DNA of 64,000 nt from Candidatus Saccharimonadota bacterium (GTDB lineage Bacteria; Patescibacteriota; Saccharimonadia; Saccharimonadales; Saccharimonadaceae). Location: positions 62,001-126,000 of the forward strand of contig JAQBRV010000001.1 of assembly GCA_028286285.1 (NCBI GenBank), read 5' to 3'. The notes beneath the pieces were generated by a model. The model ran no database searches. It saw only the letters and a program-made list of their open reading frames with translations, and had not been told where the DNA came from. The position numbers were made by a program, and so were the translations under genes. Positions 1 to 64,000 of the stretch are shown here, in pieces (the stretch's first letter is position 1; the number at the start of each line of letters is the position of its first letter).

Positions 1-578
1 TAGAGCTGCTCTATCACCTTCGGCACACGCAAGAAATCGTCGATCAGCGTTTGACGCATCGAGCCGTTATAGAGCGCGGCAGCCGGGTGGTAGAGCGGCA
101 CAATGACGATTTTATGATCGCCGAATTGGATCCGCTTGGCTTCGCCATGAATCTGACCGATCTTCATATCGGGCAAAAAATATTCCATGCTGTGACGACC
201 AAGCGTAATGACGACTTTTGGCTCAATAATCTGCAGCTGCTTCAAAAGATACGGCCAAAATGCCCTCTTTTCTTCTGGCAGCGGATCACGATTATTGGGT
301 GGGCGGTATTTGACGATATTGGTGATGAAAACGTCGCTGCGATCCATTCCCGCTGCTGCCAACATCTCGTTCAAAAACTTCCCCGCCGCGCCAACAAATG
401 GCAAGCCCTGCTCGTCTTCGTTTTTGCCCGGTGCCTCACCGATAAAGACAATGTCGGCGTCAATATTGCCATCTCCCATCACCAAGTTTGTTGCCGTCTC
501 GGCTAGATCTGGACAGATATTCATTTCCAGAATATCTGCCTTAATCTGATCAAGAAGTTGCTGCTTACTGCTCGACAT
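1..578 (-). CDS. Uracil-DNA glycosylase, family 4-like (3' end at or beyond window edge)
   Basis: Removes uracil from DNA as the first step of base excision repair. About 192 residues are visible from ATG at 578. The family motif GEAPG near residue 48, the RPPNNRDPLPEE segment and the HPAA motif near residue 165 identify a family 4 UDG. Family 4 enzymes normally hold a 4Fe-4S cluster with four cysteines; here the expected C-x2-C is M-N-I-C, the Cys of VVKCRPP is Tyr (IVKYRPP) and the later Cys is Phe (KRAFWPY), so three of four ligands are missing. The start overlaps the 3' end of pnp by 14 bp, so the two genes are probably co-transcribed. The last visible bases are TA, so the stop may lie at the edge. 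Confidence 0.88.
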   Translation of the reverse strand, partial: MSSSKQQLLDQIKADILEMNICPDLAETATNLVMGDGNIDADIVFIGEAPGKNEDEQGLPFVGAAGKFLNEMLAAAGMDRSDVFITNIVKYRPPNNRDPLPEEKRAFWPYLLKQLQIIEPKVVITLGRHSMEYFLPDMKIGQIHGEAKRIQFGDHKIVIVPLYHPAAALYNGSMRQTLIDDFLRVPKVIEQL

Positions 579-2682
579 CTTTCAGACTCAAACTGAGACG
601 ACCGCGCTCGTCGATCCCGGTTAATTTAATCTTCACGATCTCACCTTCGTGCAAGACGTCAGTCACTTGTTCAACTCGTTCGTTCGACAGTTCAGAAACA
701 TGCACCATACCGTCGATGCCAGGCAGAATGTTCACGAAAGCACCGAAGTCTTTAATGCTGACTACTTTACCTTCATAAATGCGACCGACTTCTGGCTCTT
801 CGGTGAGGCTCTTGATCCAGTTGAGGGCTTTTTCAATACTGGCCGCATCATTGCTGGCAACCGTGATCAAGCCGTCTTCCTTGATGTCGATCATGGCACC
901 AGTTTCAGCTGTAATCTTGTTGATCACTTCACCACCCTTACCGATCACCGCACCAATCTTTTCAGGATTAATCTTGATCTTCTCGATGCGTGGTGCGTAG
1001 GGACTGAGCTCTACTTTTGGCGCCGCAATCGTGGTCAACATGTGAGCCAAGATATGGGCACGACCAGGTTTCGAGGTCGTCAGTGCCTGGCGGAGTACCT
1101 CGACGGGGAGACCATGAACTTTCATGTCCATTTGGATTGCCGTAATCCCTTTTTCAGTTCCGGTCACCTTGAAATCCATATCACCAGCAAAATCTTCGGC
1201 ATCAGCAATGTCGCTGAGGATGTACGGCGTGTCGCCTTCCATCATCAGTCCCATAGCAATACCCGAAACTGGTGCCTTCAATGGCACGCCCGCATCCATC
1301 AGCGCGAGGACTGAGCTACAAGTCGCGGCCATCGAGGTTGAACCATTTTGACTCATAATCTCGGTCACACTACGAATGGTGTAGGGAAATTCCTCTTCAG
1401 TCGGCAGTACCGGCAAGACAGCACGTTCGGCCAGGTAGCCATGACCAATCTCACGACGGCCTGGTGAACCAAGTCGACGGACTTCACCAACCGTGTAGCC
1501 GGGTGCGTTGTAGTGGTGCATATAGCGGCGTTCACCGTCGTTTACTTCCATCGTGTCGACCATCTGGGCGTAGCTCAGCGGTGCCAAAGTAACAATATTC
1601 ATTCCTTGGGTAAGACCGCGAGTAAACAGGCTCGAACCGTGGGCTCGTGGCAAGATACCGATTTCTGAACTCAGCTGACGAATCTCATCGAGCTGACGGC
1701 CGTCAGGTCGCGTTTGCGATTCCACAATGCCTCGACGCACGTCTTTATGAAGTGCGGAAGTAAAAGCTTCGTCGTATTCATCACGCAATTTCGGATAATC
1801 TTCGTCGCCAACTTTGGCGCGCATTTCGTCGTGAAATGCCCAGCGTAGTGTTGATACCAGTTCGTTTCGTTCTGGATACGGTTTGTGGAGGGCTTCGCCC
1901 AGCTTACCTTCCACCCATGAGTCAACATCGGCTTGAATTTTATCGTCGGGTAACACAAGCGTGTATTCAAGTGCTTCAACACCAACTTTTTCGATGAGTT
2001 CTTCTTGTAGAGCAATAGCCGGTTGGTACGCCTCGAATGCCCAGGCCAATGCATCAGCGATCATGTCTTCGGATACTTGATTGGCGCCGGCTTCAACCAT
2101 AGTGATACCGCTTTCGATACCAGCCACGACGAGGTCAAGATCGCTCTCTTCGCGCTCTTCTGGTGTTAGGAAGGCTTTAAATTCGCCGTTGACGCGGCCG
2201 ATACGGAGTCCAGCGACTGGGCCGTCAAATGGCGCACCGGTCAGGGATAGCGCGGTACTGGCGGCGATCATAGCAATGGCGTCAGGACGGAAACTCGGAT
2301 CCATTGATAGTACACTCGAAACTACCTGAACCTCTTGGCGGTAGCCTTTTGGAAACAGTGGACGAATCGGACGATCGATCAGGCGACCGATCAGGATTGC
2401 TTCGTCACTTGGGCGACCTTCTCGTTTAATGAAACGACTGCCTGAAATCTTGCCGGCTGCATAAAACTTTTCTTCATAATCGATGCTGAGTGGGAAATAA
2501 TCGAGCACCACTGGTCGTGAGCCAACCATGGTTGTACCAAGGATTACCGTGTCGCCATAGCTGACGAGTACCGATGCGCTAGTACGAAAACCGACGCGGT
2601 TGACTTCCAGAGTTAAGGTTTTGCCAGCAAACTCGGTGCTAACGCTAATAATATCTTTGCCCGTAGGGTTAATTGTAGACAT
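565..2682 (-). CDS. pnp: Polyribonucleotide nucleotidyltransferase (PNPase)
   Basis: Phosphorolytic 3'-5' exoribonuclease of mRNA turnover. The 705 residues follow the full family layout: two RNase PH domains (about 10-145 and 320-540) joined by an alpha-helical linker, then a KH domain with IGAVIGKGGEVINKI near 565-620 and an S1 domain starting GRIYEGKVVSIKDFGAF from about 630. Length is normal for the family. The start ATG at 2682 has a good Shine-Dalgarno site (AGAAGGAGA) 4-5 nt upstream. The gene runs directly into the UDG gene downstream, and is divergent from the PgeF-like gene. Confidence 0.97.
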   Translation of the reverse strand: MSTINPTGKDIISVSTEFAGKTLTLEVNRVGFRTSASVLVSYGDTVILGTTMVGSRPVVLDYFPLSIDYEEKFYAAGKISGSRFIKREGRPSDEAILIGRLIDRPIRPLFPKGYRQEVQVVSSVLSMDPSFRPDAIAMIAASTALSLTGAPFDGPVAGLRIGRVNGEFKAFLTPEEREESDLDLVVAGIESGITMVEAGANQVSEDMIADALAWAFEAYQPAIALQEELIEKVGVEALEYTLVLPDDKIQADVDSWVEGKLGEALHKPYPERNELVSTLRWAFHDEMRAKVGDEDYPKLRDEYDEAFTSALHKDVRRGIVESQTRPDGRQLDEIRQLSSEIGILPRAHGSSLFTRGLTQGMNIVTLAPLSYAQMVDTMEVNDGERRYMHHYNAPGYTVGEVRRLGSPGRREIGHGYLAERAVLPVLPTEEEFPYTIRSVTEIMSQNGSTSMAATCSSVLALMDAGVPLKAPVSGIAMGLMMEGDTPYILSDIADAEDFAGDMDFKVTGTEKGITAIQMDMKVHGLPVEVLRQALTTSKPGRAHILAHMLTTIAAPKVELSPYAPRIEKIKINPEKIGAVIGKGGEVINKITAETGAMIDIKEDGLITVASNDAASIEKALNWIKSLTEEPEVGRIYEGKVVSIKDFGAFVNILPGIDGMVHVSELSNERVEQVTDVLHEGEIVKIKLTGIDERGRLSLSLKDVEQ

Positions 2683-2836
2683 ATGTCTCCTTCTATTTTG
2701 TTCACTCGCCTTCTATCGTGATAGCGAATAAGTAACGGGTGCAGAGTTTCTTATGCAAGAATACCTGTATCCACCACTTACCTCGCCTGGCGTGTGTTAT
2801 CTCTATTATAGCACCTTGCTCAGGACGATAGTTTGA

Positions 2837-2842
2837 TATAGT
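2837..2842 (+). promoter_or_regulatory. -10 element of the PgeF-like gene, leaderless geometry
   Basis: TATAGT ends 7 nt before the ATG at 2850, so transcription would start at or next to the start codon. A weak -35 (TTGCTC) lies about 15 nt upstream. No Shine-Dalgarno site is present. Confidence 0.6.
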
Positions 2843-2849
2843 AAAGAAT

Positions 2850-3524
2850 ATGCAACCACTCACAATTCTTTGTTCAACTCGCGATGACGACTCGATGAAG
2901 GCTCGCGACGAAACACAAGTAGCAGATGTCCAGCAGAATCGCGCTACCTTTCTCGCCCGCCAGGGTATCGAGATGAATGAAACCACATTGGTCAGGATGA
3001 CGTATGATAGCAATAATTATCTACGGTACGAAACGCTGACGAGCGATGATATGGGTGATGGCATGACTCGCCCGCCGACATTTAAAAGTGACGGCTTGGT
3101 CGTGACTGAGCCAGGCCACGCTCTGTTTCTCCCACTGGCTGATTGCATCGGTGCGGTTATTCACGACCCGGTCAAAAATATCATGATGCTCTCCCATCTG
3201 GGTCGCCACAATCTTGAACAATTCGGCGCCACGCAGTCGATCAAATACCTGATAAAAGAACACGGTGTCAATCCAGGTGATCTAACGATCTGGCTAAGCC
3301 CAGCTGCAAGCAAGGAGCACTACCCACTCTACTCATTTGATAACCGCAGCCTCCATGACGTCGCAACCGAGCAGTTCATGGCAGCTGGTGCGATGAAAGA
3401 AAATATTGAGGTCTCGCCGATTGATTCAGCCGCCGACGAAAATTATTATTCACACAGCCAATTCCTAAAAGGCAACCGATCTAACGATGGCCGCTTCGTC
3501 GTCGTCGCCATGATGAATACCTAA
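2850..3524 (+). CDS. PgeF/YfiH family protein (multicopper 'laccase-domain' fold)
   Basis: Members of this family are purine nucleoside phosphorylases/deaminases or peptidoglycan-editing factors with a Zn or Cu site. The match is the central LADCIGAVIHD segment (family motif ADCxPV) followed by a His in SHLGRHN, where the family usually has HAGWRG, and a C-terminal DNRSLHD region. At 224 residues it is slightly short. The first metal His (usually in Q-V-H-G) appears replaced: the equivalent stretch reads VRMTYDSNN. The fold call is fairly secure but activity is doubtful. It stands alone, with a -10 element 7 nt from its ATG, and its last 4 bp overlap the convergent permease gene. Confidence 0.7.
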   Translation: MQPLTILCSTRDDDSMKARDETQVADVQQNRATFLARQGIEMNETTLVRMTYDSNNYLRYETLTSDDMGDGMTRPPTFKSDGLVVTEPGHALFLPLADCIGAVIHDPVKNIMMLSHLGRHNLEQFGATQSIKYLIKEHGVNPGDLTIWLSPAASKEHYPLYSFDNRSLHDVATEQFMAAGAMKENIEVSPIDSAADENYYSHSQFLKGNRSNDGRFVVVAMMNT

Positions 3525-4318
3525 GCGACGTCGCGACGTCTGAACAATATAACGGCAATGATCAACGAAACAGCCGCGACCGTGCCGAGTACCACGACGT
3601 TATTGAAGTCGATCGAGTTTTTGGCTATCTCGACGGCCGGAAAATAATGCAGCAGTGAAAATTTCTCAAAATCACTCAGCCAGTCAACTGATTGGCCGAA
3701 GGTAGACAGAATAAAGCTGCCGATAATCACCAGTACTCCGAGGGTGTTAGCAAACGCCCGACTTCCGGAGGCAAAACCAGCGGCAAATGTCACCGTACCG
3801 AACGTCACCATAATCAGCCAGGTCATCGCAACCAGATGAAGCAGCGTACTGAGTTCGATTGAAGCCCCGTCGACGAGTGGCGCGCTGGCCAGAATACCGA
3901 TAATGATACCGAGCGTACTGATGGCCATGATTGTACCCAGTGCCAACCATTTCTCAATCAGTAATTTGGTTCGGCTGATCGGCAGCGAGAGCAGCGTCCG
4001 CAACTCACCGCGCTCTTCCTCGGCTGTACTCAGTCCCAGTGCCAAGATAATAGCCATCACTCCTGCGATCAGCGGAACACGAATATCAAACAATTGCGAT
4101 GCGATGTAGGTAGGAAAGCTTTTGAGATCACCGAGATTACCAATCAACCCCTGAAGCGCCGGTGGCATATTCGTAACCAAGGCATCAAGTGCACCCGTCT
4201 GGCGCATGGCCGGGAAGAACGAGGTCATTAGCACTGATAAAGCTACGAAGCCGAGTGTCCATCCGAACACAAACCAACGCTTGTCATACAGTGTCTTCAA
4301 ATAGACCGATCGCATCAT
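3521..4318 (-). CDS. ABC-2 type transporter permease
   Basis: Membrane subunit of an ABC exporter. The 265-residue protein has about six hydrophobic segments: one at the N-terminus (FVFGWTLGFVALSVLMTSFF), one near 80-95, then four from about 125 to 255, with a cytoplasmic loop RGELRTLLSLPISRTKLLIEKW typical of ABC-2 permeases. It overlaps the ATPase gene upstream by ATGA, so translation is coupled and the pair forms one transporter. Substrate cannot be told from sequence; similar pairs export drugs, lipids or peptides. Confidence 0.85.
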   Translation of the reverse strand: MMRSVYLKTLYDKRWFVFGWTLGFVALSVLMTSFFPAMRQTGALDALVTNMPPALQGLIGNLGDLKSFPTYIASQLFDIRVPLIAGVMAIILALGLSTAEEERGELRTLLSLPISRTKLLIEKWLALGTIMAISTLGIIIGILASAPLVDGASIELSTLLHLVAMTWLIMVTFGTVTFAAGFASGSRAFANTLGVLVIIGSFILSTFGQSVDWLSDFEKFSLLHYFPAVEIAKNSIDFNNVVVLGTVAAVSLIIAVILFRRRDVA

Positions 4319-5229
4319 ACCGTCTTCTCCTCTGACTCATAGAGTGATTTGAATGCCCCCTCGAGATTATATTCGCTGATTTCTATATCCTGCAGCTGTT
4401 TGACGCTGGCGACCCAACGCTGCAATTCTGCGGCCGAGCCTTTGAAGACGAAAGTGAGCGAAACACCATTTTTGTGAGCGTCGGTCGTCACATCAATCGC
4501 ATCTTTCGGTGGCCGAGTGGCCCTATAGCCAGTGATGATCGTGACCGATTTGCCACTTTTTTCGAGTAGCTGATGAGCTTTAACGTCCTCAATAATGGCA
4601 CCATCTCTCATGAGGATGACACGACTACAGACATCTGCCACCTCAGTTAGGTAGTGTGATGACATAAAAATTGTCTTGCCGCTGGCTTTCGATTCCCGGA
4701 CGAGGTCAAGAAAGGCTTCTTGCATCATCGGGTCGAGCCCACTGGTCGGTTCATCGAGAATGATGATGTCTGGGTCGGTCACAAAGGCCGCAATTAGAGC
4801 AATTTTCTGCTTATTACCCCGTGACAGAGTGCCGATTTTCTTGTCGAGTTGCGGTTTGAAGCGACGACTGAGAGCTTCGTATTGTTTAGTGTGATCGCCT
4901 TGTGATTGGTGAAGGAGGAATGAAAAATACTGGCGAGCCGTCAGCCGAGCAGGTAGTTCCATGTCCCCTGCTGCGTATCCGAGACTTGTGTGAAGCCGAT
5001 GGGCGGTTTGGGGTTCAACTTTTTGACCCTGCAGCTCAACAGTCCCCGCGGTTGTACCGATAAATCCCATGATCGTACTGATAGTGGTTGTCTTGCCCGC
5101 CCCGTTCGCGCCGACAAACCCAACGATTTCGCCTTGCTGGATTTTCAGCGATACATCGTCCAGCGCAGCCAAGCTGCCAAACTTCTTGGTGACATGCTTC
5201 AGTTGAATCACTGTCTGGGGACTTCTCAT
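4315..5229 (-). CDS. ABC transporter ATP-binding protein
   Basis: ATPase subunit that powers the permease encoded next to it. Walker A GANGAGKTT lies near residue 42, the signature LSRGNKQKIAL (a variant of LSGGQ) near 135, Walker B IIILDEPTSGLDP near 155 and the H-loop SSHYLTE near 190. After the nucleotide-binding domain there is a C-terminal extension of about 80 residues as in CcmA/NatA-type exporters. A -10 element (TATACT) ends 6 nt before the ATG, so its mRNA is predicted leaderless. Confidence 0.92.
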   Translation of the reverse strand: MRSPQTVIQLKHVTKKFGSLAALDDVSLKIQQGEIVGFVGANGAGKTTTISTIMGFIGTTAGTVELQGQKVEPQTAHRLHTSLGYAAGDMELPARLTARQYFSFLLHQSQGDHTKQYEALSRRFKPQLDKKIGTLSRGNKQKIALIAAFVTDPDIIILDEPTSGLDPMMQEAFLDLVRESKASGKTIFMSSHYLTEVADVCSRVILMRDGAIIEDVKAHQLLEKSGKSVTIITGYRATRPPKDAIDVTTDAHKNGVSLTFVFKGSAAELQRWVASVKQLQDIEISEYNLEGAFKSLYESEEKTV

Positions 5230-5235
5230 GTCTTT

Positions 5236-5241
5236 AGTATA
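5236..5241 (-). promoter_or_regulatory. -10 element of the ABC ATPase gene, leaderless geometry
   Basis: TATACT on the minus strand with exactly 6 nt to the ATG at 5229. With a standard start-site distance the A of ATG would be +1. No Shine-Dalgarno sequence can fit. Confidence 0.65.
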
Positions 5242-5269
5242 GCGTGTATTTAGAGGATGGGATCAATTC

Positions 5270-5298
5270 AAAAAAAGAACTCCGCTATTTGCGGAGTC
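5270..5298 (-). terminator. Intrinsic terminator of rpsO
   Basis: On the minus strand GACTCCGC-AAATA-GCGGAGTTC is followed by seven T. The 5' arm of the stem overlaps the last codons and stop of rpsO. Confidence 0.9.
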
Positions 5299-5551
5299 CT
5301 AGTTTGGCGACAACGGCTTTATAGCCATCAAAGTCTTTACGCTCGAGATACTTGAGGAGGCGCTTCCGTTTACCAACCATCTGAATCAGACCGCGACGAG
5401 CCATGTTGTCGTGCTTGTTGGTTTGCAGGTGAGCAGTCACCTCTTTGATACGAGCAGTCAAGATAGATGCCTGAGCCTGTGGGCTGCCAACATCTTCCTT
5501 TGAAACCTGAGTCAAAGCAATTGCCTGTGATTTGTTCTCTTTTGTAATCAT
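5285..5551 (-). CDS. rpsO: 30S ribosomal protein S15 (uS15)
   Basis: Small-subunit protein that binds the central domain of 16S rRNA. 88 residues, the usual length, with the conserved QAQASILTARIKEVTAHLQ and RRGLIQMVGKRKRLLKYL segments. The start chosen is ATG at 5551 (MITKENKSQA); a TTG one codon earlier is also open. A -10 like TACAAT lies 9 nt upstream. The gene is monocistronic, ending in a strong terminator that overlaps its stop codon. In many bacteria rpsO sits beside truB or pnp; here both are within 3 kb but separated. Confidence 0.96.
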   Translation of the reverse strand: MITKENKSQAIALTQVSKEDVGSPQAQASILTARIKEVTAHLQTNKHDNMARRGLIQMVGKRKRLLKYLERKDFDGYKAVVAKLGLRK

Positions 5552-5577
5552 CAAGGATGTATTGTAACAGAGAGCGA

Positions 5578-6207
5578 CTAGAGTGTCAACGCGACGTGAG
5601 CATCCGTCACCCCACTCGTGCTGTCCGTTGTCTTGACTAATCGACCCAGTACCCGATAGGCAGTATTCGTCGCCGTCAGTAAATATGTGTTTTCGGGGCG
5701 ACCAAGGAATTCTTGGGCTGCACGTGCACCTTCCGTTCCGAGTGGGAAATTGTTATAAATGACCCTCAACGCGTCGAGCAGGTCAGGTATGAGAACGTTG
5801 GCACGGTTTAATTCAGGGCTCAAACCATAATAGGCTTCCACACCAGCTCCCGCCGGAAGTTCGCCAAGAGTTAGAATTGGTATTGCGCGTAACCGCAAAA
5901 TGAAATTACCAAGCGACCTTTCGTGCGTACTATCATGATCGAAAAGATTATTGAGCAACTGTTCGTCGGTGAAATCTTTGATTGGCGCTATATCTGCATC
6001 ATTCGCAGTCGGCCAGTCTAAGATGTCAGCGATGGTCTGAAAAGCGTCGGATGACCGAACCTCTGATGGAATCTCGAGTGGGGTCAGCTGACCGTGACCA
6101 GTAGCGTAAATGACGTACTCACCAGCAGCAACAATATCAACCGCTTTCTGGCAGCTTAATTCGAAGTCTGACATCGGTGGATAATGATCATCATCATGAC
6201 TTGACAT
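5578..6207 (-). CDS. Hypothetical protein, 209 aa
   Basis: I do not recognise a family. The protein is acidic and appears soluble, with no signal peptide or membrane segment; a short His/Asp-rich N-terminus (SSHDDDHYPPMSD) is followed by a region that looks helical. The start at 6207 is chosen because a complete promoter (TTGACG, 17 nt, TATAGT) sits 7 nt upstream of this ATG; the reading frame stays open further upstream into truB but that part is antisense-like filler. ATG at 6174 is an alternative. Transcribed from its own promoter rather than with truB. Confidence 0.7.
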   Translation of the reverse strand: MSSHDDDHYPPMSDFELSCQKAVDIVAAGEYVIYATGHGQLTPLEIPSEVRSSDAFQTIADILDWPTANDADIAPIKDFTDEQLLNNLFDHDSTHERSLGNFILRLRAIPILTLGELPAGAGVEAYYGLSPELNRANVLIPDLLDALRVIYNNFPLGTEGARAAQEFLGRPENTYLLTATNTAYRVLGRLVKTTDSTSGVTDAHVALTL

Positions 6208-6214
6208 AGTGACT

Positions 6215-6243
6215 ACTATAGCACTTTTACTGGGTCGCGTCAA
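6215..6243 (-). promoter_or_regulatory. Sigma-70 promoter of the 209-aa hypothetical gene
   Basis: TTGACG (6238-6243), 17-nt spacer, TATAGT (6215-6220) on the minus strand. The -10 ends 7 nt before the ATG at 6207. The -35 overlaps the stop region of truB. Confidence 0.75.
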
Positions 6244-6899
6244 TCCGTCACACCGTAGAAGTCGAGTGTTTTCGCGTCTGCCACTACCCAATTTGCGATC
6301 TGAATGCGGCGCAACTGTACGCAATACGCACCTGTTCCGAGACTACGCCCGATATCTTCGGCCAGCGTCCGAACGTAGGTACCGCTACTGACGTGAGCAC
6401 GTATTCTTAGCTCCGGATAGCTATAGTCGACGAGCTCGAGGCTATGGATAGTCACAGTGCGCACCGGCATATCCACTACCTTACCAGCCCGCGCCAGCTT
6501 GTACGCCCGCTGCCCACCGATTTTGATGGCACTAAAGATTGGTGGCTGTTGTTGGATCTCACCCCTAAACTGGGTCAAGGCTGCCTCAATCGTCTCGTTC
6601 GTCGGCTGAAGCTCTGAGACATCAGTTATCTCACCTTCCGGATCACCGGTCGTACTGGTTTGCCCCAAACGGATCGTCGCTTCATAGACTTTATCGAGCT
6701 TAGAATACGTCTCGGCGTTGCGACACTCCGTCCCGGTCACGAGTATCATCAAGCCCGTAGCAAAGGGGTCGAGCGTGCCAGTATGTCCGACTTTCACTTT
6801 CTTACCTGCTTTTTCAGACAACACGCGGCGAATACGCGCCACCACGCCAAAACTGGTCATCCCAGCGGGTTTATCAATCAAAATAATTCCGTTCTCCAT
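6240..6899 (-). CDS. truB: tRNA pseudouridine(55) synthase
   Basis: Makes pseudouridine 55 in the T-loop of tRNAs. Begins MENGIILIDKPAGMTSF; the catalytic Asp is in the family motif GHTGTLDPFATGLM near residue 45, and SAIKIGGQRAYKLARAG follows. 219 residues cover the catalytic domain; the C-terminal PUA-like domain of longer TruBs is absent, ending shortly after RTLAEDIGRSLGTGAYC. Start ATG at 6899 is set by homology and by TATACT ending 7 nt before it. A longer upstream reading frame is not supported. Confidence 0.95.
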   Translation of the reverse strand: MENGIILIDKPAGMTSFGVVARIRRVLSEKAGKKVKVGHTGTLDPFATGLMILVTGTECRNAETYSKLDKVYEATIRLGQTSTTGDPEGEITDVSELQPTNETIEAALTQFRGEIQQQPPIFSAIKIGGQRAYKLARAGKVVDMPVRTVTIHSLELVDYSYPELRIRAHVSSGTYVRTLAEDIGRSLGTGAYCVQLRRIQIANWVVADAKTLDFYGVTD

Positions 6900-6906
6900 T
6901 CCTACT

Positions 6907-6912
6907 AGTATA
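6907..6912 (-). promoter_or_regulatory. -10 element of truB, leaderless geometry
   Basis: TATACT on the minus strand, 7 nt from the truB ATG; no recognisable Shine-Dalgarno site. Confidence 0.55.
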
Positions 6913-6966
6913 CCGGACATCAAACGTACCATGAAAAAGCTGTGTTTTGTGGTATGTTTGGTATAG

Positions 6967-7653
6967 ATGAAAAAGATTATTATTGGCATTTTTGCCCATC
7001 CGGACGACGAGTCGTTTGGCCCAGCCGGTACCCTACTCATGGAAGCAAAATCAGGCACCGACGTGCACCTTGTTACCCTAACGGCGGGTGACGCTGGCAT
7101 GAACCCCGATAACCAGGCCGATTTAGCCGCGGTTCGCCTGGAAGAATGGAAAAAAGCCGGCAGCTTGATTGGGGCAAAAAGTATGCACTTTCTGGGCTAC
7201 AAAGACGGCATGCTGTCGAATATCGATATGGTCAGCATTGGCGAGCAGCTGATTGAATATATCATGTCACTTATTGCGGCGGAGCCGGCCGATACAGCCA
7301 TCGAGTTGATGTCGATGGATCTGGGCGGCGTGACAGGTCATATCGACCACATCGTGGCTGGCCGAAGTGCTTGCTTCGCATTTTACCGCCTGAGGGAGGA
7401 TGACGCACGGTTTAGTCGGATTCGCCTCTGGTGTCTCTCAGAGAAATATGCACCGCATCTGAATACCTCGTGGCTGTTTATGGAAGCCGGTCATCCTGCG
7501 TCTGACATCGGTGAGATTGTTGATGCCACCGCCTACCAAGCCGAGCTACGTGCTATAGTCCAGGCTCACCACACCCAACGCGCAGACGGCGACAGCCATC
7601 TGCGCACCATGGGCGATGCGCTTGGGATGAATTATTTTATCGTCAAATCTTAA
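6967..7653 (+). CDS. PIG-L/LmbE family N-acetylglucosaminyl deacetylase-like protein
   Basis: Zn-dependent de-N-acetylase family acting on GlcNAc-type substrates. The N-terminal metal motif FAHPDDESFG (residues about 9-18) and the distal metal His in TGHIDHIV near residue 118 are both present, so the enzyme looks active. 228 residues is normal. The actual substrate is unknown. It is divergent from truB with only 67 bp between starts and ends in a 4-bp overlap with the convergent DHH-like gene. Confidence 0.9.
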   Translation: MKKIIIGIFAHPDDESFGPAGTLLMEAKSGTDVHLVTLTAGDAGMNPDNQADLAAVRLEEWKKAGSLIGAKSMHFLGYKDGMLSNIDMVSIGEQLIEYIMSLIAAEPADTAIELMSMDLGGVTGHIDHIVAGRSACFAFYRLREDDARFSRIRLWCLSEKYAPHLNTSWLFMEAGHPASDIGEIVDATAYQAELRAIVQAHHTQRADGDSHLRTMGDALGMNYFIVKS

Positions 7654-9365
7654 GATTGGCCAGGAATCTTGAACTGACCAGGGTCATTGGCTGAAGGAGT
7701 GGCTGGGGTTTCGGGCGCACTGGCTGGTGGAGCACCAAAAATATCAGCTAATTTCTCTGGGGGCAATGCCCCTGTAGGCTGCGGAGAGGTCGAAGCAAAC
7801 GGATCGGGCAACGGGGGTGGGGGTGGCGGCAGCGTACTAAAGTCCGGCAGCGGTGGTAAGCCCGTCGTGTCAAAAGCCGTGGCGGATGGTTGCGTCGAGG
7901 TATCACTAAACGCTGCATGAACGGCAGCCCGGGCATCTTCGTGAGGGTGACGCGCCTGGGCATCAATTTCAGCTAATGTTTGAGGTGCTGGCACAGGCTC
8001 TGCAATATAATCGCCAGAGTGGTCTTCTTCAGGAGGAGAAAGTGTCGTCGAGAGTGGTGTCGCTGCAACATCGTTGGCGAGCGGATCCACCACTGGTGGT
8101 TCCTCGTCGTCAGGCTGTGAATTGGCGTTAAACGGTGACGAAACAGTCGGCGTACTCATGTTACCAGCGTGGCCAGATTCACTGTGGTTTAAAATCGTTT
8201 TATTGCGGTCGTCGGCTTCTTCGCGACGCTTGTCGTCAGCTGCCTGTTCGGTTGTGGCGTTGAGCGCGCTACCCATGATTGGCTCAACAGCGGATGGCAC
8301 GGTTGCCTTCAGCTCTTCAGCTAATTGGTCTTCGGGGTTCTGAGGCACACCCAGCACGGTTTCCGCTTGCTTGGCGGCGGCGGCGGTATTCTCCGTGGCG
8401 ACTTGTTCGGCGACGGCATCGATATCACCCTTTTTCTCGTGCGAGACAGCAAGTACTCCCACGCTTGAATCTGACGCCTTGTCTTTTGTCTCATCCTTTT
8501 TCGCCGATGATGATTTGTCGAGTTTTGTCGCTTCGTCTTCGCTCAGCGTCGTGGTGCCATCGGCATTTGTATCATTCTTTTCATCAGGCTCCGAGCCAAT
8601 TTCGTGGGCCTCTCCCAGTTTAGCGGCGATGAGTTGCTGGTTGGCACCAGCGGCCATCAATTGAGCCGACATCGTCATAACTTTTGATGAGGTGCGGTCA
8701 TTACTAAAGCGATCGGTGGCCGCCACGATACCCGTCAGGAGCGCGGTTGAGATCTGTTCGTCAAGCAGGGGCTTGTCACCCTTGATTGCTTCACTGAGAC
8801 TCACGAGCATTTCGCTCAGACTACTAGCCGTCTCATCGTGCCAGTCAATACTGCCAAGATTACTTGGTTCACCGCTGACGCTCATCGTGACAACGGTTGC
8901 ATCGTGAAGAATCTTACCGTGGGCTTCGAGCGCTTTATCAAGATGCGTCGCGTCCTTAACCCCAAGCGCCAGCACTAATTCGACGTTGTAGTCGCCCTGA
9001 CTAAAGTCGAGATCTTTGTCGGTAATTGTCGTGCGGTACGGCGTAATGAATATTTTGACGACGTCACCATCTACTTTGTAGCGTAGGTGGTCAGCCTTTT
9101 CTTTATCAAGTGCGATAATGAAGTCGCGTAAACTGTCGACGGTGTTTTCGAACGTCTTTTCAGGATCGAGGAATGTCACTGCCGGTGGTATATCACCACT
9201 CACCACTGCTGTAGCGTGCTTTTTCAGCTTGTTCAACATGATGGTAAGACCGAGCGCGGCCGACAACTCGTCGACCGAAGGATCCTGACTGACGGTTACT
9301 AAAATATTCGACGAGTCTTTAATCTTGTCGATTATCTGTTGTCTGGCGCTTGATGCATCTGCCAT
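7650..9365 (-). CDS. DHH-like (NrnA-type) protein with degenerate active site and long disordered tail
   Basis: 571 residues. The first ~250 follow an NrnA/RecJ-type DHH phosphoesterase: ILVTVSQDPSVDELSAALG aligns with the family's SHxxPDxDxxGS, EPSNLGSIDWHDETASS with DHHPSN..., and LLTGIVAATDRFSNDRTSS with the DHHA1-preceding LYTGIVTDTGxFxxxxT. The metal-binding His/Asp residues of the first motif and the DHH itself are replaced, so catalysis is unlikely. From about 270 to the end the sequence is acidic, Pro/Ala/Ser-rich and low complexity (runs such as LPPPPPPLPDPFA), predicted disordered. SD AGGAAA precedes the ATG. Possibly an RNA/nucleotide-binding scaffold. Confidence 0.65.
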   Translation of the reverse strand: MADASSARQQIIDKIKDSSNILVTVSQDPSVDELSAALGLTIMLNKLKKHATAVVSGDIPPAVTFLDPEKTFENTVDSLRDFIIALDKEKADHLRYKVDGDVVKIFITPYRTTITDKDLDFSQGDYNVELVLALGVKDATHLDKALEAHGKILHDATVVTMSVSGEPSNLGSIDWHDETASSLSEMLVSLSEAIKGDKPLLDEQISTALLTGIVAATDRFSNDRTSSKVMTMSAQLMAAGANQQLIAAKLGEAHEIGSEPDEKNDTNADGTTTLSEDEATKLDKSSSAKKDETKDKASDSSVGVLAVSHEKKGDIDAVAEQVATENTAAAAKQAETVLGVPQNPEDQLAEELKATVPSAVEPIMGSALNATTEQAADDKRREEADDRNKTILNHSESGHAGNMSTPTVSSPFNANSQPDDEEPPVVDPLANDVAATPLSTTLSPPEEDHSGDYIAEPVPAPQTLAEIDAQARHPHEDARAAVHAAFSDTSTQPSATAFDTTGLPPLPDFSTLPPPPPPLPDPFASTSPQPTGALPPEKLADIFGAPPASAPETPATPSANDPGQFKIPGQS

Positions 9366-9452
9366 GGTGGTGTTTCCTAGTTTTTATTTATTTGACTGAG
9401 TTTGACATCACTATACCATAAGAGGTTTACCGTGGTCAACAAAAATGGTCAC

Positions 9453-9481
9453 TTTACAAAACCGTGTCTTTCCCCTATAAT
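9453..9481 (+). promoter_or_regulatory. Promoter of rpsT
   Basis: TTTACA (9453-9458), 17-nt spacer, TATAAT (9476-9481). The predicted start leaves a leader of about 38 nt that carries AAAGGA 6 nt before the ATG at 9526, unlike the leaderless genes nearby. Confidence 0.7.
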
Positions 9482-9525
9482 CACCTCTTGATTGTATTAA
9501 CAACTCTAGAGGTAAAGGAACATTC

Positions 9526-9939
9526 ATGCCAATCATTAAATCAGCTATCAAACGTGCACGTCAGACCCTCAAGCGTCGTGACCGCAACGTGACTATCAAA
9601 AAAGATATCAAAGGTGCCACGAAAGACTTTTTCGCTAAACCAACCAGCCTCGGTCTCTCAAAAGCCCAGAGCGAAATCGATAAAGCCGTCAAAAAAGGCC
9701 TCATCAAGAAAAACACAGCTGCTCGTCGCAAAAGCGCCCTGGCCAAAGCCGCCAAAGCCGCTGGTGTAAAACTGGCTCCAGCCAAGAAAGCTGCTCCTGC
9801 TAAAGCTGCGGCCGCAAAACCTGCTGCGAAAAAAGCACCAGCCGCTAAAGCCACCCCTGCTAAGAAACCTGCAGCAAAAGCTGCTGCCGTCAAAAAAGTG
9901 CCCGCGAAAAAAGCAGCGCCAAAGAAAACAACTAAATAG
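9526..9939 (+). CDS. rpsT: 30S ribosomal protein S20 (bS20) with Lys/Ala-rich C-terminal extension
   Basis: Binds 16S rRNA during early 30S assembly. The first ~85 residues are the S20 domain: MPIIKSAIKRARQTLKRR at the start and GLIKKNTAARRKSALAK near 65-80. The family is normally 85-90 aa; this protein has 137, the extra ~50 residues being repeats of Ala, Lys and Pro (AKKAAPAKAAAAKPAAKK and similar), resembling histone H1-like tails. Has its own promoter, a Shine-Dalgarno site and a strong terminator. The tail could bind rRNA or DNA; function unknown. Confidence 0.93.
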   Translation: MPIIKSAIKRARQTLKRRDRNVTIKKDIKGATKDFFAKPTSLGLSKAQSEIDKAVKKGLIKKNTAARRKSALAKAAKAAGVKLAPAKKAAPAKAAAAKPAAKKAPAAKATPAKKPAAKAAAVKKVPAKKAAPKKTTK

Positions 9940-9954
9940 TTTTCCTTGCCTCTT

Positions 9955-9984
9955 AAAAACTTCCCGGATGACCGGGAAGTTTTT
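9955..9984. terminator. Bidirectional terminator between rpsT and holA
   Basis: AAAAACTTCCCGG-ATGA-CCGGGAAGTTTTT; a GC-rich stem with an A tract on one side and T tract on the other serves both convergent genes. Confidence 0.92.
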
Positions 9985-10891
9985 ATATTGAGGCGATTTT
10001 TAGCAGTGCCCGCTCGATTGCGACCCAGGGGTCGATCGCAGAAGTCTTCATGGTCTCATCGGCTTCTGCAAACGCCGCAATGACTTTCCTGGCACCTGGT
10101 CGACCGAGTTGCTTGGCAATCGGTGATAGTTTCGACAAGACAAATGGATGCGCGCCGATGTCTTTCGCGACTTCCCCACTTGGCTTATCGCCGACCGTTA
10201 AGGCTGCCAGCTGGAAAGCCTGGCTCGAGAGCAGCGCAAAGAGTTGGTAGGCCTCTTGGGTCAGTTCCAGTGTCTGTAGCATATCATGAACTTTGCCGAC
10301 GTCACCCTTGAGGGCTGTTTCAAATAGCTGGAAAATATTTTCGGTTGGGTTAGCATCAACTACCTCCTCAATGATGTCGGCCGAGACAGACTCCAGTACC
10401 GCTAGCTTCTCGAGCCCATGAAACACTCGCCACTGGTCGACACCGGTTCGCTCGACCAGTTTACGCGCTAGAATACCCGATAACGCTAATCCCATTGTCT
10501 TGGCCTCTCTGACCGCCCACTCTTCGGCCACGCGGTTGTCACGCTCGCCCCATGGTTTGAATTCTCGTACATCGGCGATCTTTTGCAGTTCCTTGAATGT
10601 TCTCAGACGCTTGTCTGGCTTGGGTTCAACGAGCACCAGCTGGATGTCATCACTGACGCGCGGTAGCCAATCGGCGAAGTCAGTCCAGATAGCTTTGCTT
10701 TGTGATAAATTTTTGATAATCACCAGGCGTTTGTCGGCAAAGAGCGACGACCCCATCAACAGATCGGGAATCTGTTTTAGTTCTAGCTCACTGCCATCAA
10801 TTTTTTCCGGTGTTCCATCAAAACTAGCCGCAATCCGCTGCAACTCGCGCTCAATCTCAAAACTATTTTCACCAATAAGGAGTATGGTCAT
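9983..10891 (-). CDS. holA: DNA polymerase III subunit delta
   Basis: Clamp-loader subunit that opens the beta clamp. 302 residues, with the typical N-terminal MTILLIGENSFEIERELQ (family: YLLxGxExFLxxE), LLMGSSLFADKRLVIIKNL near 45-65 and the helical C-terminal domain with GDVGKVHDMLQTLELTQEAY and LLSSQAFQL. No Walker A motif, as expected for delta. Starts 7 bp after the stop of mutM, so it is the last gene of a HAD-mutM-holA run. Confidence 0.9.
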   Translation of the reverse strand: MTILLIGENSFEIERELQRIAASFDGTPEKIDGSELELKQIPDLLMGSSLFADKRLVIIKNLSQSKAIWTDFADWLPRVSDDIQLVLVEPKPDKRLRTFKELQKIADVREFKPWGERDNRVAEEWAVREAKTMGLALSGILARKLVERTGVDQWRVFHGLEKLAVLESVSADIIEEVVDANPTENIFQLFETALKGDVGKVHDMLQTLELTQEAYQLFALLSSQAFQLAALTVGDKPSGEVAKDIGAHPFVLSKLSPIAKQLGRPGARKVIAAFAEADETMKTSAIDPWVAIERALLKIASI

Positions 10892-10897
10892 CTGCTT

Positions 10898-11767
10898 CTA
10901 TTCTACCTGACAAAGAGGACAAATGTGCGTACCGCGGCCAGCTACCTTTAATTTTATGATTTCGACGTCCGGATGACGCGGACACATGAGGCCTTCACGG
11001 CGAAAGACCCGGGCGAAATCCATGTAACTGCCCTTCTTGCCCTCAGCGTTAATGTAGGTCTGATTGGACGAGCCGCCTTTTTCGATAGCCAGGTTCATGA
11101 CGGTGCGCAGTTCGATGTAGAGCTTCTTGAATTCTGCCTTCGTGATCGAGCCGACGAGGCGTTTGGGATGGAGCTTGGCGCCCCACAGGCTTTCATCGGC
11201 ATAGATATTACCGACGCCCGCCACGACGGTCTGATCGAGTAGCGCTGCTTTGATGCTGGTTCTCGCACGCCGCATAAAACGCTCAGCAAATTGCTGCCAC
11301 GTAAAGTCAGCCTCGAGTGGCTCCGGGCCAACTTTTTGCATAAAATTAATGTTCGGTACTTCGATCGTCGGCATCAAGCGCATCCAGCCAAACTTGCGTT
11401 GGTCATTAAAAAACAGATATGAGCCGTCCTCAAACTCAAACGTAACTCGGGTTGATTTGTCGGGTAGTTCATTAATCAAACTATCGCTCGGATGTCCTGC
11501 CCCGAATCGCTCATCGCCCACAAATACCAGTTGGCCAGTCATTTTGAGATGGATTACCAGACTATACTCGCTAGACAGGTCGATAAGGAGTACTTTCGCT
11601 CGGCGCCGCACATCGAGCACTGTCGCCCCAATGAGGAATTCTTTTACGTCGGCCGGGGCATTCGGAAATGATTTTTCAGTGTCGTGTTTGGCTTCTTTAA
11701 TCACCTGCCCGATAATTAGCTTTTCAAGCCCCCGCCGAACCGTCTCGACTTCCGGGAGCTCAGGCAC
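10898..11767 (-). CDS. mutM: Formamidopyrimidine-DNA glycosylase (Fpg/MutM)
   Basis: Excises 8-oxoguanine and formamidopyrimidines. 289 residues starting MPELPEVETVRRGLEKL with the catalytic Pro2 and Glu3; the H2TH region is VGNIYADESLWGAKLHPKR near 165-185; the C-terminal zinc finger is MCPRHPDVEI...THICPLCQ. The usual finger is C-x2-C...C-x2-C; here the second ligand is His (C-P-R-H), a substitution that can still bind zinc. The start overlaps the end of the upstream HAD gene by 8 bp. Confidence 0.96.
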   Translation of the reverse strand: MPELPEVETVRRGLEKLIIGQVIKEAKHDTEKSFPNAPADVKEFLIGATVLDVRRRAKVLLIDLSSEYSLVIHLKMTGQLVFVGDERFGAGHPSDSLINELPDKSTRVTFEFEDGSYLFFNDQRKFGWMRLMPTIEVPNINFMQKVGPEPLEADFTWQQFAERFMRRARTSIKAALLDQTVVAGVGNIYADESLWGAKLHPKRLVGSITKAEFKKLYIELRTVMNLAIEKGGSSNQTYINAEGKKGSYMDFARVFRREGLMCPRHPDVEIIKLKVAGRGTHICPLCQVE

Positions 11768-12335
11768 CGTCCTGCTCCAATATTATCTGAAGATCTGACT
11801 GAAATTGCCGATTATTAGTAAAGAGCAGCGCCTGCATACCTGCCATCCGCGCTCCCTCAACGTTCTTCGCCAGATCGTCAATCATGACACATTCCTCAGA
11901 TGCAACACCCAGCTCATGCGCGGCCAGTTCAAATATTTCGCGTGCCGGCTTGATGATACCTACCTGGCTTGAAAGAATAAATGCATCAAATAATTGCGTC
12001 CGTTCTTCGACCGGAAAAAGTTGATCCATCGTCTCATCGCCAATATTACTCAGTAGTCCTATTTTATAGTCCTTTTTAAGTTCCTTCGCGTACGCAATCA
12101 ATTGTTCATTGCGACTATGCTGTTGCTTATCGAGCTCACGGATATCGTCGCTCGTTTTACCCGACAGTTCGGCGATGGCATCAAAGTACTCGCTGCGCGA
12201 AATAAAGCCGTGATCGCAGGCGTGAATAACGTCGTGAACAGCTTGACGCTTGTCGAAGGGCACCAGCTCATAAAGCATGTCGATATTGTCGCGGTATAGT
12301 ACCCCGAAACAATCAAAAATGAGAGCACGTATCAT
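11760..12335 (-). CDS. HAD-family hydrolase (YihX-like)
   Basis: Haloacid dehalogenase superfamily phosphatase. Motif I is LIFDCFGVLYRDN (nucleophile Asp8), motif II Ser in GLLSNIGD near 100, motif III Lys in IIKPAREIF near 130, and motif IV MIDDLAKNVEGARMAG near 155. This arrangement matches the YihX/epoxide-hydrolase N-terminal subgroup that acts on sugar phosphates. 191 residues. A -10 (TACAAT) ends 6 nt before the ATG, predicting a leaderless mRNA heading the HAD-mutM-holA operon. Confidence 0.9.
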   Translation of the reverse strand: MIRALIFDCFGVLYRDNIDMLYELVPFDKRQAVHDVIHACDHGFISRSEYFDAIAELSGKTSDDIRELDKQQHSRNEQLIAYAKELKKDYKIGLLSNIGDETMDQLFPVEERTQLFDAFILSSQVGIIKPAREIFELAAHELGVASEECVMIDDLAKNVEGARMAGMQALLFTNNRQFQSDLQIILEQDGA

Positions 12336-12341
12336 GCTCTC

Positions 12342-12347
12342 ATTGTA
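12342..12347 (-). promoter_or_regulatory. -10 element of the HAD-mutM-holA operon, leaderless geometry
   Basis: TACAAT on the minus strand, exactly 6 nt from the HAD ATG at 12335. Confidence 0.55.
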
Positions 12348-12368
12348 GTGTATATCTCTCGCGATTGC

Positions 12369-12962
12369 CTAATCTTTGCCGATGTATTGGTCGGCGTCAG
12401 GGATTTGGGTGAGGAATAGGCCCCGCACCTGTCCAACATCGGCCACCAGTGAGCCTTTCGCAGTATCGCAGGTTGACGTCCAGAGTCGTTTGACTGTAGA
12501 TTTGCCATTCATAATTGCGAACTCATATACGATACCTCCGGCGCAGACACCGCGCGTGTCATCAGCAGCGCCAGCAAGGGGCGTACCTTTGGCTAGGCCG
12601 GCCAGGGCAAGAGCGTGAACGAATTCATCGTACGCCTTGGTGTTATTTTCGTACTGCTTACTCACCAGCGGTTGTGCTAAGTATCCTTGATAGCGGTTAA
12701 AGTCGCGCATCCCTGGCGTAATGATAATCTGATACGAGCGGAAGGCTTCATCGGCTACGATTGCACCACGCGCAATCATTCGTACGCTGCGATCAGCCGT
12801 CGTGTTCAGAAGCGCCTCATTACTGACATCAATCACCTGGCTCGTTTCATCGGCGTTGTTATTGGTAAAAATACGAACAACCGAAACCGCCGCGGCAATA
12901 AGCAAGCCGACAATAACAATCAAAAATATGATAGGGATAAAACGCTGGACACCTCTGTTCAT
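12369..12962 (-). CDS. Hypothetical single-pass membrane protein, 197 aa
   Basis: Family not recognised. One N-terminal transmembrane helix (FIPIIFLIVIVGLLIAAAVS, residues about 8-28) followed by an outward-facing domain of about 165 residues containing two cysteines (VCAGG and TSTCDTA) that could form a disulfide. Likely anchored in the cytoplasmic membrane with the C-terminal domain outside. TATAAT ends exactly 6 nt before the ATG, so the mRNA is predicted leaderless. Confidence 0.8.
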   Translation of the reverse strand: MNRGVQRFIPIIFLIVIVGLLIAAAVSVVRIFTNNNADETSQVIDVSNEALLNTTADRSVRMIARGAIVADEAFRSYQIIITPGMRDFNRYQGYLAQPLVSKQYENNTKAYDEFVHALALAGLAKGTPLAGAADDTRGVCAGGIVYEFAIMNGKSTVKRLWTSTCDTAKGSLVADVGQVRGLFLTQIPDADQYIGKD

Positions 12963-12968
12963 ATCTGC

Positions 12969-12974
12969 ATTATA
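12969..12974 (-). promoter_or_regulatory. -10 element of the 197-aa membrane protein gene, leaderless geometry
   Basis: Consensus TATAAT on the minus strand with 6 nt to the ATG at 12962. Confidence 0.65.
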
Positions 12975-12988
12975 TCATACTTATGGTT

Positions 12989-13561
12989 CTAAGTCAATGA
13001 ACGGACTGATCTTTCCATCCATCGGAGAAGTACCAAGGCAATCCGCTCCTCCTGCATCTTGCCAGCAAGAATCATGTGCTTTGCTTCATCGAAGCCTACC
13101 CATACATCTGCCTCAATTTCCTCGCCATCTTCTAAATCCTGCCCATCGATGTTTTTCTGCCAATCTGAGGTCTCAAATACATATAAATCCCATTCGACGG
13201 TCGCGCCGAGCACTGATTTTTTATAGAGCTGCAATGAACCAATATCAATACCCGCCTCTTGGCGTGCTTCGACGATTGCTTGGGTCTGCGCCGCCTCAAC
13301 TATATCGCCCTCACTCAATCGATGCGTTTCATACTCGGCAAGACTATCGAAGACTTTCCCGCCTGGTAATCGATAGTCCCAATCATCAAGTTCTTTTCGA
13401 AACTCTTTCGTCAACAGTATTGTCCCGGTCTCTTTATCCCAGATAATAATCCGCGCACCCGGTGCTCGTCGCGCTACTTCAAACACGCGACCGTCTGGCT
13501 GTTTTGTTTGAACAATTTCGAATAATTTTCCACGGGCAATCACCTCTTCAGATTCACTCAC
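12989..13561 (-). CDS. NUDIX hydrolase
   Basis: Hydrolyses nucleoside diphosphates linked to another group; closest in layout to ADP-ribose pyrophosphatases. The Nudix box is split: PGGKVFDS is followed by an insertion of about 20 residues and then AAQTQAIVEARQEAGIDIG, where REVxEExG reads VEARQEAG, so one of the conserved acidic residues is Gln. 190 residues. Start is GTG at 13561, overlapping the polA stop as TAGTG, so translation follows polA. Activity needs testing because of the altered box. Confidence 0.82.
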   Translation of the reverse strand: MSESEEVIARGKLFEIVQTKQPDGRVFEVARRAPGARIIIWDKETGTILLTKEFRKELDDWDYRLPGGKVFDSLAEYETHRLSEGDIVEAAQTQAIVEARQEAGIDIGSLQLYKKSVLGATVEWDLYVFETSDWQKNIDGQDLEDGEEIEADVWVGFDEAKHMILAGKMQEERIALVLLRWMERSVRSLT

Positions 13562-16092
13562 TATAGCTCGCCCCAGTTCTTCCCTACCGACACATCAACA
13601 CGCAGATTCACACCGAGATCGGGATAGATATTTTCCATCGTGGTCTTGAGGATTTCGCCTACTTTTTCGGCATTTTCAGCTGGACATTCTACCAGGATAC
13701 TGTCGTGAATCTGCAAGATCTGCGTCCCGAGATCACCAAGCTTTCTGTCGACTTCGATCATGGCCATTTTCATGAGGTCGGCTTCGGTGCCCTGGATCGG
13801 CATATTGGCCGCGGCTCGCTTGGCGCCTTCGCGCACCATGAAGTTACTGCTGGTGACATCGGGTGTAGGGCGGCGGCGACCAAAGTAGGTCTCGGCATAG
13901 CCCTCAACACGCGCCTTTTCGAGTGTGTCGTCAATGAACTTTCGGATTGGCGCACGTAGTGCAAAATATTCATCGATGAACTTTTTGGCTTCGATAAAGG
14001 TCATGCCGGTATTGGCCGCCAGGCCATGCGGGCTCATGCCGTAGAGTATGCCGAAATTAATCACCTTGGCGTCGCGTCGCTGCGCTTTTGTGACGTCATC
14101 CATTGGGATCTTATAGACATCACTGGCTGTTTTGGTGTGAATATCAACATCACCATTGAAATCATTAATCAATTCTTTGTCGCCAGCTAATACCGCTGCG
14201 AGACGTAACTCAAACTGCGAGTAGTCGGCACTGACAAAGACCTTGTCGCCTTCGGGAATAAATCCCTCTCGCACCCGACGCCCGAGGTCAGTGCGTACCG
14301 GAATATTTTGCAGGTTCGGAGTAGTACTCGACAGCCGTCCAGTGGCAGCGACATCTTGGTTGAATGTGGTATGGATACGGTCGTGCTCGTCAGCCACTTC
14401 TGGCAATGTATCGACGTAGGTGTTTTTGAGCTTGGCCAGCTCTCTGGTCTTTTCAATTAGTTCGATGATCGGATGTTGCCCGCGTAGTTTGTCGAGCTCT
14501 TTTTGGCCAGTACTATAGCCAGTTTTACCTTTTTTGATGCCGGCTGTCGGCAGTTGCAGCTTGGTAAATAACACTTCGGACAGTTGCGATGGGCTGCCGA
14601 TATTAAATTCGTAGCCGGCCATTGCATACATTTCTTGCTCAAGCCGGGCGTGCTCATCACCGAGTTCTTTACCCATGGTTTTGAACAGGTCTTTATTAAT
14701 CTTGATGCCGTAGCGTTCCATGATGAATAAATGGTAGGTCAGCGGAAAATCGAGCGTTCTGGCGACCTTGCCGATAGACGGTGTGTGTTCAAACACTTCA
14801 CATTGCCAGCGGTAGACCTGCCATAGTCCTGCTACATACTCGGCGGTTGAAGCTACTTCACCGCCCAGTAGCGCTTCAAGCGAACGATCGCGGCGCAGTG
14901 GGTCGATCAAAAAGGCGGCCTGGTGCACATCGTGCAGTTCGCCGAATCGTACCTCGACGTCATGATCCGCCAAATGATGATAGAGCAGTTTACTGTCGTA
15001 GCTAATGACGGTCGCTAGCTCAAACACTCGCCAAGCACTTCGCGGCAGATCGGCAATCTTGGTGTGTGAAACTGTCTTGTCGTCCAGCGCCAGCCAGATC
15101 TCATCGTCAACTGCGTGCAGAACAATTGGCCCGTCGATCGAGATTGTTTCGGGCCAAGCTACCTCCTTCAGAACGGTCGCGCCCGGTGTGTCAAAGAAGA
15201 GGGGATGTTGCACCTCTTGCTGCATGTGCTTCGGCAGTCGTTTTACGAGTGACGTAAATTCAAGCCGTTGGAGTATTTCGGCGACTTTCGTGAGGTCAGT
15301 GTCATTCACGTCGGCCACGCCCCAATCGATCTTAACGGGTGCATCAACCCAAATCCGACCAACTTCTTTAGTCATGTAGGCTGATTCTTTGCCTGCTTCG
15401 AGTTTTTTGGCGACAGTTGGCTTGATATCATCAAGATGCTCATAGATGCCGTCGAGGGTTTTGTAGTCTTGCAGTAGCTGGACGGCCGTTTTCTCACCAA
15501 CGCCAGGCACACCAGGCAGATTGTCAGAGCTATCCCCCTTCAGTGATTTAAGGTCGAGAAACTGCTCCACATCGATACCGTATTTGGTCTCAAAGTAGGC
15601 CACGTCAAATTCTTCGAGATTGGAAAGCCCATTTTTCAACGCATAGACTTTTGTGGTCGGACTAATTAGCTGCAGCGCATCTAAATCACTGGTGATAAGG
15701 TCGGTCTCAATCCCCTTTTCAGCCGCCTGCATCGCAAAGGCGCCGAGGATATCGTCGGCCTCGTAATCATCGAGCTCGTAGAGTGGCCAGCCGAAGGCTT
15801 CGAGTAGTTCTTGAAGGATTGGGATTTGTTCGTAGAAATCAGCCGGCGCTGGTTTACGACCGGCTTTGTACTCCGGGTAAATCTCGCGGCGTTTGCGGAT
15901 ATTCGTTTTAGGCTTATCCCACGCTACCGCTACATAATCTGGTTCAAGTTTTTTAATTAGTTCAATCGCCAGGCTGGCAAAGCCGAACACTCCACCCGTT
16001 GGCGTGCCATCTTTTGTACTGAGATTGGGCATTGCGTAATACCCTCTGTAGAATACTGATTTTCCGTCGATAACTGCCAGCCGCTTTGTCAT
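13561..16092 (-). CDS. polA: DNA polymerase I
   Basis: Gap-filling polymerase with 5' nuclease. 843 residues: an N-terminal 5'-3' exonuclease domain (YEADDILGAFA and GDSSDNLPGVPGVGEKTA), a central 3'-5' exonuclease-like domain, and a polymerase domain with ATGRLSSTTPNLQNIP, SADYSQFELRLAAVLAGD, the O-helix RRDAKVINFGILYGMS and QIHDSILVECP. The central domain lacks the D-x-E motif of proofreading enzymes (the equivalent strand reads IVLHAVDDEIWLAL), so proofreading is probably lost, as in Bacillus-type enzymes. TATACT lies 6 nt before the ATG. Confidence 0.96.
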   Translation of the reverse strand: MTKRLAVIDGKSVFYRGYYAMPNLSTKDGTPTGGVFGFASLAIELIKKLEPDYVAVAWDKPKTNIRKRREIYPEYKAGRKPAPADFYEQIPILQELLEAFGWPLYELDDYEADDILGAFAMQAAEKGIETDLITSDLDALQLISPTTKVYALKNGLSNLEEFDVAYFETKYGIDVEQFLDLKSLKGDSSDNLPGVPGVGEKTAVQLLQDYKTLDGIYEHLDDIKPTVAKKLEAGKESAYMTKEVGRIWVDAPVKIDWGVADVNDTDLTKVAEILQRLEFTSLVKRLPKHMQQEVQHPLFFDTPGATVLKEVAWPETISIDGPIVLHAVDDEIWLALDDKTVSHTKIADLPRSAWRVFELATVISYDSKLLYHHLADHDVEVRFGELHDVHQAAFLIDPLRRDRSLEALLGGEVASTAEYVAGLWQVYRWQCEVFEHTPSIGKVARTLDFPLTYHLFIMERYGIKINKDLFKTMGKELGDEHARLEQEMYAMAGYEFNIGSPSQLSEVLFTKLQLPTAGIKKGKTGYSTGQKELDKLRGQHPIIELIEKTRELAKLKNTYVDTLPEVADEHDRIHTTFNQDVAATGRLSSTTPNLQNIPVRTDLGRRVREGFIPEGDKVFVSADYSQFELRLAAVLAGDKELINDFNGDVDIHTKTASDVYKIPMDDVTKAQRRDAKVINFGILYGMSPHGLAANTGMTFIEAKKFIDEYFALRAPIRKFIDDTLEKARVEGYAETYFGRRRPTPDVTSSNFMVREGAKRAAANMPIQGTEADLMKMAMIEVDRKLGDLGTQILQIHDSILVECPAENAEKVGEILKTTMENIYPDLGVNLRVDVSVGKNWGEL

Positions 16093-16098
16093 AGTATT

Positions 16099-16104
16099 AG
16101 TATA
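16099..16104 (-). promoter_or_regulatory. -10 element of polA, leaderless geometry
   Basis: TATACT on the minus strand with exactly 6 nt to the polA ATG at 16092. Confidence 0.65.
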
Positions 16105-16121
16105 CCCTACCGCCTGCTTAC

Positions 16122-16991
16122 CTACGGCGACTTGAGGGGATAAAGCTCTTCGAGCGCATTGCCAAGATAACTAAAAACGTGGTTGCGAACGACTCCTGCG
16201 TCGTGGTCTTTTTCATTCTTCATGTGCTTCTCGCCCACAATAATTTTAAGGCGCCTACCGGGCTGTCCTGCACGCGGGCTGCCTACGAGCGACCGCATGT
16301 AGTACAATCCTTCGTCGAGACGCTTGGACTCTGCGCTCTCTATGACACCTTCTCTTTGCATCGCTAACAGATTTATTCTTCGAAAAAGATCTTCTCGCAC
16401 ACGAGTTAGTGCAGCCGAGACTTTTTCGATTGGATAGTGAGAGGTGTTGAGTTCAAATAACACCAGCAGAGCCTGAGCCGTTCCTCGATCCATACGTTGT
16501 TCCTCATGAAACCGCTTGACTACATCGTCAAGATCACGATAATCTTCGAGAATCTCAACCTCAGATATCTGGTCAATTGGCACTACCTCAGCTGTGGCAT
16601 TGAGCTTTTCCGTCAGAAAACGAGCACCGATGCGTGCCACGTCAAGAGCATATGCACGACCACCAAGTTTTCTGGCTTTCGTGTTGAACGCTGTAATTTG
16701 CTGGAGCTTCTCGTCTGTTTCACCTTCTAGAAAGAGTCGAGCAAATGCCGCCTGAGCCAGCGCGTCATTATATTTAGTTTTTTGCTTCTCATCGTCAGGG
16801 TTTTCGGGAGTCGAACCTTCAACAAATTCATGAATCAATGTTTCGGCAAATTCTCCCAGATCAAATGGCTCTTCTGGGCGATATTGATGAGGGAGATTTT
16901 TTCTATGGAACGCCCGCGTTTTAAATAATCTTGCCCGCTCCAGGTCGTAGATGCCTGCACCATTATCTTGGTCTATCGTTTGTTCGCTCAT
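16122..16991 (-). CDS. Hypothetical protein, 289 aa, mostly helical
   Basis: Not recognised. Soluble, charged and predicted largely alpha-helical, with no signal peptide or membrane helix; contains EEQRMDRGTAQALLVLFEL and a basic stretch PRAGQPGRRLKIIVGEK. The start at 16991 (MSEQTIDQDN) is preferred over an upstream ATG because TTGCAA, 17 nt, GAGAAT places a -10 ending 7 nt before it, the same geometry as neighbouring genes. It is divergent from the P-loop kinase gene with 73 bp between starts. Confidence 0.75.
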   Translation of the reverse strand: MSEQTIDQDNGAGIYDLERARLFKTRAFHRKNLPHQYRPEEPFDLGEFAETLIHEFVEGSTPENPDDEKQKTKYNDALAQAAFARLFLEGETDEKLQQITAFNTKARKLGGRAYALDVARIGARFLTEKLNATAEVVPIDQISEVEILEDYRDLDDVVKRFHEEQRMDRGTAQALLVLFELNTSHYPIEKVSAALTRVREDLFRRINLLAMQREGVIESAESKRLDEGLYYMRSLVGSPRAGQPGRRLKIIVGEKHMKNEKDHDAGVVRNHVFSYLGNALEELYPLKSP

Positions 16992-17051
16992 ATGTACTAT
17001 TCTCTCAAGACCGTGACTACCTTGCAAGCACGAGTGTCTTACGAGTTCTGC

Positions 17052-17057
17052 TATAAT
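17052..17057 (+). promoter_or_regulatory. -10 element of the P-loop kinase gene, leaderless geometry
   Basis: Consensus TATAAT ending 7 nt before the ATG at 17065; no Shine-Dalgarno site. Confidence 0.6.
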
Positions 17058-17064
17058 CAATGCA

Positions 17065-17640
17065 ATGAGTCATCCTGAAAATGTGAAGATACTGGCCTTT
17101 GTCGGCCTGGCCGGTAGTGGCAAAAGTGCTGCGATCGAGTACCTGGCCGCTAAAGGTTTTCCGAAAGTCTATTTTGGTGGTGTCATTTATGATGCAATGC
17201 GGCAAGCAAGTATCGACATTACTCCTGAGAGTCAAACAAAATTTCGTGAAGAGATCCGAGAACGAGAAGGTAAAGATTTTGTGGTCAAGCGTATCATTGA
17301 GCAGATTAATGATTTAATTAACGCCGGACAACATCGCATCCTAGCTGATGGAATTTATTCCTGGACAGAGTACAAAATCATGAAGAAAGCTTTTCCAGGC
17401 GAATTGACACTAATTGCGGTCGTCACCCCCAAGAAACTTCGTCACCATCGACTCGCCCACCGTCCCGAGCGACCATTTACTGATACTGAGGCAAACATGC
17501 GCGACTGGACTGAGATCGAAAATCTTGAAAAGGGCGGCCCGATTGCTATCGCCGACCACTATATCATCAATGATGGTGATATGGAAAAGCTCCACGCCCA
17601 AGTAGACGCAGAGCTCCAGAACATCGACTTTTACGCTTAG
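17065..17640 (+). CDS. P-loop kinase-like protein (UPF0200 / dephospho-CoA kinase-like)
   Basis: Nucleotide-binding protein with Walker [15 protein letters not shown] (residues about 14-27). The following [12 protein letters not shown]...[20 protein letters not shown] matches the layout of the archaeal UPF0200 family, a relative of dephospho-CoA and adenylate kinases (FGDxVRxE...LRExxGxxxVAKR). A lid-like basic stretch [13 protein letters not shown] lies near 130. 191 residues. Substrate is not established for this family. The 3' end overlaps rpoD by 4 bp on the other strand. Confidence 0.75.
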
Positions 17641-18632
17641 CCGAGGTATTCGTGCAGTTTCTTGGCGTCTTTGTGCTTGCGTAGTTTCGCCAGGGCTTTC
17701 GCTTCAATCTGACGAATACGTTCACGGGTAACTGCGAACTCCTGGCCCACTTCTTCCAGAGTATGGCTCTTGCCGTTATCAAGGCCGAAGCGCATCTTGA
17801 TAATCTTTTGCTCACGGTCTGAAAGCGTCGATAGCACCGATTGAACTTGCTCTTTTAATAGTTGTGAAGCAGCTGATTCTTCGGGGGTAGTGCCGTCTTC
17901 GTCTTCAATGAAGTCACCGAGTACGCTTTCGCCATCGTCATCACCATCACGGCCGACACCCGCGTCAAGCGAGGTAATATCTTGCTTGATCTTGATGACG
18001 TATTCAACTTTTTCCGGCTCCATTTCGAGCTCTTTAGCTAGCTCTTCAATGGTCGGTTCACGGTTCAGTTCCTGTGTCATGCGGCGCTGAGTACGCAGCA
18101 GCTTGTTGATTGTCTCTACCATGTGCACCGGGATACGAATCGTTCGGGCTTGGTCGGCAATGGCACGTGTAATCGCCTGGCGAATCCACCAGGTTGCGTA
18201 GGTGCTAAATTTAAATCCCTTGTCTGGGTCGAATTTTTCAACAGCACGAAGGAGTCCAGTGTTACCCTCTTGGATGAGGTCGAGGAAATCGAGACCACGA
18301 CCACTGTAGCGCTTGGCGATCGAGACCACCAGACGCATGTTAGCTTCGGCCATTTTATCTTTAGCGCGCTTTTCACCGGCAACTACTCGTTGCGCTAGCG
18401 CGAGTTCTTCTTCAGAATTAAGTAGCGGAATTTTACCAATTTCACGAAGGTACAGACGGACTGAGTCGTCTGATACGTCATCAAATACCTGGTTGTTATT
18501 CAGGGTTTCATCATCAATTTCTTCTTCATCTTCGAGCTCGGCTATCTCCGGCTCTAATACCCCATCAAGTGCCGAAATGCCAGTTGTGTCGTCTCGAGCT
18601 GGTGTTTGTAGATCATCGTTATCTTTGCCCAC
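17637..18632 (-). CDS. rpoD: RNA polymerase primary sigma factor
   Basis: Primary sigma-70 factor. 331 residues: a short acidic N-terminus in place of region 1.1, region 1.2 ([16 protein letters not shown]), region 2 ([38 protein letters not shown]), region 3 ([14 protein letters not shown]) and region 4 with the [24 protein letters not shown]. Region 2.4 and 4.2 are canonical, which fits the TTGACA/TATAAT-like promoters seen in the window. Start is GTG with SD AAGGAG 7 nt upstream; the start lies inside the end of dnaG (14-bp overlap), the classic dnaG-rpoD order. Confidence 0.97.
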
Positions 18633-20373
18633 GGGAAATCTCCTTTATAAGTTCATTAAGCTGGCCGCGGAGCTCGTGTGCACGAGCATCATCGCCGGTT
18701 TCTTCGGCGTCGCGGAGCTGATTCGTTAGTTCTTCTTTTTGTTGTTTCTTGTGTTCTGTTGCTACCTGGCGGAGCAAGCGGGCGGTTTCAAAGTAGCGAT
18801 CTTGATCACTCCAATCCGCATAGCGAGTCTCGGCCTTTAATAGTAATATTTTGACATACGTATCAAGAGAATGCAAGGCCTTCGGGGTATCTTCGATTAG
18901 TTTGCCGGCATGAGCGTGCAAATAACGAGCAATTGTCTGACGATCTTCACCCGTAAACATCGTTGGATCCGCCGAGACGAAAAGTTCTTGGGATGGTACA
19001 TCAATGAGCGCCACCGACAGCAGATTGTCCTGATAGCTCGCCATGTCGCGTTGTTGTTCGGATTGGCGTTGGACAGCTTTAAGTTGGCGGGCTGGTGCCT
19101 CATCGCTGGTCGTCGTCTGCTGTTTTTGCTTGATAACTTCAATTGACGTGTCGGTCATCTGAGCGATTTTCGCTTGGTAGTGCTCTTGTTCGACGGCGTC
19201 GCTAAGGTTCCGTACCACCTTCAGTGCGGCCGATGTAAAAGCGCGTTTGCCAGCGGCTGTCGATACATCTTCGCGCTGCGAATACTGCCCGAGTACCCAG
19301 TCAACGACCGGTTGTGCATTATTGATTGCCTGCTGCCAGAGCTTAGGATCTTTCTTCACGAGTTCGTCGGGATCTTTGGCGTCATCAGGCAGTGAAATGA
19401 TCGTAAGCGCCACGCCAACCTGTTCGGCGATAGGAATCGCCCGTTCGGTTGCTGCTAGCCCTGCCTTGTCCCCATCAAATGCCAGGCGGACACTATGACT
19501 GAGTCGCGACAACGCCTTGAGGTGTTGTTCGGTCAGTGCTGTCCCGGCCGTAGCTACCACCTGCTTGATGCCCGCTTGATGACTAGCCACGACATCTAGG
19601 TTGCCCTCCACTACCACGCTATGGTCGTTCTTGCGAATCGCTTCTTTGGCTTGGCTCAAACCAAACACGTGACGGCTTTTATCGTAAATAAGGCTTTGCG
19701 GGGTATTAAGGTATTTCGGCGCGTTCTTATCATCACTCAGTGTCCGACCGGTAAAGCCAATCACTTGACTGGCGCCGTCCATCAGGGGGATCATCACTCG
19801 GCCACGAAACAGATCGCCGCCAAAACGATTGGTCAGCCCAGCCTCACTAAGCTCTTTTTGACTAAAACCTTTTTTCGTCAGAAATAGTACCAATGCATCG
19901 GTTGCCTCTGGCGCATAGCCAATCCGAAATTCGGTCACGATGGGCTTATCGAATTTTCGTTCCCCAAAGACGTAGTCAACAGCGTGTTTATTGCGCACCA
20001 GGCTCTGCTGATAATACTGCGTCGCTAGTTCATGTGCTTCCAAAAAGCGTTTTTTCTTTTTACTAATCTCACCACTTTGTTTAGTGTCGTATTGCGAAAG
20101 ATCTACGCCCGCTTTGCGCGCCAGCTGTTCCAGGGCTTCCCGAAAATCAATCCCCTCGACTTCCATCACAAAACTAAAGACATCGCCACCCTTACCTGAA
20201 CTAAAGTCATGCCAAATGTGCTTGTCAGGACTGACCACAAAACTCGGCGTTTTCTCACTTGAAAATGGGCTCAGGCCCTTGAAATTTCGCCCCGCCCGCT
20301 TCAGCTGCACATACTCAGAAATGACATCCTCAATATTGAGTCGTGCGCGCACTTCCTCTTTGGCATCTTGCAT
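18619..20373 (-). CDS. dnaG: DNA primase without zinc ligands
   Basis: Synthesises RNA primers for replication. 584 residues: an N-terminal zinc-binding-domain fold, the RNA polymerase core and TOPRIM domain ([15 protein letters not shown] near 250, [12 protein letters not shown] near 300, with catalytic Glu and DxD intact), and a C-terminal helicase-binding region. In the first domain the family reads CPFHxEKTPSF...HCFGCG; here it is [11 protein letters not shown] and [11 protein letters not shown], so all four Cys/His zinc ligands are replaced. TATACT ends exactly 6 nt before the ATG. Upstream of and overlapping rpoD. Confidence 0.95.
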
Positions 20374-20379
20374 ACTGCT

Positions 20380-20385
20380 AGTATA
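20380..20385 (-). promoter_or_regulatory. -10 element of the dnaG-rpoD operon, leaderless geometry
   Basis: TATACT on the minus strand, exactly 6 nt from the dnaG ATG. Confidence 0.65.
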
Positions 20386-20428
20386 CCACTCTTTACCTCT
20401 GTTACTGTTTGTGCTTAAATAGTCTTAC

Positions 20429-21049
20429 ATGCAACCGCAACAACCCCCGCAGCTTTCACCCAATCCTTTACCAAGTGATTATCTGGATCAGATCGCATCG
20501 GCGCCAGTAAAACCCGGTCTAGACCGCAGGCTCCTCGCCTTCATTGGCGGTGGAGTATTTCTCGTGCTCTTGCTCGGTATCTTCATTATTTCGGCTAGTG
20601 GCGGCACGCAGGTAATTTCTCTCGAGCGCCTCTCGCTCCGATTACAAACTCTGGAGAAAGTCAGCAAAAGTTCCCATACCCAGCTCAAGAGTTCGAGCCT
20701 CCGTTCTATCAATAGCAACTTGAAAACAACTCTCATCAATACCAACCGAGACATTGCTGAGCCACTTACTGCAGCCAAGATTGAAGTGAGTAAAATTGAT
20801 AAAAGGCTCATCGCCGAAGAAAATGGTGAAAAATTACTGGCGACTCTAGAAAATGCTCGATTGAATGCCCTTTTTGATCGTACCTATGCCAGAGAGATGT
20901 CATACCAACTCGAAACCAGCATGGTGCTCATGAATAGTCTTTTAAAAACAACGAGAAGCACTTCGCTCAAAACATTCCTCAACACCGCTATGAAAGATCT
21001 AGGCGCCTTGCAAAAACAATTCTCTGAATATAGCGCTGCTAACGGCTAG
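20429..21049 (+). CDS. Hypothetical membrane-anchored protein, 206 aa
   Basis: Not recognised. A Pro/Gln-rich cytoplasmic N-terminus (MQPQQPPQLSPNPLPSDYL) is followed by one transmembrane helix (LLAFIGGGVFLVLLLGIFIIS, residues about 30-51) and a helical extracytoplasmic part of about 150 residues rich in Ser, Thr, Leu and Lys, likely coiled coil. An isolated gene between dnaG and the mmcQ-orn pair; its stop overlaps the convergent mmcQ-like gene by 4 bp. Confidence 0.8.
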   Translation: MQPQQPPQLSPNPLPSDYLDQIASAPVKPGLDRRLLAFIGGGVFLVLLLGIFIISASGGTQVISLERLSLRLQTLEKVSKSSHTQLKSSSLRSINSNLKTTLINTNRDIAEPLTAAKIEVSKIDKRLIAEENGEKLLATLENARLNALFDRTYAREMSYQLETSMVLMNSLLKTTRSTSLKTFLNTAMKDLGALQKQFSEYSAANG

Positions 21050-21387
21050 GCGTCGCCTGTTACTAAACGATAGCTCAAATGAGCCAGATCTTTGATCTCA
21101 TCGTCGGGTAACTGACCGGTACAGAGGATAGTGTTCCAGTGCTTTTTATTTAGGTGATAGCCTGGCACGACTGTCTCATATTTCTCGCGTAGGGTTTCGG
21201 CAAGCAGTGGGTCGCATTTTAGGCTGACCCGCAGCGGCTTGCTGTCATTGGCGATAAGCGCAAATAACTTCCCATCGTTTGCGGCTTTGTCGCCGACTTT
21301 ATAAACCGATGTCTCTTCACCAAATGGAAAATCAAGCCAGGTATTTGGAAAACTCAGTAGATAGTCTTCGAGTTCTTTGTGTGTCAT
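21046..21387 (-). CDS. MmcQ/YjbR family protein
   Basis: Small DNA-binding-fold protein family (double-wing) of unclear role. The 113 residues show the family pattern: DYLLSFPNTWLDFPFGEETSVYKV at the N-terminus, KLFALIANDSKPLRVSLKCDP in the middle and YHLNKKHWNTI near 80. It follows orn with an ATGA overlap, so the two are translated together. Confidence 0.85.
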   Translation of the reverse strand: MTHKELEDYLLSFPNTWLDFPFGEETSVYKVGDKAANDGKLFALIANDSKPLRVSLKCDPLLAETLREKYETVVPGYHLNKKHWNTILCTGQLPDDEIKDLAHLSYRLVTGDA

Positions 21388-21929
21388 ACTTTTACCTTCC
21401 CAAGATAATATTTCAATTCCATGATCGAACCGCGGATATCACCAAGGGCCCGATGCTCTTCGGGCTTAGCAAACTTCTTTTTGTATTTGCCATCAAACAC
21501 AACCTTCCAGGCGCTCACATCAAGCATGCGGTAATGAAGGCGCACATCGAGTCGATGCCATTCGTTCACAATAAAACGACGGTCTTGGTGGATTGAATTA
21601 CCCGCCAGCAGCACTGGCCTGTCGGCATCGAAGTGCTCATCGATAAACGCCAGCAGTTCATTTTCGATTATTCGCCCAGAACGACCCAGCTCATCGTTCT
21701 GCTTCACCAATGCCGTGCGTACGTCCGGATAGGTATCCCAAAATACCTTCCCTACTTTCATTCGTCGCTCCACCAAGCGTGGACCAACTTTGATAATTCC
21801 CTCATACGTAGCAATCTCTTTAAAATCCCAATCAGTTGCAATTACGGCAACTTCAAGAATACGATCCTCGATTGGATCGAGTCCGGTCATTTCAAGATCC
21901 ATCCACAGCAGTTTAGCTTTTTTTGTCAT
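21384..21929 (-). CDS. orn: Oligoribonuclease
   Basis: DEDDh 3'-5' exoribonuclease that finishes RNA decay by degrading 2-5 nt oligos. Motif ExoI is LLWMDLEMTGLDPIEDRILE (Asp and Glu ligands near 10-12), ExoII lies in NSIHQDRRFI and ExoIII H-x4-D in EEHRALGDIRGSI near 160. 181 residues, the usual size. The start at 21929 (MTKKAKLLWMD) is set by homology, with AAGGA and TATAAT just upstream; longer upstream frames are not supported. Complements PNPase encoded 19 kb away. Confidence 0.95.
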   Translation of the reverse strand: MTKKAKLLWMDLEMTGLDPIEDRILEVAVIATDWDFKEIATYEGIIKVGPRLVERRMKVGKVFWDTYPDVRTALVKQNDELGRSGRIIENELLAFIDEHFDADRPVLLAGNSIHQDRRFIVNEWHRLDVRLHYRMLDVSAWKVVFDGKYKKKFAKPEEHRALGDIRGSIMELKYYLGKVKV

Positions 21930-21956
21930 CTGTTCCTTATTATAGCGCATGAAAAG

Positions 21957-21983
21957 CGCCGCGCGTTTAATGTCCGCGCGGCG
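21957..21983 (-). terminator. Stem-loop terminator of the 173-aa orphan gene
   Basis: CGCCGCGCG...CGCGCGGCG with a 9-nt loop, followed on the minus strand by CTTTTC. Unusually GC-rich for this window. Confidence 0.7.
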
Positions 21984-22002
21984 AAGACATAAGACCCTAC
22001 AA

Positions 22003-22524
22003 TCACCGAGCTGTGAACCACTCCGGCGATCGCTTCGTTTGCGAGCCCTTCCGGATAAGCTGCTCAGCGAAAACAAAAGCATGCTGCCTCCAGAAGTTTA
22101 TGCACGCCTCGCGCCCACCGTCTGCCCAGCTTGCCGTCTTCATCCATGGCAAAGGTGGCATGTACTCACCGGGATACGCACGAACGAGTATGGGTGACTT
22201 GGGCGTACCCGTCAGCTCGACCGTGAGCCGATCAGTGAACAGCTGATCCGAGATTTGCACAAATGGCGACACTTGTGCTCTCTTTGCAGCATGACCACAG
22301 TGAATCGCCCAAATACGGTCACCGCCTTCCGTTGGGACGACGGTTTTATATACTTTTGGACGGCCGATCACAACCGTCTCGATTGGGTCATCACCTTCAC
22401 TCCATTTTGGTGTCTGGTCGAGCGCTTTCTGTACAAGATGGGCGAATTGGCCGTCCGGGCGATACCGACGCGGCATATCTGCCGTCGCTGGAACCTTAAC
22501 GGGAAAGTCCTTATACATGTACAT
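22003..22524 (-). CDS. Hypothetical orphan protein, 173 aa
   Basis: Not recognised. Soluble, near-neutral, Pro- and Trp-containing protein with scattered motifs such as IWAIHCGHAAKRAQ and PPLPWMKTASWADGG; no membrane helix. Start ATG at 22524 has a GAGGTAA Shine-Dalgarno site about 8 nt upstream, unlike the leaderless core genes. It is divergent from another orphan (22738) across a 213-bp region containing an 18-bp palindrome, and ends in a very GC-rich hairpin. Base composition looks richer in G+C than the flanking core genes, suggesting an acquired gene. Confidence 0.72.
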   Translation of the reverse strand: MYMYKDFPVKVPATADMPRRYRPDGQFAHLVQKALDQTPKWSEGDDPIETVVIGRPKVYKTVVPTEGGDRIWAIHCGHAAKRAQVSPFVQISDQLFTDRLTVELTGTPKSPILVRAYPGEYMPPLPWMKTASWADGGREACINFWRQHAFVFAEQLIRKGSQTKRSPEWFTAR

Positions 22525-22579
22525 TGAAAGTTACCTCGTCTGTAAAGGGTCGTCTGTTTCGTCGTTTCCGACTCATCAG

Positions 22580-22597
22580 CGCAGATGAATATCTGCG
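22580..22597. promoter_or_regulatory. 18-bp palindrome between divergent orphan genes (operator candidate)
   Basis: CGCAGAT-GAAT-ATCTGCG is a perfect inverted repeat with a 4-nt centre, about midway between the two divergent starts. It could be an operator for a shared regulator or an RNA hairpin. Confidence 0.4.
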
Positions 22598-22657
22598 GAC
22601 AGACATAGATAATATACTAGCACTTATCCACAGATTTGCAATTATTCTGAAATGCTA

Positions 22658-22686
22658 TTGTTTATACGTCACGAGTATTGTATAAA
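22658..22686 (+). promoter_or_regulatory. Promoter of the 226-aa orphan gene
   Basis: TTGTTT (22658-22663), 17-nt spacer, TATAAA (22681-22686). The predicted leader of about 45 nt contains AGGAGGT, placed 4-6 nt before a TTG start. Confidence 0.6.
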
Positions 22687-22737
22687 GTAATTAGGACAGA
22701 GAGACTGTCTAGCACAGCACCAGTTTCAGGAGGTATT

Positions 22738-23418
22738 TTGCCGAACAATCGGAGCAAAGGCAACCTCGTACTACTGGACGCTGAAAGTGAGGGTGAGAAC
22801 AAGAAGCACCGTTTGGCGCTTGAGAAGGCCTTCAACAAGGCCTTCTACGGAAAGAACTTGCTCGGCCAGCTCTTCGACGAAGATGAGCTTGCTGACAAGC
22901 TGATTCTGGCACGGCGCCGAGTAATCCGGAGTTTCCACTTCGCCGAAGAGCCCTACCGTCAGGAGAAATTGCCTTACGGCGGCTATCGGATGGGGAGCCG
23001 CGGCACCGACAACTACATCATCGGTGTCGGCCAGAGGCGAATGGAGCTCGTGCATCACATCGTCGGCGACAACTGGCGGTCGATCCTGACCACGCGCGAC
23101 CTGCCGGCTCACATGTCGGACTTCAACCAGAAGTGGAGAGAGATGATCGCCGGCCGGGCGCTCACCAACCTCTACGCGCTTCAGGTCAATCTGATGTGCA
23201 GCAAGCCCCTCTTCGAGATCTATTTCGATGAAGCTCGCGGCATCTGGCAGATCGTTCAGAGCGCAGTCGACGAGTACCTCCAGCAGAGCCGAAACGCTCG
23301 CCACGCTGTCAAGTTCGACAGCAGGCATGAGCACGGCATGGTTCGGGCGCAGCGAATCAACCGCGGCCGGATCGCAGGTGTATCCACCAGCATGGCGGGC
23401 GACCGCATGGTGGTGTAG
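22738..23418 (+). CDS. Hypothetical orphan protein, 226 aa, TTG start
   Basis: Not recognised. Soluble, basic, Arg-rich protein; includes GGYRMGSRGTDNYIIGVGQ and a helical segment SDFNQKWREMIAGRALTNLY. The start is placed at TTG 22738 because a near-perfect Shine-Dalgarno site (CAGGAGGT) lies 4 nt upstream; the frame is also open to an ATG at 22678 but that lies on top of the -10 element. It contains no membrane helix. Codon choice (many GCC, CGC, CTC, GTC) differs from the core genes beside it. Possibly acquired together with the divergent 173-aa gene. Confidence 0.72.
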   Translation: MPNNRSKGNLVLLDAESEGENKKHRLALEKAFNKAFYGKNLLGQLFDEDELADKLILARRRVIRSFHFAEEPYRQEKLPYGGYRMGSRGTDNYIIGVGQRRMELVHHIVGDNWRSILTTRDLPAHMSDFNQKWREMIAGRALTNLYALQVNLMCSKPLFEIYFDEARGIWQIVQSAVDEYLQQSRNARHAVKFDSRHEHGMVRAQRINRGRIAGVSTSMAGDRMVV

Positions 23419-23487
23419 TCGGAAATGACACTAAGTAGGAGGAGGAAAATCCATATCAGGGTGACTCTACCGAACGGTATCATTCCG

Positions 23488-23512
23488 AAAAGCCCCTTCG
23501 TATGAAGGGGCT
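23488..23512 (-). terminator. Terminator of msrB, possibly bidirectional
   Basis: AGCCCCTTC-GTAT-GAAGGGGCT, followed by TTTT on the minus strand; the stem touches the msrB stop codon. It also lies downstream of the 226-aa orphan on the plus strand. Confidence 0.8.
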
Positions 23513-23933
23513 AAGTTATGCCTCTAGTATTTGACTTATCCGATTGAACAAATTTTAAACTCAACGAGTTAATGCAGTATCGCTGATCTGTTGGTACACC
23601 AAGCCCCTCGCCCTCAAACACATGGCCGAGATGACCGCCGCAGGTAGCACACGTCACTTCGGTGCGGCTCATGCCGAGCGAATCGTCGACATGGAACTCC
23701 ACCGCGCCAGGTTTGGCGTCATAAAAACTCGGCCAGCCACAGTGAGCATCGAATTTTTTATCACTCTCAAACAGCTCGGTTCCGCAGGCCGCACAAGAGT
23801 ACGTCCCTAGATCAAAGGTAGAATCATACTCACCACTAAACGGTGCCTCAGTTCCCTTGCCACGTAGCACGTCGTACTGCTCGGGACTCAGTTCCTTCTT
23901 CCATTCTTTGTCAGACTTTTCAATCTTGGCCAT
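23511..23933 (-). CDS. msrB: Peptide-methionine (R)-S-oxide reductase
   Basis: Repairs methionine-R-sulfoxide in proteins. 140 residues with both zinc CxxC pairs (SCAACGTEL and TCATCGGHLG), the substrate-binding HCGWPSFYD near 70, and the catalytic Cys in QRYCINSLSL near 125. All key residues are present. SD AAAGAG precedes the ATG at 23933. Lies 2 bp after mscL and is probably co-transcribed with it, an osmotic/oxidative stress pair. Confidence 0.97.
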   Translation of the reverse strand: MAKIEKSDKEWKKELSPEQYDVLRGKGTEAPFSGEYDSTFDLGTYSCAACGTELFESDKKFDAHCGWPSFYDAKPGAVEFHVDDSLGMSRTEVTCATCGGHLGHVFEGEGLGVPTDQRYCINSLSLKFVQSDKSNTRGIT

Positions 23934-23935
23934 GG

Positions 23936-24328
23936 CTACTCTTTCTTTTTATCAAGTCGATCAAGTTTGAGCACATGAATCACCCAATAGATCACCAGGG
24001 CGGTGGCGAGCAGGGCGATCGCCGATGAGACAAAAGCGCCCCACTTAAAATCTGCCGTGCGTCCAAATAGCTCGGTGTGCCAAACAGCCGTCTCTAAGCC
24101 GTCGCGTGAGCCAATGATGAATTGCACTACTGGTGCGATGAATCCTTCCACGAGCTTCTTGACCGTGTCACCGGCCGCCGTGCCGATTGCTAATCCAATC
24201 GCCAGGCCAATGACACCTTGAGTGCGAATAAACTGAACAAACCCGCTGGCGTGTTTCGTGCCGCCGCCCTTTAGCTGCGCCGCTCGTTTTTTCGCTCTTT
24301 CTTTTGCAAGTTCTGCTTTCGTCGCCAT
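23936..24328 (-). CDS. mscL: Large-conductance mechanosensitive channel MscL
   Basis: Homopentameric emergency valve against hypo-osmotic shock. 130 residues: a basic N-terminal extension (about 30 residues, KERAKKRAAQLKGGG), then TM1 with the pore-lining pattern GVIGLAIGLAIGTAAGDTV (family VVDLAVGVIIGAAFGKIV), a periplasmic loop with EGFIAPVVQFIIG, and TM2 AFVSSAIALLATALVIYWV. SD AGGGAG upstream of the ATG at 24328. First gene of the mscL-msrB pair. Confidence 0.85.
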   Translation of the reverse strand: MATKAELAKERAKKRAAQLKGGGTKHASGFVQFIRTQGVIGLAIGLAIGTAAGDTVKKLVEGFIAPVVQFIIGSRDGLETAVWHTELFGRTADFKWGAFVSSAIALLATALVIYWVIHVLKLDRLDKKKE

Positions 24329-24493
24329 AAAAAATTCTCCCTTATTTCTAAGAGAGAGTATACCATTTTGAGGTAGCGGAGGAGAAGTGCGCCCAGCGAG
24401 GGACGACCCGTAGCGATGGATCGCATCGTTTGTTGGGCCGCCCCTCAGTCTGTGACCGCCTTAATGAGACGGGTAGAAATCGGCTAGCGCTAT

Positions 24494-24733
24494 TTAGCGC
24501 AAGCTCAGTACATGTCCGCGGTTCTGGGCGACTGAATCTGACCACAGTCGATCCCACATGACATCCCCGCTCTTGTAGCTAAGACTGCCGACCGCTTTGG
24601 TGAACTGAGTCACTGTGACGTGACTCATACCGAGTTCGTCCCTGACGTCTCCCAGGGACTCTCCGCGAGCCGAGCCAAGAACCTCGAGGCTCCTGACGAG
24701 TTCTGCGCGTACTACCGGGTTACTGCCAGCCAC
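24494..24733 (-). CDS. Small putative HTH protein, 79 aa, GTG start
   Basis: Not assigned to a family. The stretch VRSLEVLGSARGESLGDVRDE, read with the following ELGMSHVTVTQFTKAV, has the spacing of a helix-turn-helix or winged-helix domain, so DNA binding is plausible. The start is GTG at 24733, chosen because AGGAGGAG sits 2-4 nt upstream; the frame is open further upstream but crosses a terminator hairpin. Downstream of a promoter, a 22-codon reading frame and that terminator, which suggests expression depends on read-through. A short inverted repeat (GCGCTA-TT-TAGCGC) overlaps its stop; the 165 bp beyond it contain only imperfect inverted repeats. Confidence 0.6.
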   Translation of the reverse strand: MAGSNPVVRAELVRSLEVLGSARGESLGDVRDELGMSHVTVTQFTKAVGSLSYKSGDVMWDRLWSDSVAQNRGHVLSLR

Positions 24734-24802
24734 TTCTCCTCCTAATTGTAAATTCCAGAAAACGGACGATCCGCCTTCCGTACTGCACTTCCGTGAAGAA
24801 AT

Positions 24803-24827
24803 AAAACCGCCGAGGTTTCCCTCGGCG
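24803..24827 (-). terminator. Terminator between the 22-codon leader and the HTH gene
   Basis: Minus strand CGCCGAGG-GAAA-CCTCGGCG followed by GTTTTATTT. It lies upstream of the HTH gene and downstream of a promoter, the place of an attenuator. Confidence 0.8.
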
Positions 24828-24850
24828 TTCATGAATCTTCAGAAAGAAAA

Positions 24851-24919
24851 CTATGAGGCCGAGGGCATCACAATGAGAATGTCGCGAATGAGATTCTGAT
24901 TGTAAGTTATCGTCTTCAT
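24851..24919 (-). CDS. Possible 22-aa leader peptide
   Basis: ATG to TAG encodes MKTITYNQNLIRDILIVMPS plus two residues. It sits 12 nt downstream of a -10 hexamer and ends about 25 nt before a terminator hairpin. There is no run of a single amino acid that would name a regulatory signal. It may be a leader peptide or chance; no Shine-Dalgarno site is obvious. Confidence 0.35.
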   Translation of the reverse strand: MKTITYNQNLIRDILIVMPSAS

Positions 24920-24931
24920 GGTTCTAGCTTG

Positions 24932-24960
24932 ATTCTACACCTTAGACTAGCGGTGCGCAA
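24932..24960 (-). promoter_or_regulatory. Promoter upstream of the leader/HTH region
   Basis: TTGCGC (24955-24960), 17-nt spacer, TAGAAT (24932-24937) on the minus strand, immediately behind the stop of argS. Confidence 0.6.
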
Positions 24961-24962
24961 GC

Positions 24963-26648
24963 CTACATTCTGTCGGGCGTTGGGATGCCGAGCACTGTCA
25001 GGCCACTGCGGAGTACCGCTGCGTACGCCATTACTAGGTAGACACGCACCTGTTCGCGCTCATCACCAACCACGCGGCTCTTTTCGTAAAATCGATTGAA
25101 AGTTTGAGCCAGCTCATATAAATAAGTACAAATTAGGTGCGGCGCTAACTCCTCAGTCGCCTGCTTAGTGACGTCGGGGTATTCTGTCAGTTTGAACAGC
25201 AAGCTACGCTCAGCCGCGTCATAGGTGCCCGACGGAGCCGTAAACTCGCTCCTATCGCTAGTAAGCTTTTGGATGATCGAGAATGCTCGAGCCAGCGCGT
25301 ACTGCAAGTACGGCCCGCTATTACCCTGCAGACTGACCGATTCTTTGGGTTCAAAGATAGTATCTGCACCGATGCGATTTTTCAAGAAAGCGTACTTGAT
25401 AGCCCCAAGGACTGGCGCGTCGTCGCGGTTGCCCTGGGCGGCTTCATTTTCACTAGCTACCATATCGAGTACATCAACCGCGCGCAGGAAATTCCCCTTG
25501 CGACTACTCATCTTCATGTCACCAGCCAGTTTCACATTGCCGTGGGTAAAGTGTTTGGTGCGCGACGATAATTCCGGCTTGAATTGCTCGATGCTTTTTA
25601 ACACCACTTTCATGTATTCCAAGATGTCATTACCAGTAATAATAACCGACTCGTCAAAGTGGTAATCGTCCCACTTTTTGATGCTCAGCCCGACGTCTTT
25701 GGCTTCGTAGGTCGGCAAGCCTTGGGCGTTCACGAACACACGGGTATGCAGACCGTACGGCTCACCCTCAAATATAATCGCGCCGTTACTTTCCTTGTAG
25801 ACGCCTTTATCTTTTTGTTCAAGCACAGTCGCCAGACCCACCGGAGCTGTTTCGCTTTCGGGGTAATATTTTTCAAAGTGCGTGCCGATCCGATCATAAA
25901 ACGCATTAAAGTACTCGTAGCTCCAGTCACGGCATGTCCAATACAGCTGTGCTAGTGGCGATTCGTGATCGTTGTCGCTATGAATTTGATACACTTTTGT
26001 GTTCAGGGTAATAATTTCAGCTTTTGCCGCTTCGTCGTCATCGTAAGCTCGTGTGCCCTTCACGTAACAGTCTGCCATCCACTCCGAACGATTCTCAGCC
26101 TCAATTTCAGACAATTTCTCTGGGTGCTCGCCACCAAGGTCTTGCATAATTGCCCACATCGTCTTGGCCACGTGTAGCCCGACGTCGCCGCCGAAATTCA
26201 CTCGGTGTACTTCACCACCAGCCTGTTCAATCAAGTTTGAAATGGCATCGCCAATCACACTCGTATAGAAGTGTCCGACGTGCAGAACCTTGAACGGATT
26301 TGGGTCAGAGTATTCCGTCACCACGACTTTGCCTTCGTACTGCTTCGATTTTCCGTAGTCTTGTGACTGCGCGATAATTGTCTCCAGCTCAGCTGTCAGA
26401 ACACTATCTTTGACTCGTAGGTTGATAAAGCCAGGTCCGGCAACTGTTACCTCAGAAAACTCACCGCTCTGTTCGAGCGAGGCGGCCAACTCATCGGCAA
26501 TCTCGCGCGGGTTTCGTCCCAGCGGTTTTGCCAGTTGCATAGCCACATTTGTGGCGTAATCACCAAATTGAGCATCAGGACGTGTCAGAGTGACGTCCAC
26601 AGCGACAGCAAAGAGTTGCTGGATAGTATCTTTGATCAGCTGTTCCAT
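24963..26648 (-). CDS. argS: Arginyl-tRNA synthetase
   Basis: Class I synthetase charging tRNA-Arg. 561 residues: N-terminal Add-1 domain (QFGDYATNVAMQLAKPLGRNP near 25-45), the HIGH-type motif NPFKVLHVGHFYTS near 115, catalytic-domain segments GLPTYEAKDVGLS and MSSRKGNFL near 380, and the helical C-terminal anticodon-binding domain ending GLTVLGIPTPDRM. The start at ATG 26648 is preferred over a TTG three codons upstream because TATAAT ends 8 nt before it. The window also contains a tRNA-Arg(GCG) gene. Confidence 0.95.
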   Translation of the reverse strand: MEQLIKDTIQQLFAVAVDVTLTRPDAQFGDYATNVAMQLAKPLGRNPREIADELAASLEQSGEFSEVTVAGPGFINLRVKDSVLTAELETIIAQSQDYGKSKQYEGKVVVTEYSDPNPFKVLHVGHFYTSVIGDAISNLIEQAGGEVHRVNFGGDVGLHVAKTMWAIMQDLGGEHPEKLSEIEAENRSEWMADCYVKGTRAYDDDEAAKAEIITLNTKVYQIHSDNDHESPLAQLYWTCRDWSYEYFNAFYDRIGTHFEKYYPESETAPVGLATVLEQKDKGVYKESNGAIIFEGEPYGLHTRVFVNAQGLPTYEAKDVGLSIKKWDDYHFDESVIITGNDILEYMKVVLKSIEQFKPELSSRTKHFTHGNVKLAGDMKMSSRKGNFLRAVDVLDMVASENEAAQGNRDDAPVLGAIKYAFLKNRIGADTIFEPKESVSLQGNSGPYLQYALARAFSIIQKLTSDRSEFTAPSGTYDAAERSLLFKLTEYPDVTKQATEELAPHLICTYLYELAQTFNRFYEKSRVVGDEREQVRVYLVMAYAAVLRSGLTVLGIPTPDRM

Positions 26649-26675
26649 TAGGAACAATTATAACAGAGTGATTGA

Positions 26676-26831
26676 CTAATACTCAGCGTCGTCTTCAGCG
26701 AGCGCGAGATCCATCGGGCCGCCCGCGACCGAGCTGATACCCTTGATGGTTTGCAACAAATAGTTCAGCACGCTCATATCGTCGTGATTCGGGCCTACAA
26801 ATTCTTCGAGTTCGTGTGTTTCTTCTGCCAT
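26676..26831 (-). CDS. Small acidic protein, 51 aa
   Basis: Not recognised. ATG at 26831 opens a short reading frame starting MAEETHELEEFVGPNHDD, with a hydrophobic helical middle (SVLNYLLQTIKGISSV) and an acidic end. It lies 55 bp downstream of pyrG and 27 bp upstream of argS on the same strand. The compositional bias and clean placement between two core genes support a real gene, but no Shine-Dalgarno site is clear. Confidence 0.5.
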   Translation of the reverse strand: MAEETHELEEFVGPNHDDMSVLNYLLQTIKGISSVAGGPMDLALAEDDAEY

Positions 26832-26886
26832 GGTATGTTCTTTTTGTTTTAGCTTATTTCTACGATTAACACTAGCACTTTGACCA

Positions 26887-28470
26887 CTATTTGTCAATCG
26901 CTGCCTCGAGAAGTCCGACGAACAAAGGATGGGCTTTAAATGGTCGGCTTTTAAACTCAGGATGAGCCTGTGTCGCCACGAAATACGGGTGGTCGATCGC
27001 TTCCACAAATTCGACGAGTTTGCCGTTTGGTGACGTGCCGGTAATAGCCAGGCCGCCTTGTTTAATTTCTTTATTAAATTTTTGGTTCACTTCGTAGCGA
27101 TGGCGGTGTCGTTCCACAATGTCTGTCTCATTGTATGCCTGAGCGACTTTTGAACCTTTAGTCAGTACCGCCGGGTAGTCACCGAGTCGCAGAGTGCCCC
27201 CGGTCGACTCTTTGCCCTGTTGGCCTTCCATGATATAGACCACGTTGTGCTTGGTGCCGGGATTAAATTCGGTGCTGTTGGCGTCTTTTAGACCGGCTTT
27301 TCGCGCCGCCGCAACCACCGCGACTTGTAGTCCGAGGCAAATACCAAGATAGGGTGTGTCATGGTCGAGTGCATAGCGCGCTGCTGCTATTTTGCCTTCA
27401 ATCCCCCGCTCGCCAAAGCCACCAGGTACTAGTAGCCCGTCGACGGCTGCAAAGTCGGTTGCCGTGGCTTTCTCGGCGCTGATCCACTGAATCATGAGTC
27501 CTACTTCTTCATGCCACGCAGCCGCCTTCAGTGCTTCGATGACGGATAGGTAGGTGTCTTCATTGTCCATGTACTTCGCAACCAGGCCAATGGTTACCGT
27601 TTTGGTCGGTGTGGCGTTTTGGCGCGCGATGACCGTCTCCCATTTCTTGAGGTCTGGTTTTTTAGTGAGTCCTGAAAACTCCGTTAACAACGTGTTTAAA
27701 CCGTTGGAGGCAATGATATTCGGAATACGAAATACAGTGTCGACATTGGGCATCAGCTGCACATTGTGACGCGGCACGCCGCCAAATAGGGCAATCTTTT
27801 CAGCCACACTATCGGGCGCAGGATTGTCAGTTCGCACGATCACGGCGTCTGGTACGATACCGAAGCCCCGTAGGTCGTTCAAGGCATTTTGGGCGGGCTT
27901 GGTCTTAAATTCTTTACTAGTACCAATAAACGGCACGTAGACGACATGGATAAACAAACAGTTCGCGCGTCCGACAGTCTGAGCGAATTCACGGATCGCC
28001 TCGATGTAGCTCAAGCCTTCGTAGTCACCCACCGTGCCGCCGATCTCCACGATGTGCACGTCGCTGCCTTCGGCGGCTTCTTTGATCTTCTGCTGAATCG
28101 CCTGCGTCAGGTGCGGCACCAGCTGGACGGTTTTACCGCCAAACTTGCCGGCTCGCTCATTGCTAATAAGTTCCAGCAACAGCCGGCCGGAGAGCGTGGC
28201 ATTTTTTTGCGTCAGCTCGATGTCGAGGAAGCGTTCGTAATGCCCGAGATCCAGATCGGTCTCAGCCCCATCTTTGGTGACGAAACACTCGCCGTGTTCG
28301 GCGGGATTAAGTAAACCCGCATCTACATTGAGATACGGGTCACATTTTTGAATTGAAACGGCAGCACCTTTGGCCTGCAAGACGGCACCGATGCTGGCTG
28401 CAGTGATGCCCTTTCCTACCCCCGAGAGTACACCCCCAGTTACAAATATATATTTCTGTTTTTGTCCCAT
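26887..28470 (-). CDS. pyrG: CTP synthase
   Basis: Converts UTP to CTP using glutamine. 527 residues: the N-terminal amidoligase domain (KYIFVTGGVLSGVGKGITAA, VDAGLLNPAEHGECFV, HIVEIGGTVGDYE) and a C-terminal class I glutamine amidotransferase domain with GGFGERGIEGK, the nucleophile Cys in YLGICLGLQVA near 375 and the His/Glu pair in ATQAHPEFKS. Full length and all catalytic motifs present. TATAAT lies near 28499-28504. A pair of palindromic boxes upstream resembles the NrdR sites at nrdA. Confidence 0.98.
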   Translation of the reverse strand: MGQKQKYIFVTGGVLSGVGKGITAASIGAVLQAKGAAVSIQKCDPYLNVDAGLLNPAEHGECFVTKDGAETDLDLGHYERFLDIELTQKNATLSGRLLLELISNERAGKFGGKTVQLVPHLTQAIQQKIKEAAEGSDVHIVEIGGTVGDYEGLSYIEAIREFAQTVGRANCLFIHVVYVPFIGTSKEFKTKPAQNALNDLRGFGIVPDAVIVRTDNPAPDSVAEKIALFGGVPRHNVQLMPNVDTVFRIPNIIASNGLNTLLTEFSGLTKKPDLKKWETVIARQNATPTKTVTIGLVAKYMDNEDTYLSVIEALKAAAWHEEVGLMIQWISAEKATATDFAAVDGLLVPGGFGERGIEGKIAAARYALDHDTPYLGICLGLQVAVVAAARKAGLKDANSTEFNPGTKHNVVYIMEGQQGKESTGGTLRLGDYPAVLTKGSKVAQAYNETDIVERHRHRYEVNQKFNKEIKQGGLAITGTSPNGKLVEFVEAIDHPYFVATQAHPEFKSRPFKAHPLFVGLLEAAIDK

Positions 28471-28521
28471 GTTAGTTTATAGCCTCCATGGGACTTCATT
28501 ATAGCACCGAGAGAATCAAAT

Positions 28522-28570
28522 ACGCTACATGTAGGATGTTGTAGTTTTGTTACTACACTATATATAGCAT
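28522..28570 (-). promoter_or_regulatory. Pair of NrdR-like boxes upstream of pyrG
   Basis: ACACTATATATAGCAT (28555-28570) matches 14 of 16 positions of the NrdR box ACACWATATATWGTGT. A weaker palindrome, CTACATGTAG, is centred 33 bp away (16-mer 28522-28537). Two boxes about three helical turns apart is the usual NrdR arrangement. The nearest downstream gene is pyrG. Confidence 0.45.
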
Positions 28571-28665
28571 TCCTCCTTCCGCTTAGTGGACGCATTCACA
28601 ACTTTACTTAAGAAGAATGATGGTAATTGAGTAGTTTAAATTAGGTTACTTCACGAAAAATTGTA

Positions 28666-29139
28666 TCATGTACTACCGAAGCAATTTACCCCTGATCCAC
28701 TATACATGCCGACGGGAATGGATGAATTCGATGAAGCTACGTAATCACGGTAATATACACGGCCACCAGAAACATTACCGGCTGTAATTGCTGCTAAATT
28801 TGCTGGACTGCCCGTTCCACACACATAATAGGTTACGGCGTTAGTAGGGGTATTGTCTGTCAGAGTCCCGCCCGACACAATTCCTGTTAAGTTATACGAC
28901 GCAGTCGACGGAGCACTGGTGAGATTGGACATTGCAAGAGGATAATTACCAACCTCTGTGTTATAAAGTTCTGCCTTTTTCGCAGTATTAGTTGCTGCAG
29001 AATTCGCTGCTGTTGTTTTTGAGCGTTGCTGTATGCCGTTATATGCAACTATAGTAATGGCAGCAAGAATTCCGATCACAACAATGACTATGAGAAGTTC
29101 GACGATGGTAAATGCTTTTTGTTTGGAGTGGATATTCAT
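28666..29139 (-). CDS. Type IV prepilin-like protein
   Basis: Structural subunit of a type IV pilus or related pseudopilus. The N-terminus carries the class III signal: a short basic leader MNIHSKQKA, then FTIVELLIVIVVIGILAAI, which is the conserved hydrophobic helix with Glu5 of the mature protein; cleavage is expected before Phe. A globular Ser/Thr/Asn-rich domain of about 120 residues follows, with two cysteines (YYVCGTG and VNCFG) likely forming the C-terminal disulfide loop. 157 residues. No other pilus genes are adjacent, but comF (DNA uptake) is elsewhere in the window. Confidence 0.92.
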   Translation of the reverse strand: MNIHSKQKAFTIVELLIVIVVIGILAAITIVAYNGIQQRSKTTAANSAATNTAKKAELYNTEVGNYPLAMSNLTSAPSTASYNLTGIVSGGTLTDNTPTNAVTYYVCGTGSPANLAAITAGNVSGGRVYYRDYVASSNSSIPVGMYSGSGVNCFGST

Positions 29140-29170
29140 CTTATCTATAAGTATAAGCTATAGCAAGATA

Positions 29171-29196
29171 AAACAAAAACCTCTGGATTAACAGAG
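29171..29196 (-). terminator. Terminator downstream of the 191-aa orphan
   Basis: Minus strand CTCTG-TTAATC-CAGAG followed by GTTTTTGTTTT. It would end transcripts from the promoter at 29937-29965. Confidence 0.65.
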
Positions 29197-29209
29197 ATGA
29201 AAGTGCTTA

Positions 29210-29233
29210 TGGCTCCCGCTACTGGGCTCGAAC
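29210..29233 (-). pseudogene. tRNA 3'-end fragment (possible attachment-site remnant)
   Basis: The minus strand reads GTTCGAGCCCAG then TAGCGGGAGCCA: a T-loop TTCGAGC, 3' T-stem CCAGT, 3' acceptor AGCGGGA, discriminator G and CCA. The 5' partners of both stems are absent, so only the last ~24 nt of a tRNA are present. The G discriminator fits tRNA-Asn. Integrases commonly leave such 3' ends as attachment sites. Confidence 0.5.
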
Positions 29234-29236
29234 TTG

Positions 29237-29332
29237 TTATCCTGTTATCGTGAGTACTCTAAGGACAATGCTCAAAAGTGACACAACACCGGCAATGCCA
29301 GCGACCGCTATCGTCACCCATTTTATTGACAT
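29237..29332 (-). pseudogene. Duplicated C-terminal fragment of mntH
   Basis: 29289-29324 is identical over 36 bp to 30050-30085 at the end of mntH, and the similarity extends on both sides. The fragment has its own ATG and encodes 31 residues (MSIKWVTIAVAGIAGVVSLL followed by 11 more), matching the last MntH membrane helix. It is either a leftover of a duplication or insertion event or a tiny membrane peptide. Confidence 0.6.
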
Positions 29333-29354
29333 GTGTTCTTGATAATTCGACGAC

Positions 29355-29930
29355 TCAGGCCTCGTTCGATGGGGTGGTGCCGTGCATGGTCGCGAAGTCT
29401 TTCAAGAATCTGAACGTCTTGGGCCCAAATCCCCTAGCACCGATGGACTCAAAGGCATGTTTCTCGCCTTCGCTAATGATCATTCGATCAAACTCAACTA
29501 TGAAATTCCTGAGCGACTCAATATCAAGCGTAGCCTGGTCGAAGTGTGATTTGACATCGAAACTCAGGTTCTCGTACGCGAGGGGGAGAGTTCCGCTCAA
29601 TGTAGATCTGGCTAACACATTCCATGAAGTTATGGCATGTTTCCTTGGATAGCCCAATACGTCGGCTGTCTTCGTGAAGTCACCCTTGGTCGCCACCTCT
29701 ATTCGATGCTCAGAGTTAAGCTGCATTGTTTCGTTGACGGATACGAGCAGTATCTGGTCGCTCAATTCCGCCAGATACTCATCGCCCGCCTTCTTCGATG
29801 CCAAGACCGCGTCGTGCAGAGCTATAGCAACGATTGCATCACTCCCCAAGGCTCTCGCCCTTATGGCAAGTTCACGGTGAGGCGCTTCAGCTGAAGCCAT
29901 TACGTATGCGAGTTCCCTATTCTCGATCAT
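29355..29930 (-). CDS. Hypothetical orphan protein, 191 aa
   Basis: Not recognised. Soluble, slightly acidic; includes RELAIRARALGSDAIVAIAL, a stretch NSEHRIEVATKGDFTKTADV, and a helical C-terminal part with IGARGFGPKTFRFLKDF. No membrane helix. Its promoter is excellent (TTGACT, 17 nt, TATAGT) with the -10 ending exactly 6 nt before the ATG. The gene lies between the true 3' end of mntH and a duplicated copy of that 3' end, with a tRNA 3' fragment just beyond, so it looks like cargo of a small insertion. Confidence 0.72.
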   Translation of the reverse strand: MIENRELAYVMASAEAPHRELAIRARALGSDAIVAIALHDAVLASKKAGDEYLAELSDQILLVSVNETMQLNSEHRIEVATKGDFTKTADVLGYPRKHAITSWNVLARSTLSGTLPLAYENLSFDVKSHFDQATLDIESLRNFIVEFDRMIISEGEKHAFESIGARGFGPKTFRFLKDFATMHGTTPSNEA

Positions 29931-29936
29931 ACATAT

Positions 29937-29965
29937 ACTATATAATGACTATTTTTTGTAGTCAA
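29937..29965 (-). promoter_or_regulatory. Promoter of the 191-aa orphan, leaderless geometry
   Basis: TTGACT (29960-29965), 17-nt spacer, TATAGT (29937-29942), then 6 nt to the ATG at 29930. Confidence 0.8.
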
Positions 29966-29994
29966 TTATGACCCTGGTTAGCGAGTTCAGGAAT

Positions 29995-31209
29995 CTACTG
30001 ACTAAGTAGGGTTAGGCCAATGAGGGCAAGGTTCAGAAGTGATACGATGCCGGCAATGCCAGCGACCGCTATCGTCACCCATTTTTGGTTGATATGGACT
30101 CCCATGATGCGACGGCTCGAAGTAATCATAGCCAGTGGTATAAGTGCAAATGGCACACCAAATGACAGACCAATTTGCGAGACGATTAAGGCTTGGGTCG
30201 GGTCGATACCAAACGCCAAGACGGCAAGTGCTGGAATAATCGTGATAAGCCGACGCGCAAACAGTGAGATCTTTCTATTCAAAAGCCCTTGCATGATCAC
30301 CGCCCCAGCTTGGCTACCGACAGAGGTCGAAACAAAGCCAGAAATAAGGAGTGCAATCGCGAATAGATATGCAACGACTGGCGACAGGCTATTACCGAGC
30401 GCGTGGAAGATGCCCTGCAATGAATCGGTGTCGGCCTGACCCTGGAGCGCGGTCGCGGCTAGCACCAACATCGATATATTCACACCACCGGCAAACACCA
30501 TCGCGATTCCCACATCAACACGCGTGATGCGTAGGTATTTCTTCACGAGACTAGTCTCAACTTTGCCGTGACGATCACGCGCCAAGGCAGAGTGAAGATA
30601 GACGACATGCGGCATAATAGTCGCGCCCAGCATGGCTGTGGCTAGCAGGAGTGTCTCTTGCCCGGCAAACCGCGGAATCAAGCCACCAGCCAGCTGTATC
30701 GGGTCGGCTGGCTGCATAAACAGCCCAACGATAAAGCCAATCGGGATAATACACATCATCGCAATCACCAGCCGCTCGAAGTACTGTTTCTTTCTGTGTC
30801 CGTAAACGAGGAGCAACACCATTGATACGATACCTGTAATAATTCCACCTACAATCAGTGGTATATCAAACAGAATGTTGAGCGCAATCGCCCCACCGAC
30901 AATCTCGGCGATATCACAGGCCACTGCCACCATTTCGGCCTGTGCCCAGTACATCAACCGCGCTGGGCGAGGCAGTTTCTCACCGACCACTTCCGGGAGT
31001 GATTTGCCGGTCACGATACCTACTTTAGCCGAGAGATACTGCACCATCATCGCCATCAGATTGGCGACAACCAATACCCAGAGCAGCAAAAAGCCGTACT
31101 TCGCACCAGCACTGAAATTGGCGGCAAAATTGCCCGGATCGACGTACGCCACGGCGGCGACAAACGCCGGGCCGAGGAGCGCAAGAACGTTGCGTGTTTT
31201 TTGTACCAT
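29995..31209 (-). CDS. mntH: Nramp-family divalent metal (Mn2+) transporter
   Basis: Proton-coupled uptake of Mn2+ (and Fe2+). About 404 residues with 11 membrane helices; the TM1 metal-binding motif YVDPGNFAAN and the TM6 motif TIMPHVVYLHSAL (family MPHNLYLHS) are both present. The ATG at 31209 (MVQKTRNVLALLGPAF) fits the family start; an ATG 18 codons upstream lies inside a strong inverted repeat. It follows nrdB on the same strand by about 70 bp. As this NrdB resembles Mn/Fe-dependent class Ic proteins, MntH may supply its manganese. Confidence 0.93.
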   Translation of the reverse strand: MVQKTRNVLALLGPAFVAAVAYVDPGNFAANFSAGAKYGFLLLWVLVVANLMAMMVQYLSAKVGIVTGKSLPEVVGEKLPRPARLMYWAQAEMVAVACDIAEIVGGAIALNILFDIPLIVGGIITGIVSMVLLLVYGHRKKQYFERLVIAMMCIIPIGFIVGLFMQPADPIQLAGGLIPRFAGQETLLLATAMLGATIMPHVVYLHSALARDRHGKVETSLVKKYLRITRVDVGIAMVFAGGVNISMLVLAATALQGQADTDSLQGIFHALGNSLSPVVAYLFAIALLISGFVSTSVGSQAGAVIMQGLLNRKISLFARRLITIIPALAVLAFGIDPTQALIVSQIGLSFGVPFALIPLAMITSSRRIMGVHINQKWVTIAVAGIAGIVSLLNLALIGLTLLSQ

Positions 31210-31230
31210 AATCACTGCTTTCTTCTTGGA

Positions 31231-31270
31231 GCAAACGAGCGCGGATTCACCCCACGCTCGCATCGTTTGC
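31231..31270 (-). promoter_or_regulatory. Stem-loop between nrdB and mntH
   Basis: GCAAACGA (31231-31238) pairs with TCGTTTGC (31263-31270), with further GCG/CGC pairing inside. There is no T tract after it on the minus strand, so it looks more like a leader hairpin or attenuation/processing site than a terminator. Confidence 0.45.
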
Positions 31271-31281
31271 TATCTCTTATA

Positions 31282-32337
31282 TTACTTCTTTAGGATACTG
31301 GTATCCGGATCGTTCTCTTCCCGATCAGCACTTGGGCTCTGCCCTTTCATGCCACCACTACCGCCAGCGTTGACTTCGTAGCTGGTGTTAGTCGCTTCGA
31401 AAAAGTTCACCAGCTGCAGCGTATCGTTGGCGCCAGCCATCCACTTCGCAGGGTTAGAAACCTTGTAGTGAGCTTCAAACCCAAGTTCTTCTAGGCGGCG
31501 ATCGGCAAGATACTTCACGTATTGATTGATGTAGTCGCTATTCAGCCCCAGGATGCCGTTTGGCAGAAGATCCTTATTGTACGCCTCTTCCATCTCAACA
31601 CCGTCGAGAATCATTTGCTTGATTTCAGCAGCAAATTCGTCAGTTTGAAGATCTTCATTTTCTTCAAGTACCGTCAGGATGAGGTTGATACCAAACTTGA
31701 GGTGAAGCGACTCGTCGCGAACGACCCAGTCGATCAATGAACCAAAGTTACGCAGCAGATTACGTTGACGGAATGAAAGAGCCACCATGAAACCGCTGTA
31801 GAACCAGATGCCTTCAAGAATAATATTGTAGGCGACGAGGTTACGAACGAAGTCTTTTTTACCCTCAGTGGTGGTAATGTCCAGCGTATCCTCGGTCATG
31901 CGCTTGATGAACTTGGTTTCAAATTCTTCCTTGCGCGCCATCGAAGGCGTCTCAACGTGTGCAGTATAGGCAGTCTCCCGGTCGATCGGAAAGGTCTCGA
32001 GCACGTATTCGAAGCTCATGCAGTGATTGGCCTCTTCCCACATTTGCTTGGCAAGATACAGGTGACATTCAGCCGCATTGACGTAGGGGTAGACGCCAAA
32101 TGCTAAGGCTTTATTAACTAGTAGCTCATTTGGATTGAAATAACTCATGAGGAAGGTCAGCGCGTGACGCTCTTCATCAGTCATTTTCTTCCAGTCGGCC
32201 AGGTCTTGGCCTAACTGAATCTCATTCGGGAACCACGTGTTCGCCACCGCTTGGTCGTAAAGATCCATCGCCCATTGGTAATGAATCGGTTTGAGCAAAA
32301 GCCCGTCCTGGATGCCTGTTCCTAAAATTCCTGCCAT
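31282..32337 (-). CDS. nrdB: Ribonucleotide reductase beta subunit, class Ic-like
   Basis: Houses the metal cofactor that starts the radical reaction making deoxyribonucleotides. 351 residues. Metal ligands are visible in FNPNELLVNKA, MWEEANHCMSFEYVL, YNIILEGIWFYSG and RDESLHLKFG. In class Ia the motif is E-x-x-H-x-x-x-Y with the radical Tyr; here it is E-A-N-H-C-M-S-F, so Phe replaces Tyr as in the Chlamydia class Ic enzyme that uses Mn/Fe. The first metal ligand is Glu rather than Asp, also a class Ic trait. The start overlaps the preceding 57-aa gene (TAATG). Confidence 0.93.
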   Translation of the reverse strand: MAGILGTGIQDGLLLKPIHYQWAMDLYDQAVANTWFPNEIQLGQDLADWKKMTDEERHALTFLMSYFNPNELLVNKALAFGVYPYVNAAECHLYLAKQMWEEANHCMSFEYVLETFPIDRETAYTAHVETPSMARKEEFETKFIKRMTEDTLDITTTEGKKDFVRNLVAYNIILEGIWFYSGFMVALSFRQRNLLRNFGSLIDWVVRDESLHLKFGINLILTVLEENEDLQTDEFAAEIKQMILDGVEMEEAYNKDLLPNGILGLNSDYINQYVKYLADRRLEELGFEAHYKVSNPAKWMAGANDTLQLVNFFEATNTSYEVNAGGSGGMKGQSPSADREENDPDTSILKK

Positions 32338-32510
32338 TATTGACAGCCTTCGCACATCAGAAGATCCTGTGGATCGAGTGGTGCGGCTACTTGGCCATTG
32401 GCTTCAGCTTCGTCGTTTGCCATTGCCTGTGCATTCGCCATTGCCTGGTCGATTGCAGCCAGTTTTTCTTCTAGTGTCATGTTGTCGTCGATGATTGTTG
32501 ATGCGTTCAT
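32337..32510 (-). CDS. 57-aa protein ending MCEGCQ: candidate detached NrdA C-terminal tail
   Basis: A small gene between nrdA and nrdB. It starts MNASTIIDDNMTLEEKLAAI, has an Ala/Asn/Met-rich helical middle, and ends APLDPQDLLMCEGCQ. In class I RNRs the flexible C-terminus of NrdA carries a Cys pair that relays electrons from thioredoxin or glutaredoxin to the active site, and in many NrdAs it ends in C-E-x-C-Q. The NrdA here lacks such a pair. ATG at 32510 has AGGGGA upstream; its stop overlaps the nrdB start (TAATG). In-frame TAG just upstream shows it is not a continuation of nrdA. Confidence 0.8.
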   Translation of the reverse strand: MNASTIIDDNMTLEEKLAAIDQAMANAQAMANDEAEANGQVAAPLDPQDLLMCEGCQ

Positions 32511-32581
32511 TGTGTTGTTCCCCTATTCCCTTTTGTCTACTTTTATTTTGTTCTGGTTGTTGGTTGATTAAGTAATTATGC

Positions 32582-34984
32582 TCATACGCCCACCGTCTGT
32601 TTCTTGGCGAAACCAAAGCCCGATTTTCGCGGCCCGGTGCCTGTTTCAGATTTGTTTACCTTGACGGTACTTTGTTCGGCGGTATGTCGTGGTTTCACGT
32701 GTAAGTAGTAGGTCGTCTTGAGTCCGCGTTTCCAGGCAGTCGTGTAAATCTCGACATAATCGTCAATGTTACGTGTCTCGAGGTACATATTGCGTGAAAT
32801 TGCTTGGTCGACCCACTTCTGCGCCCTTGCCGCAACTTCGATAAAGGCGTACGGACTGAGCTGGAAGCTGGTCTTGTAGACATCTTTGAGATTCTGTGGA
32901 ATGGCATCGATCTGCTGGATATCACCTTGGAGGCGGAGCACGTCGTTCTTCACGTTGTCCCACAGGCCAAGTGCTTTGAGGTCACGCACCATGTTGCCAT
33001 TAACTTCCAGAAATTTACCATTGAGCGTCGCTCGGCTAAAGATCTGAGCGAATTGTGGATCGAGTCCTGGCGTGGTGCCGGCAATGTGGGCGATATTAGC
33101 AGTCGGAGCGATCGCCATTAATGTAGCGTTGCGCATGCCCTTCTTCACTTTTTTGCGAAGCAGTTCCCAATCAAGTCGGTGCTTTCGGTTGACGTCAACT
33201 TTTACCTTACGATCAGTGGCCAGCTCGTCGAGTGTGTCAAACGGCAAGATTCCTTTGCTCCAACCACTACCTTTGAAGGTTGGGTAGGCGCCACGGACTT
33301 TCGCCATGTCGGCACTTTCGTCGATAGCATTGTAGCTAATGAACTCGGTCAGTTGGTCGATCAACTCGTAGGCAGCTTCGCTTTCGTAGCTGTGACCAAG
33401 TTTTTCGATCACGTCGGTGAAACCCATCAGTCCCAAACCAAGCGCACGGTTCTGCGTATTACTGTGCATGGCTTCAGGAATTGGCGTGTTAGTGATGTCA
33501 CATAGGTTATCGAGCTGACGCACGGCGCTGCGTGTACTCGCTGCCAATCGATCCCAGTTCCATGATTTATCGGCGTTCAGATGAGCCGACAAGTTAATAC
33601 TCACCAGGTTACATACAGCAGTGTTGAACTCATCCTGTGGCAACGTAATCTCAGTACAGAGGTTCGACAGGTGGATGGTGCTAGTGTTGTTGTTGAGTGC
33701 GCGCACATTAATCGTGTCTTTCCAGGTCAGCCACGGGTGACTGGTGGCCTGGAGGACGCTCAGAATTTGGCGGAATTGTTCGCGAGCACCAATTTTGGTG
33801 AATTCACGCATTTCGCCTTTTTCGGCTTTTTTGATGTACTCAGCGTAGCGCTTTGAGAATTCTGCGCCGTAGAGTTCGGGCAAATCTGAAACCTCGGCTG
33901 GATCAAACAGATACCAGTCCTGGTCTTTATCGACGCGCTTCATAAACTCGTCGCTAATAAAAACGGCGGTGTTTGCTAGGCGGGTACGCAGGTATGGGTC
34001 GCCCGAGTTTTGTTTGAGGTCAAGGAACTGCGGAAAGTTGAGGTGCCAGTTTTCCATGTAAAGCGCCGCGGCACCGGCTTTTTTGCCTTTTCGAGATACG
34101 GCAAATAGCGCGCTGTCGATCATTTTCATGAAGGGAATCGGGCCAGTACTCTCGGTGTTGGTAGTTTTGACTGGTGAACCGGCTGCACGAAGCTTATTAA
34201 GGCTGATACCAATACCGCCGGTGCCTTTAGCAATCCACATAACGTCGCGGATACCTTTGGCGATTGAATCCATGTCGTCTTGGATTTCAAGTAAGAAACA
34301 GTTTGAGAGCTGCGGGAATGAACCGCCAGCGTTTACTCGAGTTGAGCCGCCCGGGACGTAGTCGAGGTTACTCATGTGCTCATAGAAATCGAGGGCAGCA
34401 GCAGTTGGATCCGTTTCGTTGAAACTCAGTCCCATGGCGATACGCATGTGAGTGTACTGTGGTACTTCGATTGGCTCACCACTTTGTTTACGCAGCGCGT
34501 AACGGTTTTTGTTGGTCACCACGCCGAGGTACTTGCTCAGGTTGTCACGAGTTGGGTCAAGCGCTTTCGCTAATTTTGCAATGTTAAACACTTTGGGGCT
34601 CATGCGAGTGTCGAGCAGCCCATCCGCGACGCTCTTTTTGAGGTATTCAACAAATTTATCTTCGTGTAATTTCTTGAGCTCGTCGGCCGAGTCGTAGTCG
34701 CCAAGAATGTTCTTGTAGACGTTCTTGAGGAGCAATCGTGCGGCGATGGTGTCAAAATCTGGATCGTCTTTGACATTCTGCAATGCCGTGTGAATGACGG
34801 CTTCATCAAGCTGTTCGCTGGTAATGCCATCAAATAATGTCAGTTGAAGCTCAGTCGCAACTTGTACTACCTTACTAATTTGGTCAGGAAGGCCCTCACT
34901 TGCCTTTACCAGTGCAAGGTTGATCTTGTTGGCGTCAAATGGTTCGCGGGTGCCATCTCGCTTGACCACATGAATTCCGTTCAT
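32582..34984 (-). CDS. nrdA: Ribonucleotide reductase alpha subunit (no C-terminal Cys pair)
   Basis: Catalytic subunit reducing ribonucleoside diphosphates. 800 residues: an N-terminal ATP-cone (VVKRDGTREPFDANKINLAL, residues about 6-90) for allosteric control, then the ten-stranded barrel with FPQLSNCFLLE, the active-site NLCTEITLPQDEF (N-x-C-x-E), AVCNLVSINL and PTANIAHIAGTTPGLDP. The radical-transfer Tyr pair is in KTTYYLHVKPRHTAEQS. The protein ends SGFGFAKKQTVGV without the usual redox-active CxxC/CxxxxC tail. ATG at 34984 has AGGGGA 8 nt upstream. Promoter with NrdR-like boxes lies at 35107-35160. Confidence 0.96.
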   Translation of the reverse strand: MNGIHVVKRDGTREPFDANKINLALVKASEGLPDQISKVVQVATELQLTLFDGITSEQLDEAVIHTALQNVKDDPDFDTIAARLLLKNVYKNILGDYDSADELKKLHEDKFVEYLKKSVADGLLDTRMSPKVFNIAKLAKALDPTRDNLSKYLGVVTNKNRYALRKQSGEPIEVPQYTHMRIAMGLSFNETDPTAAALDFYEHMSNLDYVPGGSTRVNAGGSFPQLSNCFLLEIQDDMDSIAKGIRDVMWIAKGTGGIGISLNKLRAAGSPVKTTNTESTGPIPFMKMIDSALFAVSRKGKKAGAAALYMENWHLNFPQFLDLKQNSGDPYLRTRLANTAVFISDEFMKRVDKDQDWYLFDPAEVSDLPELYGAEFSKRYAEYIKKAEKGEMREFTKIGAREQFRQILSVLQATSHPWLTWKDTINVRALNNNTSTIHLSNLCTEITLPQDEFNTAVCNLVSINLSAHLNADKSWNWDRLAASTRSAVRQLDNLCDITNTPIPEAMHSNTQNRALGLGLMGFTDVIEKLGHSYESEAAYELIDQLTEFISYNAIDESADMAKVRGAYPTFKGSGWSKGILPFDTLDELATDRKVKVDVNRKHRLDWELLRKKVKKGMRNATLMAIAPTANIAHIAGTTPGLDPQFAQIFSRATLNGKFLEVNGNMVRDLKALGLWDNVKNDVLRLQGDIQQIDAIPQNLKDVYKTSFQLSPYAFIEVAARAQKWVDQAISRNMYLETRNIDDYVEIYTTAWKRGLKTTYYLHVKPRHTAEQSTVKVNKSETGTGPRKSGFGFAKKQTVGV

Positions 34985-35106
34985 ATCTTTGTCCCCTATT
35001 ACTTTATGTTATTTTTGACACGACCCCTCCCAAGAGGCAATACAAACATCTGGCGGCGGTGCCGCTTATGCCAGGTTATTTGCATAATGTGTGTTTTGAT
35101 TGAACT

Positions 35107-35160
35107 ACTACATATGTAGTGTCTGTGTACGATAATAGACCCTATATGTATGGTTTTCAA
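35107..35160 (-). promoter_or_regulatory. nrdA promoter with two NrdR-like boxes
   Basis: TTGAAA (35155-35160), 17-nt spacer, TATTAT (35132-35137). One 16-bp box (35139-35154, 12/16 to the NrdR consensus) fills the spacer; a second (35107-35122, 12/16, containing a perfect 14-bp palindrome ACTACATATGTAGT) lies just past the start site. Box centres are 32 bp apart. Between here and the nrdA ATG (34985-35106) the leader holds nested hairpins (CTGGC...GCCAG at 35050-35075). Confidence 0.65.
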
Positions 35161-35237
35161 GACTTTTTATAGGTTTTTTTCACCACAAGCATAAATAGGA
35201 TGAATTTACCCCTTATAGCGTACTGTTTCTTATTTAC

Positions 35238-35255
35238 AACGCTATATATAGCGTT
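35238..35255. promoter_or_regulatory. Perfect 18-bp palindrome (additional NrdR-like box)
   Basis: AACGCTATATATAGCGTT; its inner 16 bp match 14 of 16 positions of the NrdR consensus. It sits about 80 bp upstream of the nrdA promoter and 20 bp past the tRNA-Ser 3' end. A degenerate partner (35206-35221, 9/16) is 33 bp away. Confidence 0.45.
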
Positions 35256-35275
35256 TAGTGATAATTTTCGGTGTA

Positions 35276-35365
35276 TGGCGGAGAGGACAGGATTCGAACC
35301 TGCGATACGGTCACCCGCATACACGCTTTCCAAGCGTGCGCCTTCAACCACTCGGCCACCTCTCC
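35276..35365 (-). tRNA. tRNA-Ser (GGA)
   Basis: 90 nt including encoded CCA. Acceptor GGAGAGG/CCTCTCC, anticodon loop CTTGGAAAG giving GGA, a long variable arm and T-arm GGTTCGAATCC. Reads UCC/UCU. Confidence 0.95.
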
Positions 35366-35501
35366 ATAATCCACGAACAACAGTGACTCGTATCCACGGC
35401 ATTCCGATATGCCGCTGGCGTATCTCCACTATATCCGCTCGAGCCGTTCTCGACAATCAAGATTGTCTACGAGAGGCTCTTCGCTTCACGGCCACCTTTC
35501 C
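35366..35501 (-). other. Structured region upstream of tRNA-Ser(GGA), tRNA-like
   Basis: Minus strand begins GGAAAGGTGGCCGTGAAGCG, close to the 5' end of the tRNA-Ser next door (GGAGAGGTGGCCGAGTGG), then a hairpin GACAATC-TT-GATTGTC and another CGGCAT-ATCGGA-ATGCCG. No matching 3' acceptor is present. AT-rich -10-like sequences (TATAGTATAGT) lie just upstream at about 35510-35525. It could be a decayed tRNA copy or a structured 5' leader of the tRNA transcript. The rest of the gap to 35593 holds only the promoter of the ABC operon. Confidence 0.4.
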
Positions 35502-35580
35502 ATACACTATTTACTATACTATATGAACGGTTGTATAAAACACGCCAGGATGAAGGTTGCCGTAATACAAGCAACACCCC

Positions 35581-35586
35581 TATAAT
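35581..35586 (+). promoter_or_regulatory. -10 element of the MacB-like operon, leaderless geometry
   Basis: Consensus TATAAT with 7 nt to the ATG at 35594; TTGCCG lies 18 nt upstream as a possible -35. Confidence 0.6.
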
Positions 35587-35593
35587 AGAGGCG

Positions 35594-36358
35594 ATGGTAA
35601 AGAAACACACCAAACCAATCGTCATCAAGCTTAAAGAACTGAAAAAGCGATACGGTATTGGTAATGCCGAGCATTATGCGCTCGACGGGGTGGATCTCAT
35701 TATTGAAAAGGGTGAATTTATCGCCGTCATGGGTCCAAGCGGTTGCGGCAAGACGACCCTTCTCAATATCTTAGGGTTACTCGATCGACCAACCGATGGT
35801 GACTATCTACTCGATGGCAAAGCGGTCGAAGAACTCAGTTCGGCACACCATGCGCGGATTCGTTCTGAACAAATTGGTTTCGTTTTTCAAAATTTCAATC
35901 TCGTGCCCCGCATCTCAGTGATTGAGAATGTCGCCTTACCCCTCACCTATAAAGGTATGCGCAAAATGAAGCGCCTCAAAGAAGCCAGTCGCGTGCTCAA
36001 GAACTTTCATCTGCAAGAACGCGAGTATTATATGCCCGCTCAACTCTCTGGCGGCCAAAATCAGCGAGTGGCGATTGCTCGCGCCCTGGTTAATAACCCC
36101 TCAATCATCCTGGCCGACGAACCGACTGGCAATCTGGATAGCCGCGCCAGCCACATCGTTATGGAGGAGCTGTCTGACCTCCATCGGCGAGGCAACACAA
36201 TCATCATGGTGACGCATAATCCCAAGCTCACCACCTACGCCAGTCGGGTGATCCATATGCTCGATGGCAAAATCGCTAGTGACACCAAGATTCCCGTCAA
36301 AGACGAGTCGAAGACCGAGAAAATACCACTCGGCCATGGTCGCAAAGGGAAAGAATAA
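35594..36358 (+). CDS. ABC transporter ATP-binding protein (MacB/LolD type)
   Basis: ATPase for the permease encoded next to it. 254 residues: Walker A GPSGCGKTTLLN near 45, Q-loop VFQNFNLVPRISVIENV, signature QLSGGQNQRVAIARAL near 155, Walker B IILADEPTGNLDS and H-loop VTHNPKL. This is the pattern of the MacB/LolD/FtsE family, which drives mechanotransmission rather than classical transport. The start at 35594 follows a TATAAT 7 nt upstream; the longer frame starting at 35531 overlaps the promoter. The stop overlaps the permease start (TAATG). Confidence 0.94.
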   Translation: MVKKHTKPIVIKLKELKKRYGIGNAEHYALDGVDLIIEKGEFIAVMGPSGCGKTTLLNILGLLDRPTDGDYLLDGKAVEELSSAHHARIRSEQIGFVFQNFNLVPRISVIENVALPLTYKGMRKMKRLKEASRVLKNFHLQEREYYMPAQLSGGQNQRVAIARALVNNPSIILADEPTGNLDSRASHIVMEELSDLHRRGNTIIMVTHNPKLTTYASRVIHMLDGKIASDTKIPVKDESKTEKIPLGHGRKGKE

Positions 36359-37572
36359 TGCGGCTACTTATTTCCGATCATCTCTCCAATGCCTACGAAT
36401 CGTTGAAGAGTAACCGCACTCGAACTTTCCTGACCGGACTCGGTATTACCATCGGCGTGGCCAGCGTGACGATTGTGCTAGCCCTCAGCGCTGGCGTTAG
36501 CCAGGTGATTGGCAAGCAAATCAGTGCGCTGGAAGGTAATATTGCCGTGATTCGACCCCAGTCGACTAGCAGCGGTGATATCACCGAGCAACAAAGCTTC
36601 GCACCGAGCACAATCACCGAAGCCGACTACGCTGCTATTAAAGCAACGTCTGGCCTGATGCGCAGCGCACCCTTGATGATCGTCAGTGGCATCCCTACAA
36701 AAGGCACCACCAAACCGTCCGGCACTAGCGTCATTGCCACCACGCCCGAGTTGCAGGACATCGCCAAGCTGACTGTAAAGGATGGACAATTTCTTGATGA
36801 GCACACCAACCAGCAGACCGCCGTAATTGGTGAACAGCTGTCGGTTGACCTATTCGGTAGCGATCGCTCAGCTGGCCAAACCTTCACCGTCAAAGGTCAA
36901 CGCTTCACGGTGATTGGCGTCCTTAAACGGTTCAACGATCCGGTGAACTTTAATACCGTCGATTTTGACCGTACCGCCATTATTCACCTCGCGGCTGGCA
37001 AGCAGCTCTCAGGCGCCAGCGCGCCGCTACAGCAAATCAATTTTCAAGCAAAAGACAGCTCACACCTTGCCGGCGTCATACGCACCGTCGACGAAAAGCT
37101 AGCAAGTGCACACCAGGGCGACAAAGATTATACGATCGTCTCCGGTGATGATATCGCTCGCCCCACCAGTCGGCTGTTTGAAATAGTACAGGGTGTATCG
37201 GTCGCCATTGCCGCTATTTCCCTACTCGTCGGTGGCATCGGCATCATGAACATCATGCTGGTGAGCGTTGCCGAGCGAACTCGCGAAATTGGCCTACGAA
37301 AAGCCATCGGCGCCTCGAATGCTCACATCATTTGGCAGTTTTTGATCGAATCGCTCATCATGAGCCTGGCCGGTGGCCTAGTGGGATACATTGCCGGCTA
37401 TGTCATCGCCTTTGTCATCAGCACCTTCCTCACCTTTGACCCCGTCTTCACCTGGCAAATCGTCGGTGTCGCCGCCGCACTATCACTTGGTGTTGGCGTC
37501 GTCTTTGGCCTGTATCCTGCCTTTAAAGCCTCGCGCAAAGATCCTATCGAATCGCTACGACAATATCACTGA
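36358..37572 (+). CDS. ABC transporter permease (MacB type)
   Basis: Membrane partner of the preceding ATPase. 404 residues: one TM near the N-terminus (RTFLTGLGITIGVASVTIVL), a periplasmic MacB core domain of about 200 residues, then three TMs in the FtsX-like domain, with GGIGIMNIMLVSVAERTREI and GLRKAIGASNAHI between them, characteristic of MacB permeases. Probably exports a peptide or lipid-linked substrate or acts in envelope stress. The final 7 bp overlap the convergent isomerase gene. Confidence 0.93.
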   Translation: MRLLISDHLSNAYESLKSNRTRTFLTGLGITIGVASVTIVLALSAGVSQVIGKQISALEGNIAVIRPQSTSSGDITEQQSFAPSTITEADYAAIKATSGLMRSAPLMIVSGIPTKGTTKPSGTSVIATTPELQDIAKLTVKDGQFLDEHTNQQTAVIGEQLSVDLFGSDRSAGQTFTVKGQRFTVIGVLKRFNDPVNFNTVDFDRTAIIHLAAGKQLSGASAPLQQINFQAKDSSHLAGVIRTVDEKLASAHQGDKDYTIVSGDDIARPTSRLFEIVQGVSVAIAAISLLVGGIGIMNIMLVSVAERTREIGLRKAIGASNAHIIWQFLIESLIMSLAGGLVGYIAGYVIAFVISTFLTFDPVFTWQIVGVAAALSLGVGVVFGLYPAFKASRKDPIESLRQYH

Positions 37573-38624
37573 TCTTCCGTACTGTGGAGTGCTTCTTTTA
37601 GTTTATTAGCCAGTACGACTGGTCCCGGATCGACATTATTGAGAATGCCGACATAGATACTAGCGAAGTCCGCCAGAATATTCGCCCACAGGAGCTGTTT
37701 GAGAACAGTCTCTCCTTTGACCTGAATGACCTGCGCTTTTGGCCGTCTCCCGCTGAGAAGTCGATCGCTGATAGCGAATCGCTTTAGTACTTGGGGATGT
37801 TCTAATTTACTTATAATATCGAAAATAGCAAACGGCTTCTCAATTGGATGCGACGACCACCCCAAAAATTCATTGTGGTTAAACTCCGGATATTCATTCC
37901 AGAATGCCAGATTCTTAGCATTTTCATTCCAACTAATCTTCCATTTGTAGGCGGCAGATCGCATGAGCGGGCCACCGTAAAAAACGGGTGTCTTGCCGAC
38001 TGCCTGGAGGGCTAATTGCTTAGCGTAATTTTTATCGGTCGTGACCGTACTTTCCCACGCTTGCGATTCTTTCATCAACCAATCGGCCGTATCGGCAATC
38101 TCGCCAAAACGGTCGTAATTCACAACACCAAAATGGGCGAGCAGCGCCGTCAGCGCGCGAAGCTGCGCGATCGTCAGCATGCGTGGTTGAGTTGCTAGGA
38201 TCGGCAAAATGACGCGAGCGACATTATTCTTTTCAGCCAGCTTCATCAGCTCACCACCACCAGTAATCACGGCGATCTGGGCGAAGCGCTTCTGAGCGTC
38301 CTCGAGGCAGGCAAGCGTCTCCTCGGTATTACCAGAGCAGCTGCTAGCAATGACCAGGGTATTGTAATCGACATACGATGGCAGCTCGTAGGCTCGGACG
38401 ACCTCAAACGGTACCGCCAGCTCATTATCAAGCCATGTTTTTGCCAATATAGCCGCCAGCGCCGAGCCGCCCATACCAGCTACCACTACCTTGGTGATAT
38501 CGCGACCGTCGTATTCCGGCGACAATACTTCGACGGGCAGGCGTGCTTGTTCAAATTGGTGCGTCGAAGTCTCAAGCGTCCGTTCACTATCTCGCTGCAC
38601 TAACACGTTCTTGTCGTCTAACAT
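37566..38624 (-). CDS. SIS-domain phosphoglucose/phosphomannose isomerase
   Basis: Interconverts glucose-6-P or mannose-6-P with fructose-6-P, feeding glycolysis and sugar-nucleotide synthesis. 352 residues. The SIS domain has VVVAGMGGSALAAILAKTW, ASSCSGNTEETLACLEDA and AVITGGGELMKLAE; the C-terminal bifunctional PGI/PMI domain has KISWNENAKNLAFWNEYPEFNHNE, with the typical Glu and His. SD GGTGGAGGGGA lies directly upstream of ATG 38624. The family is common in archaea and CPR that lack classical PGI. Confidence 0.9.
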   Translation of the reverse strand: MLDDKNVLVQRDSERTLETSTHQFEQARLPVEVLSPEYDGRDITKVVVAGMGGSALAAILAKTWLDNELAVPFEVVRAYELPSYVDYNTLVIASSCSGNTEETLACLEDAQKRFAQIAVITGGGELMKLAEKNNVARVILPILATQPRMLTIAQLRALTALLAHFGVVNYDRFGEIADTADWLMKESQAWESTVTTDKNYAKQLALQAVGKTPVFYGGPLMRSAAYKWKISWNENAKNLAFWNEYPEFNHNEFLGWSSHPIEKPFAIFDIISKLEHPQVLKRFAISDRLLSGRRPKAQVIQVKGETVLKQLLWANILADFASIYVGILNNVDPGPVVLANKLKEALHSTEDQ

Positions 38625-38718
38625 TCCCCTCCACCCTGCTCTCTTGCGAGTTATACTGCTACTATGATACTATATTTTTAAACGAAGAAGCATAAGTAAT
38701 ATTCTAGAGGTGGGCACT

Positions 38719-39219
38719 GTGGTAGACTTTCAACCGACAAATCAACAATCAAACAGCGAAGATCAAGAGCTGGCAAAAGTATTGGCTGGCGTCAGTGCGC
38801 AGGCCGATGATACGCCACTTGCAGCAGATGAACCCGTCATCACAACTCCCGCACCAGAATCAACATCCCCAAGCACCAGTGACGACTCCGCTTCTCTGAG
38901 CGATACGCCCCTGACATCTGTCGCACCAAGTTTCACACCGTCTCCGTCTCTCTCGTCCGCTCCTGCCCTTAGCGGTAGTCTGGAAAGTATCAAGCAAGAT
39001 GCCATTGTCGCCCTTCGACCCCTCGTCGACAAGCTCGAGCTCGCTCCAGAAGAAAAATTTGACACCTACTTGCTCCTGCTTCGCTCAACCGACGATAAAG
39101 AGCTGATTGGCCCCGCTAATGAAGCCGCCAAAGCCATCACCGACGAAGCCCGCCGCGCCCAAGCCCTGCTCGATATCATTAAAGAAATTGATTATCTGTC
39201 CGGTCAGCCAGCCACCTAA
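38719..39219 (+). CDS. Hypothetical acidic protein with disordered N-terminus, 166 aa
   Basis: Not recognised. Residues 1-90 are Ser/Pro/Ala/Asp-rich and predicted disordered; residues about 95-160 (QDAIVALRPLVDKLELAPEE, then KFDTYLLLLRSTDDKEL and AKAITDEARRAQALLDI) form a helical domain. The start is placed at GTG 38719 (VDFQPTNQQ) because GAGGTGG lies 5-6 nt upstream; a GTG three codons earlier overlaps that site. Ends just before a strong bidirectional terminator shared with groEL. Confidence 0.75.
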   Translation: MVDFQPTNQQSNSEDQELAKVLAGVSAQADDTPLAADEPVITTPAPESTSPSTSDDSASLSDTPLTSVAPSFTPSPSLSSAPALSGSLESIKQDAIVALRPLVDKLELAPEEKFDTYLLLLRSTDDKELIGPANEAAKAITDEARRAQALLDIIKEIDYLSGQPAT

Positions 39220-39237
39220 GCCAGTAATGTCTCTCAT

Positions 39238-39266
39238 AAAAAACGCTCCCTCACGGAGCGTTTTTT
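39238..39266. terminator. Bidirectional terminator shared by the 166-aa gene and groEL
   Basis: AAAAAACGCTCC-CTCA-CGGAGCGTTTTTT; A and T tracts on both sides of a GC-rich stem. Confidence 0.92.
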
Positions 39267-39280
39267 ATTAGTCGCACTAC

Positions 39281-40924
39281 CTACATCATTCCCATGCCGC
39301 CGGGCATACCACCACCAGCCGGTGCCTCTGGTTCTGGAACCTCAACCACCAGCGCACCCATAGTGGCTGCGGTCGAAGCAATAGAAACGGCATTTTGCAC
39401 CGCTTCCTTCGTCACACGCGCCGGGTCGATCACCCCGGCTTTTTTGACGTCCACCAGACCAGCCTCCGGTTTCATGACATCAATCCCAAAGCCTGGTTTG
39501 CCAGCTTCGACTTGAGCCAAGAGGGCTTCGCTGTTGAGTCCGGCGTTGGCCGTAATCTGCAGGAATGGCTGCATCAGTGCATTTTTGAGGATTTGGCGAC
39601 CAGCTGACAGACTATCAGCCCCATCGGCTTTGATCAGTGTCGATAGGTTCACGAGCGTGACACCGCCACCGGCCACAATACCCTCAGCCAGAGCCGCTTT
39701 AGTCGCCGCGACGGCATCGTCGACCCTAAATTTCTTTTCATCGATCTCGGTCTCGGTGGCGCCACCAACTTTGATAACGGCAACCTTACCCGAAAGCGCG
39801 GCGGCTCGTTTCTCATATTGCTCTTTGTCGTATTCGCTACTGGCGTTGGCCGCTTGAGCGGCGATCTGTGTTAGACGTGCCTTAATGGCCGCCGGTTTGC
39901 CCGCACCTTCGATAATCGTGGTGTCGTCTTTGCCGACAATAACTTTGCGGGCTGAGCCAACCACGTCGAGCTCAACGTTTTCAAACGTCAGGCCTTGATC
40001 GTCTGAAATCACCGTCGCGCCAGTCAGGGTCGCGATATCGGCCAAGATGTCTTTGCGACGATCACCGAATGATGGCGCCTTAACCACCACGGTATTGAGC
40101 ACACTTTTGAGCTTATTGAGTACCAAAATACTGAGTGCTTCGCCCTCGACTTCATCAGCAATCAAGACTATATCTTTTTTACCTGCTTGAGCGAGTTTTT
40201 CGATTAGCGGTAAGAGCTCTTGAGCGGTTGAGATCTTTTTGTCAGTCAGTACAATCGCTGGCTTGTCGTAAATCGCTTCTTGACGACCAGCATCGGTCAC
40301 AAAGAAGGCACTCGCCCAGCCCTTATCGAAACTGAAGCCCTCGACGACTTCCGCTTCCATTTCGAGTCCTTGACCGGCTTCAACGGTCACTACACCCTCT
40401 TTGCCAACTTTTTCGATGACATCAGCGATCAGCTTGCCGATGGTCTCATCACCAGCTGAGATGGTGGCAACTTCGGCCACGCGATCACTTTTTCCTTCAA
40501 TACTCTCGGCCAATTTATTAAGCTGAGTAACCACCTCGGCGCCAGCTGACTCGATCCCCTTGCGAAGAGCCTGTGGATCATGACCAGCCGCAATCAAACG
40601 ATTGGCTTCTTTCAAAATGTTATAGGTCAGCACCGTCACCGTGGTGGTACCATCACCAGCCGACTTATTGAGGTTCTTGGCGGCTTGTTTTATAAGCTCA
40701 GCCCCAACTTTATAGCCGAGTGTCTCGTCGTCGGTGTCAGGTAAATCAATACTCTCGGCCACGGTCACGCCGTCGTGCGTCACAGTTGGACCACCATAGC
40801 CTTTGGCAATCACCACGTTGCGGCCTTTTGGCCCATAGGTTACCTTGACGGCGTCGTAGAGGGCTTTGGCACCCCCGAGTACGCGTTGTCGAGCATCATC
40901 ATCATAAAATACTTTTTTTGCCAT
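39281..40924 (-). CDS. groEL: Chaperonin GroEL (Hsp60)
   Basis: ATP-driven folding chamber. 547 residues, full length. Conserved segments include the N-terminal VKVTYGPKGRNVVIAKGYGGP, ATP-binding DGTTTVTVL near 87, GYKVGAELIKQAA, the apical domain and GIVAGGGVTLVNL near 405. The C-terminus has the GGM tail (GGGMPGGMGMM). A strong SD (AGGAGGTGAT) precedes the ATG. Second gene of the groES-groEL operon under CIRCE control. Confidence 0.98.
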   Translation of the reverse strand: MAKKVFYDDDARQRVLGGAKALYDAVKVTYGPKGRNVVIAKGYGGPTVTHDGVTVAESIDLPDTDDETLGYKVGAELIKQAAKNLNKSAGDGTTTVTVLTYNILKEANRLIAAGHDPQALRKGIESAGAEVVTQLNKLAESIEGKSDRVAEVATISAGDETIGKLIADVIEKVGKEGVVTVEAGQGLEMEAEVVEGFSFDKGWASAFFVTDAGRQEAIYDKPAIVLTDKKISTAQELLPLIEKLAQAGKKDIVLIADEVEGEALSILVLNKLKSVLNTVVVKAPSFGDRRKDILADIATLTGATVISDDQGLTFENVELDVVGSARKVIVGKDDTTIIEGAGKPAAIKARLTQIAAQAANASSEYDKEQYEKRAAALSGKVAVIKVGGATETEIDEKKFRVDDAVAATKAALAEGIVAGGGVTLVNLSTLIKADGADSLSAGRQILKNALMQPFLQITANAGLNSEALLAQVEAGKPGFGIDVMKPEAGLVDVKKAGVIDPARVTKEAVQNAVSIASTAATMGALVVEVPEPEAPAGGGMPGGMGMM

Positions 40925-40934
40925 CTATCACCTC

Positions 40935-41198
40935 CTAAAGTGTTGCGAGAATATCTTCTTCTTTTACAATCAGGTACTCGGTACCGTCAATTTTAATTTC
41001 AGTGGTTGAGTACTCTTTGTACAGAATGCGGTCACCTTTTTTGATGCCTGTAACGTCGGGGCCGATCGCTTCAACGGTCGCCACTACTGGTTTTTCTTTG
41101 GCATTATCGGGGAGATAGAGGCCAGAAGCAGTCTTGGTTTGCGCCTGTTCGCGCACTGCGACGACACGGTCTGCCAGAGGTTTAATAGGTGTGGTCAT
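40935..41198 (-). CDS. groES: Co-chaperonin GroES (Hsp10)
   Basis: Heptameric lid of the GroEL chamber. 87 residues, standard length: IKPLADRVVAVREQAQTKTA at the start, the mobile loop region SGLYLPDNAKEKP, and the C-terminal GDRILYKEYSTTEIKIDGTE with YLIVKEEDILATL. SD AGGAGG precedes the ATG at 41198. First gene of the operon, 50 bp downstream of a perfect CIRCE element. Confidence 0.97.
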   Translation of the reverse strand: MTTPIKPLADRVVAVREQAQTKTASGLYLPDNAKEKPVVATVEAIGPDVTGIKKGDRILYKEYSTTEIKIDGTEYLIVKEEDILATL

Positions 41199-41247
41199 AA
41201 CATCCTCCTGTTAGTTCAACTTAATGTACCTATTGTAACCAAAAAAA

Positions 41248-41274
41248 TTAGCACTCGTCAATATCGAGTGCTAA
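41248..41274. promoter_or_regulatory. CIRCE operator (HrcA binding site)
   Basis: TTAGCACTC-N9-GAGTGCTAA, a perfect 9-9-9 inverted repeat, directly upstream of groES. Predicts HrcA repression and heat induction; hrcA itself is not in the window. Confidence 0.96.
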
Positions 41275-41288
41275 TTCCTGCGTAGTTC

Positions 41289-41729
41289 TTACGCTATCGA
41301 GGTGAGTTCACCTTTTGTCGCCGCTGGCACGAAGTTACCGGCGTGTACAAGCTCAGCAATCGTATTCAGGCCATTTTCGGCCGAGATAAGTTGGGCGTTC
41401 TCGTCATAGAGCTCGATCACGCAGACGTCGTCCTGAGTATCGTGTGCCACAAAAATGCCCCCCGACAAGCCGTCGTGTTTGATGCGCTCGAGAAGGCTTG
41501 ATTTGTCACCCGCACCTGCGTCGAGAACGTCGCGACCTTGCAGGGTCATCCCTTCTACTAAGGCATGCGTCAGCGCTTCGTTACCGCCATTACCACGTAC
41601 TACTGCCACGACACCGTAGGTCGACAACCAGTCGGCGAGTGCCTTGCCGATGTTCCAGGCTACCTCAAGCGAGACGCCTTCTGTTACTTTTCCCCTGATG
41701 TCGTATGCGGTAAATGTTTCTTCACTCAT
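41289..41729 (-). CDS. Stand-alone phosphohexomutase domain I-like protein
   Basis: 146 residues resembling only the first of four domains of phosphomannomutase/phosphoglucomutase: FTAYDIRGKV near 5 (family FRxYDIRGxx), IGKALADWL, then VVAVVRGNGGNEALTHALVEG and GRDVLDAGA. The catalytic phosphoserine loop (TASHN) is replaced by FVAHDTQDD, so it cannot act as a mutase. It may be a regulatory or binding protein, or a remnant. TATAAT lies 8 nt before the ATG. Downstream neighbour groES is separately controlled. Confidence 0.7.
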   Translation of the reverse strand: MSEETFTAYDIRGKVTEGVSLEVAWNIGKALADWLSTYGVVAVVRGNGGNEALTHALVEGMTLQGRDVLDAGAGDKSSLLERIKHDGLSGGIFVAHDTQDDVCVIELYDENAQLISAENGLNTIAELVHAGNFVPAATKGELTSIA

Positions 41730-41738
41730 AGTACGTAA

Positions 41739-43037
41739 TTATATCACTTTCTTTGCTTCAATTAGTTCTCGTACGACGTCTCCGTCATTCCACGGCAGGC
41801 GCTCGCCGTTCACGATCCGAAACTGTTCGTGCCCCATGCCGGCAATCAAAATCATGTCGCCTTTTTTAGCAATCGACAGCGCTTTTTCGATCGCTTCTCT
41901 TCGGTCGCCAATTTCCAGTGTCATGCCGTCGCCCTTACCCGCAATGATCCCTTCTCTCACCTGTTCTCGAATCGCCTCGGGATCTTCGTTGTAGCTCTCA
42001 TCGTCGGTCAGAATGATCCGATCGGCAAAGCGCGCGGCAATTTCGCCCATAATCGGGCGCTTGCCTTTGTCACGGTCGCCGGTGGCACCAAAGACCAGAA
42101 TAACACGCTTCTTGGCGATAGCTTTGGCAGCCTCGAGCAGTTTCTCCAGCGCATCTGGCGTGTGGGCATAGTCCACAATCACGTCATAATCGAGTCCTTC
42201 GGCCACGCGCTCAAATCGCCCAGGTACACCGTCGAGGTTAGCCACGCCCTCCACAATATCCTTCAGCTTCACTCCGAGGACGTAGGCCGTCGCGGCAGCG
42301 GCGACCATGTTATAGACGTTGAATCGTCCCGGCAGAGCAGTCGTCAAAAAAAGGTCGGTCTGATGGTCAATCAACACCTTCGCTTCACTCCCTTTTCGGT
42401 ACAGAGTCACGGTGTTAATTTTGGCTTCTGCCTCATCGTCGGTGCCATAGGTAATCTTTTGATGACTGGCCGGAAACTGGTCAAAGAATTCAAACCAGGC
42501 ATCGTCGCGGTTCAACACGATATAGCTTGGGTTACTGGCAAACAATTTACCCTTGGCCGCCGCGTAGTCATCCATGGTCTTATGATAGTCGAGGTGGTCT
42601 TGGGTGAGATTGGTCATAACCGCGGCCTCAATTGGCACGGTTGCCAACTTATGCTGGTGCAGTGCGTGACTGGTAATTTCCAGGATGACATAGTCAACCT
42701 TGGCCTTTTTGGCGTCACGGAAAAATTGCTGCATACGACTCGTGGAAGCGACGGTGGCATTCAAATCATTGAGTTGCGACTTCCCTGCTACTTCGATGAC
42801 TGCAGTGGTAAACATAGCCGTCGTCATACCCGCCTCTTTGAGGATCTCATTGAGGAAGCAGGCGGTGGTCGTCTTGCCATTAGTCCCCGTTACCGCAATC
42901 ACGCGTAGGCTCTTGGCTGGGTTACCATACCGAGCACTGACGAGCTTAACCCGTGTGCGTCGATACGCCTCTTCAACGGCTCGTACACCTTTTGTCGGTA
43001 AGACTTTTCGCACCCCTCGTACCAGCTTTTGTTTCAT
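41739..43037 (-). CDS. murE: UDP-N-acetylmuramyl-tripeptide synthetase (MurE-like)
   Basis: Adds the third amino acid of the peptidoglycan stem peptide. 432 residues. ATP-binding AVTGTNGKTTTACFLNEIL near 50, the MurE pattern EITSHALHQHKL and TNLTQDHLDYHKTMDDYAAAK, carbamylated-Lys region and C-terminal VDYAHTPDALEKLL plus VFGATGDRDKGKRP. It is shorter than the usual ~490 because the N-terminal UDP-binding domain is reduced. The specificity motif DNPR of DAP-adding enzymes reads DDESYNEDP, so the third residue cannot be assigned. TAAAAT ends 6 nt before the ATG. Confidence 0.9.
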   Translation of the reverse strand: MKQKLVRGVRKVLPTKGVRAVEEAYRRTRVKLVSARYGNPAKSLRVIAVTGTNGKTTTACFLNEILKEAGMTTAMFTTAVIEVAGKSQLNDLNATVASTSRMQQFFRDAKKAKVDYVILEITSHALHQHKLATVPIEAAVMTNLTQDHLDYHKTMDDYAAAKGKLFASNPSYIVLNRDDAWFEFFDQFPASHQKITYGTDDEAEAKINTVTLYRKGSEAKVLIDHQTDLFLTTALPGRFNVYNMVAAAATAYVLGVKLKDIVEGVANLDGVPGRFERVAEGLDYDVIVDYAHTPDALEKLLEAAKAIAKKRVILVFGATGDRDKGKRPIMGEIAARFADRIILTDDESYNEDPEAIREQVREGIIAGKGDGMTLEIGDRREAIEKALSIAKKGDMILIAGMGHEQFRIVNGERLPWNDGDVVRELIEAKKVI

Positions 43038-43078
43038 GATTCTATTTTACCATCAAAAAACGCTATACTTGTAGGCAG

Positions 43079-44167
43079 ATGATAATTCTGGGAATTGAGA
43101 GTAGTTGTGACGAAACCGCGGCCGCCATCGTACAAGATGGGCGGCACCTGCTGAGTAACGTCATCGTCTCGCAGATCGATATTCATAGCGAATACGGTGG
43201 AGTCGTACCAGAGATCGCTGCCCGGTCGCATATCGAAGCCATCAACCCAGTGATTCACAAAGCGCTGACTGATGCCAACCTCGGTTGGGATGATATTGAT
43301 GCCATCGCCGTGACCTACGCGCCCGGCCTCGTTGGTTCACTCCTGGTCGGCACCTTGGCCGCTCGCGCCCTTGCCCTCCTCAAAAATAAGCCGCTCTACC
43401 CTATCCACCACGTGGAAGCACACGTTTACGCCAATTTTATTACTGAGCAGTCTGCTCAAGAAGGCAGCCCGGCTCTCTTACTCCCATCCAAGCAGCCCGA
43501 ATTCCCCATGCTCGCGTTAATTGTAAGCGGCGGCCACTCGCAGCTTGTCCTCTTCAAGGATCACGGTGACTATGAGCTCCTCGGCCAAACCCAAGATGAT
43601 GCCGTGGGCGAAGCCTTCGATAAAGTCGCTAAAATCCTCGGCCTCCCGTACCCGGGTGGCCCGTCGATCGCCACTGCGGCTCTGCGCGGTGACGCCTCGA
43701 AATACCGCCTGCCCAAAGCTAAGCTTGATAACCCATATAATTTTTCGTTCTCAGGCCTTAAAACAGCCGTTCTGAGAGCCGTGCAGGCTGAAGTCGGTGT
43801 CGATTACACATTTCCTTCTCACGAGCTTGCAGCGCGCCTGACAGACACACAGCGTGATGACTTTGCCGCCAGCTTCCAAAACATCGCAGTTGAAACCTTG
43901 GTTGACAAAGCCGAGCGGGCTTTTAAAGACTTCGATCCTCGCTCTGTCGTCATCGCCGGTGGGGTCGCCGCCAATCAAGAGTTACGTCGTCAATTGTCGG
44001 CTCGTCTCCCCCTCCCTATCGAGTACGCTCCAATGCAGCTCTGCACCGATAATGCTGCTATGATCGCTGCCCTCGGGTATTTCTATGCGCAAAAACATCA
44101 GCCATCATCACCATTCGAACTCGAGGTTATACCAAGTCTTTCAATGACAAAAACGGCATGGGCGTAG
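43079..44167 (+). CDS. tsaD: tRNA N6-threonylcarbamoyladenosine transferase
   Basis: Transfers the threonylcarbamoyl group to A37 of ANN-decoding tRNAs. 362 residues: MIILGIESSCDETAAAIV at the start, metal motif HHVEAHVYANF near 113, LIVSGGHSQLVL near 143, DDAVGEAFDKVAKILGLPYPGG near 175 and C-terminal GGVAANQELR and LCTDNAAMIAALG. All conserved. Divergent from murE with 41 bp between starts; TATACT lies 9 nt before the ATG. Confidence 0.98.
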   Translation: MIILGIESSCDETAAAIVQDGRHLLSNVIVSQIDIHSEYGGVVPEIAARSHIEAINPVIHKALTDANLGWDDIDAIAVTYAPGLVGSLLVGTLAARALALLKNKPLYPIHHVEAHVYANFITEQSAQEGSPALLLPSKQPEFPMLALIVSGGHSQLVLFKDHGDYELLGQTQDDAVGEAFDKVAKILGLPYPGGPSIATAALRGDASKYRLPKAKLDNPYNFSFSGLKTAVLRAVQAEVGVDYTFPSHELAARLTDTQRDDFAASFQNIAVETLVDKAERAFKDFDPRSVVIAGGVAANQELRRQLSARLPLPIEYAPMQLCTDNAAMIAALGYFYAQKHQPSSPFELEVIPSLSMTKTAWA

Positions 44168-44187
44168 TGTTGTGTATATAACTACGG

Positions 44188-44193
44188 TATACT
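44188..44193 (+). promoter_or_regulatory. -10 element of the FemX-like gene, leaderless geometry
   Basis: TATACT with 7 nt to the ATG at 44201. Confidence 0.6.
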
Positions 44194-44200
44194 AGACGTC

Positions 44201-45124
44201 ATGACACATTTTTTGCAATCACCTGCCTGGAAGACATTTCAAGAAGCTCGCGGCCACACTGTCGTGTCTGACAGGGGTCAAGGCTGGGAATATCAGGCAA
44301 TTGTCGAGTCTGGTACAGGCAATACACGCCTCTATAGCCCCTACGGCCCTACGGTCACCTCGCCTCAGGCATTTGATGCATCAATTAACTCACTTCGTCA
44401 GGTAGCCTCGTCGCACAAAGCTACCTTTATACGGGTAGAGCCTGTCGGCTCTCTATCGGCGACTGATCTACGTCAGCGTGGCTTCAAACCAGTCACCTAT
44501 CAACAGCTTCAACCTGCCCACACGCTCGTGGTTGATCTATCGGCATCTAAAGAAGATATCCTGGCTCAGATGAGTCAGAACAGCCGCAACCTAACACGCA
44601 ATTATGCCAAGAAAGGCCTTGCTATCCAGCATAGTTATAACCCCGATGATATCGCCATTCTAACTTCTCTGCTCAGTACCGTTGCAGCGCGCAATCACAT
44701 CACCACCCATAGCACTGAGTACTTCCGCATTCAAGCCGCCACCCTCTTCGCGACGAAAAGCGCCGTGCTGTACTATGCGACGTTCGACGGCACCCCGGTT
44801 GCCGCTGCGCTTGTCTACGACGACGATACTACTCGCTACTACGCCCATGCTGCGGCCGATGACACCTATCGGAAGCTCAGCCCAGGTACTGCTTTGGTCG
44901 GCCAGATGATCCTCGATGCTAAAGACAAGGGTCTGACTCAATTTGATCTGTACGGCATTGCCCCCAATGATGATCCCCGGCATCCCTGGGCGGGCTTTAC
45001 AAAATTCAAGCGTTCATTTGGTGGCACTTCTCTCACCTACGTCGGTGCATGGGATCTACCACTAAAGCCATTCGCCTACACCTACTACCGCCTCTACCAA
45101 TCACTCCGTCGTCGTCTCCGATAA
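44201..45124 (+). CDS. FemX/FemAB-like peptidoglycan bridge aminoacyltransferase
   Basis: tRNA-dependent ligase family that adds amino acids to the peptidoglycan stem peptide. 307 residues; twin GNAT fold. Family features: N-terminal SPAWKTFQEARGHTV, YSPYGPTVTS, the substrate region TLVVDLSASKEDILAQMSQ with NSRNLTRNYAKKGL, and the C-terminal GIAPNDDPRHPWAGFTKFKR (family GxxPxxDxxHPxxGxxxFK). Encoded close to murE, so it probably acts on the same precursor. Donor amino acid unknown. Confidence 0.9.
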   Translation: MTHFLQSPAWKTFQEARGHTVVSDRGQGWEYQAIVESGTGNTRLYSPYGPTVTSPQAFDASINSLRQVASSHKATFIRVEPVGSLSATDLRQRGFKPVTYQQLQPAHTLVVDLSASKEDILAQMSQNSRNLTRNYAKKGLAIQHSYNPDDIAILTSLLSTVAARNHITTHSTEYFRIQAATLFATKSAVLYYATFDGTPVAAALVYDDDTTRYYAHAAADDTYRKLSPGTALVGQMILDAKDKGLTQFDLYGIAPNDDPRHPWAGFTKFKRSFGGTSLTYVGAWDLPLKPFAYTYYRLYQSLRRRLR

Positions 45125-45152
45125 GACGTGCTTGCTCCCCTTCTCTATGTGG

Positions 45153-45158
45153 TATACT
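45153..45158 (+). promoter_or_regulatory. -10 element of valS
   Basis: TATACT; the next ATG with homology to ValS is 110 nt downstream, so valS has one of the longest leaders in the window. Confidence 0.55.
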
Positions 45159-45162
45159 AAGA

Positions 45163-45267
45163 GGTGAAAATAAACACGTGTAAAACTGGATGGGACACAA
45201 GTGTTTTGTTGCGAAACACATTGCTGTTCTTGGCCATTTTCACGTGAACATAGGACGAGACTGTGTC
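45163..45267 (+). promoter_or_regulatory. Structured 5' leader of valS
   Basis: GTGAAAAT (45164-45171) can pair with ATTTTCAC (about 45236-45243), enclosing a second hairpin GTGTTT-N7-AAACAC near 45202-45220. No T-box specifier/antiterminator consensus or T tract is evident. A short open frame continuous with valS begins at 45190, but lacks homology. Confidence 0.4.
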
Positions 45268-47817
45268 ATGAATTTACCCAAAGCCTACGACCCAAATAAA
45301 TACGAACCAAACATTTACGCCATGTGGGAAACGAGTGGTGCTTTTGTGCCTAAAGGGCAGGGCGACCCCTATAGTATCGTCATGCCACCGCCCAATGCCA
45401 ACGGCAACCTCCACATCGGTCACGCACTCTCATTCCAGCTCGAGGATCTACTGGTTCGCTACCACCGCATGAAGGGCAGGGACGCTATCCTTATACCCGG
45501 TGCCGACCACGCTGGCTTTGAAACTTGGGTTGTCTATGAGAAAGAATTGCAGAAGCAAGGCAAGAGTCGTTTTGACTTTTCACGGGAACAGTTGTATAGC
45601 CAAGTTTGGGACTTTGTCGACCAGCAACGGGGGAACATGGAGCTTCAACTGCGTGCCTTGGGCGTCGGAGCCAGTTGGAATGATTTAGTTTTCACGCTCG
45701 ACGAAAAGGTCATCCGTACCGCCTACAGCACATTCAAAAAATTATGGGACGAAGGATCAATCTACAGAGGTGAGCGTATTGTAAACTTCTGTACCGTTCA
45801 CCAAACTAGTTTTGCTGATATTGAAGTTGAGCACAAGACGGAGAAGGGGACTCTGTGGAAGATCGCCTACCCGTCGCTTGATCGTATTACGGAGATTGTG
45901 GTGGCTACCACTCGTCCGGAAACGATGTTTGGTGATGTAGCTATTGCCGTTCACCCTGATGACGAGCGCTACAAAGCACTGATCGGCACCAACGTTCTGT
46001 TGCCTCTGACCGATCGCGAAATCCCGATTATTGCTGATGAGTACGTCGATCCTACCTTTGGAACTGGCGTCCTCAAGGTGACTCCCGCTCATGACCCGAA
46101 CGACTTTGAGGTAGGGGAGCGCCACAAACTAGCACCAATCCAAGTTATTGATTTTGATGGCACCATGATCAACACTCCACCACAATTCCTCGGTCTTCCT
46201 GCTGAAGAGGCACGCAAAAGGGTACTGGTCGCGCTCGAGGCTCAGGAACTCCGTCGCGGTGAAGCGTCGATCGAACATGCCGTTGGCCACTGTTATAAAT
46301 GTGGTTCAGTTATTCAGCCGCTTATCAAAGACCAATGGTTTATCAGCATGAAGCCGCTCGCCCAGCGCGCCAAGCAAGCGCTTGAAGCCAAAGAAATCAC
46401 CTTTACTCCTGACAGCAAGCGGCTGGCAGTTATCCAGTATCTCGATACCATCCGTGACTGGAACCTCAGTCGTCAAATACCATGGGGAATTCCGATTCCT
46501 GCCTTTCAGAACGAAGCCAACCCCGATGACTGGATCTATGACGAACGTGTTAACGAGGATCGTATCGTTGTAAATGGCGCAACATATATTCGAGAGTCTG
46601 ACACCTTTGATACCTGGTTTAGCAGTGGTCAATGGCCGTTTATTGCCACCGATTACCTCGAGCAGGGGCCACTGGCACGCTTTTATCCAAACTCTGTCAT
46701 GGAAACCGGTGCTGACATCCTCTACCCATGGGTAGCGCGCATGATTATGCTTGGTCTGAAAGTGACCGATACGGTGCCGTTTACCCACGTCTATCTCCAT
46801 GGCCTGGTTCTCGATGAGAATGGCCAGAAGATGAGCAAGAGCAGAGGTAACGTCATTAATCCCATGGAAACGATCACCGCCTACGGTTCTGATGCCCTTC
46901 GTCTTGGTGTTGTCGCTAGTCGTAGCGCCGGGCAGAACCAGGCATTCTCGACAACCAAGGTAGTCGCCGGACGCAACTTCTGCAATAAGTTGTGGAATAT
47001 CGCGCGCTTCATCGAGGATAAGCTAGGGGAGAGCTACCAGCCAGTTGCTCCGGAACCACTCAGTATCGCTGACCACTGGATTGTCCGTGAACTTAATCAA
47101 ACAGCCTCGACGATTGATAGTCTCTTGGCTGAGTATCGCTTCGCTGAAGCGGCCGAGACCATCTACCACACGATCTGGAGCAGTGTGGCCGATTGGTTTA
47201 TAGAGAGCAGCAAACAGGACACCAATCCGGCTCTGATGGCCGCGGTGCTTGATACCTGCCTCAAACTTGCCCATCCGTTTGCCCCCTTTGTTACCGAGAC
47301 AATCTGGCAAACCCTTTCGTGGCATGATGACATGTTGATCAGCCAACCGTGGCCAACAGTCGCTCCCTACGACGAGATTGCCGCCGCCGAATTTGAGCGC
47401 CTGCAAAAACTCGTCAGCGAAATTCGTTTTGTGGTCGCCGAACTACCAGGCAACAAAAAATACACACTGTTGTATGAGAGCGATGCCCTGATTGCCGATA
47501 ACGCCGAATTGATCCGACATCTAGCTAAGCTTGCTGGCGTTGAACACGTCGACACTCCCCGTGGTTTGCAACTGGCCGCCAGTGGTCGCGAAGCCTGGTT
47601 GGATATCGACGATGAAACGCGCTATGAGCACCAAAGCAACCTAGAAAGACGCCTAGTTGAAGCCCGCCAACTGGTCAAAATGCTCACCAGTCGCCTGAGT
47701 AACGAAAACTACGTTCAAAAGGCACCGCCAGCGCTGGTTGAAGAATCACAAAAACAACTCGTAGAGACGACCGAGCTAATCGACAAGCTCCAGCACGAGC
47801 TCGACGTCGTCGCTTAG
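45268..47817 (+). CDS. valS: Valyl-tRNA synthetase
   Basis: Class I synthetase for tRNA-Val. 849 residues: HIGH motif in PPNANGNLHIGHALSF near 45, editing domain with ATTRPETMFGDVAIAVHPDD near 215, DTWFSSGQWPFI near 450, KMSKS motif GQKMSKSRGNVINP near 525, a helical anticodon-binding domain, and a C-terminal coiled coil (from about 790, RLVEARQLVKMLTSRLSNEN) typical of ValS. The start at 45268 (MNLPKAYDPNKYEPNIY) is set by homology. Ends in a 4-bp overlap with a convergent small gene. Confidence 0.95.
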   Translation: MNLPKAYDPNKYEPNIYAMWETSGAFVPKGQGDPYSIVMPPPNANGNLHIGHALSFQLEDLLVRYHRMKGRDAILIPGADHAGFETWVVYEKELQKQGKSRFDFSREQLYSQVWDFVDQQRGNMELQLRALGVGASWNDLVFTLDEKVIRTAYSTFKKLWDEGSIYRGERIVNFCTVHQTSFADIEVEHKTEKGTLWKIAYPSLDRITEIVVATTRPETMFGDVAIAVHPDDERYKALIGTNVLLPLTDREIPIIADEYVDPTFGTGVLKVTPAHDPNDFEVGERHKLAPIQVIDFDGTMINTPPQFLGLPAEEARKRVLVALEAQELRRGEASIEHAVGHCYKCGSVIQPLIKDQWFISMKPLAQRAKQALEAKEITFTPDSKRLAVIQYLDTIRDWNLSRQIPWGIPIPAFQNEANPDDWIYDERVNEDRIVVNGATYIRESDTFDTWFSSGQWPFIATDYLEQGPLARFYPNSVMETGADILYPWVARMIMLGLKVTDTVPFTHVYLHGLVLDENGQKMSKSRGNVINPMETITAYGSDALRLGVVASRSAGQNQAFSTTKVVAGRNFCNKLWNIARFIEDKLGESYQPVAPEPLSIADHWIVRELNQTASTIDSLLAEYRFAEAAETIYHTIWSSVADWFIESSKQDTNPALMAAVLDTCLKLAHPFAPFVTETIWQTLSWHDDMLISQPWPTVAPYDEIAAAEFERLQKLVSEIRFVVAELPGNKKYTLLYESDALIADNAELIRHLAKLAGVEHVDTPRGLQLAASGREAWLDIDDETRYEHQSNLERRLVEARQLVKMLTSRLSNENYVQKAPPALVEESQKQLVETTELIDKLQHELDVVA

Positions 47818-48155
47818 GCGATAACAGGGAGATTGTAGTTATCAAAGGGGTGATGACCCCTGACGACGTTCTTTTGCAGGACGTATTTCTTATCTTCGTG
47901 GCCACGCGGCTGAAGACGAGGGTTCTCCATGGCTAAGCTGCGGCTAAGCTGCGAGATTACCATGCGTTCGGTGTGGGTGTGGGGGTCACCAAGCTTCAAA
48001 GCCGAATTGACACCGTCATAGGTGGCGACAATCGCCGGCACTGCTAAAAATGAAGTCGTAAATTGATCGAGCTTCGTATCGTGCACTAAAACGCCAACCA
48101 TTGTCGAGAGGCTGAGCAGGATAGGGAGTGGGTTGAGAATAAGTGTTGGAAACAT
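47814..48155 (-). CDS. Hypothetical protein, 113 aa
   Basis: Not recognised. The N-terminal third is hydrophobic (FPTLILNPLPILLSLSTMVGV), possibly a membrane segment, followed by a polar part with LQPRGHEDKKYVLQKNVVRG. The start ATG at 48155 lacks a good Shine-Dalgarno site, and a cluster of -10-like hexamers lies about 20-40 bp upstream. Could be a small membrane-associated protein; the frame is clean, but homology would be needed to be sure. Confidence 0.55.
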   Translation of the reverse strand: MFPTLILNPLPILLSLSTMVGVLVHDTKLDQFTTSFLAVPAIVATYDGVNSALKLGDPHTHTERMVISQLSRSLAMENPRLQPRGHEDKKYVLQKNVVRGHHPFDNYNLPVIA

Positions 48156-48229
48156 GTGTTTATTTTTTAGAGGTTTACATAAACAAATATAGCATAAGCT
48201 TTGTATATTGTCAACTGTATGTCACAGGA

Positions 48230-48685
48230 TCATTCGTGATGGTAGGGGTGACCGGCAGCGATCTCTTGCGCCCGGTACAGCTGCTCGACGAGGAGCAAGC
48301 GAACCAATTGATGCGGGAATACCAGGGGTGACAAAGACCAAACAAGCTGTGCCCGCCGATGCAGCTCTTCACTTACACCATACGCCCCACCGATAATCAC
48401 GGTGACATTGCCACGGGTGGAAAATGCCGAGGCGAGACGATCTGAAAGACTCGGTGAATCGTACATCGTCCCTGTTTCGTCCAGTAGTATTACGAAATCA
48501 CTGCTAGTGAGTCGTGAAAGCAGGGTCTGGGACTCGTTTTGACGCGCCTCAGAACCATTCTTTGCCGAATGAGGTAAAAGTACCCATTCCACAGCAAATG
48601 GTTTCTTTAGACGCTTCTGGTAGCGTTCGATGCCAGTCTGCACCCATGCCTCGTGCTTTTTGCCTATGGCCAGGATGCGGATCAC
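48230..48685 (-). CDS. rlmH: 23S rRNA (pseudouridine1915-N3)-methyltransferase
   Basis: SPOUT methyltransferase that modifies helix 69 of 23S rRNA. 151 residues: MIRILAIGKKHEAWVQTGIE at the start, the knot region VILLDETGTMYDSPSLSDRL, the SAM-binding IIGGAYGVSEELHRRAQ and the C-terminal FPHQLVRLLLVEQLYRAQEI with Tyr. Typical length and motifs. Start overlaps the end of the HIT gene by ATGA. Confidence 0.96.
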   Translation of the reverse strand: MIRILAIGKKHEAWVQTGIERYQKRLKKPFAVEWVLLPHSAKNGSEARQNESQTLLSRLTSSDFVILLDETGTMYDSPSLSDRLASAFSTRGNVTVIIGGAYGVSEELHRRAQLVWSLSPLVFPHQLVRLLLVEQLYRAQEIAAGHPYHHE

Positions 48686-49080
48686 TCGAAATACAGCCTC
48701 TGAGCTAGTGTTGCTAACGCGTCGTGATCGGTAGCCGTCTCAACTTGTTCGAGGGTTCGTTTCAACTCGCTGGGCTGATCGAATGGTACGACGTGGACAT
48801 GAGCGTGGGGGATATCCGTTCCTACCACAATCTCACCGACGTAGGGCTTGTCGATGCCGGCGCGCAGTCGTAAGCCAACCTTCTTCACCGTTTGCATGAC
48901 CGCTTGATACTCATCGTCGTCCAGATCCCAAATAAACTCGACTTGGGTCTTTGAAACGACGAGCGTATGTCCCTCAGCCACAGGGTGGATGTCGAGAAAA
49001 GCCAGCGTTTTCTCATCTTCATAAATTTTATGACACGGGATCTCTCCCTTGATAATCTTGGTAAATATCGAGTCTTGCAT
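48682..49080 (-). CDS. HIT family protein (Hint-type nucleotide hydrolase)
   Basis: Hydrolyses nucleoside phosphoramidates or dinucleotides. 132 residues: DSIFTKIIKGEIPCHKIYED at the start, LAFLDIHPVAEGHTLVVSK in the middle and the catalytic triad motif HAHVHVVPF (H-x-H-x-H) near 100. Start ATG at 49080 is set by homology and by TATACT ending exactly 6 nt upstream. Leads the HIT-rlmH pair. Confidence 0.95.
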   Translation of the reverse strand: MQDSIFTKIIKGEIPCHKIYEDEKTLAFLDIHPVAEGHTLVVSKTQVEFIWDLDDDEYQAVMQTVKKVGLRLRAGIDKPYVGEIVVGTDIPHAHVHVVPFDQPSELKRTLEQVETATDHDALATLAQRLYFE

Positions 49081-49086
49081 ATCCTT

Positions 49087-49092
49087 AGTATA
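49087..49092 (-). promoter_or_regulatory. -10 element of the HIT-rlmH operon, leaderless geometry
   Basis: TATACT on the minus strand, 6 nt from the ATG at 49080. The divergent gene's TATAAT is only 10 bp away. Confidence 0.65.
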
Positions 49093-49102
49093 CCGAAGAA
49101 CG

Positions 49103-49108
49103 TATAAT
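49103..49108 (+). promoter_or_regulatory. -10 element of the 149-aa membrane protein gene, leaderless geometry
   Basis: TATAAT with 6 nt to the ATG at 49115. Its -35 would lie inside the divergent HIT promoter. Confidence 0.65.
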
Positions 49109-49114
49109 AGACAT

Positions 49115-49564
49115 ATGAACGCTGTCAGTCTCGCGAGCCGCGCCGTCCTCGCCCAGTACGCCACTCGGGTCATTCGACCACTTGAATTTATCGTGATCGG
49201 GATTTTTGTCCTGGCCGTCACCGGTGTTATCGTGCTCGTGACCTATGTCAGTGCCTGGTGGTGGCTGCTCATGATAGTGGTGGTAGCTTACGGTATTATT
49301 GGCAGTATCGCTTGGCTAGTGATCCATTTTACGATCGACAAGTTGCGCCCCGAGCAGACAAAAGCACAAACAGACGAAGTGAACCGCTTTATCGTCAAAG
49401 TAGAGAAAGTTGCTGACACGCTGCAGATTACCAGATTTGGCTTGATGCTACGCGTGATCCGAGATGTTATGTCGCGGAACAGAACTAATGTGTTGACTGA
49501 ATTTACCGAAGATTCAAAAGATCTCAAGGATGGATTTCAAAGGGTAATCAGCGCTTTTAAATAG
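49115..49564 (+). CDS. Hypothetical membrane protein, 149 aa, two TM helices
   Basis: Not recognised. Two adjacent hydrophobic helices (FIVIGIFVLAVTGVIVLV and WWWLLMIVVVAYGIIGSIAW) separated by a very short loop with YVSA, then a cytoplasmic helical tail of about 75 residues (DKLRPEQTKAQTDEVNRFIV). The hairpin-plus-tail layout is common in small CPR membrane proteins. Start is fixed by the TATAAT 6 nt upstream. Confidence 0.8.
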   Translation: MNAVSLASRAVLAQYATRVIRPLEFIVIGIFVLAVTGVIVLVTYVSAWWWLLMIVVVAYGIIGSIAWLVIHFTIDKLRPEQTKAQTDEVNRFIVKVEKVADTLQITRFGLMLRVIRDVMSRNRTNVLTEFTEDSKDLKDGFQRVISAFK

Positions 49565-49656
49565 TCGATGCTATTTTTACAGGTGTAATATTGCCTTATC
49601 GGTGTTATTATGTGCTTAACTGTTGTGCTCTATATACCCTGAGGGAGGTGATCCGA

Positions 49657-50484
49657 GTGATCAAAGTGTCAACAGCGCACATAGTCATTGGAGGAATAAC
49701 TGTTCTCGGTGCAGGAACTGTCCTGGTGAGTGGCATCTTTGGCGGCATCAGTGCTGGTCAGATAATGTCGAGTACCGCGTCTGGCCTTGGCCAGTTCGGT
49801 GGCTTCGTGAAAACCACGGGCGTCATCGGCCTGGTAATCACGATACTCATCCTCTTGGTAAGATTCAACATCATCAGGGTGTTGATGATCCAGGAAGGTG
49901 AGACAGCACTCCTCATCCGACGAGGCAAGGTCGTCATCAGTAAGAAGACCCAGCTGCCGCGTATCCTCAACCCAGGTCGCTACCAGATACATGTCGCTAT
50001 CCTCCGTCACATCGCTATCGTGAGCAATCGCGAACGCGTCATTGACCTTGGATCGCTTCCTGTAACAATCGGGGGCATTACTTGGGTGGTACCGCTCTCG
50101 CTGGTGTGGCGCATCATGGGTGACCCGAAGAGTCTGCGCGACGCCCTCATCAGGGTGTCAGACGGAAATCGTTTCGACGAGAAGTTCGGCGCTCTCGAGA
50201 ATATGGTGAAGGAGCAGTGCGTCGCCGGTTTGGCCTTCGCCTTCAAGCAAGGTACTACTGGAGCCGATGGCGGCCCTCCGATCATCGACTTCGGCCTCGT
50301 GCATGAAGACGTGGAAAATCGCCTAAAGGCATACGGGTGCAACTATGACCAGTTGCTTGAAGCACCGATGTACCGCTACGCCGATCAACATGGCAAAGAT
50401 GGCCAGCTGTCGATTGCCGAGGCCATCAAGGACTCGATGACCCAACTGTCCATCATTCTGTCGTCCACCCCTCGCGCAAATTGA
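49657..50484 (+). CDS. Membrane protein with SPFH/band-7-like domain, 275 aa, GTG start
   Basis: Two N-terminal hydrophobic segments (IVIGGITVLGAGTVLVSGIF and TTGVIGLVITILILLV) precede a soluble domain that looks like the start of a band-7/SPFH domain: MIQEGETALLIRRGKVV, LNPGRYQIHV and RERVIDLGSLPVTIGGITWV. SPFH proteins organise membrane microdomains. The start is placed at GTG 49657 because GGGAGGTGAT lies 5-8 nt upstream; the longer frame from 49591 is not supported. Codon use is richer in G+C than the adjacent genes, and a GC-rich hairpin follows, as with other orphans here. Confidence 0.62.
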   Translation: MIKVSTAHIVIGGITVLGAGTVLVSGIFGGISAGQIMSSTASGLGQFGGFVKTTGVIGLVITILILLVRFNIIRVLMIQEGETALLIRRGKVVISKKTQLPRILNPGRYQIHVAILRHIAIVSNRERVIDLGSLPVTIGGITWVVPLSLVWRIMGDPKSLRDALIRVSDGNRFDEKFGALENMVKEQCVAGLAFAFKQGTTGADGGPPIIDFGLVHEDVENRLKAYGCNYDQLLEAPMYRYADQHGKDGQLSIAEAIKDSMTQLSIILSSTPRAN

Positions 50485-50508
50485 GGTAAAGACGATAGAC
50501 CACACATC

Positions 50509-50541
50509 AACCCCTGGCTGGAGCCCCGCTCGCCGGGGGTT
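50509..50541 (+). terminator. Stem-loop after the SPFH-like gene
   Basis: AACCCCTGG...CCGGGGGTT with a GC-rich interior. No clear T tract follows, so termination efficiency is uncertain. Confidence 0.5.
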
Positions 50542-50563
50542 CAGTCATATCCAGGAGTAATTT

Positions 50564-50583
50564 AAAACCGGCCAGATGGCCGG
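50564..50583 (-). terminator. Terminator of tRNA-Ser(CGA)
   Basis: Minus strand CCGGCCA-TC-TGGCCGG followed by TTTTAAATT, 13 nt beyond the tRNA 3' end. Confidence 0.8.
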
Positions 50584-50595
50584 ATATTAATTTCA

Positions 50596-50686
50596 TGGCG
50601 GAGAGGAAGAGATTCGAACTCTCGGTGGATGTTTAGTCCACACCGCTTTTCGAGAGCGGCACCTTCAACCACTCGGACACCTCTCC
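50596..50686 (-). tRNA. tRNA-Ser (CGA)
   Basis: 91 nt with encoded CCA. Acceptor GGAGAGG/CCTCTCC, anticodon stem CCGCT/AGCGG with loop CTCGAAA giving CGA, long variable arm and T-arm AGTTCGAATCT. Reads UCG. Confidence 0.95.
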
Positions 50687-50724
50687 GTTCCCTCTATCAT
50701 ACCAGAGAGAAGGGAGAGTTTTGG

Positions 50725-52320
50725 CTAGAGAAGTTCGTCTTTTTTATTGTTGAGAAATACCATCCACTGCCGGACGAGTCGGACGATAGTTTTGAGTGGT
50801 AGGTCAATCACAACATCGAGAATTTGTGCCATGATATTCAGCTGCCCGAAACGATAGGATATCTTTTGGCCGACAAAGATAAATGGGGCGTAGAGAAAAT
50901 CCCGGATCAGAGCGATGAAGCCCTGGCTCGTATTGACCAGTTCGAGCTCTTTGATCTGGAGGGTGAGGCGATACCCCAAGAAACTGGCGGTTGAAAGGAA
51001 GATGATAAAGATCACTGCCTGGACGATATTGAAATCGAGAGCGATCAGGCGCGTCGATACCAGATAAAACACACCGAGAAATACCGCGATGTAAATAATA
51101 TTGAAAACGAGAGTATTGCCAGTTGACTCGGCGTATTTCAGAGTAGGCGTACGCCCCTCCGATTCCTTATACACCATGCCCATAATGTATTTGGTCAGAG
51201 CTTTCTTGTTTGGCTCGCCAGGAAGCTTGAACGTAAGGGCGGTCAGCGCCAAAAATAGTGGGGGGAAGAGAAGATTAATGATCAGCGGCACGATAATGAT
51301 CGAACCGGTCACGACAATGTCGTACGGAATCTCAACCAGCATACCGATGATAGCCTTGGTGATCAATAGAAAAAGGATACTTTTTATGACGCCATTGTTG
51401 ACGCTTTTTCTAACGGCCTGGTATTCCTTGTCAATCTGTTGTTCGATCACATTCATCAGCTGCGACTGGTTGTGTAGATCGATCGCCAAATTATCGTTTT
51501 TTTGCTCGAAAAAGGCTGAGCGCAAAATACGCAGCGGCGCGCCATTTTTATTGATAAACCGCGACAATCGTACGGCTGAGCGCAGCGCTGACAACTGATC
51601 GTACTTGGTATTGAATTCGATGAAATGGGCTGTCTTGGTAGAGCCGACCGAGTAGAGGTCGAGCAGTCCGCTTCTGATGTTGGCATCGTCTGATTTCAGT
51701 AGGGCTTTATGAATCCCGATGTAGAGCAGGGTGGGGTAATCTGAGGCGTCAATTGATTCCTCGGGCAAGATGATCGTTTTGTAGTCGATAAGTTTCGTAA
51801 AATGAGCATGCGCGAAGTGGGCAAATGACAGAATCCGGATGGGGTTATTAAATAACTGTTCGGATTTCACCGACAGAATATCCAGTACCCATTTTTCGGC
51901 CTTTTCAACCGACACATCGGCGTGTTTATCGCGAATCTTCCAAAAAACTTGGTAATATTCGCCGATTAGATCGTCGAGTTTTGCGATCATCGACACCGGA
52001 ATCGTGTCGTTGGCCAGATATTCAGCCTGAGTCAGCTCAATAATCAGCTCCTCTGCCAGCTTGGTCTGGTCTCGTTTGTTAATAAACGACAGGTTGCGTT
52101 TGTAAAACCTCAGGATTGCCCGTTGTAGTAGTAGGTGATCTTCGATATTTTCAGAGGCGTTACGGAGCTGTTCGTACGCAAATAAAATGACGTTGGCCAC
52201 GTTCGACACATGCACGGTTTCTTCGTGCTTGGTCGACTGCAGGTAGGTGTCGTAGGACGAGATATTCTTGGTGGATTGCTTTAGCAAGTCCCCCAACTCG
52301 GTAGTATTGCTCTTGTTCAC
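50725..52320 (-). CDS. Hypothetical membrane protein, 531 aa
   Basis: Not recognised. The first ~300 residues are a helical soluble region (AYEQLRNASENIEDHLLLQR and SDDANIRSGLLDLYSVG are examples), followed by about four to five membrane helices between 300 and 460, including SIIIVPLIINLLFPPLFLAL and FNIIYIAVFLGVFYLVS, and a C-terminal amphipathic part with IRDFLYAPFIFVGQKISYRF. Start is GTG at 52320 with TATAAT ending 8 nt upstream. Alone in its transcription unit. Confidence 0.82.
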   Translation of the reverse strand: MNKSNTTELGDLLKQSTKNISSYDTYLQSTKHEETVHVSNVANVILFAYEQLRNASENIEDHLLLQRAILRFYKRNLSFINKRDQTKLAEELIIELTQAEYLANDTIPVSMIAKLDDLIGEYYQVFWKIRDKHADVSVEKAEKWVLDILSVKSEQLFNNPIRILSFAHFAHAHFTKLIDYKTIILPEESIDASDYPTLLYIGIHKALLKSDDANIRSGLLDLYSVGSTKTAHFIEFNTKYDQLSALRSAVRLSRFINKNGAPLRILRSAFFEQKNDNLAIDLHNQSQLMNVIEQQIDKEYQAVRKSVNNGVIKSILFLLITKAIIGMLVEIPYDIVVTGSIIIVPLIINLLFPPLFLALTALTFKLPGEPNKKALTKYIMGMVYKESEGRTPTLKYAESTGNTLVFNIIYIAVFLGVFYLVSTRLIALDFNIVQAVIFIIFLSTASFLGYRLTLQIKELELVNTSQGFIALIRDFLYAPFIFVGQKISYRFGQLNIMAQILDVVIDLPLKTIVRLVRQWMVFLNNKKDELL

Positions 52321-52343
52321 TGCTACACATTATACCACTCTCT

Positions 52344-52532
52344 CGACACGATATCGCCCCGACAGGGTCGGGTCTCTTCCGTCCACTCGCAAAAGGAAAC
52401 AGCCCGACACGATATCGGGCTAAAGCCCTCTTCCGTTTGCTTGCCAGAAAAATACTTCTTGCCTTTCTGGCTGCGATGCACTTCGCCAAACGTGTGGCTA
52501 TGGTATTTTGCTAAAGCAAAATCCCACCACAC
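52344..52532. other. Cluster of stem-loops between the 531-aa gene and tRNA-Arg
   Basis: Contains CCCGA...TCGGG (52402-52418), GCCAGAAA/TTTCTGGC (52443-52471), and a long hairpin GTGTGG...CCACAC with inner ATTTTGC-TAAA-GCAAAAT (52492-52532). CGACACGATATCG occurs twice (52344-52356, 52404-52416), and CCCGACACGAT is shared with the T-arm of the nearby tRNA-Arg. No reading frame with support. May be decayed tRNA copies or a structured RNA. Confidence 0.45.
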
Positions 52533-52551
52533 ATTCAAAGTCGACCAAATA

Positions 52552-52591
52552 CCAAGAAAATAACCCCACAGAAGTGAGGTTATTTTCTTGG
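52552..52591 (-). terminator. Terminator overlapping the 3' end of tRNA-Arg
   Basis: CCAAGAAAATAACC...GGTTATTTTCTTGG, a stem of about 14 bp beginning within the CCA end of tRNA-Arg; the T-rich 3' arm can serve termination. Confidence 0.7.
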
Positions 52592-52665
52592 TGAACCCGA
52601 CACGATTCGAACGTGTGGCCTTCGGCTCCGCAAGCCGACGCTCTATCCAGCTGAGCTACGGGTCC
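52589..52665 (-). tRNA. tRNA-Arg (GCG)
   Basis: 77 nt with CCA. Acceptor GGACCCG, D-arm GCTCAGCTGGATAGAGC, anticodon stem TCGGC/GCCGA with loop TTGCGGA giving GCG, T-arm ACACGTTCGAATCGTGT. Reads CGC/CGU. Most bacteria use ACG edited to ICG for this box. Confidence 0.94.
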
Positions 52666-52808
52666 AAACGCAGCGATACCCATGATAAATCATACATAAC
52701 GCCGCTGTTCGTGTAACTAGAAGGTGCTTTCGGTCGTGCCTATCAGGCAGCGACGAACATCGGCTATTGTAGCACGGTATCAGGGGCGCGTGCAATCATA
52801 GATATCAC

Positions 52809-53474
52809 CTAGAGACCGAGTAATCGGACGATTTTATCAAAGGCATCGAGCTTGAGTGGTTGCATCGGCAGCCGCACACCCAGAAGGTCGACAACGGCTT
52901 CGCCTTTATCCGCAGGAAAGTACACGGTGAGGCTCGGTCGGAATCGGCGAACAGGAATAAACACTACCGAATACTCATGGTCGTCGTGAATTACCCCAAA
53001 GCTCTTGAATTCTGCAAACGGATGGAGGGTGTCGTTGATATACAGACCTTTACCACTCAAAACATAGTCCATCATGCGCGGTGGACGATGCGAATAGGCG
53101 ACGAGGGCAACCGCCATAACGGGGATAAGTAGGGCGAATGTCCATGATTGCATGAGAAAAATCGCGGCAGCGGTGAGTCCGATGACCACCAGGCCAAAAA
53201 CAACGAACCACAGTGGATTCTTTTCGTGATGTAAGTACTCGGGAGCTTGCCACTGCACCGGTTCTTGTTCTGGCTGCCGAGGGGCAGCGGGCTCCTGAGC
53301 GGGAGTGGGCGTCTCCTCCTCACTCGGCGCCGCTGGAGCAGGAGTGACGGCGGGCGACGTCTCGGCGACCGGCTGAGGTTCGCTTGCTACACCGGGATCC
53401 TCCACGGGAGCAGGGGAAAAATAGTTAGTGGCTTGTGGCTGTTGAAAATCGCTTTTTTGATCCTCTGGTTGCAT
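52809..53474 (-). CDS. Hypothetical membrane protein with Pro/Glu-rich N-terminus, 221 aa
   Basis: Not recognised as a named family. Residues 1-85 are Pro/Ala/Glu/Gln-rich and disordered; two adjacent TM helices follow (FVVFGLVVIGLTAAAIFLM and FALLIPVMAVALVAY, about 88-130); the last 90 residues form a soluble domain with KGLYINDTLHPFAEFKSFGV and VVFIPVRRFRPSLTVYFP, resembling PH-like/YdbS-type domains. Likely cytoplasmic-facing. TATACT ends exactly 6 nt before the ATG. It is next to the first VirB2-like pilin gene but in its own unit. Confidence 0.8.
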   Translation of the reverse strand: MQPEDQKSDFQQPQATNYFSPAPVEDPGVASEPQPVAETSPAVTPAPAAPSEEETPTPAQEPAAPRQPEQEPVQWQAPEYLHHEKNPLWFVVFGLVVIGLTAAAIFLMQSWTFALLIPVMAVALVAYSHRPPRMMDYVLSGKGLYINDTLHPFAEFKSFGVIHDDHEYSVVFIPVRRFRPSLTVYFPADKGEAVVDLLGVRLPMQPLKLDAFDKIVRLLGL

Positions 53475-53480
53475 GAGATT

Positions 53481-53486
53481 AGTATA
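53481..53486 (-). promoter_or_regulatory. -10 element of the 221-aa membrane protein gene, leaderless geometry
   Basis: TATACT on the minus strand, 6 nt from the ATG at 53474. Confidence 0.65.
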
Positions 53487-53511
53487 CCACGGTTACGCTT
53501 AGAATGAAGGG

Positions 53512-53931
53512 TTAGACGCTGCCGCCACCAGAGAGGCCGCTGCCATTTGTGAAGCTACTGATCACGAAGTTAATGATGGCGTAAGCTAGGATGGCCACGA
53601 TAACACCAACAACCGCGTACAAAATAGTGTTCTTAGCGGCATTGACCGCACTACTATCTCCGCCGGACACGACGTAGCGCAGTCCGCCAACGATAATCAT
53701 AATGACCGAAATCGCTCCGAGCACAAAGAGAAGGGTGTTGGTGATTGTTTTGAAAATACCGCTACTTCCAAACAGATCAGAGGTCTGGTCGGTGCCTTGG
53801 GCAGAATTGGCACCGCCCTGGATGGTGAGATCGGCCGCAAATGACGGCGCTACCAGTAGAACATTACAGGCAATAACTGCCATAACAGCGATGGCTGGGG
53901 TAAAACGAACGAGTGATGCGACGATTTTCAT
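53512..53931 (-). CDS. VirB2-like T4SS pilin, paralog 1
   Basis: Small secreted/membrane pilin of the type IV secretion 'T4SS pilin' family. 139 residues: signal peptide (VMAVIACNVLLVAPSFA, cut after AFA-like site near 33), a short linker with Ser/Gln/Gly, then two TM helices, ITNTLLFVLGAISVIMIIVG and ILYAVVGVIVAILAYAIINF, separated by GLRYVVSGGDSSAVNAAK. This layout is shared with six more genes between 55.8 and 58.5 kb. Separated from them by tRNA-Ser genes, comF and hsp20, so it is a dispersed copy. Confidence 0.88.
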   Translation of the reverse strand: MKIVASLVRFTPAIAVMAVIACNVLLVAPSFAADLTIQGGANSAQGTDQTSDLFGSSGIFKTITNTLLFVLGAISVIMIIVGGLRYVVSGGDSSAVNAAKNTILYAVVGVIVAILAYAIINFVISSFTNGSGLSGGGSV

Positions 53932-54017
53932 ATATTTTTAGTATCTCCTACGTATGTTTATACCAAAACGCACCGGAATAGTCTACTCTCCGCCTCTGTT
54001 TTATGCTACAATTATTT

Positions 54018-54156
54018 TTGTTCTCATAAGTGCCGTAGGCACTGCATTTTTATCAAACCAAGACTTGTCTGTTTGATAAAATGAGAGGAGACGTAACGAA
54101 AGGTGACGGCTTTAATCGCTTGCGATTGAAGCGAAAACCTGGAGTGAACGTCGACG
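54018..54156 (+). other. Structured 5' leader of tRNA-Ser(GCT)
   Basis: A -10-like TACAAT at about 54006-54011 predicts transcription through three hairpins: AGTGCC-GTA-GGCACT, an 11-bp stem TTTTATCAAAC/GTTTGATAAAA, and GCTTTAATCGC/GCGATTGAAGC, before the tRNA at 54157. No reading frame has support. Either an extended tRNA precursor or a separate small RNA. The stretch 53932-54005 holds only promoter-like AT-rich sequence. Confidence 0.4.
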
Positions 54157-54250
54157 AGGAGGAGTACCCAAGTGGCTGAAGGGGACGGTTTGCTAAATCG
54201 TTAGTACGGAGAGATCTGTAGCGGGAGTTCGAATCTCCCCTCCTCCGCCA
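54157..54250 (+). tRNA. tRNA-Ser (GCT)
   Basis: 94 nt with CCA. Acceptor GGAGGAG/CTCCTCC, anticodon stem ACGGT/ATCGT with loop TTGCTAA giving GCT, long variable arm, T-arm GAGTTCGAATCTC. Reads AGC/AGU. Confidence 0.95.
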
Positions 54251-54287
54251 AATAAAATTCACGACCTTATGGTCGTGTATTTTATTT
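54251..54287 (+). terminator. Terminator of tRNA-Ser(GCT)
   Basis: CACGACC-TTAT-GGTCGTG followed by TATTTTATTT, immediately after the CCA end. Confidence 0.85.
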
Positions 54288-54306
54288 AACTGAGGGGGGA
54301 TCCGAA

Positions 54307-54340
54307 CTCGCGGTACGCATCACTCTGTGATGCCCGCGAG
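54307..54340. other. Strong hairpin between two convergent tRNA-Ser genes
   Basis: CTCGCGG (54307-54313) pairs with CCGCGAG (54334-54340) and inner GCATCAC (54317-54323) with GTGATGC (54327-54333), a nearly continuous 14-bp stem. No T tract. CCGAACTCGCGG next to it echoes the T-arm of the neighbouring tRNA-Ser(TGA), so it may be a decayed tRNA fragment. Confidence 0.4.
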
Positions 54341-54361
54341 TCCAGATCTCAACCCGAGGCA

Positions 54362-54397
54362 AGAAAAATAACGACCGTCTGGTCGTTATTTTTCTTG
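54362..54397 (-). terminator. Terminator of tRNA-Ser(TGA)
   Basis: AAGAAAAATAACGACC-GTCT-GGTCGTTATTTTTCTT; on the minus strand it directly follows the tRNA 3' end and has a T-rich 3' arm. Confidence 0.85.
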
Positions 54398-54483
54398 GCG
54401 GAGAGGGCGAGATTCGAACTCGCGGTGAGTTGCCCCACGCTTGTTTTCAAGACAAGTACCTTAAACCACTCGGTCACCTCTCC
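54397..54483 (-). tRNA. tRNA-Ser (TGA)
   Basis: 87 nt with CCA. Acceptor GGAGAGG/CCTCTCC, anticodon stem CTTGT/ACAAG with loop CTTGAAA giving TGA, long variable arm and T-arm GAGTTCGAATCTC. Reads UCA and other UCN codons. Confidence 0.95.
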
Positions 54484-54520
54484 TCGAGATGTGGTTCCGA
54501 ACTATATTAACAGATACAGC

Positions 54521-55189
54521 TCATTCCGTCGAGACTTGGCGAGCCACTACCGCCACCCATACTTCCGGAGCGCCAGCATCCTTTAGAATCTGCGCCGCGT
54601 AGTGCAGGGTAGAGCCTGTTGTGATTATGTCATCGACAATAAGATATGGTCTATTGGAGGCGATGGGGGAGTCGAGCCGAAACGCCTGCTTGGCCTGCGC
54701 GATGCGATCACGTCGACTGGCACCGAGTTGTTTCGAAGATGTTTTCCTCGCCAATACACTGCGGTGTTCAAAACCCCCAAGCTTGGCGACGCGCCTGGAA
54801 ATAAGCAGGGTATGGTCATATCCCCTCTGGCGAACATGGGAAGCAACCGCGGGGATTGGCACGACGATCGTATTACTCGGTAGTTCTGGTAGACATCCCC
54901 CCAGTACATCGGCTAGCGGACGATAACAAGCTTTTGCCCGTTCAAACTTGAAAGCGTCAATCAGCCGTAGAAGCGCGTCAGTGCGCTCACCCACGCACCA
55001 GGCTCTTGAATACGGCGCGCGACATGATATACATATACCGTTTTTGCCGCCTGCGCGTCCGCATATGATGCAGGCTGCAAATGACTCACTTTCGATGTTA
55101 TATTTACAATTACTACATAACGGGCGTCCAAGTTTGCCACACTCAAAACAGGGGTGAGGAGCGATAAAACCGAGGAGTGAATCAATCAT
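54521..55189 (-). CDS. comF: ComF family phosphoribosyltransferase-fold protein
   Basis: Competence-associated protein used in DNA uptake and recombination in transformable bacteria. 222 residues: an N-terminal double zinc finger (CFECGKLGRPLCSNC and CIICGRAGG...CISC), an amidophosphoribosyltransferase-like domain with VVPIPAVASHVRQRGYDH and the PRPP loop YLIVDDIITTGSTLHYAA near 190. All zinc cysteines are intact, in contrast to DnaG. Together with the type IV prepilin at 28.7 kb it hints at natural transformation. Confidence 0.94.
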   Translation of the reverse strand: MIDSLLGFIAPHPCFECGKLGRPLCSNCKYNIESESFAACIICGRAGGKNGICISCRAPYSRAWCVGERTDALLRLIDAFKFERAKACYRPLADVLGGCLPELPSNTIVVPIPAVASHVRQRGYDHTLLISRRVAKLGGFEHRSVLARKTSSKQLGASRRDRIAQAKQAFRLDSPIASNRPYLIVDDIITTGSTLHYAAQILKDAGAPEVWVAVVARQVSTE

Positions 55190-55220
55190 TGTACTTTTTA
55201 CGTTTCCACCGTCTGTTTTA

Positions 55221-55249
55221 TTGATTATATCCTACATAAGGGTTATACT
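55221..55249 (+). promoter_or_regulatory. Promoter of hsp20
   Basis: TTGATT (55221-55226), 17-nt spacer, TATACT (55244-55249). No CIRCE or other heat-shock operator is visible around it. Confidence 0.75.
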
Positions 55250-55295
55250 GAAGAAGACTATTTGTCAATAGAGCCTAGAGAAAGTGGAGGATATC

Positions 55296-55763
55296 ATGGC
55301 CCGGAAACAAAACGACGATTTACTTATTGAGGATGAACTTGCAGCCGCATTTCTGACTGATGAGGATCTCACACCAACCGATACGGCAGCACCGACGTCT
55401 GCGACCGACGAAAACTGGGAGGAAAGTGAAGACGATTTCCCAGGACAGCTTGCTGTTGACGTCTACGAGACAGAAGAAAAGCTGGTAGTTAAAGCTCGTA
55501 CAGCGGGGGTCAACAAAGAAGACCTCGATGTCAGCATCTCTGATGGCATTTTGACCATCAGTGGTACGCTATCGAGCGGTGACGACAGCGACGCAACCAA
55601 CTGGCACATTCAAGAATGTTACTGGGGCGAATTTAGCCGCACCGTGGCACTACCGGTTGCCGTCAAGGAAGAAGAAGTCGACGCAGTCCTAAAAGACGGT
55701 GTTCTGACTATCAGCTTCAACAAGATCAAATCAGAGCAAGCCAAGAAAATTACAATTCAGTAG
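55296..55763 (+). CDS. Small heat shock protein (Hsp20/alpha-crystallin)
   Basis: ATP-independent holdase. 155 residues: an acidic, disordered N-terminal arm of about 50 residues, then the alpha-crystallin domain with LAVDVYETEEKLVVKARTAG, VNKEDLDVSISDGILTISG and DAVLKDGVLTISFNKI (the conserved A-x-L-K-x-G-V-L motif). It lacks a clear I-x-I tail beyond KKITIQ. The start is ATG 55296 with GGAGG 6 nt upstream; an ATG four codons earlier overlaps that site. Own promoter and strong terminator. Confidence 0.93.
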   Translation: MARKQNDDLLIEDELAAAFLTDEDLTPTDTAAPTSATDENWEESEDDFPGQLAVDVYETEEKLVVKARTAGVNKEDLDVSISDGILTISGTLSSGDDSDATNWHIQECYWGEFSRTVALPVAVKEEEVDAVLKDGVLTISFNKIKSEQAKKITIQ

Positions 55764-55778
55764 TTTCTAGCCACCCAT

Positions 55779-55813
55779 AAAAATAGACCCTCGTATACCA
55801 GGGTCTATTTTTA
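55779..55813. terminator. Bidirectional terminator between hsp20 and a pilin gene
   Basis: AAAAATAGACCCT...AGGGTCTATTTTT, with an 8-nt loop; serves both convergent units. Confidence 0.92.
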
Positions 55814-55826
55814 TGTTGAGAAACTA

Positions 55827-56252
55827 CTAGGGGGCTGCGGTACCCGTAAAGCTTCCGAGAACGAAGTTGACTACTGCATAAGCAAGAAGGGCAACGATGA
55901 TACCGACGATGGCGTAGAGGATTGTGTTCTTGGCACTGGTCACGGCCGCACTATCACCACCGGATACGGTGTAGCGGATACCGCCGATGATTAGCATAAT
56001 AACCGAGATTGCTCCAATAATGAACAGGAGTACGTTGGTGACTGTCTTGAAGATACCATTTGCACCAAATAGATCTGCTTGCTGCTCATTTCCTTGAGCA
56101 CTGCCAGCTCCACATGTGGCACTTAGATCGGTAGGGTCGGCACAGGCTGCCGCACTGGCCGATTGAACTGCAGGTGTAGCAAGACTTACCCCAAGAGCAA
56201 GTATTGGCACAAGCAAAAGACCTTGCAGGCTTTTCTTAATAATATTCTTCAT
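55827..56252 (-). CDS. VirB2-like T4SS pilin, paralog 2
   Basis: 141 residues. Signal peptide GLLLVPILALGVSLATPAVQ, a short Cys-containing linker (ACADPTDLSATCGAG), then VTNVLLFIIGAISVIMLIIG and ILYAIVGIIVALLAYAVVNF flanking GIRYTVSGGDSAAVTSAK. Closest to paralog 1, including the shared NEQQADLFGANGIFKTVTN-like stretch before TM1. The two cysteines may form a disulfide. SD AAGGAA upstream of the ATG; 76 bp downstream of paralog 3 on the same strand, so possibly the end of the same unit. Confidence 0.88.
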   Translation of the reverse strand: MKNIIKKSLQGLLLVPILALGVSLATPAVQSASAAACADPTDLSATCGAGSAQGNEQQADLFGANGIFKTVTNVLLFIIGAISVIMLIIGGIRYTVSGGDSAAVTSAKNTILYAIVGIIVALLAYAVVNFVLGSFTGTAAP

Positions 56253-56328
56253 TGTTTATAATTCCTTTCCTAGAATTGTTCTACATACAGTTATAGCAAA
56301 TATGTCTTGGTTTGTTAAGGGGTGCGCT

Positions 56329-56721
56329 TTATGCAAATTGAATGAGGACAAAGTTGACGATTGCGTAGGCTAGTAGTGCCACGACGAGTCCCACGATAGA
56401 ATAGAGAATGGTATTCTTTGCACTCGTAATTGCGCTAGAGTCGCCGTTCGAAGTAGTGTAGCGAATACCCCCGACGATAATCATGATGACCGCGATGGCT
56501 CCAAGGATAAACAGGAGAATATTGACAACTGTTTTTATCTGATCCACTAGTGATGTATTGCCCGACCCCGTCTTGATGTCTGATCCTGCTTCAATACAGT
56601 CACGTGCCGAAGAAGTTGAATCACATACCGCCCCAGCATTTGTTACACCGACTACCATTGGTACAGCCAATACCCCTATCGTTATTAACATTGATGAAAT
56701 GATCGTTTGTAGTTTTTTCAT
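56329..56721 (-). CDS. VirB2-like T4SS pilin, paralog 3
   Basis: 130 residues: signal peptide MLITIGVLAVPMVVGVTNAG, linker with two Cys (AVCDSTSSARDC), TM1 VVNILLFILGAIAVIMIIVG, loop GIRYTTSNGDSSAITSAK and TM2 ILYSIVGLVVALLAYAIVNF. Twelve bp separate it from the next gene upstream, so it belongs to the operon running from 58455 to at least here. Very similar to paralogs 1, 2 and 4. Confidence 0.88.
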   Translation of the reverse strand: MKKLQTIISSMLITIGVLAVPMVVGVTNAGAVCDSTSSARDCIEAGSDIKTGSGNTSLVDQIKTVVNILLFILGAIAVIMIIVGGIRYTTSNGDSSAITSAKNTILYSIVGLVVALLAYAIVNFVLIQFA

Positions 56722-56733
56722 ATTATTTTCTCC

Positions 56734-57117
56734 TTAGAACATTTTTATTACAAAATTTACAATCGCCCACGCCAACATCGCTACCACGAGTCCAATAACA
56801 GCGTAGACGATGGTATCTTTTGCACTCTTGATACCGGCCGCCTCGCCATTTGAGGTCGTGTAGCGAATACCGCCCACAATAATCATGATGACTGCAATGG
56901 CGGCAAGAATATACAAGAGAATATTTACGACTGTCTGAATCAATCCACCGACATCATCGCCCTTATTTTGACATACTGTCGTGTTATTGCTACCGGCCGC
57001 GTTACAGGCTGGGAAAAGATTGACTGCCCCTACGTTTGAGGCTGGCATCGCCAGGGGTACGGCAACAGTCATTAGTATCAAGAAAGGAACGAGTAGACGT
57101 GAGATTATTTTTTTCAT
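56734..57117 (-). CDS. VirB2-like T4SS pilin, paralog 4
   Basis: 127 residues: signal peptide LLVPFLILMTVAVPLAMPAS, linker with two Cys (FPACNAAGSNNTTVCQ), TM1 VVNILLYILAAIAVIMIIVG, loop GIRYTTSNGEAAGIKSAK and TM2 IVYAVIGLVVAMLAWAIVNF. Its start overlaps the stop of paralog 5 (TAATG), indicating translational coupling within the pilin operon. Confidence 0.88.
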   Translation of the reverse strand: MKKIISRLLVPFLILMTVAVPLAMPASNVGAVNLFPACNAAGSNNTTVCQNKGDDVGGLIQTVVNILLYILAAIAVIMIIVGGIRYTTSNGEAAGIKSAKDTIVYAVIGLVVAMLAWAIVNFVIKMF

Positions 57118-57404
57118 TAAGCGAATCTTCCTGCGATAAAGTTAGTTATTACAAATGCTACCATGATTACCACCAAACCCACAACCGAGTAAAGGATCGC
57201 TTCCTTGGCTCGCTTGATCTTGTCGGGTTGACCTTGGGAGATGCTGTAAAAAATACCAGCAATCACAATCACAATGATCGCCGCAGCACCCGCTGCAAAA
57301 TACACCGTGGAAAGAATCCCCGGCAAAAGCTCGTCGGCTTTTACTGCCGGTACGTTGATAGTGTCTGGATCGATGGTTACCGCAAGGGTAGTGAGGATGT
57401 TCAT
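57117..57404 (-). CDS. VirB2-like T4SS pilin, paralog 5 (short, divergent)
   Basis: 95 residues, shorter than the others and with no classical signal peptide, though the N-terminal NILTTLAVTIDPDTINVP could be a remnant. TM1 VYFAAGAAAIIVIVIAGIFY, loop SISQGQPDKIKRAKEA and TM2 ILYSVVGLVVIMVAFVITNF keep the G-x-x-Y...AK...G pattern of the family. Two bp separate its start from the stop of paralog 6. Confidence 0.82.
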   Translation of the reverse strand: MNILTTLAVTIDPDTINVPAVKADELLPGILSTVYFAAGAAAIIVIVIAGIFYSISQGQPDKIKRAKEAILYSVVGLVVIMVAFVITNFIAGRFA

Positions 57405-57406
57405 CC

Positions 57407-57847
57407 CTAAAATCCCCTGTTTATAAGGTTGACTATCGCTATCGAGAAAATCGATATTATAAGCCCAACTACAGCGTTCAGGATTATTTTGCGACCAGCC
57501 ACGATCTTATCAGGAGCACCTGCACCAGTAATATACTTAAAGCCGCCGTAGATGATAAACCCAACCGCGAGATACCCCACCAGCTGCAGTGCGATCTCGA
57601 TAATATTGAGAACGATCTTCCATATGAAATTGCTAAGTCCGCTATTTCCGGATCCCGGTGGCTTAATATTACAGTCGCCGTCCTGGAGACCCCTATACCA
57701 AGTTGGGAAGGTGAGAACGGTATTGGGGCAGTTGGCAGGTGGGCCTGCGGCATATGTGGTTGACGCAGTAGCTAAAACCATGGCAGACCCTCCGATCGAA
57801 CCTACTAACACCAAGGCCGCAAGCCATAGTCGGAGCGTTTTTATCAT
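57407..57847 (-). CDS. VirB2-like T4SS pilin, paralog 6 (divergent)
   Basis: 146 residues: signal peptide LAALVLVGSIGGSAMVLATA, a longer extracellular linker of about 45 residues with two Cys (NCPNTVLTFP and GDCNIKPPGSG), TM1 IIEIALQLVGYLAVGFIIYG, loop FKYITGAGAPDKIVAGRK and TM2 ILNAVVGLIISIFSIAIVNL. It resembles CPR proteins annotated as TrbC/VirB2-family. Overlaps the end of paralog 7 by ATGA. Confidence 0.82.
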   Translation of the reverse strand: MIKTLRLWLAALVLVGSIGGSAMVLATASTTYAAGPPANCPNTVLTFPTWYRGLQDGDCNIKPPGSGNSGLSNFIWKIVLNIIEIALQLVGYLAVGFIIYGGFKYITGAGAPDKIVAGRKIILNAVVGLIISIFSIAIVNLINRGF

Positions 57848-58455
57848 GAGAAGATTCCTCCTGGAACAATAAACTGCAGTAGAGCATACATGGCAATATA
57901 GGCCATCACCCCGATGACAACGTTGCGAATGATTTCTTTTGCCTGTTTCACTTGAGCCTCGTTATCACCAGCAGTTGTGTACATGATCGAGCCATAGACG
58001 ACACCACCGACCGCCGCAATGCCGATACCAGCGGTAAGGATGTTGATTGCCATTAATAGTAGCGCCCATACGCCGTTTTTTTCAAGATCACCACTGTTAT
58101 CAGCGTTACAGTTAATGATTGCGGTGTCAACTCCAGCACAACCACTGGCTGCCGGGGTTGGCTCACTGCCACCTTGCTCGGTAAGGTACGCCTCGAGTTC
58201 CGCTGGCGTTTTGTCATTCCAGTCCGAAAACTTCAATGTAATACCGGTGGCTCCGACTGCATACTCCCCGGTGTCGTCAATTGACTTTCTGCAGGTTTTT
58301 TCGGCGCCTGGACCCTGAACCCACGAACATACGGTGTCTTTGAATTCGGATTTTGTCATCGCAAATGAGGTTGCAGAGGGTAACAGAGACAGTACTGCCA
58401 TTAACATAAATGCAGATGTTACAATATACGTTTTTTGTTTTATTTTCATATTCAT
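57844..58455 (-). CDS. VirB2-like protein, paralog 7 (long N-terminal domain)
   Basis: 203 residues. A signal peptide (VTSAFMLMAVLSLLPSATSF) is followed by about 85 residues of soluble domain containing four cysteines (DTVCSWVQ, KTCRKS, SGCAG, INCNADN), then the two TM segments WALLLMAINILTAGIGIAAV and VVIGVMAYIAMYALLQFIVP around the loop MYTTAGDNEAQVKQAKEI. First gene of the pilin operon; the extra domain suggests a tip or adhesive subunit. TATAGA lies 5 nt before the ATG at 58455; the divergent promoter at 58531 serves the large VirB6-like gene. Confidence 0.8.
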   Translation of the reverse strand: MNMKIKQKTYIVTSAFMLMAVLSLLPSATSFAMTKSEFKDTVCSWVQGPGAEKTCRKSIDDTGEYAVGATGITLKFSDWNDKTPAELEAYLTEQGGSEPTPAASGCAGVDTAIINCNADNSGDLEKNGVWALLLMAINILTAGIGIAAVGGVVYGSIMYTTAGDNEAQVKQAKEIIRNVVIGVMAYIAMYALLQFIVPGGIFS

Positions 58456-58530
58456 ACCTATCTATAAAATACGATAAAAATTCAGTACGCGCAAGTACGA
58501 TATGGCTCACGCCAGAAACGATCTCAGACA

Positions 58531-58559
58531 TTGACTTTTCATCTGTAAGATGGTAATGT
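58531..58559 (+). promoter_or_regulatory. Promoter of the first VirB6-like gene
   Basis: TTGACT (58531-58536), 17-nt spacer, TAATGT (58554-58559), 10 nt before the ATG at 58570. Confidence 0.65.
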
Positions 58560-58569
58560 CGTAGGTGAT

Positions 58570-61188
58570 ATGTGGGAAGCGATTACTAGCCACCCGCGCG
58601 GTAGATTATCGACGCGGAAGTATCTTAGTTTTGCCACTGCCTTTCTTGTGGTGTGTTTTGCATACATTTTTGCCACCGCACCCACCACCCATGCAGCCGA
58701 CGCCCAGTGGGCTGGGAATGACATTTCTTATAATGGCAATACGTACAAAGGTCCCAAAAAAGCCGCTGACACCCCCTCGCTACATCTCCCTACTGGTTCG
58801 AACTACTATCTATTCGTTGATAATCCAGCTCCGGGTGCAGCTACCAAGAAGGCGTACGTCATTTACTTTGCCCCTGGCGTCGACCCTGGAAACGCCACGA
58901 CGGCACAGTACAGGACATACACCGTCTCGGCCACAGGTGAATATTCAGATCCATCAATTGACCAGGCCATAACATTTACCAGGGCCGAGGATACACCACC
59001 CGCAACGAGCGAGGGAACTAGCTCCTGCGAAATAGATCGGATCGGGTGGATCATTTGCCCGGTGACTGACTTCCTGGCCTGGGGGATGGATACACTCTAT
59101 AGCGCGCTCAGTGGATTTCTGGCTGTCCAACCACTTCAGTCTGGCAACAATAGCCTGTACCGCGCCTGGGAGGTGGGTCGCAACCTTGCGAACATTGCCT
59201 TCATCATCGGTTTCTTAGCGGTTATTTATTCGTACATAACCGGAGCAGGTCTGTCCAATTACAATATAAAAAAGATGATCCCACGCCTGATTATTGCCGC
59301 TATCCTGGTTAACATTTCCTATTGGGTCTGTGCCGTTGCCGTCGATGTATCCAACATCCTTGGCTACAGTGTGCAGGATCTGTTTATGAACCTGAGGGAG
59401 CAGGTTGTTGGCACCGAAACAAATAACAATTTCGACTGGACTGAAATTAGCGCCTACGTACTTTCCGGTGGAGCTATCGGAGCGGTTGGTCTACTCGCTG
59501 CGACCGGTGGCTCCGTCGTCTCTGGCATCTTCCTGCTACTCGGCGCCCTTGTAGTCGTACTATTTGCTGCATTCGTCGCAGTGGTCATCCTGGCGGCACG
59601 TCAGGCACTCATCACGGTGTTGATCATCGCAGCACCGTTAGCGTTTGTGGCGTATCTGCTACCGAATACAGAAAAGTGGTTTGAAAAGTGGCGGCAGGTA
59701 TTTATGACGATGCTTCTGTTGTTTCCTATATTCTCGGTTGTTTTCGGCGGTTCGCAGCTGGCTGGTGCTGCCATCATCCAAAATGCCGACAACCTCAGTG
59801 TTCTTATCCTGGGTATGGCTGTCCAGATCGCGCCACTTGTTATTACACCACTACTCATTAAGTTCAGTGGTGGTCTACTCGGCCAAATTGCCGGAATGGC
59901 TAACAACCGTAGCAAGGGTGTCGTCGACGGTGCGAAGAACTGGGCAAAGGGCAATGCCGAGCTTCATAAACAGAAGTCACTTGGTACACCAAATCGAAAA
60001 TATAATCGGGCAAACTTTGCACGACGTAGCGCCCAAGCCATGAACCGTGGCCGCTTAGCTCGAGAAGGAATGACAAAGAATTATCAGGCCGATGCCGAAA
60101 ACTTGTTTAACGATTCTGCCAAGGGTCACAAGCTGCACGAAGCCCATTACAACACCGATAAAGAAAAGCAGCGTGTCGAAAAGGCTGCCGAAGATCACTT
60201 GAGTAAGAAGATCCTCTCAGATCCAAACTTGCTCGAACGTGAGATGAAAGTAAGGCTCACTATCGACGAGGCAGAGGTCTCGGCAGCGCGACTCGACACT
60301 GTCCAGCAGGAACTGAAGGCGGGTCGCTGGGATGCATTTGGCTACGGCCCACAACAAGCACCCCTTATGGATATTGTCGGTCGCAACGAAGAGGCAGCAA
60401 GAGATCTTGCCCTCACTTCGATGCGCAAAGATATAGCCAAGCGTAGCCTCGACCAGACGCGCGCCGATGACCTGAAGGCAAATGTGCTCACTATAGATAA
60501 CAAGCCGCTCCTGGAGTACGCCGGGGGTATCCTTGGAGAGTCAGGGCAACTATCCGTTCTTGCAAATGCCAAAAAGACCGCATCTAAGTACTTTCTCGAT
60601 GACATCCAGAATATCCAAGACACCCTTGATTACAATGTCGCCAAAGATAATACTCAGCTTCACCAACGGTTCACAACCGCTCAAACAATGGCTCAGCGTG
60701 TAGCCTACGCGAATGCTATGTCACAGAATGGCGCGCCTGGTATTGGGGAGTTGAAGACAATCATTACCGAATACGAGACCAATCCGCACACGAGTCACGA
60801 GGATCTTACAGACTTCAAAGAACTGCTCGCGGGTAACTCCAATATAATGAGCGCCGGGAAGGATCTTGAATTCTGGCTTACGAAGGCTAAAGACCAAACT
60901 ACCAACACCGAACGTAGCTTCACTGATATCACTAGCGACCTCAAGACATGGACCAACCTTTCAGCAAATGCGTTTGCTGCTCAGAATGCTACTACTCATC
61001 ACGATGCCCTCACTCTCCTTTACGACAACGATAGGGATGCGTACCGACGTGTGATCGATATGGTTCGCAACAACCCAGCCGCCTTGGCTCAGGTCAAACA
61101 GGGTGTACGTGAGCGTTTCTCTATTTATAGCGATGATGAGGTGGAACACAACTCAAGCCTGCCCACACCAGGTACCAAGACAAGCTAG
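58570..61188 (+). CDS. Large VirB6/TrbL-like membrane protein
   Basis: Probable inner-membrane channel component of the secretion-like system. 872 residues: a signal peptide (TAFLVVCFAYIFATAPTTHA), an extracellular domain to about 150, then a core with at least six TM helices (about 155-440), including NIAFIIGFLAVIYSYITGAG, LIIAAILVNISYWVCAVAVD and VVVLFAAFVAVVILAARQAL, and a long charged cytoplasmic C-terminus of about 430 residues rich in helices. The segment around SNYNIKKMIPRLIIAAILVN is nearly repeated in the protein at 62485. Divergent from the pilin operon. Confidence 0.82.
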   Translation: MWEAITSHPRGRLSTRKYLSFATAFLVVCFAYIFATAPTTHAADAQWAGNDISYNGNTYKGPKKAADTPSLHLPTGSNYYLFVDNPAPGAATKKAYVIYFAPGVDPGNATTAQYRTYTVSATGEYSDPSIDQAITFTRAEDTPPATSEGTSSCEIDRIGWIICPVTDFLAWGMDTLYSALSGFLAVQPLQSGNNSLYRAWEVGRNLANIAFIIGFLAVIYSYITGAGLSNYNIKKMIPRLIIAAILVNISYWVCAVAVDVSNILGYSVQDLFMNLREQVVGTETNNNFDWTEISAYVLSGGAIGAVGLLAATGGSVVSGIFLLLGALVVVLFAAFVAVVILAARQALITVLIIAAPLAFVAYLLPNTEKWFEKWRQVFMTMLLLFPIFSVVFGGSQLAGAAIIQNADNLSVLILGMAVQIAPLVITPLLIKFSGGLLGQIAGMANNRSKGVVDGAKNWAKGNAELHKQKSLGTPNRKYNRANFARRSAQAMNRGRLAREGMTKNYQADAENLFNDSAKGHKLHEAHYNTDKEKQRVEKAAEDHLSKKILSDPNLLEREMKVRLTIDEAEVSAARLDTVQQELKAGRWDAFGYGPQQAPLMDIVGRNEEAARDLALTSMRKDIAKRSLDQTRADDLKANVLTIDNKPLLEYAGGILGESGQLSVLANAKKTASKYFLDDIQNIQDTLDYNVAKDNTQLHQRFTTAQTMAQRVAYANAMSQNGAPGIGELKTIITEYETNPHTSHEDLTDFKELLAGNSNIMSAGKDLEFWLTKAKDQTTNTERSFTDITSDLKTWTNLSANAFAAQNATTHHDALTLLYDNDRDAYRRVIDMVRNNPAALAQVKQGVRERFSIYSDDEVEHNSSLPTPGTKTS

Positions 61189-61257
61189 CTAGGGTAGCCT
61201 AGACTTTCCACAAAAGGTTGTATTTTTGTTTCAACCCTTGACACGAAAAGTAAGCAC

Positions 61258-61286
61258 TTGCATTTTTCATGCTTTTGGTGTATAGT
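61258..61286 (+). promoter_or_regulatory. Promoter of the 364-aa T4SS-associated gene
   Basis: TTGCAT (61258-61263), 17-nt spacer, TATAGT (61281-61286). The predicted leader of about 38 nt carries AAGGA 9 nt before the ATG. Confidence 0.7.
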
Positions 61287-61330
61287 ATTTACATAGCAAA
61301 TTAAATATGTCCACGTAAGGAACCTCCCAC

Positions 61331-62425
61331 ATGGCAACACAAGAACAAGACCCTAACGCTACGTCATCGAATACACCTGCGGTTGAGAAGACTCGCCATG
61401 CGGGTATTGATGGTCACGAATTGCCACTTATGGACTATGACAATACCTCCTTACAGGAAGCTACCGATACGCACTTCACCAGAGATGGAGAGCTTATCAT
61501 TCCAGAAAACCCCAGCGAAGGATTCGCAGAAAAACCACTTACCGCTGAAGAGCAAGAGCATCTTGAACAGTGGCGCAAAAAGCAAGCGAAAAGAAACATG
61601 CAGCCGACAAGAAACAAGAAGGGCGCAGTGGTTGCCATAGGATCGCTCGTTGCAGGTGTTGTCTTTGGCGGAGGCGCCCTCGTCTATAAAATGACTGGGG
61701 ACAATAATAATACCGAGCCGCAGGCAAGGTCAACCGCGGGTGCCCCCACTACAGTCGGCAGCAACCCATCCGCCCCGATAGAATCGACTCCATCGGAAGT
61801 AGTTAATAGCCCAAGCCAAACGCCTGAATATACTGGTGGAATAACGGATGAATATGTTGAGTCCGTAAACAGAGATCCGTCAGATGAAGTTATCGCATAC
61901 TCTCTAGAGCCCGTTACGACTGATAAATTCTCCGAGAGGGAAGCTGTAACACGTCTTCTAAACGACTGGAAGATTTACTGGCTAAGCGGCGAGACAAGCC
62001 AGTCTAGTGATATATCACAAAAAGAAACTCCTGAATCGATTGCAATCGGTGAACAAGAACTAAATAATTTGTTTGGTTCTGAAGACGTGCGCGATGAAAG
62101 TAATCTACTATGGGAATGGATGACCGGAACACGCGAATATCTTACCGCAAATTTGGGATTTTTTAAAGTAGAGTACGGCTACCCAGAAGACGGAACTTTT
62201 AATAGTAGTTTTGATATCCTCTCCGAGAAATCACTCTATGACGGTCAGGTAGAATTTTTAGTTCGTAACGATTGGACAAGCAACATGGCTGACCTCGATC
62301 CGAGTATTGCAACTCAAGATACAGATGCTGATCATTTTAGTACAGATCGATATATTACAATCGGTGAATTTAACGGCCAATACCATATCACGAAAATTCA
62401 GTCGCGTGCCGTTGTAGATCAATAA
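61331..62425 (+). CDS. Single-pass membrane protein of the secretion-like locus, 364 aa
   Basis: Not recognised as a named family. The first ~95 residues are cytoplasmic, acidic then basic (EQWRKKQAKRNMQPTRNKKG), followed by one TM helix (AVVAIGSLVAGVVFGGGALV, about 98-120), a Ser/Thr/Pro/Asn-rich spacer to about 200 and a C-terminal extracytoplasmic domain (EYGYPEDGTFNSSFDILSEK). The topology, one TM with a periplasmic-type domain, is like VirB8, but no sequence motif proves it. Lies between two VirB6-like genes with its own promoter. Confidence 0.75.
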   Translation: MATQEQDPNATSSNTPAVEKTRHAGIDGHELPLMDYDNTSLQEATDTHFTRDGELIIPENPSEGFAEKPLTAEEQEHLEQWRKKQAKRNMQPTRNKKGAVVAIGSLVAGVVFGGGALVYKMTGDNNNTEPQARSTAGAPTTVGSNPSAPIESTPSEVVNSPSQTPEYTGGITDEYVESVNRDPSDEVIAYSLEPVTTDKFSEREAVTRLLNDWKIYWLSGETSQSSDISQKETPESIAIGEQELNNLFGSEDVRDESNLLWEWMTGTREYLTANLGFFKVEYGYPEDGTFNSSFDILSEKSLYDGQVEFLVRNDWTSNMADLDPSIATQDTDADHFSTDRYITIGEFNGQYHITKIQSRAVVDQ

Positions 62426-62472
62426 AATATCTACACAATTTAGTTTATCGATATACCGCTAATGTTTTGCTG

Positions 62473-62478
62473 TATAAT
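62473..62478 (+). promoter_or_regulatory. -10 element of the second VirB6-like gene, leaderless geometry
   Basis: TATAAT with exactly 6 nt to the ATG at 62485. Confidence 0.65.
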
Positions 62479-62484
62479 GTAGCC

Positions 62485-64000
62485 ATGACGCGGCACTTAC
62501 GTAACTCTTTAAAATTGACTATATGTATTCTTGCTCTCAGTATCTTAGCGTCCTTATTCATAATAAAAACCGACGCATTTGCCGATAATCAGAATGGGCC
62601 GTTCGTTTCTCAGCCTCGTCGCGATAGAGTGGTGGACTACCAACAGTTGACGTATACTCTGGCATGCTTGCCCACCACCACCATGGCCACCGCCCCCGAG
62701 TTCGTACCCCCTGCAGACTACGGAAAACTTGGACAAGATATGGCACTAGCCTCAAACGGTCAACTTAAGAATAGGCACGTGATTGATCAGAGCGTGTTCG
62801 GCGCCGTAACCTCGAGGGGCGCCATGTTTCCAAACGAAATATTGACATGCGATCAAGAAAAAAACTATGGTTTCAGGTGGGCATTCGATGAGTTTGGTAG
62901 AGGTGATATGGTCGACTTTTTCTGTAGTCTACCTGGTGTATACAATATGACTACCGGGGGAAGAGGGAAGACGGTCGCCGGCGGGTCAAATAAGGATTCT
63001 TGCAAATCGGGGGGAAACTTTAGTGACAGTTACTACGTCGTTGCAAAGAACCACAATCTGCGCACAGAGGCTAAAGCTGAGTTTGCTAAGTCCGATCGTG
63101 GAAGAATCGCTGGCACGGCACTGACGAACCCCGATAAGTATCTCCAATACTGGCTCACTTTTAGTAACGTATGTAAGGCTCAACTAACGACAAAGTACCC
63201 CACTAACAGTGATCCAGCCGCAAGTGATGGTTCATTATATAAAGTAACTGTTGTTAACCAGAACGGCGATATCGTATACTACCTCGGCAATACAGGAGGT
63301 CAGCCTACAAAGAATCTCGGTGTAATCTTGGATGCGAATCACAGCACTCCAGACATTACGTGCGGGCAACTTGCCGATGGTCTGAAGCAGTATGCCCCAG
63401 CATACTCAGCATACTTAAAGGGTCCTGGAAAGAATGATCCCGGGGTAAGCGGAACTGGTATACCGGAAATAGCTATTGAAGACGAGAACAAGAGTGGTGG
63501 AACTACCGGGTGTGGCGTTGAGGGTGTAGGTTGGCTAGTTTGTCCAGTCATGAAATTTCTTGGTGAAATGAATGATGCAGCGTTTGGCTTCTTAGCGAAT
63601 AGTTTCCTGGAAACAAAAGTAGATTACTTAAAGGTTGGTGGCGACACCTATAACGCCTGGTCTCTAATGCGAAATATAGCAAACGTGGCATTTGTAATCG
63701 GGTTCTTAGTTCTAATCTATTCCCAGATAACTGGAGCAGGAATTTCCAACTACGGAATAAAAAAGCTGATACCCAAACTGATCATTTCTGCAATATTGGT
63801 CAACGTATCATTCTTTGTGTGTCAAATTGCGGTAGACCTAAGCAATATCCTTGGATATTCAATAAAGAGTCTTTTCGATTCATTCGGAGGAATGATACAG
63901 GTGGGAGCCACCACGGATGACGTTACTAATAATGGATTTCAGACGGCTGGACTGATCGCGATAATTATTGCGAGTGGAGCAATCTTACTCATGGCTTTAA
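62485..64000 (+). CDS. Second VirB6-like membrane protein (3' end beyond window)
   Basis: 505 codons visible, no stop before the window edge. A signal peptide or TM (LTICILALSILASLFIIKTD) is followed by a large extracytoplasmic domain of about 320 residues with many Cys, then GVGWLVCPVMKFLGEMND, which mirrors IGWIICPVTDFLAWGMD of the 58570 gene, and TM segments NVAFVIGFLVLIYSQITGAG and LIISAILVNVSFFVCQIAVD. The paralogy over the TM core is clear from the shared NYxIKKxIPxLIIxAILVN. Extra Cys-rich ectodomain suggests a distinct role from the first copy. Confidence 0.82.
   Translation, partial: MTRHLRNSLKLTICILALSILASLFIIKTDAFADNQNGPFVSQPRRDRVVDYQQLTYTLACLPTTTMATAPEFVPPADYGKLGQDMALASNGQLKNRHVIDQSVFGAVTSRGAMFPNEILTCDQEKNYGFRWAFDEFGRGDMVDFFCSLPGVYNMTTGGRGKTVAGGSNKDSCKSGGNFSDSYYVVAKNHNLRTEAKAEFAKSDRGRIAGTALTNPDKYLQYWLTFSNVCKAQLTTKYPTNSDPAASDGSLYKVTVVNQNGDIVYYLGNTGGQPTKNLGVILDANHSTPDITCGQLADGLKQYAPAYSAYLKGPGKNDPGVSGTGIPEIAIEDENKSGGTTGCGVEGVGWLVCPVMKFLGEMNDAAFGFLANSFLETKVDYLKVGGDTYNAWSLMRNIANVAFVIGFLVLIYSQITGAGISNYGIKKLIPKLIISAILVNVSFFVCQIAVDLSNILGYSIKSLFDSFGGMIQVGATTDDVTNNGFQTAGLIAIIIASGAILLMAL

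Follow-up and report, generated by a model that had tools for sequence, protein, structure and literature searches.

A separate gene for a 57-residue peptide (hereafter T) lies between nrdA and nrdB in the window, i.e. the whole stretch of 64,000 nucleotides of Saccharimonadota DNA that was analysed, and very likely T acts in trans as the third component of a class I ribonucleotide reductase, relaying electrons from thioredoxin or glutaredoxin to the active-site disulfide. No biochemistry, expression or binding data stand behind this reading. The active site of class I NrdA is oxidised in each cycle and re-reduced by a C-terminal Cys pair, which is in turn recharged by thioredoxin or glutaredoxin (PMC5704485, PMC9669993), and in class I enzymes the reducing pair is found almost exclusively on the catalytic chain (PMC9669993). 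For the NrdA of the window, T is the only candidate found for this re-reducing pair.

Structure of the nrdA-T-nrdB locus

The host enzyme belongs to class I, with an NrdA and a ferritin-like NrdB (Pfam/NCBIfam and PDB matches), and it is not a B12-dependent NrdJ, since its NrdA gets a much better score as NrdA/NrdE and is paired with an NrdB. NrdA is 800 aa long, ends in GFGFAKKQTVGV and has no Cys pair there. Its best NCBIfam model (NF005101/PRK06539, 1331 bits) is matched only up to profile position 790 of 822, which means that about 30 C-terminal positions are missing. The Pfam domains found are PF02867, PF00317 and the ATP-cone, and the closest solved chain is 5im3, which we take to be the NrdA of P. 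aeruginosa. The translation of T is MNASTIIDDNMTLEEKLAAIDQAMANAQAMANDEAEANGQVAAPLDPQDLLMCEGCQ, with DPQDLLMCEGCQ as its C-terminal end. It holds only two Cys and no cysteine-rich domain, and a profile search gave no significant Pfam or NCBIfam match, including none to the thioredoxin fold of glutaredoxin or NrdH. Its stop codon and the ATG of nrdB (at 32337) overlap as TAATG. The gene structure is thus shown directly, and two claims of an earlier, sequence-only reading held, namely that NrdA lacks a C-terminal Cys pair and that a separate 57-aa ORF between the two subunit genes shares TAATG with nrdB; a ribosome-binding site of its own can now be added (Table 1).

Table 1. Positions of T, its parts and the adjoining reductase genes (window coordinates)
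Feature	Coordinates	Strand	Basis or remark
nrdB, small subunit	31282..32337	(-)	Pfam and PDB matches; ATG overlaps the stop of T
T, stand-alone 57-aa redox-tail peptide gene	32337..32510	(-)	Stop codon included
T residues 44-57, PLDPQDLLMCEGCQ	32340..32381	(-)	Corresponds to the Cys-pair tail at the C-terminus of fused NrdA
T residues 11-35, predicted helix, proposed docking element	32406..32480	(-)	Conserved MTLEEKLAAID
71-nt spacer, nrdA stop to ATG of T	32511..32581	(-)	No gene inside
AGGGGA, Shine-Dalgarno-like, 5' of T	32519..32524	(-)	Sequence
nrdA, class I large subunit without C-terminal Cys pair	32582..34984	(-)	NF005101/PRK06539, Pfam
NrdA C-terminus, GFGFAKKQTVGV	32585..32620	(-)	Fused relatives run on here into linker and Cys tail (alignment)

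As regards the small subunit, the solved chain closest to NrdB is 1syy, which we take to be the Chlamydia class Ic subunit, and a Phe occupies the position of the radical Tyr of most class I subunits (WEEANHCMSFEY vs FEEAVHTHTFLY). Together these suggest a class Ic-like NrdB with a cofactor of the Mn/Fe type. About 20 nt 3' of nrdB, on the same strand, lies a gene for an NRAMP-family metal transporter (PF01566; 29995-31263, minus strand), as would suit a class Ic-like enzyme that depends on metal.

Conservation of the split form and its fused relatives

T is present in the window's family almost always as its own short frame (search of 61 relatives). Its conservation is shown by a family survey, in which NrdA was searched for and 100 regions were then taken, the end of nrdA being readable in 97. 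An ORF ending in DPx(2-6)CxxCx-stop was present downstream of nrdA in 95 of the 97 readable loci, the remaining two being one contig end and one N-filled locus, and no family member (0/97) had a Cys in the last 30 residues of NrdA. Only 2 of 1200 shuffled 4.5-kb stretches held any such ORF, against which the recurrence of T cannot be a matter of chance. All 95 ORFs end in CxxC plus one residue, and both Cys are kept in every complete copy. T stands between nrdA and nrdB in 68 loci and past nrdB (1-3 kb after nrdA) in 26, while one copy could not be placed, its contig having yielded no nrdB. An SD-like element was seen upstream of 87 of 94 T genes. The pN/pS of T is 0.26 for residues 1-24, 0.50 for residues 25-42 and 0.18 for residues 43-57, i.e. 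lowest at the Cys motif and low at the N-terminal segment, and T is therefore under purifying selection that is strongest at both. In loci with the order nrdA-nrdB-...-T (L100-L151), a PNPOx-like flavoprotein and a DUF84 NTPase-like protein are often encoded in between. The records of T carriers in the species collection are labelled Saccharibacteria (TM7), plain 'bacterium' or Patescibacteria, with one titled Chloroflexi.

A comparison of fused and split forms, which the sequence-only reading had proposed as a check, gave a consistent picture, as the nearest NrdAs outside the order (phylum-wide search) are both fused and carry the same motif. These are G479/L268 (58% identity) and G286/L269 (52%), with tails of the form CP[IV]DPQERLxC[DE]SCQ (ends CPIDPQERLQCDSCQ and CPVDPQERLNCESCQ, respectively), for which the counterpart in T is APLDPxxLxMCEGCQ. 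The fused and split NrdA bodies align through a GFG motif, where the split NrdAs stop and the fused ones continue (...GKTGFGALAAM...KACPIDPQERLQCDSCQ in G479/L268 and ...GFGGF...TACPVDPQERLNCESCQ in G286/L269). It is the last 14 residues of T (PLDPQDLLMCEGCQ, or PIDPQDAFQCEGCQ in family f12) that match the fused tail. More distant NrdAs likewise have fused tails (GDPNLNICESCQ, CLINDPECEACQ). Both the loss of the tail from NrdA and the likeness of the C-terminal motif are thereby shown. Weak phylum-wide matches to the T model comprised the unlinked tail of G484 (family f30, see below) and possibly a fused tail in G584, while the remainder looked unrelated.

Independent splits and viral copies

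Fission of the tail has happened repeatedly and independently. A tree of 59 NrdA cores (tails left out; quick method, LG+G4) requires four changes between the fused and tail-less states, each forced by well-supported branches, namely in a Saccharimonadales-like clade, in family f30, in G387 of family f40, and in the fused G740 inside f30. Tail-less NrdA therefore occurs in three separate groups on this tree, i.e. the Saccharimonadales-like clade, f30 and the single genome G387. The NrdA of G387 ends in ...KKFAAPTA, and a 69-aa ORF after its nrdB ends in GDPNLNVCESCQ, whereas the family mates of this genome have a fused NrdA with GDPNLNICESCQ.

In f30, 11 of 12 NrdAs are tail-less. The free peptide of this family (32-37 aa, ending in CPIDPxxLxEC[DE]ACQ and almost always preceded by a strong SD) was found in ten genomes by searching thirteen f30 genomes for the DNA pattern C-[ED]-x-C-[QE]-stop; clear homologues were thus present in 10 of 13, on a contig different from that of nrdA except in G484. 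The exact pattern search found no free tail in G739 and G750 and no clear match in G746. In G742, whose genome is incomplete, the free peptide is present but no NrdA was found. No tail-like Cys ORF was found near the tail-less nrdA of G484; its free tail lies about 66 kb away as a 36-codon gene with a AAAAGGAGGGTGAGTTT-ATG start, a terminator-like hairpin and the product MPDKKAQKNSIADSDWDKPMVCPIDPEELKECEACQ.

Two further observations concern the tails of these groups. One genome, G740 (L315, L326, L331), has a fused NrdA (CLISDTECEACQ) as well as two free tail peptides, so that either loss and gain of the tail are not strictly one-to-one or the metagenome-assembled genome is mixed; a re-fusion, a second system and a mixed assembly are all possible. 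The f30 tails also share an acidic-Trp motif (DDDWDKPM) that resembles the C-termini of f30 NrdBs (GGTLDWE), and DDDW recurs in the ORF of G387. This resemblance suggests docking at the site of the NrdB tail, which the free tail of f30 could conceivably occupy by mimicry, but this remains no more than a lead.

T is also found on viral contigs that lack nrdAB. Homologues with both Cys and the N-terminal motif kept occur on 23 IMG/VR contigs (5-86 kb). None of the 23 T-bearing records gave an NrdA, and none of the 21 of them that were searched for NrdB gave one, two host genomes used as positive controls being matched. The contigs may be fragments, and the absence of nrdAB from them is therefore no proof for the whole virus. 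The neighbours of the viral T include genes for terminase subunits, a DNA polymerase exonuclease subunit, polynucleotide kinase and a replication initiator. In four contigs (L347-L350; 54-86 kb) a glutaredoxin gene (PF00462) follows a few hundred bases after T, and in L348 both stand after an array of 22 tRNA genes. L351:146-480 holds two overlapping tail-like ORFs in tandem (ends PVDPSDLTMCEGCQ and PTDPMDDLQCDSCQ), and tails that are f30-like or related occur on two further viral contigs. Two species genomes (L162, L188) have a second T in a phage-like context, in addition to another T locus, the second T of L162 adjoining a terminase-like ORF. On the phage-like contig of a Saccharibacteria genome (L188:4246-5919), T adjoins an ORF that is GroEL-like, as recognised by eye only. 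No match to T was found among 50,697 annotated phage records. That the T-bearing phages infect Saccharibacteria is inferred only from the distribution of T.

Mechanism, rival explanations and known systems

In the proposed mechanism, each turnover would leave NrdA with a disulfide in its active site. The CxxC pair at the extreme C-terminus of T would be reduced by thioredoxin or glutaredoxin, and the reduced tail would then enter the active site of NrdA and reduce the disulfide there, while the conserved N-terminal helix would keep T on NrdA or on the NrdAB complex. The N-terminal half of T is predicted to be helical and shows the constraint expected for a binding element, and the adjacency of glutaredoxin in phages provides indirect support for electron transfer via T. 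The claim of the sequence-only reading that the tail has become a trans-acting peptide is supported by these comparative tests. That T docks physically, that electrons pass through it and which reductant serves it are still inferred, dithiol exchange by T being deduced from motif and distribution only. Variable gene order, two further independent splits (in one of which the tail is no longer linked to nrdAB) and phages with T alone were not foreseen in that reading. The structure prediction it had proposed was run as two AlphaFold2 models, which gave no usable docking. In a natural NrdA-T readthrough of G087, NrdA was folded (pTM 0.80), with a pLDDT of about 60 for the helix of T and a disordered linker, while an NrdA(without ATP cone)-T-NrdB readthrough of G029 gave no usable model (mean pLDDT 57); neither was counted for or against docking.

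It could be argued that T is still joined to NrdA as a covalent tail, be it by programmed frameshifting, stop-codon readthrough, RNA splicing or protein trans-splicing. In favour of this, T directly follows nrdA in most genomes, and both are in one frame in G029 and 18 other loci; in G029 the nrdA stop, the linker and T share a frame, the stop (TAG) being followed directly by GAGGG and the ATG of T. However, the frame of T relative to nrdA is random across the three frames (26/23/20), by which a conserved frameshift or readthrough of nrdA is excluded, and the argument of the sequence-only reading against a simple frameshift therefore held. In addition, the nrdA-T spacers vary between 3 and 273 nt, an SD of its own precedes T, and T may follow nrdB (as in the 26 loci above), be unlinked, or sit on phage contigs without nrdA. 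An intron, intein or homing endonuclease between nrdA and T was rejected as well, the 71-nt spacer being too short. Altogether, hardly any room is left for a covalent tail.

If T were not an NrdA tail but a small redox or metal-handling helper of the NrdB cofactor, like NrdI or a metal chaperone, this would be compatible with its linkage to nrdB, with a class Ic-like NrdB adjoined by an NRAMP metal transporter gene, and with the metal binding of which a CxxC is capable. Against it, the C-terminus of T matches the Cys tail of fused NrdA, free tails are found where NrdA lost its own, phages pair T with glutaredoxin, and without T there is no known route for the re-reduction of NrdA, which makes such an accessory role very improbable. 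A further alternative, confined to the copies in phages and not in conflict with the favoured account of the host gene, is that phage T competes with or redirects the host enzyme, for instance by displacing host T so that the phage reductant is favoured or host dNTP synthesis is blocked. The occurrence of T without nrdAB on phage contigs, some with their own glutaredoxin, speaks for this; in the phage peptides, however, the two Cys and the full motif are retained, which is what functional tails should show and a blocker would not need, and competition is therefore considered unlikely. Returning to the trans-acting tail, a bolder reading would join these observations and see the tail as a detachable mobile module, which separated from NrdA on three or more occasions within Patescibacteria, acts in trans even when unlinked, and was taken up by Saccharibacteria phages, sometimes with glutaredoxin, to control the electron supply to the host reductase during infection. 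Taken as a whole, this reading is considered more likely than not.

One of the closest known systems is the split class II enzyme NrdJa/NrdJb of Pseudomonas aeruginosa, of which the NrdJb chain carries out reductive dithiol exchange and is needed in vivo. In 2015 this enzyme was described as the only ribonucleotide reductase outside viruses that had been found to be split (PMC4520616). In NrdJab, too, catalysis and dithiol exchange reside on two different chains, both encoded in one operon (PMC4520616), just as T is a separate polypeptide. NrdJab is however of class II (B12), with an NrdJb of 229 residues, whereas here the enzyme is of class I and the detached part is 32-69 residues long, recurrent, and can be unlinked; T, with its 57 aa and two Cys, is not a large cysteine-rich second chain. 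By analogy the mechanism would be alike, docking and activity not having been shown, but the present form is class I, minimal and recurrent. The class I NrdA of phage Aeh1 likewise consists of two separately encoded and jointly functional polypeptides (nrdA-a/nrdA-b), but there the gene for the homing endonuclease mobE is inserted inside nrdA (PMC3653736, PMC2988022), whereas in the present case only the flexible redox tail is detached, without an insertion in the window, and this arrangement is kept throughout a bacterial family and also outside it. With the ordinary class I CxxC tail T shares the Cys pair at the extreme C-terminus and its motif (PMC9669993, PMC5704485), the differences being that T is encoded in trans, has an added conserved N-terminal segment and lacks the covalent link to NrdA. 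For class II NrdJd, the question has been raised whether a C-terminal Cys can act on the active site of a different subunit in the same oligomer, although the tail is there still a covalent part of the catalytic subunit (PMC5704485). In the literature searched, outside of which most subscription papers fall, a free class I tail is not described, so that its absence from the literature is not proven. Nor did that literature yield a report of the phage T, an auxiliary gene from the little-studied, ultra-small Saccharibacteria.

Ribonucleotide reductase is close to universal, and a free tail makes its reduction step separable, which means that the supply of tail could be titrated, mutated or exchanged without touching catalysis, and raises the question whether one tail can serve many active sites. 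A likely function is also provided for a conserved small protein of these bacteria that, without a Pfam or NCBIfam match, is easily overlooked.
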